DNA from: Oscillospiraceae bacterium
Lineage (GTDB): Bacteria > Bacillota_A > Clostridia > Oscillospirales > Ruminococcaceae
Direction: 5' to 3'
Length of the DNA stretch: 9,190 nucleotides
Assembly: GCA_900766795.1 (NCBI GenBank)
Contig: CAAFWX010000209.1
Span: 1 to 9,190, forward strand
The position numbers were made by a program, and so were the translations under genes. The notes under the pieces were generated by a model that was given only the letters and a program-made list of their open reading frames with translations, did not search any database and was not told the origin of the DNA. Below, in pieces: positions 1-9,190 of the stretch (position 1 is its first letter; the number at the start of each line of letters is the position of its first letter).

Positions 1-12
1 CTCTTCCGATCT
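1..12. other. Illumina adapter remnant at contig edge
   Basis: The first 12 bases, CTCTTCCGATCT, are identical to the 3' end of the standard Illumina TruSeq adapter (known from memory of the adapter sequence). They sit exactly at the end of the window, where untrimmed adapter ends up in assemblies. They should be masked; the four codons they add to the azlC reading frame are not biological. Confidence 0.9.
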
Positions 13-442
13 GCGTGATAAGCCCGTACATATAGCGCGGCGACACCTCGCAGGGCTTTCCCGAAGCCACCGCAAACACCTCGTCGGTGATTCCGAAAGC
101 GCTCACCAGACGGTGCGGCAGATTGTAGCCCTTTTCCAGCTTCTGCGACAATGACAGCCCCATCAGAGCATAGCGCAGGTTGATGATAAGCTGCGCCAGC
201 GCCATTTCAAAGTAGCCTCCGCCCGAGGCTATAATGCCGATTCCCGCAACCTGCCCCGCAGAGGTGAGGTTTGTCATGGATATAAGAATTGCTGCGGGCA
301 GCGGGATTCCCAGCCCCACGGCAGTTATTCCAAAGGTGAAGGACACCGAAAGATAGCCCAGCGCAATCGGGATTCCGTCCTTCAGACCCTCGCTATATGT
401 CAGGCTCTTTTCGCCCGATTCTTTGTTTATTTCTGTCTGCAT
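13..442 (-). CDS. azlC: AzlC family branched-chain amino acid permease, 3' part missing
   Basis: AzlC forms, with the small partner AzlD, a membrane exporter of branched-chain amino acids and analogues such as 4-azaleucine. The reading frame opens with ATG at 442-440 on the minus strand and runs off the left edge; about 143 genuine residues are visible of the roughly 220-240 usual for the family. Visible hallmarks are the N-terminal GLKDGIPIALGYLSVSF segment, a glycine-rich hydrophobic stretch after it, the NLRYALMGLSLS segment and the downstream GITDEVFAVA segment, all in the family order. Several hydrophobic stretches fit membrane helices. A weak purine-rich site (AAGGGAAAGG) precedes the start, and a good promoter lies upstream. 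azlD would be expected next, beyond the left edge. The family call is by recognised motifs, not by a search. Confidence 0.87.
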
Positions 443-500
443 TTGCCTTTCCCTTATCTTTTTTCATCTATGCCGTACTTTTTTCGACAGCCCAGAATAG

Positions 501-529
501 ATTTTATCACAGACTTCCGTTTTTGTAAA
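501..529 (-). promoter_or_regulatory. Sigma-A-type promoter for azlC
   Basis: Read on the minus strand, TTTACA (529-524) is followed after 17 bases by TAAAAT (506-501), preceded by TGA, which gives an extended -10 TGnTAAAAT. Transcription would start near 494, leaving about 50 bases of leader before the azlC ATG. Each hexamer has one mismatch to consensus. Confidence 0.7.
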
Positions 530-563
530 TAGGAAAGATATACAAAAAAACCTATTCCGAGGT

Positions 564-580
564 GGGTTTTTATCAAACCC
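564..580. promoter_or_regulatory. Palindrome between the divergent promoters (possible operator)
   Basis: GGGTTT (564-569) and AAACCC (575-580) are perfect inverted arms around a TTATC spacer. The site lies in the roughly 105 bases between the azlC promoter and the promoter of the diguanylate cyclase gene, where a shared regulator could bind. It has no associated T-tract and is upstream of both predicted transcription starts, so a terminator or leader hairpin role is unlikely. A role as operator is inference only. Confidence 0.35.
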
Positions 581-634
581 GCGCCGCTCCGAAAAATCCC
601 CTCAACAAAATGTGTCCAAGGTGCATAATTACTA

Positions 635-664
635 TTGACACGGGGCGGCGTTATATGGTAAAAT
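635..664 (+). promoter_or_regulatory. Sigma-A-type promoter for the LacI-like/GGDEF gene
   Basis: A perfect TTGACA -35 (635-640) is followed after 18 bases by TAAAAT (659-664), with TGG directly before it forming an extended -10 (TGnTAAAAT). Predicted transcription start is near 671, giving a leader of about 40 bases that carries the strong ribosome binding site at 699-706. Confidence 0.8.
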
Positions 665-698
665 AAACATAGTTGTAACAGAAATACAGATTCATTCA

Positions 699-706
699 GA
701 GGAGGG
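699..706 (+). promoter_or_regulatory. Ribosome binding site deciding the GGDEF gene start
   Basis: GAGGAGGG is a near-perfect Shine-Dalgarno sequence. It overlaps the possible GTG start at 706 and lies 5 bases before the ATG at 712, so the ATG is the correct start. Confidence 0.8.
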
Positions 707-711
707 TGCCG

Positions 712-2664
712 ATGGTGGAAAAAACAAGAAAATGTATCGGAGTCATTGTCGGCAAACCGACAAGGCGCCACCAGGCAGAGCTTCTCAAGGGAATATACAG
801 CGCCGCTTTCGCCAATGATATGAACGTTGCGGTTTTCGGGACGAGCATTGCGCGAATTGACAAGGAGACCCGCTTAGGCGAGGAGAACATCTACTCTCTC
901 ATCAACTACGAGAAGCTTAGCGGTGTGCTTTATCTGAAAGACACCATTCATTTTGACGACATCGAAAGCACTATAACCGAGCCGCTTTTAAAGGCTCACC
1001 GCGAGCTTGGAATGCCCGCTGTCACCATAGACGCGCAGGTTGAGGGGCTGCCCGCTTTTTTCAGCGATGACTCCGACAACGTAAGAATGATGACCGAGCA
1101 TATCATCCAAAAGCACCGCTGCAAGGACATCGCATATCTCACGGGACCCAAAGGTCATCCGCACGCCGAGCGCCGCCTTGCCGTTTTCAGGCAGGTTATG
1201 CGGGAAAACGGGCTGGCAGTTGACGAAAGCCGCGTTTTCTACGGCGACTTCTGGTACGGCTCGGGCGCAGCCTTCACCGAACAGCTTCTCGCTTCCGAAA
1301 AAGGGCTTCCCGAGGCGGTGATATGCGCGAACGCGCCCATGGCGGAGAGCATGTACAAAGCCCTGCTCGAGAGAAATATTCATGCGCCCGCCGACATTCT
1401 TCTTGCAGGATATGACGACACCCTTGAGTACGCCTCGTTCATCTCCTCCGCAATAAGGTGCAGCGAAAGCGTCGGAAAAGCAGCCTGCGAGGGTCTTATC
1501 GCCCTCATAAACGGCGAAAGCCTTCCCGAAAGGCAGGACGTCAGCTGCGGCGTCAAGACAAACTACTCGATAAGCTGCGGGTGTACATTCGCCCATGACA
1601 TCAATCTGCTTTATGCCGCAGGCGCAAAGCCCGACGACGTAAACGACTACTTCTCGGAGTACAACTCCATCGACAGCGCGCTTATCGGCAGCAGCGACTA
1701 CAACGCCATGCTCTGGTCAATCGACTGGTTTACATACTTTTTAAAGGATTTCACCGACCTGCATTTCTGCATGTGCAGCGGCTGGGACGACCCCGCCTCC
1801 TCGGTGGACGAAAGCGTTGTACAAACCCGTTACACTCCGCAAATGCAGATGTGCTACCGCCACACCAACAACCCCGACGGTACGGTTGACCGCCAAATCG
1901 GCAGCGGAGAGCTGTTCGACACAAAAGACATGTTCCCGCTTCTGTATTCGGCAGACGGCGACCCCGCGGCATACCTGTTCAGACCGCTTCATTTCAACGA
2001 ACGCTGCTTCGGCTATGCGGTAATCAGCTTTGGAAACAGGCTGCGGGTTCCCGAGGAAATCTTCGACTTCTGGATAAACGACGTGTCCGACGCGCTGGAG
2101 TCGCAGCGCCGCCTGAACAACATGCGCTGGCTGTACGGCGAAATGCAGAAAAACGCCGTCACCGACATGATGACGGGGCTTATGAACCGAAACGGCTTCA
2201 ACATGATGCTTCCGCAGATTATCGCCGAAGCCGGAGAGCAGAACGCCCTCGTGCTTCTCATCATGGCGGACCTTAACAACCTGAAATACATCAACGACAC
2301 ATTCGGGCACCCTGCGGGCGACGAGGCGATAAAGACCGCGGCGGGTGCGCTTTCGAGAACATGGATGGGCGGCGCGACGAGCGAGAAGAACTTCAGAATC
2401 GGCGGCGATGAGTTCGTGAAGCTTGCCGTCGGGCACTTCACCGAAGCGCAGACAGCGGAGTTCAAGCGGGCGCTTAGCGAATACCTTAACAACTACAACG
2501 CCACAGCGGGAAAGCCCTATCCGATATATATGTCGCTCGGCTTTGCGTCAAGCCCCGCAGACAGCGCGGAGATTGAGTCGCTGCTGAATGAAGCGGACGA
2601 GAAGATGTACCGCGACAAAGTCCGCTTGAAAAAAGAAACGGGCTTTGACCACAAAAGAGAATAA
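712..2664 (+). CDS. LacI-type ligand-binding domain fused to GGDEF diguanylate cyclase
   Basis: A 650-residue protein predicted to make cyclic di-GMP from GTP in response to a small ligand. Residues about 6-280 have the fold signature of LacI-family effector domains: a CIGVIVGKP opening strand, the CKDIAYLTG segment, a PEAVICAN segment and a late DILLAGYDD. The helix-turn-helix that precedes this domain in repressors is absent, since the binding domain starts almost at residue 1. An SCGC motif (288-291) closes it. Residues about 300-470 form an unassigned, possibly GAF-like region containing PLHFNERCFGYAVISFG. The GGDEF domain spans about 478-645: DMMTGLMNR, metal-binding D520, guanine-contacting N528 and D537, and an intact GGDEF at 564-568, so the enzyme looks active. 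The RxxD inhibitory site is not present at its usual position. No signal peptide or membrane segment is seen, so it should be cytosolic. The ligand, perhaps a sugar, is unknown. Confidence 0.9.
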   Translation: MVEKTRKCIGVIVGKPTRRHQAELLKGIYSAAFANDMNVAVFGTSIARIDKETRLGEENIYSLINYEKLSGVLYLKDTIHFDDIESTITEPLLKAHRELGMPAVTIDAQVEGLPAFFSDDSDNVRMMTEHIIQKHRCKDIAYLTGPKGHPHAERRLAVFRQVMRENGLAVDESRVFYGDFWYGSGAAFTEQLLASEKGLPEAVICANAPMAESMYKALLERNIHAPADILLAGYDDTLEYASFISSAIRCSESVGKAACEGLIALINGESLPERQDVSCGVKTNYSISCGCTFAHDINLLYAAGAKPDDVNDYFSEYNSIDSALIGSSDYNAMLWSIDWFTYFLKDFTDLHFCMCSGWDDPASSVDESVVQTRYTPQMQMCYRHTNNPDGTVDRQIGSGELFDTKDMFPLLYSADGDPAAYLFRPLHFNERCFGYAVISFGNRLRVPEEIFDFWINDVSDALESQRRLNNMRWLYGEMQKNAVTDMMTGLMNRNGFNMMLPQIIAEAGEQNALVLLIMADLNNLKYINDTFGHPAGDEAIKTAAGALSRTWMGGATSEKNFRIGGDEFVKLAVGHFTEAQTAEFKRALSEYLNNYNATAGKPYPIYMSLGFASSPADSAEIESLLNEADEKMYRDKVRLKKETGFDHKRE

Positions 2665-2666
2665 CC

Positions 2667-2689
2667 CCGAACGGGACGCCCCGCTTCGG
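2667..2689 (+). repeat. Intergenic hairpin between the GGDEF gene and the vWA gene
   Basis: Just after the GGDEF stop codon, CCGAA+CGGG (2667-2675) can pair with CCCG+TTCGG (2680-2689), with one bulged C at 2684 and a four-base loop. This is about nine base pairs, mostly G-C. No T-run follows, so it does not look like a normal intrinsic terminator. It could set a 3' end, slow decay of the upstream message or attenuate the operon. No clear separate promoter was found between it and the vWA gene. Confidence 0.45.
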
Positions 2690-2752
2690 ACGCAATAACC
2701 CCGCGCGGCAAGCACGCTCGGGAAAACATTTAGATTATCAGGAGGCAGAAAA

Positions 2753-3490
2753 ATGTCTGAAATGCCATTAAATCCCTTTGACGACGCAGAGGAGATTGCG
2801 AAAAAATCCATGGTGCTGTTTTTCCTCATCGACTGCTCGGGCAGCATGAGCGGAAGCAAAATCGGAACGGTAAACGCCGTTATGGAGGAGCTTATCCCTG
2901 AGCTTCGCGGAATCGGCGGCGCGGACGCCGACATCAAAATTGCCGTTCTCACATTCTCGGGCGGCTGCGCGTGGATGTACAACGAGCCGATTTCGGTGGA
3001 CGAGTTTGAGTGGGAGCCGATTGACGCGGAAAACGTGACCGACCTCGGAAGCGCTTTCACCGAGCTTTCCGCAAAGCTCTCCAGAAACGAGTTCATGAAG
3101 TCGCCCAGCCTTTCTTTTGCGCCCGTTATGATTCTCATGTCCGACGGCTACCCCACGGACAACTTTGAGAAAGGACTTGACGAGCTTAAAAAGAACCGCT
3201 GGTATGCCGCAGGAATCAAAGCGGCGGTTGCTATCGGCGAGGACGCGGATTTTGATATCCTCGCCCGCTTCACGGGAAGCGAGGACAGCGTTGTTACCGC
3301 GCACAACGGCGAGGCGCTCGCAAAGCTGATAAAGTTCGTCGCCGTAACCTCCTCACAGATAGGAAGCCGCTCCATGCGCCTTGCCGAAACCGAGGAGGAC
3401 TTCCGCACCAAGCAGGAGTCCGCCGCAGAGCAGATTCGCGAGTATGCGGAAAGCGACGAAATCAACGTTGATATCGAGGCAGGCTGGTAA
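2753..3490 (+). CDS. TerY-like von Willebrand factor A domain protein
   Basis: A 245-residue soluble protein with one vWA domain, the metal-dependent protein-interaction fold. The metal site (MIDAS) is complete by eye: D27-C-S29-G-S31 after a hydrophobic strand, T96 in the VTDLGSAF segment, and D131 in LMSDGYPTD. This arrangement, the LMSDGYPTD segment and the later AAVAIGEDADFDILARF segment resemble TerY, the vWA protein of tellurium-resistance-type clusters. The last 50 residues are charged and probably form a helical tail. A strong AGGAGG (2740-2745) lies 7 bases before the ATG. The stop codon shares one base with the start of the next gene, a PP2C phosphatase. In published comparative analyses of Ter systems, TerY, a PP2C phosphatase and a kinase form the TerY-P triad; here only the first two are visible. 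A role as scaffold for phosphatase substrates is inference. Whether it has anything to do with tellurite is unknown. Confidence 0.85.
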   Translation: MSEMPLNPFDDAEEIAKKSMVLFFLIDCSGSMSGSKIGTVNAVMEELIPELRGIGGADADIKIAVLTFSGGCAWMYNEPISVDEFEWEPIDAENVTDLGSAFTELSAKLSRNEFMKSPSLSFAPVMILMSDGYPTDNFEKGLDELKKNRWYAAGIKAAVAIGEDADFDILARFTGSEDSVVTAHNGEALAKLIKFVAVTSSQIGSRSMRLAETEEDFRTKQESAAEQIREYAESDEINVDIEAGW

Positions 3491-4386
3491 TGTCCTTTAA
3501 AGGCTACGCAGTTTCTGTCAGGGGCGCCTCCCACGAGGAAGTCGGCGGAGTGTGCCAGGACAGCGCCCGCGTCTATATCTCCGAAAAACTGGCGGTTGCC
3601 GCTCTGTCGGACGGTCACGGGAGCGAAAAGCACTTTAGAAGCGCCGCGGGAAGCGAGATGGCAACGCGCGTCGCTATCCGCTCAATATGCGATTTTGCGG
3701 AGCGCAACGGCGGGCTGGACAGGCTTTTTGCCGCAGAGGAGGCTGCCGTGCCTGCGGGCGGGTTTGCCATGAGAATGCCGCTGGCGCTTTCGGGCACTAC
3801 CACCGGCAGCAAGGCAGGCTCTCCCGAAAATGCCGCACGGCGAATTGCCGCAAACATCATCTGCGGGTGGAACAACGAAATCAACACCCACCTGAACTAT
3901 TCCCCGCTGAACGACTCCGAGCGCGAAATCTGCTCCAAACATAACGGAATCGCCAACGAAATCATGTACGGCGCGACGCTTATTGTGGCGGCAATGACGC
4001 CGACGTGCTGCTTCGGGCTTCAGATAGGCGACGGAAGCTTTGTCGCCGACGAGGGCAGCGGCTGCTTTTCGCCCATGCCCGAGGACGCCAAGCTTATGGG
4101 AAATCTCACAACCTCCCTGTGCGACAGCGACGCTATCGGAAGCTTCCGATGGTTTTTCCGCGAGGGCTGTTTCGATGGGATAATGCTCTCAAGCGACGGG
4201 CTGATAAATTCCTTTCGCTGCGAGGAGGATTTTCTGAGCTTTGGAGGAAGAGTGCTCTGCGCTGTCGAAGACGAGCGCACCTCGCACCTGCCCGAGCACC
4301 TTCGCACGCGCTCGCACAACGGAAGCCGCGACGATATTTCCATCGCGGCAATCATCAAAGAACAAGAAAACACCCGAAAGGATTAA
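3490..4386 (+). CDS. PP2C-type serine/threonine phosphatase
   Basis: A 298-residue cytosolic protein predicted to remove phosphate from Ser/Thr residues using two metal ions. Expected PP2C motifs are visible in order: QD (D24), SDGHG (D41, G42), the helix segment AGSEMATR, IGDG (D181), LSSDGL (D236) and SRDDISIAAII (D281/D282). All of the main metal-ligand aspartates therefore appear present. A poorly conserved insert at about residues 80-115, rich in Gly and Ala, is atypical and may be a lid or linker. The gene starts at the TAATG overlap with the vWA gene, so the two are probably translationally coupled and made in similar amounts. Within the TerY-P type of module, this enzyme would reverse a partner kinase, but no kinase lies in this window. 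Catalytic activity is inferred from the motifs; the substrate is unknown. Confidence 0.88.
   Translation: MSFKGYAVSVRGASHEEVGGVCQDSARVYISEKLAVAALSDGHGSEKHFRSAAGSEMATRVAIRSICDFAERNGGLDRLFAAEEAAVPAGGFAMRMPLALSGTTTGSKAGSPENAARRIAANIICGWNNEINTHLNYSPLNDSEREICSKHNGIANEIMYGATLIVAAMTPTCCFGLQIGDGSFVADEGSGCFSPMPEDAKLMGNLTTSLCDSDAIGSFRWFFREGCFDGIMLSSDGLINSFRCEEDFLSFGGRVLCAVEDERTSHLPEHLRTRSHNGSRDDISIAAIIKEQENTRKD
4377..4382 (+). promoter_or_regulatory. Ribosome binding site deciding the first SseB gene start
   Basis: AAAGGA lies 8 bases before the ATG at 4391 and overlaps the end of the phosphatase gene. It supports starting the SseB protein there, not at the in-frame ATG at 4241 deep inside the phosphatase gene. 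Confidence 0.65.
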
Positions 4387-4390
4387 CATA

Positions 4391-5185
4391 ATGAAAATGC
4401 TTGAACCCAATGGCGTTATAGAAGAAAATCTCAGAGCGGAGAAGCTTCTCGAACAGCTGAAAACCATTCCTAAGGAGCAGTTCTCCGCGCACATGAATCA
4501 GCTTGCGCAGGAGCTTGCTATGAACGTGCGCTTCATCTGCGCCGTAAGATATCTTGACGAAAATCCCGTAAACGGCGCTCCGTCAAACGGAAGCAAGGTG
4601 GAGTTTGCGATGATTGCCGATGCAAAGGGCAACAGCTACTACCCCGCTTTCACAAGCATGAAGGAGTTCGGCAAGTGGGAGCCGATGGCGAAAACCGACC
4701 CCCAAACCATCACCGTAACCTTCAGCGACCTTGCGCGAATGATTCTGGGACAGAGCGGCGCGGCAGGCTTTGTTGTAAACCCGTTCAGCGACAACCTGCT
4801 TATCAACAAGGAAGCCGTCAAGAGATGGAACGAAATCCTGCAATACAGAACAAAGGGCTACGCCGAGCGCAAGCTAACCTCCGAGTCGGAGATTTCCTTC
4901 TCGGAGTATGAGGCTATTCCCCTCTCGCTTATAAGCGCGCTTAAAACGGCAGCCGACAAGAGCGGCGGGGTGAACGCAATGTGGCTTCGCCCGATGACGG
5001 TTGACGGAGAGAAGTCCCACGCGCTCATCGTCGACTACGCCGACAACAGTATGCAGGTAACAACCGCCCTCGGAAACGCCGCAAAGGAATTTATCGGCGA
5101 AATGAACCTCAACATCTTTAACGTCAAGGACGGAATCGGACAGGCTGCAACGCAGAACATCGAGCCGTTCTATAAAGCGGAATAA
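4391..5185 (+). CDS. SseB family protein, first paralogue
   Basis: A 264-residue soluble protein of the SseB family (named after the E. coli enhanced serine sensitivity protein), whose biochemical role is not established. The SseB N-terminal domain is marked by SYYPAFTSMKEFGKW (from about residue 82) and GFVVNPFSDNLLI (NPF at 130-132). The C-terminal SseB-type half follows: PLSLISALKTAADKSGGVNAMWLRPM, a HALIVDYADN strand, and an FY near the end. The first 45 residues are charged and helical. The start at ATG 4391 is chosen because of the upstream AAAGGA; an ATG at 4397 is a less likely alternative, and an upstream in-frame extension from 4241 would overlap the phosphatase by about 145 bases. 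It sits 4 bases after the phosphatase stop and 35 bases before a paralogue. Being last in a vWA/PP2C operon suggests that it could be a client or adaptor of that module, which is inference. Confidence 0.85.
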   Translation: MKMLEPNGVIEENLRAEKLLEQLKTIPKEQFSAHMNQLAQELAMNVRFICAVRYLDENPVNGAPSNGSKVEFAMIADAKGNSYYPAFTSMKEFGKWEPMAKTDPQTITVTFSDLARMILGQSGAAGFVVNPFSDNLLINKEAVKRWNEILQYRTKGYAERKLTSESEISFSEYEAIPLSLISALKTAADKSGGVNAMWLRPMTVDGEKSHALIVDYADNSMQVTTALGNAAKEFIGEMNLNIFNVKDGIGQAATQNIEPFYKAE

Positions 5186-5220
5186 TCGTCCGCAAGCCCC
5201 GCAGAGAAAGGAGCACGCCC

Positions 5221-6087
5221 ATGTCCATTGATGTAAACAAGCCCGTGGAGAACCCGAAGCTTTCCGAGCTGCTCAAACAGCGCGCCGAGTGTATCCGTCA
5301 AAACGACGAGGAAGCAAAGGCGAAGCTTGACAGCCTCATGAACCGGATTGCGGATGAGGTGTGCATGAACGCGCATTTTCTCGCGCCCGTAAAGCTTTCC
5401 GAACCGCCGGAAAGAAACGATGACGGAACGGTAACTCTCCAAAAGGATACGACCGTCGGTTTTGTCATGCTCAACGGCAGGGACAACACCAGATGGCACC
5501 CTGCCTTCACCGATTGGAACGAGCTTAGCAAGTGGAAGAATGAGGTTTCGTATGGGGAGCAGCCACAGACGCTTATTCTCAGCTTCGACGATTTTTCGGG
5601 AATGATTGGCGGCAACACAGCAGTAAAAGGTCTTGTCATAAATCCGTTCAGCGACAACATTACCCTCACGCGCGAGGTGCTTGCCTCATGGGCCCAAACG
5701 AAAAAGCAGATTCTTGCCGCCCCCAAGACTGAATCGCACATCGTGCGCGGCGGCGTGGATATTCTCAAAAAGGACACGCGCGTGCGTATAGGCGACCCCG
5801 CCGAGTATCCGCAAGAGCTTACGGAAGCGCTGAAAAGCCACGCAAAGACCGAGCGGAAGATAAAGCGCATGTGGCTGCGTCAGGTGCAGTTTGAGGGAAA
5901 GCAGCCCGAGTATTGCCTTATTGTTGAGCACAAGGGCGAGGACAGGGAGATTTTCGACGCGCTCGGCGGCGCGGCACTGTGTTTGCTTAACCAAACACAG
6001 ATGTGCGTTGTGAACGCCGAAAGCGAGTTCGGAGTTATGGCGAGCAAGGGCACAAAGCCGTTCTATAAATCCGCTCTGTTCGGATAA
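5221..6087 (+). CDS. SseB family protein, second paralogue
   Basis: A 288-residue soluble protein with the same build as the gene before it. Shared landmarks are a charged N-terminal helix with KLSELLKQRAE, a VCMNAHFLAPV strand (matching AMNVRFICAV in the first copy), WHPAFTDWNELSKW (HPAFT from residue 93), GLVINPFSDNITL (NPF at 141-143), and the C-terminal RMWLRQVQFEGKQPEYCLIVEHKG with a final KPFYK. The two copies keep motif order and spacing but differ at most positions, so the duplication is old. This copy has a longer linker (about residues 160-195) between the two SseB halves. AAAGGAG at 5207-5213 lies 7 bases before the ATG. It is the last gene of the vWA/PP2C/SseB/SseB operon, and a repeat-like hairpin region follows. 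Function is unknown; a Ser/Thr phosphatase operon makes regulated phosphorylation a testable idea. Confidence 0.85.
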   Translation: MSIDVNKPVENPKLSELLKQRAECIRQNDEEAKAKLDSLMNRIADEVCMNAHFLAPVKLSEPPERNDDGTVTLQKDTTVGFVMLNGRDNTRWHPAFTDWNELSKWKNEVSYGEQPQTLILSFDDFSGMIGGNTAVKGLVINPFSDNITLTREVLASWAQTKKQILAAPKTESHIVRGGVDILKKDTRVRIGDPAEYPQELTEALKSHAKTERKIKRMWLRQVQFEGKQPEYCLIVEHKGEDREIFDALGGAALCLLNQTQMCVVNAESEFGVMASKGTKPFYKSALFG

Positions 6088-6124
6088 TCGCAGAATGCAC
6101 GCACATTGTCGTGACATAAGCACA

Positions 6125-6196
6125 GCCGCAGTTCGTGCGGCGGCAACAATGGTAATCCAAGGCATCGCCGCACAGGCGGGCGACCACAGGTCGCCC
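6125..6196. repeat. Hairpin-rich repeat-like intergenic element
   Basis: Two perfect inverted repeats lie here: GCCGCA (6125-6130) with TGCGGC (6136-6141) around GTTCG, and GGGCGACC (6178-6185) with GGTCGCCC (6189-6196) around ACA. On the minus strand the second reads TGTAGGGGCGACC and onward, a form I recall as a dispersed palindromic intergenic repeat in Clostridia genomes; that recollection needs a search. No T-run follows the second stem directly (T-rich only from about 6212), so it is a poor classical terminator. It could still cap the 3' end of the operon message. Confidence 0.6.
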
Positions 6197-6255
6197 CTAC
6201 AAAGGTTCATCATTTTTTGTTGAACATTGATTTCCATTGGGTGAAACTAATGTAC

Positions 6256-6284
6256 TTGACAATTGCGAAGAAATCAACTATAAT
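6256..6284 (+). promoter_or_regulatory. Perfect consensus sigma-A promoter for the receiver gene
   Basis: TTGACA (6256-6261) and TATAAT (6279-6284) are both exact consensus hexamers, separated by the ideal 17 bases. Transcription would start near 6291. The promoter lies inside the upstream in-frame extension of the receiver reading frame, so the protein cannot start at the TTG at 6237. Strong, largely unregulated transcription is expected. Confidence 0.9.
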
Positions 6285-6323
6285 AGTTATATTAGATATT
6301 TTTGGTTGAATGGGGGAGAGAAT

Positions 6324-6773
6324 ATGGCAGACAGGAATAAACTGCTTATCGTTGACGATTTCGAGTTCAATCGTCTTATGCTCAGCGACACTTTCAGCGA
6401 CCGCGACATCATCGAGGCAGAGAACGGCAAGCGTGCAATAGAAGAATTTGAGCTTCACAAAAACGAGCTGTGCGCTGTTCTTCTGGACATCATGATGCCC
6501 GTCATGGACGGCTTCGGCGTGCTGGAATACCTTGTGGAGAAAAAATACATAGAGGACGTACCCGTATTCATCATAAGCGCGGACACCTCCGACAAATCCC
6601 TGTCACGCGCCTATGACCTGGGCGCCGCCGACGTAATCGCAAAGCCCTTCAATATCCGCTTCGTCCGCAGAAGAATCAACAACATCATCGAGCTGTACGA
6701 CCAGCGCCGCCATCTGCGCAGCGTTGTCAGCGCTCAGAACAAGATTCTTGAGCAGCAGGGCGCAAAGAAATAA
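6324..6773 (+). CDS. Stand-alone response-regulator receiver protein
   Basis: A 149-residue single-domain CheY-like protein, expected to be phosphorylated on aspartate by a histidine kinase. All receiver landmarks are visible: acidic pair D11-D12, phospho-acceptor D55 in LLDIMMPVMDG, S85 in FIISAD, and K107-P108 in AKPF. The start at ATG 6324 is set by GGGGGAGAG just upstream and by the promoter at 6256-6284. After the receiver there is only a charged, helical tail (about residues 112-149, RRHLRSVVSAQNKILEQQ). Such a tail usually leads into a GGDEF, EAL or HD-GYP output domain in Clostridia proteins, but here the frame stops and is followed at once by a terminator, so no output-domain remnant remains. 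It might act by binding a partner, or be a phosphate sink. No histidine kinase is in the window. A link to the nearby diguanylate cyclase is speculative. Confidence 0.9.
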   Translation: MADRNKLLIVDDFEFNRLMLSDTFSDRDIIEAENGKRAIEEFELHKNELCAVLLDIMMPVMDGFGVLEYLVEKKYIEDVPVFIISADTSDKSLSRAYDLGAADVIAKPFNIRFVRRRINNIIELYDQRRHLRSVVSAQNKILEQQGAKK

Positions 6774-6786
6774 TCCAAAAGCTATG

Positions 6787-6821
6787 GGCGCTGTCCGAAA
6801 AGGGCAGCGCCTTTGTTTTTT
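6787..6821 (+). terminator. Intrinsic terminator after the receiver gene
   Basis: GGCGCTGTCC (6787-6796) pairs with GGGCAGCGCC (6802-6811) around a GAAAA loop, a ten-pair stem with one G-T pair, followed directly by TTTGTTTTTT. It lies 13 bases after the receiver stop codon and isolates that gene as a single-gene transcript. Confidence 0.92.
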
Positions 6822-6837
6822 GTCCTATTCAGAATTT

Positions 6838-6866
6838 CGATAATATTTTATCGTTTTTCGATAAAA
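6838..6866. promoter_or_regulatory. Overlapping CGATAA inverted repeats (likely operator)
   Basis: CGATAA (6838-6843), TTATCG (6848-6853) and CGATAA (6859-6864) alternate in orientation, making two inverted repeats that share the middle arm. The second extends to eight perfect pairs, TTTTATCG/CGATAAAA (6846-6853 and 6859-6866), with a TTTTT spacer. The cluster ends six bases before the -35 box of the DUF2975 promoter. A binding site for the HTH regulator encoded two genes on is the simplest reading; that is inference. Confidence 0.5.
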
Positions 6867-6871
6867 ACCTA

Positions 6872-6900
6872 TTGACAAATGATAAACTATGTGGTAATAT
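6872..6900 (+). promoter_or_regulatory. Sigma-A-type promoter for the DUF2975/HTH pair
   Basis: TTGACA (6872-6877) is followed after 17 bases by TAATAT (6895-6900), preceded by TGG to give an extended -10. An overlapping TATAAT at 6898-6903 would need a 20-base spacer and is less likely. The transcript would start near 6907 and carry AAGGAGG at 6918-6924. Confidence 0.8.
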
Positions 6901-6935
6901 AATATCCAGAAAGCAACAAGGAGGCTGTAAGGTAT

Positions 6936-7391
6936 ATGTGGAACAAGGACAGGTCGATAGTGCTGACAAAGTGTATAATCAAGGCGGTGTATGCCGCGGT
7001 CGCCGCGTGCTGCGTTTTCGCGCCATTCATGGTGCGATATTATGACGAGCAGGTGCAGCTTGCAAACGGGCAGCCGTCGGTGTTTGTGCCGCTGCTGGTG
7101 ACGCTGTACTGTGTTGTGCCGCCCGCGCTTGCCGCGCTGATATGCCTAGACCGCCTGCTGAACAACATCAAAAAGGGCGAGCCGTTCATCAAGCAGAATG
7201 TTAAGCTGCTCCGCGCGATATCCTATTGCTGCTTTGCCGCCGCGGCTGTGTTCGTGTATTTTTCGTTCTTAAAGCCGTTTGCGTTTGTGGTGGTGTTTGC
7301 CGCTGCGTTTATGGGACTTGTGCTCCGCGTGGTGAAGAACTGCTTCGAGCAGGCTGTCGCTCTCCGCGAGGAGAATGATTTCACGATATGA
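6936..7391 (+). CDS. DUF2975 family membrane protein
   Basis: A 151-residue integral membrane protein of the DUF2975 family, whose function is not known. Four membrane helices are predicted by eye at about residues 10-33, 49-71, 94-113 and 115-133. Family hallmarks are the cytosolic segment GEPFIKQNVKLLRAISYC (from residue 81) and the C-terminal GLVLRVVKNCFEQAVALREE with a final ENDFTI. Length and layout are normal for the family. AAGGAGG (6918-6924) lies 11 bases before the ATG, slightly further than ideal. The gene ends 15 bases before a small HTH regulator; DUF2975 genes next to a YozG-like regulator are a familiar pair in Firmicutes, so the two probably share one transcript. The membrane protein may sense something and act on the regulator, or be its main target, but this is inference. 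Confidence 0.88.
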   Translation: MWNKDRSIVLTKCIIKAVYAAVAACCVFAPFMVRYYDEQVQLANGQPSVFVPLLVTLYCVVPPALAALICLDRLLNNIKKGEPFIKQNVKLLRAISYCCFAAAAVFVYFSFLKPFAFVVVFAAAFMGLVLRVVKNCFEQAVALREENDFTI

Positions 7392-7406
7392 AAGGCGGAA
7401 AGAAAC

Positions 7407-7613
7407 ATGGCAATCGTGATAAATCTCGATGTAATGATGGCAAAGCGGAAAATCTCCTCCAACGACCTGGCAGAGAAAATCGACATAACCCCCGCAAACC
7501 TGTCGGTGCTTAAAACAGGAAAGGCAAAGGCGGTGCGCTTCTCAACGCTGGAAAAGCTGTGCGAGGTGCTTGACTGCCAGCCGGGAGATATCCTCGAATA
7601 CAAACCCGATTAG
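7407..7613 (+). CDS. Small Cro/C1-type HTH regulator, YozG-like
   Basis: A 68-residue DNA-binding protein consisting of a single helix-turn-helix domain. The opening IVINLDVMMAKRKISSNDLA, the recognition region ITPANLSVLKTGKAKAVRF and the ending LDCQPGDILEY closely follow the YozG/Cro-like small regulators of Firmicutes. The helix-turn-helix covers about residues 17-38. There is no ligand or dimerisation domain beyond this. A modest site, AAAGGCGG (7391-7398), precedes the ATG and overlaps the DUF2975 stop, so the two are probably translated together. It likely binds the CGATAA inverted repeats at 6838-6866 and controls its own operon, which is inference. Its gene family almost always lies beside a DUF2975 gene, as here. 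Confidence 0.92.
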   Translation: MAIVINLDVMMAKRKISSNDLAEKIDITPANLSVLKTGKAKAVRFSTLEKLCEVLDCQPGDILEYKPD

Positions 7614-7620
7614 TTACAGC

Positions 7621-7638
7621 AAGCGGTCTGCGCCGCTT
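7621..7638 (+). repeat. Small hairpin between HTH regulator and DUF4173 gene
   Basis: AAGCGG (7621-7626) and CCGCTT (7633-7638) form a six-pair stem around TCTGCG, eight bases after the HTH stop codon. Only TTTATA follows, so termination would be weak or partial. No convincing promoter was found between here and the next ATG, so the downstream gene may be expressed by read-through. Confidence 0.4.
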
Positions 7639-7685
7639 TATACCCGAACACTTACATAAAATAACACTACTGAAAGGAAATAGCA

Positions 7686-9190
7686 ATGAACGAACAATCT
7701 AACACCAACACCCCCGAAATTACCCCGCCCGCGCAGGAAACCCCTGTATATGCTGCCGCACCGATAAAACAGCCCGTTTCCTTTACAGGGATAGATATTG
7801 CTGCCGCGTGGATATGCCTTTTGTTGGGATTTGTATTCACGAGGTACGCCGTAGGCTATGCGGGAGGACTTTGGGGAGGAATCTTCTGGGCGCTGACAGG
7901 CGCGCTCGCCGCTGTGTATGCAAGGGTTAAAAAGCTTAGCGTGACCCGTTGGCACGCGGTTGTGTTCGCAATTTCAGAGCTGTTCTGCCTTGTGCCGCTG
8001 TTTTGCTCTAACGGCTTCATAAACTTCCTTGCCGCCTGCTTTTCGTATATACTGCTTTTCTATCTCGCGGCGGCGGTAAGCGGCGCAGAGCTTTTCGGAA
8101 AGCGCTTTATCCACGATTTGCTTTGCGGGCTGCTTGCACGACCCATGGCGGACTTCGATAAATGCGTGAAAGCCGCGCTGTCGCTTTTAAAGGGCGGAAA
8201 GAACGCGAAAAACGCGCTCTATGCCCTGCTGGGACTTATCCTTGCGCTGCCGCTCACCATTGTGGTGGTGCTGCTTCTGATAAGCTCCGACCGCGCGTTC
8301 AGCGATGTGATGGACAAAGTATTCGGGCAGCTTCCCGGGTTTTCCTCCGAGCTTTTCTGGCAGATTGTCTTTGGAATTGTTATCGGCTTCTACCTTTTCG
8401 GAATGCTGTTTTCCGCCTGCCGCCACAAAGAGTCCGTTTCGGTGGGAGTGCCCTCCTACCGCTTTCTTCCCGCAATCGCGGGGTATGCGGCTGTAACGCC
8501 CGTCTGCATTTTCTACCTCATCTACATCATCACACAGCTAAGCTATCTCACCGGCGCTTTCAGCGGCACACTTCCCGCAGGGTGCAGCTTCTCGGAGTAC
8601 GCCCGCCGAGGATTTTTTGAGCTTTGCATTATCGCGGTCATTAACCTCATAGTAATCGTCTTTTTGCAGACCTTTGTAAAGCGCCTTGATTTTGACGAGC
8701 GCCCCGCCGCACTAAAGGCTTACACCGTTATCATCTCGGTGTTCACTCTGCTGCTGATAACCAGCGCCATCAGCAAGATGTTCCTCTATATTGATAACAT
8801 GGGCATGACCCCGCTTCGTATCTACACCTCGTGGTTTATGCTTGTGCTGGCAATAACCTTTGTGGTGATAATCATTTTGCAGTTCAGGGAAATTCCGTTC
8901 TGGCGGGTTCTGTTCGCGGCGTTCACGGTAATGTTCGCGCTGCTGTGCTTTGGCAATCCCGACAGAATGATTGCCTCTTATAACGTCCACGCCTTCATGA
9001 GCGGCGACCTCGAGGACATTGATTTCTCGGTTCTCAAGGAGCTTTCGGTGTCTGCTGTCGAGCCGTTGAACGAGCTTGCCCAAAGCGATGAGTTCGGCAT
9101 GAAGCAGGGCATGGCGCTCAACACCATGCGCGAAATTCTTGATGAAGCAGGCGACGGATTCGCCTATTTCAGCATTCCCCGCGCAAGCGC
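7686..9190 (+). CDS. DUF4173 (DUF4153-like) membrane protein, 3' end missing
   Basis: An open frame from ATG 7686 to the right edge, 501 codons without a stop, so the C-terminus lies outside the window. After a Pro/Thr-rich, probably cytosolic, N-terminal tail of about 33 residues there are many hydrophobic segments, consistent with ten or more membrane helices. Segments typical of DUF4173/DUF4153 proteins are SEYARRGFFELCIIAVINL, YIDNMGMTPLRIYTSWFM and NPDRMIASYNVHAF, after which the protein becomes less hydrophobic (DLEDIDFSVLKELSV). The family has no established function; it is a polytopic membrane protein of unknown substrate. AAAGGA lies 8 bases before the ATG. It follows the HTH regulator by 72 bases in the same direction. 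Co-regulation with the DUF2975/HTH pair is likely by position but is not shown, because a small hairpin separates them. Confidence 0.82.
   Translation, partial: MNEQSNTNTPEITPPAQETPVYAAAPIKQPVSFTGIDIAAAWICLLLGFVFTRYAVGYAGGLWGGIFWALTGALAAVYARVKKLSVTRWHAVVFAISELFCLVPLFCSNGFINFLAACFSYILLFYLAAAVSGAELFGKRFIHDLLCGLLARPMADFDKCVKAALSLLKGGKNAKNALYALLGLILALPLTIVVVLLLISSDRAFSDVMDKVFGQLPGFSSELFWQIVFGIVIGFYLFGMLFSACRHKESVSVGVPSYRFLPAIAGYAAVTPVCIFYLIYIITQLSYLTGAFSGTLPAGCSFSEYARRGFFELCIIAVINLIVIVFLQTFVKRLDFDERPAALKAYTVIISVFTLLLITSAISKMFLYIDNMGMTPLRIYTSWFMLVLAITFVVIIILQFREIPFWRVLFAAFTVMFALLCFGNPDRMIASYNVHAFMSGDLEDIDFSVLKELSVSAVEPLNELAQSDEFGMKQGMALNTMREILDEAGDGFAYFSIPRAS

Follow-up and report, generated by a model that had tools for sequence, protein, structure and literature searches.

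Long SseB-domain genes beside a TerY-like vWA–PP2C pair in a clade of uncultured Oscillospiraceae that encodes the triad kinase at a separate locus

Main finding

In a clade of uncultured Oscillospiraceae, genes for a TerY-like vWA protein and a PP2C-family phosphatase, in many loci followed by an SseB gene, were unlinked from a second cluster that encodes a TerY_C zinc protein and a Ser/Thr kinase. Ruminococcus-type relatives, in contrast, carried the kinase, vWA and PP2C genes together. Within the clade, the long two-domain SseB was found only at the vWA–PP2C half. We therefore read the window (the whole analysed stretch of 9,190 nucleotides) as one half of a TerY-P triad dispersed in this clade, in which a variable SseB would serve as the client-binding adaptor of a phospho-switch; we hold this reading, whose functional part is inferred, with roughly even confidence. 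The TerY-P triad itself was already known, and the novelty lies in a variant split into two clusters with an SseB partner.

Gene content and layout

The four genes and the one-base overlap of the first two, described in an earlier note on this DNA, were reproduced at the same coordinates (Table 1). The PP2C start shares one base with the vWA stop, the start codon of SseB-1 is the ATG at 4391, and the gaps between the vWA, PP2C, SseB-1 and SseB-2 genes are −1, 4 and 35 nt. A Pfam scan with curated cut-offs, covering ten window genes, placed all four proteins above the cut-offs and in the families that the note had named, with SseB and SseB_C (PF07179 and PF14581) in both SseB genes.

Table 1. 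Features of the window, with positions counted from its first nucleotide.
Feature	Position	Strand	Details
TerY-like von Willebrand A (vWA) protein	2753..3490	+	245 aa; PF00092 (VWA), E 3.6e-9
PP2C-family phosphatase	3490..4386	+	298 aa; PF13672 (PP2C_2), E 8.8e-29
SseB-1, two-domain SseB protein	4391..5185	+	264 aa; PF07179, E 5.5e-17; PF14581, E 3.5e-13
SseB-2, two-domain SseB protein	5221..6087	+	288 aa; PF14581, E 9.5e-21; PF07179, E 4.2e-17
Promoter-like site before response regulator	6256..6284	+	12/12 consensus matches
Stand-alone receiver-domain response regulator	6327..6773	+	PF00072, E 3.5e-18

Next to the operon are, 88 nt before the vWA gene, a gene for a GGDEF/periplasmic-binding protein and, 239 nt after SseB-2, the response regulator gene. 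The promoter-like site before the latter suggests that the operon ends at SseB-2, and the response regulator is probably its own transcription unit; such sites were scored by consensus match only, with four found and 2.4 expected in shuffles. At four related loci (L017, L021, L025 and L026) the response regulator, 87–89% identical, directly followed PP2C.

Kinship with the TerY-P triad

Eight Asp/Gly positions of PP2C, picked on our own assumption as to which ones matter, were identical in 39/39 aligned rows. So were the vWA protein's five MIDAS residues, a set that is complete in the window (D27, S29, S31, T96 and D131); the MIDAS pattern is given in PMC11090510. The vWA protein had 1219 homologues, the best other one being 96% identical.

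A TerY-P triad consists of a TerY-like vWA protein, a PP2C and a Ser/Thr kinase with a C-terminal zinc ribbon or OB fold (PMC11090510). The literature regards such triads as probable phosphorylation switches and ascribes antiphage activity to one form (PMC11090510, PMC7699616). The relationship of the pair to this triad, proposed in the earlier note, was borne out: relatives have homologous kinase–vWA–PP2C triads, and the kinase of the split clade adjoins a TerY_C protein. The likeness consists of an intact MIDAS and an adjacent PP2C in the window, and, in the relatives, of the TerY_C protein and a kinase whose C-terminal part contains two CxC pairs. The arrangement differs in that the relatives' kinase and TerY_C are unlinked from vWA–PP2C, that TerY_C stands alone next to the kinase rather than fused to vWA, and that SseB has been added. 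The Pfam scan of ten window genes showed no nuclease, helicase or Ter family and no TerY_C domain. PADLOC models gave zero matches for the four window proteins; of five proteins from relatives, only the two kinases matched, to models of several kinase-bearing systems.

Location of the kinase

Species genomes were scanned with a 17-row vWA alignment, and the best 80 of 282 confirmed stretches were used as loci. Thirty-seven of these 80 make up the close clade (L001–L034, L036, L037 and L077), with a vWA identity of 82–91%; among the others of the best 80, identity was 66% for L035 and 51–58% for the remaining 42.

According to the earlier note, the kinase was missing and two SseB genes had taken its place. 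The first part stands for the window itself, where no kinase occurred among the ten Pfam-scanned genes and no triad-kinase match was found anywhere. It does not extend to the relatives' genomes: the search for an orphan, co-occurring kinase that the note had proposed recovered an orthologue of the triad kinase away from the vWA locus in 32/33 close-clade genomes, one of the 32 being interrupted by a TGA stop codon. The kinase was absent from the available flanks (up to 8 kb, many shorter) of 36/37 close-clade vWA loci, the exception being L010, in which it lies approximately 6 kb downstream. Since relatives retain an unlinked orthologue, the triad looks split, not reduced. As far as the relatives tell, the absence of the kinase is an effect of the window, and the window organism would be expected to encode it too.

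The idea that SseB took the kinase's place failed. Linked triads have their kinase gene ahead of vWA, on its upstream side (41/42 Ruminococcus-type loci, L038–L080 less L077, and L035; the remaining Ruminococcus-type locus, L078, is cut upstream of vWA). SseB lies downstream of PP2C and does not occupy the kinase's site, which was upstream of vWA. By tblastn, TerY_C was located upstream of the kinase in 25 of 27 fetched kinase loci, the other two ending at a contig edge, and the one copy examined matched PF15616 (E 1.7e-9). A Sel1-repeat protein often accompanies the TerY_C–kinase cluster of the close clade.

Linkage of SseB to the vWA–PP2C pair

An SseB gene followed PP2C at 27 of the 37 close-clade loci, that is, at 27 of 34 that could be judged. 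It was absent at seven (L015, L016, L017, L021, L025, L026 and L032). The three unjudgeable loci were L022 and L077, which end too early, and L002, which the tree places closest to the window and whose sequence stops 422 bases past PP2C and has no SseB frame up to there. The 25 aligned SseBs of the relatives span both domains. In a PF07179 search of 34 genomes (33 of the close clade and that of L035, with a matching E. coli control genome), a long SseB frame of 260–370 aa occurred solely at the vWA locus in 25/25 genomes with SseB there. It was absent in 7/7 genomes whose locus lacks SseB, which had just short frames (150–175 aa) or nothing. Short SseBs (150–192 aa), judged by their length to be N-domain-only, were encoded elsewhere in 29/33 close-clade genomes. 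Routine separation of the vWA/PP2C pair from SseB, which the earlier note had named as evidence against its proposal, is therefore not what the close clade shows. The four-gene arrangement as such was not shared: two SseB genes were present only in the window, and none of the 37 loci has a pair, the relatives having one SseB or none.

Outside the close clade the linkage was not seen. In a sample of 297 family genomes, 40 carried vWA relatives (E 1e-30) and 79 carried SseB (E 0.001, counting partial matches), and the two were neighbours only in the five close-clade genomes drawn; the other 35 vWA-bearing genomes had zero SseB within 16 kb of vWA on the same contig. In the surroundings of 31 SseB sites from beyond the clade, where gene calling was crude, our own models labelled no vWA, PP2C or triad kinase within five genes; 27 of the 31 were re-recognised as SseB genes by these gene calls. 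A phylum-wide sample of 398 genomes had vWA (E 1e-25) in three and SseB (E 1e-12) in eight, as neighbours only in the close-clade genome G008; with three vWA genomes, this sample has little power. The SseB linkage thus holds for one clade. Our searches of the open-licence literature listed no description of a vWA–PP2C–SseB linkage.

This restriction to one clade, together with the other neighbours that SseB has elsewhere, is what one would expect if SseB were a passenger, kept beside the pair by vertical inheritance without a shared function. The tree points the same way. In a vWA–PP2C tree built without L077, whose available sequence lacks PP2C, and without L034 and L037, whose frames are broken, the SseB-free loci fell into one clade of eight (support 99/97) that includes L022, whose downstream region is unseen; with L002 and L022 also left out of the count, SseB presence and absence needs only two changes, on a tree with long outgroup branches. 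However, SseB stays in place while the other flanking genes vary among the loci (judged by eye), and the PP2C–SseB gap is at most 95 nt at 23 of 27 loci (259 nt in L024 and 525 nt in L034; the gaps of L031 and L037 are start-codon artefacts). The lack of any long SseB frame in the seven genomes without SseB at the locus likewise speaks against a passenger, and we regard this explanation as possible but doubtful.

Divergence of SseB

SseB has diverged much further than its partner proteins. In a comparison confined to the five parts themselves, over 16 genomes in which all of them were available, mean pairwise identity was 41.8% for SseB, against 73.9% (PP2C), 84.2% (kinase), 89.3% (TerY_C) and 91.7% (vWA). 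Either relaxed constraint or positive selection could lie behind this divergence. Pairwise identities of SseB and vWA were correlated (rho 0.69), as shared inheritance predicts. SseB-1 and SseB-2 are 28% identical. A protein search with SseB-1 returned SseB-1 alone, which we attribute to divergence, since the search method requires shared 5-residue words. The AlphaFold model of SseB-2 had a pLDDT of 86.0 and a pTM of 0.59.

Of the 27 close-clade SseBs, 25 entered one alignment (A2, without L014 and L029), 22 a second (A3, also without L023, L031 and L037) and 21 the SseB tree, to which 20 of 27 recognised outside SseBs, those with E < 1e-30, were added. The vWA-locus SseBs, including both of the window, fell on one side of a short branch (97/84) separating them from the 20 outside SseBs. 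By path, the nearest row to SseB-2 was an outside SseB (L141), from a genome (G100) in which a vWA relative was absent at E 1e-30.

Comparison with known SseB systems

To our knowledge, SseB-domain proteins have no settled function. The SseB of the Salmonella type III translocon is a different protein from this family. In ADP-ribosylglycohydrolase (ARG)-centred systems, a chaperone role in binding peptides has been proposed for SseB and vWA domains, and the references given for SseB point to the Salmonella translocon protein of the same name (PMC9503650, section 3.8). The window resembles that system class in combining vWA and SseB proteins, the predicted chaperone-like partners. It differs in that an ADP-ribosylglycohydrolase was absent among the ten Pfam-scanned genes, that its phosphatase is a PP2C and that the relatives have a kinase in trans. 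The equivalog of E. coli SseB (enhanced serine sensitivity protein; NF008624) matched SseB-2 weakly, at 26.5 bits against a cut-off of 295 bits, and did not match SseB-1. The Yersinia sseB gene, unlike those of the window, lies downstream of isc and pepB (PMC4055776).

A possible role for SseB

In the dispersed switch that we favour, the MIDAS vWA protein may act as a scaffold that binds peptides. Phosphorylation of one shared client would fall to the kinase with TerY_C and its dephosphorylation to PP2C, and SseB would be a non-catalytic, diversifying, chaperone-like adaptor that binds clients and selects the targets of the PP2C/vWA arm; the chaperone proposal made for the ARG-centred systems favours this role. 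A bolder version, which we offer only tentatively, would make SseB the diversifying recognition subunit of a TerY-P phospho-switch spread over two loci. Here vWA, kinase and TerY_C would form an unchanging core, whereas SseB and, less markedly, PP2C would evolve fast to track a changing target, for example a protein derived from a phage or a rival, and the window would carry two adjacent specificities.

SseB might instead be the phosphorylated substrate or effector, acted on by the kinase in trans, reset by PP2C and active elsewhere. It shares an operon with the phosphatase, S201 (Ser) and T117 (Thr) are conserved in at least 90% of 24 SseB rows, and high divergence would fit an output protein. 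Yet the SseB-free clade retains vWA, PP2C and kinase, so SseB cannot be the sole output, and we consider this role rather unlikely. True loss of the kinase, with PP2C serving another cellular Ser/Thr kinase, is highly improbable: the window lacks a kinase and Pkinase matches occurred in 40/40 genomes searched, the best ones off the triad-kinase sites where both were searched, but 32 of 33 close-clade genomes encode the dedicated kinase, and its copy in L010 retains the glycine loop, the Lys and the two Asp motifs.

Under the preferred reading of a split switch, these genomes suggest that the members of a TerY-P triad can move apart and yet be kept; operon-based finders that require all three genes together would therefore miss such triads. 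With a long SseB behind a MIDAS vWA protein and a PP2C, and with the kinase known at a separate locus, the role of SseB is now open to binding and phosphorylation tests.

Genes upstream of vWA and variants of the triad kinase

Two relatives' loci, L003 and L077, also have a GGDEF/periplasmic-binding protein preceding vWA, and these copies are 50% identical to the protein encoded in the window (see table). Genes of approximately 305 aa that match the window protein at ~30% identity were found in tandem downstream of two Ruminococcus-type triads, in which kinase, vWA and PP2C genes lie together (five copies in L047, seven in L054).

The triad kinases of L058, L059 and L063 did not contain the catalytic Asp motif, QDLND being replaced by QYLND, HQMSR or QYLDD. 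Because this motif was lost, they look like pseudokinases that have been retained in the triad. The orphan kinase of genome G033, an orthologue of the triad kinase unlinked from the vWA locus, was split in two at a TGA in the assembly; the gene may truly be interrupted there, or the sequence may be misassembled.

Features located in the window and in related genomes
Feature	Location	Strand	Position
GGDEF protein with LacI-type periplasmic-binding domain	window 706-2664		immediately upstream of vWA
Stand-alone response regulator	window 6327-6773	+	downstream of SseB-2
Orphan kinase	G033:C49:4328-5588		
Short second SseB (example)	G004:C23:29610-29942		away from vWA locus
Small protein (example)	L008 10520-10777		after SseB

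SseB genes and the gene order downstream of PP2C

A short second SseB (150–192 aa) was encoded elsewhere in 29 of the 33 close-clade genomes; judging by its length, it probably comprises the N-terminal domain only. At many close-clade loci, the SseB gene at the vWA locus was followed by a gene for a small protein of 71–92 aa. The example from L008 had no Pfam match and contained several Cys residues.

Among the close-clade loci without SseB after PP2C, L015, L016 and L032 next encoded a large protein of ~1290 aa, which by eye looks like a putative RNA polymerase beta subunit. In four others (L017, L021, L025 and L026), a counterpart of the window response regulator, 87–89% identical, directly followed PP2C. 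Since the regulator follows PP2C in these four loci and SseB-2 in the window, its placement suggests that the order vWA-PP2C-SseB-regulator may be ancestral, with SseB later deleted.
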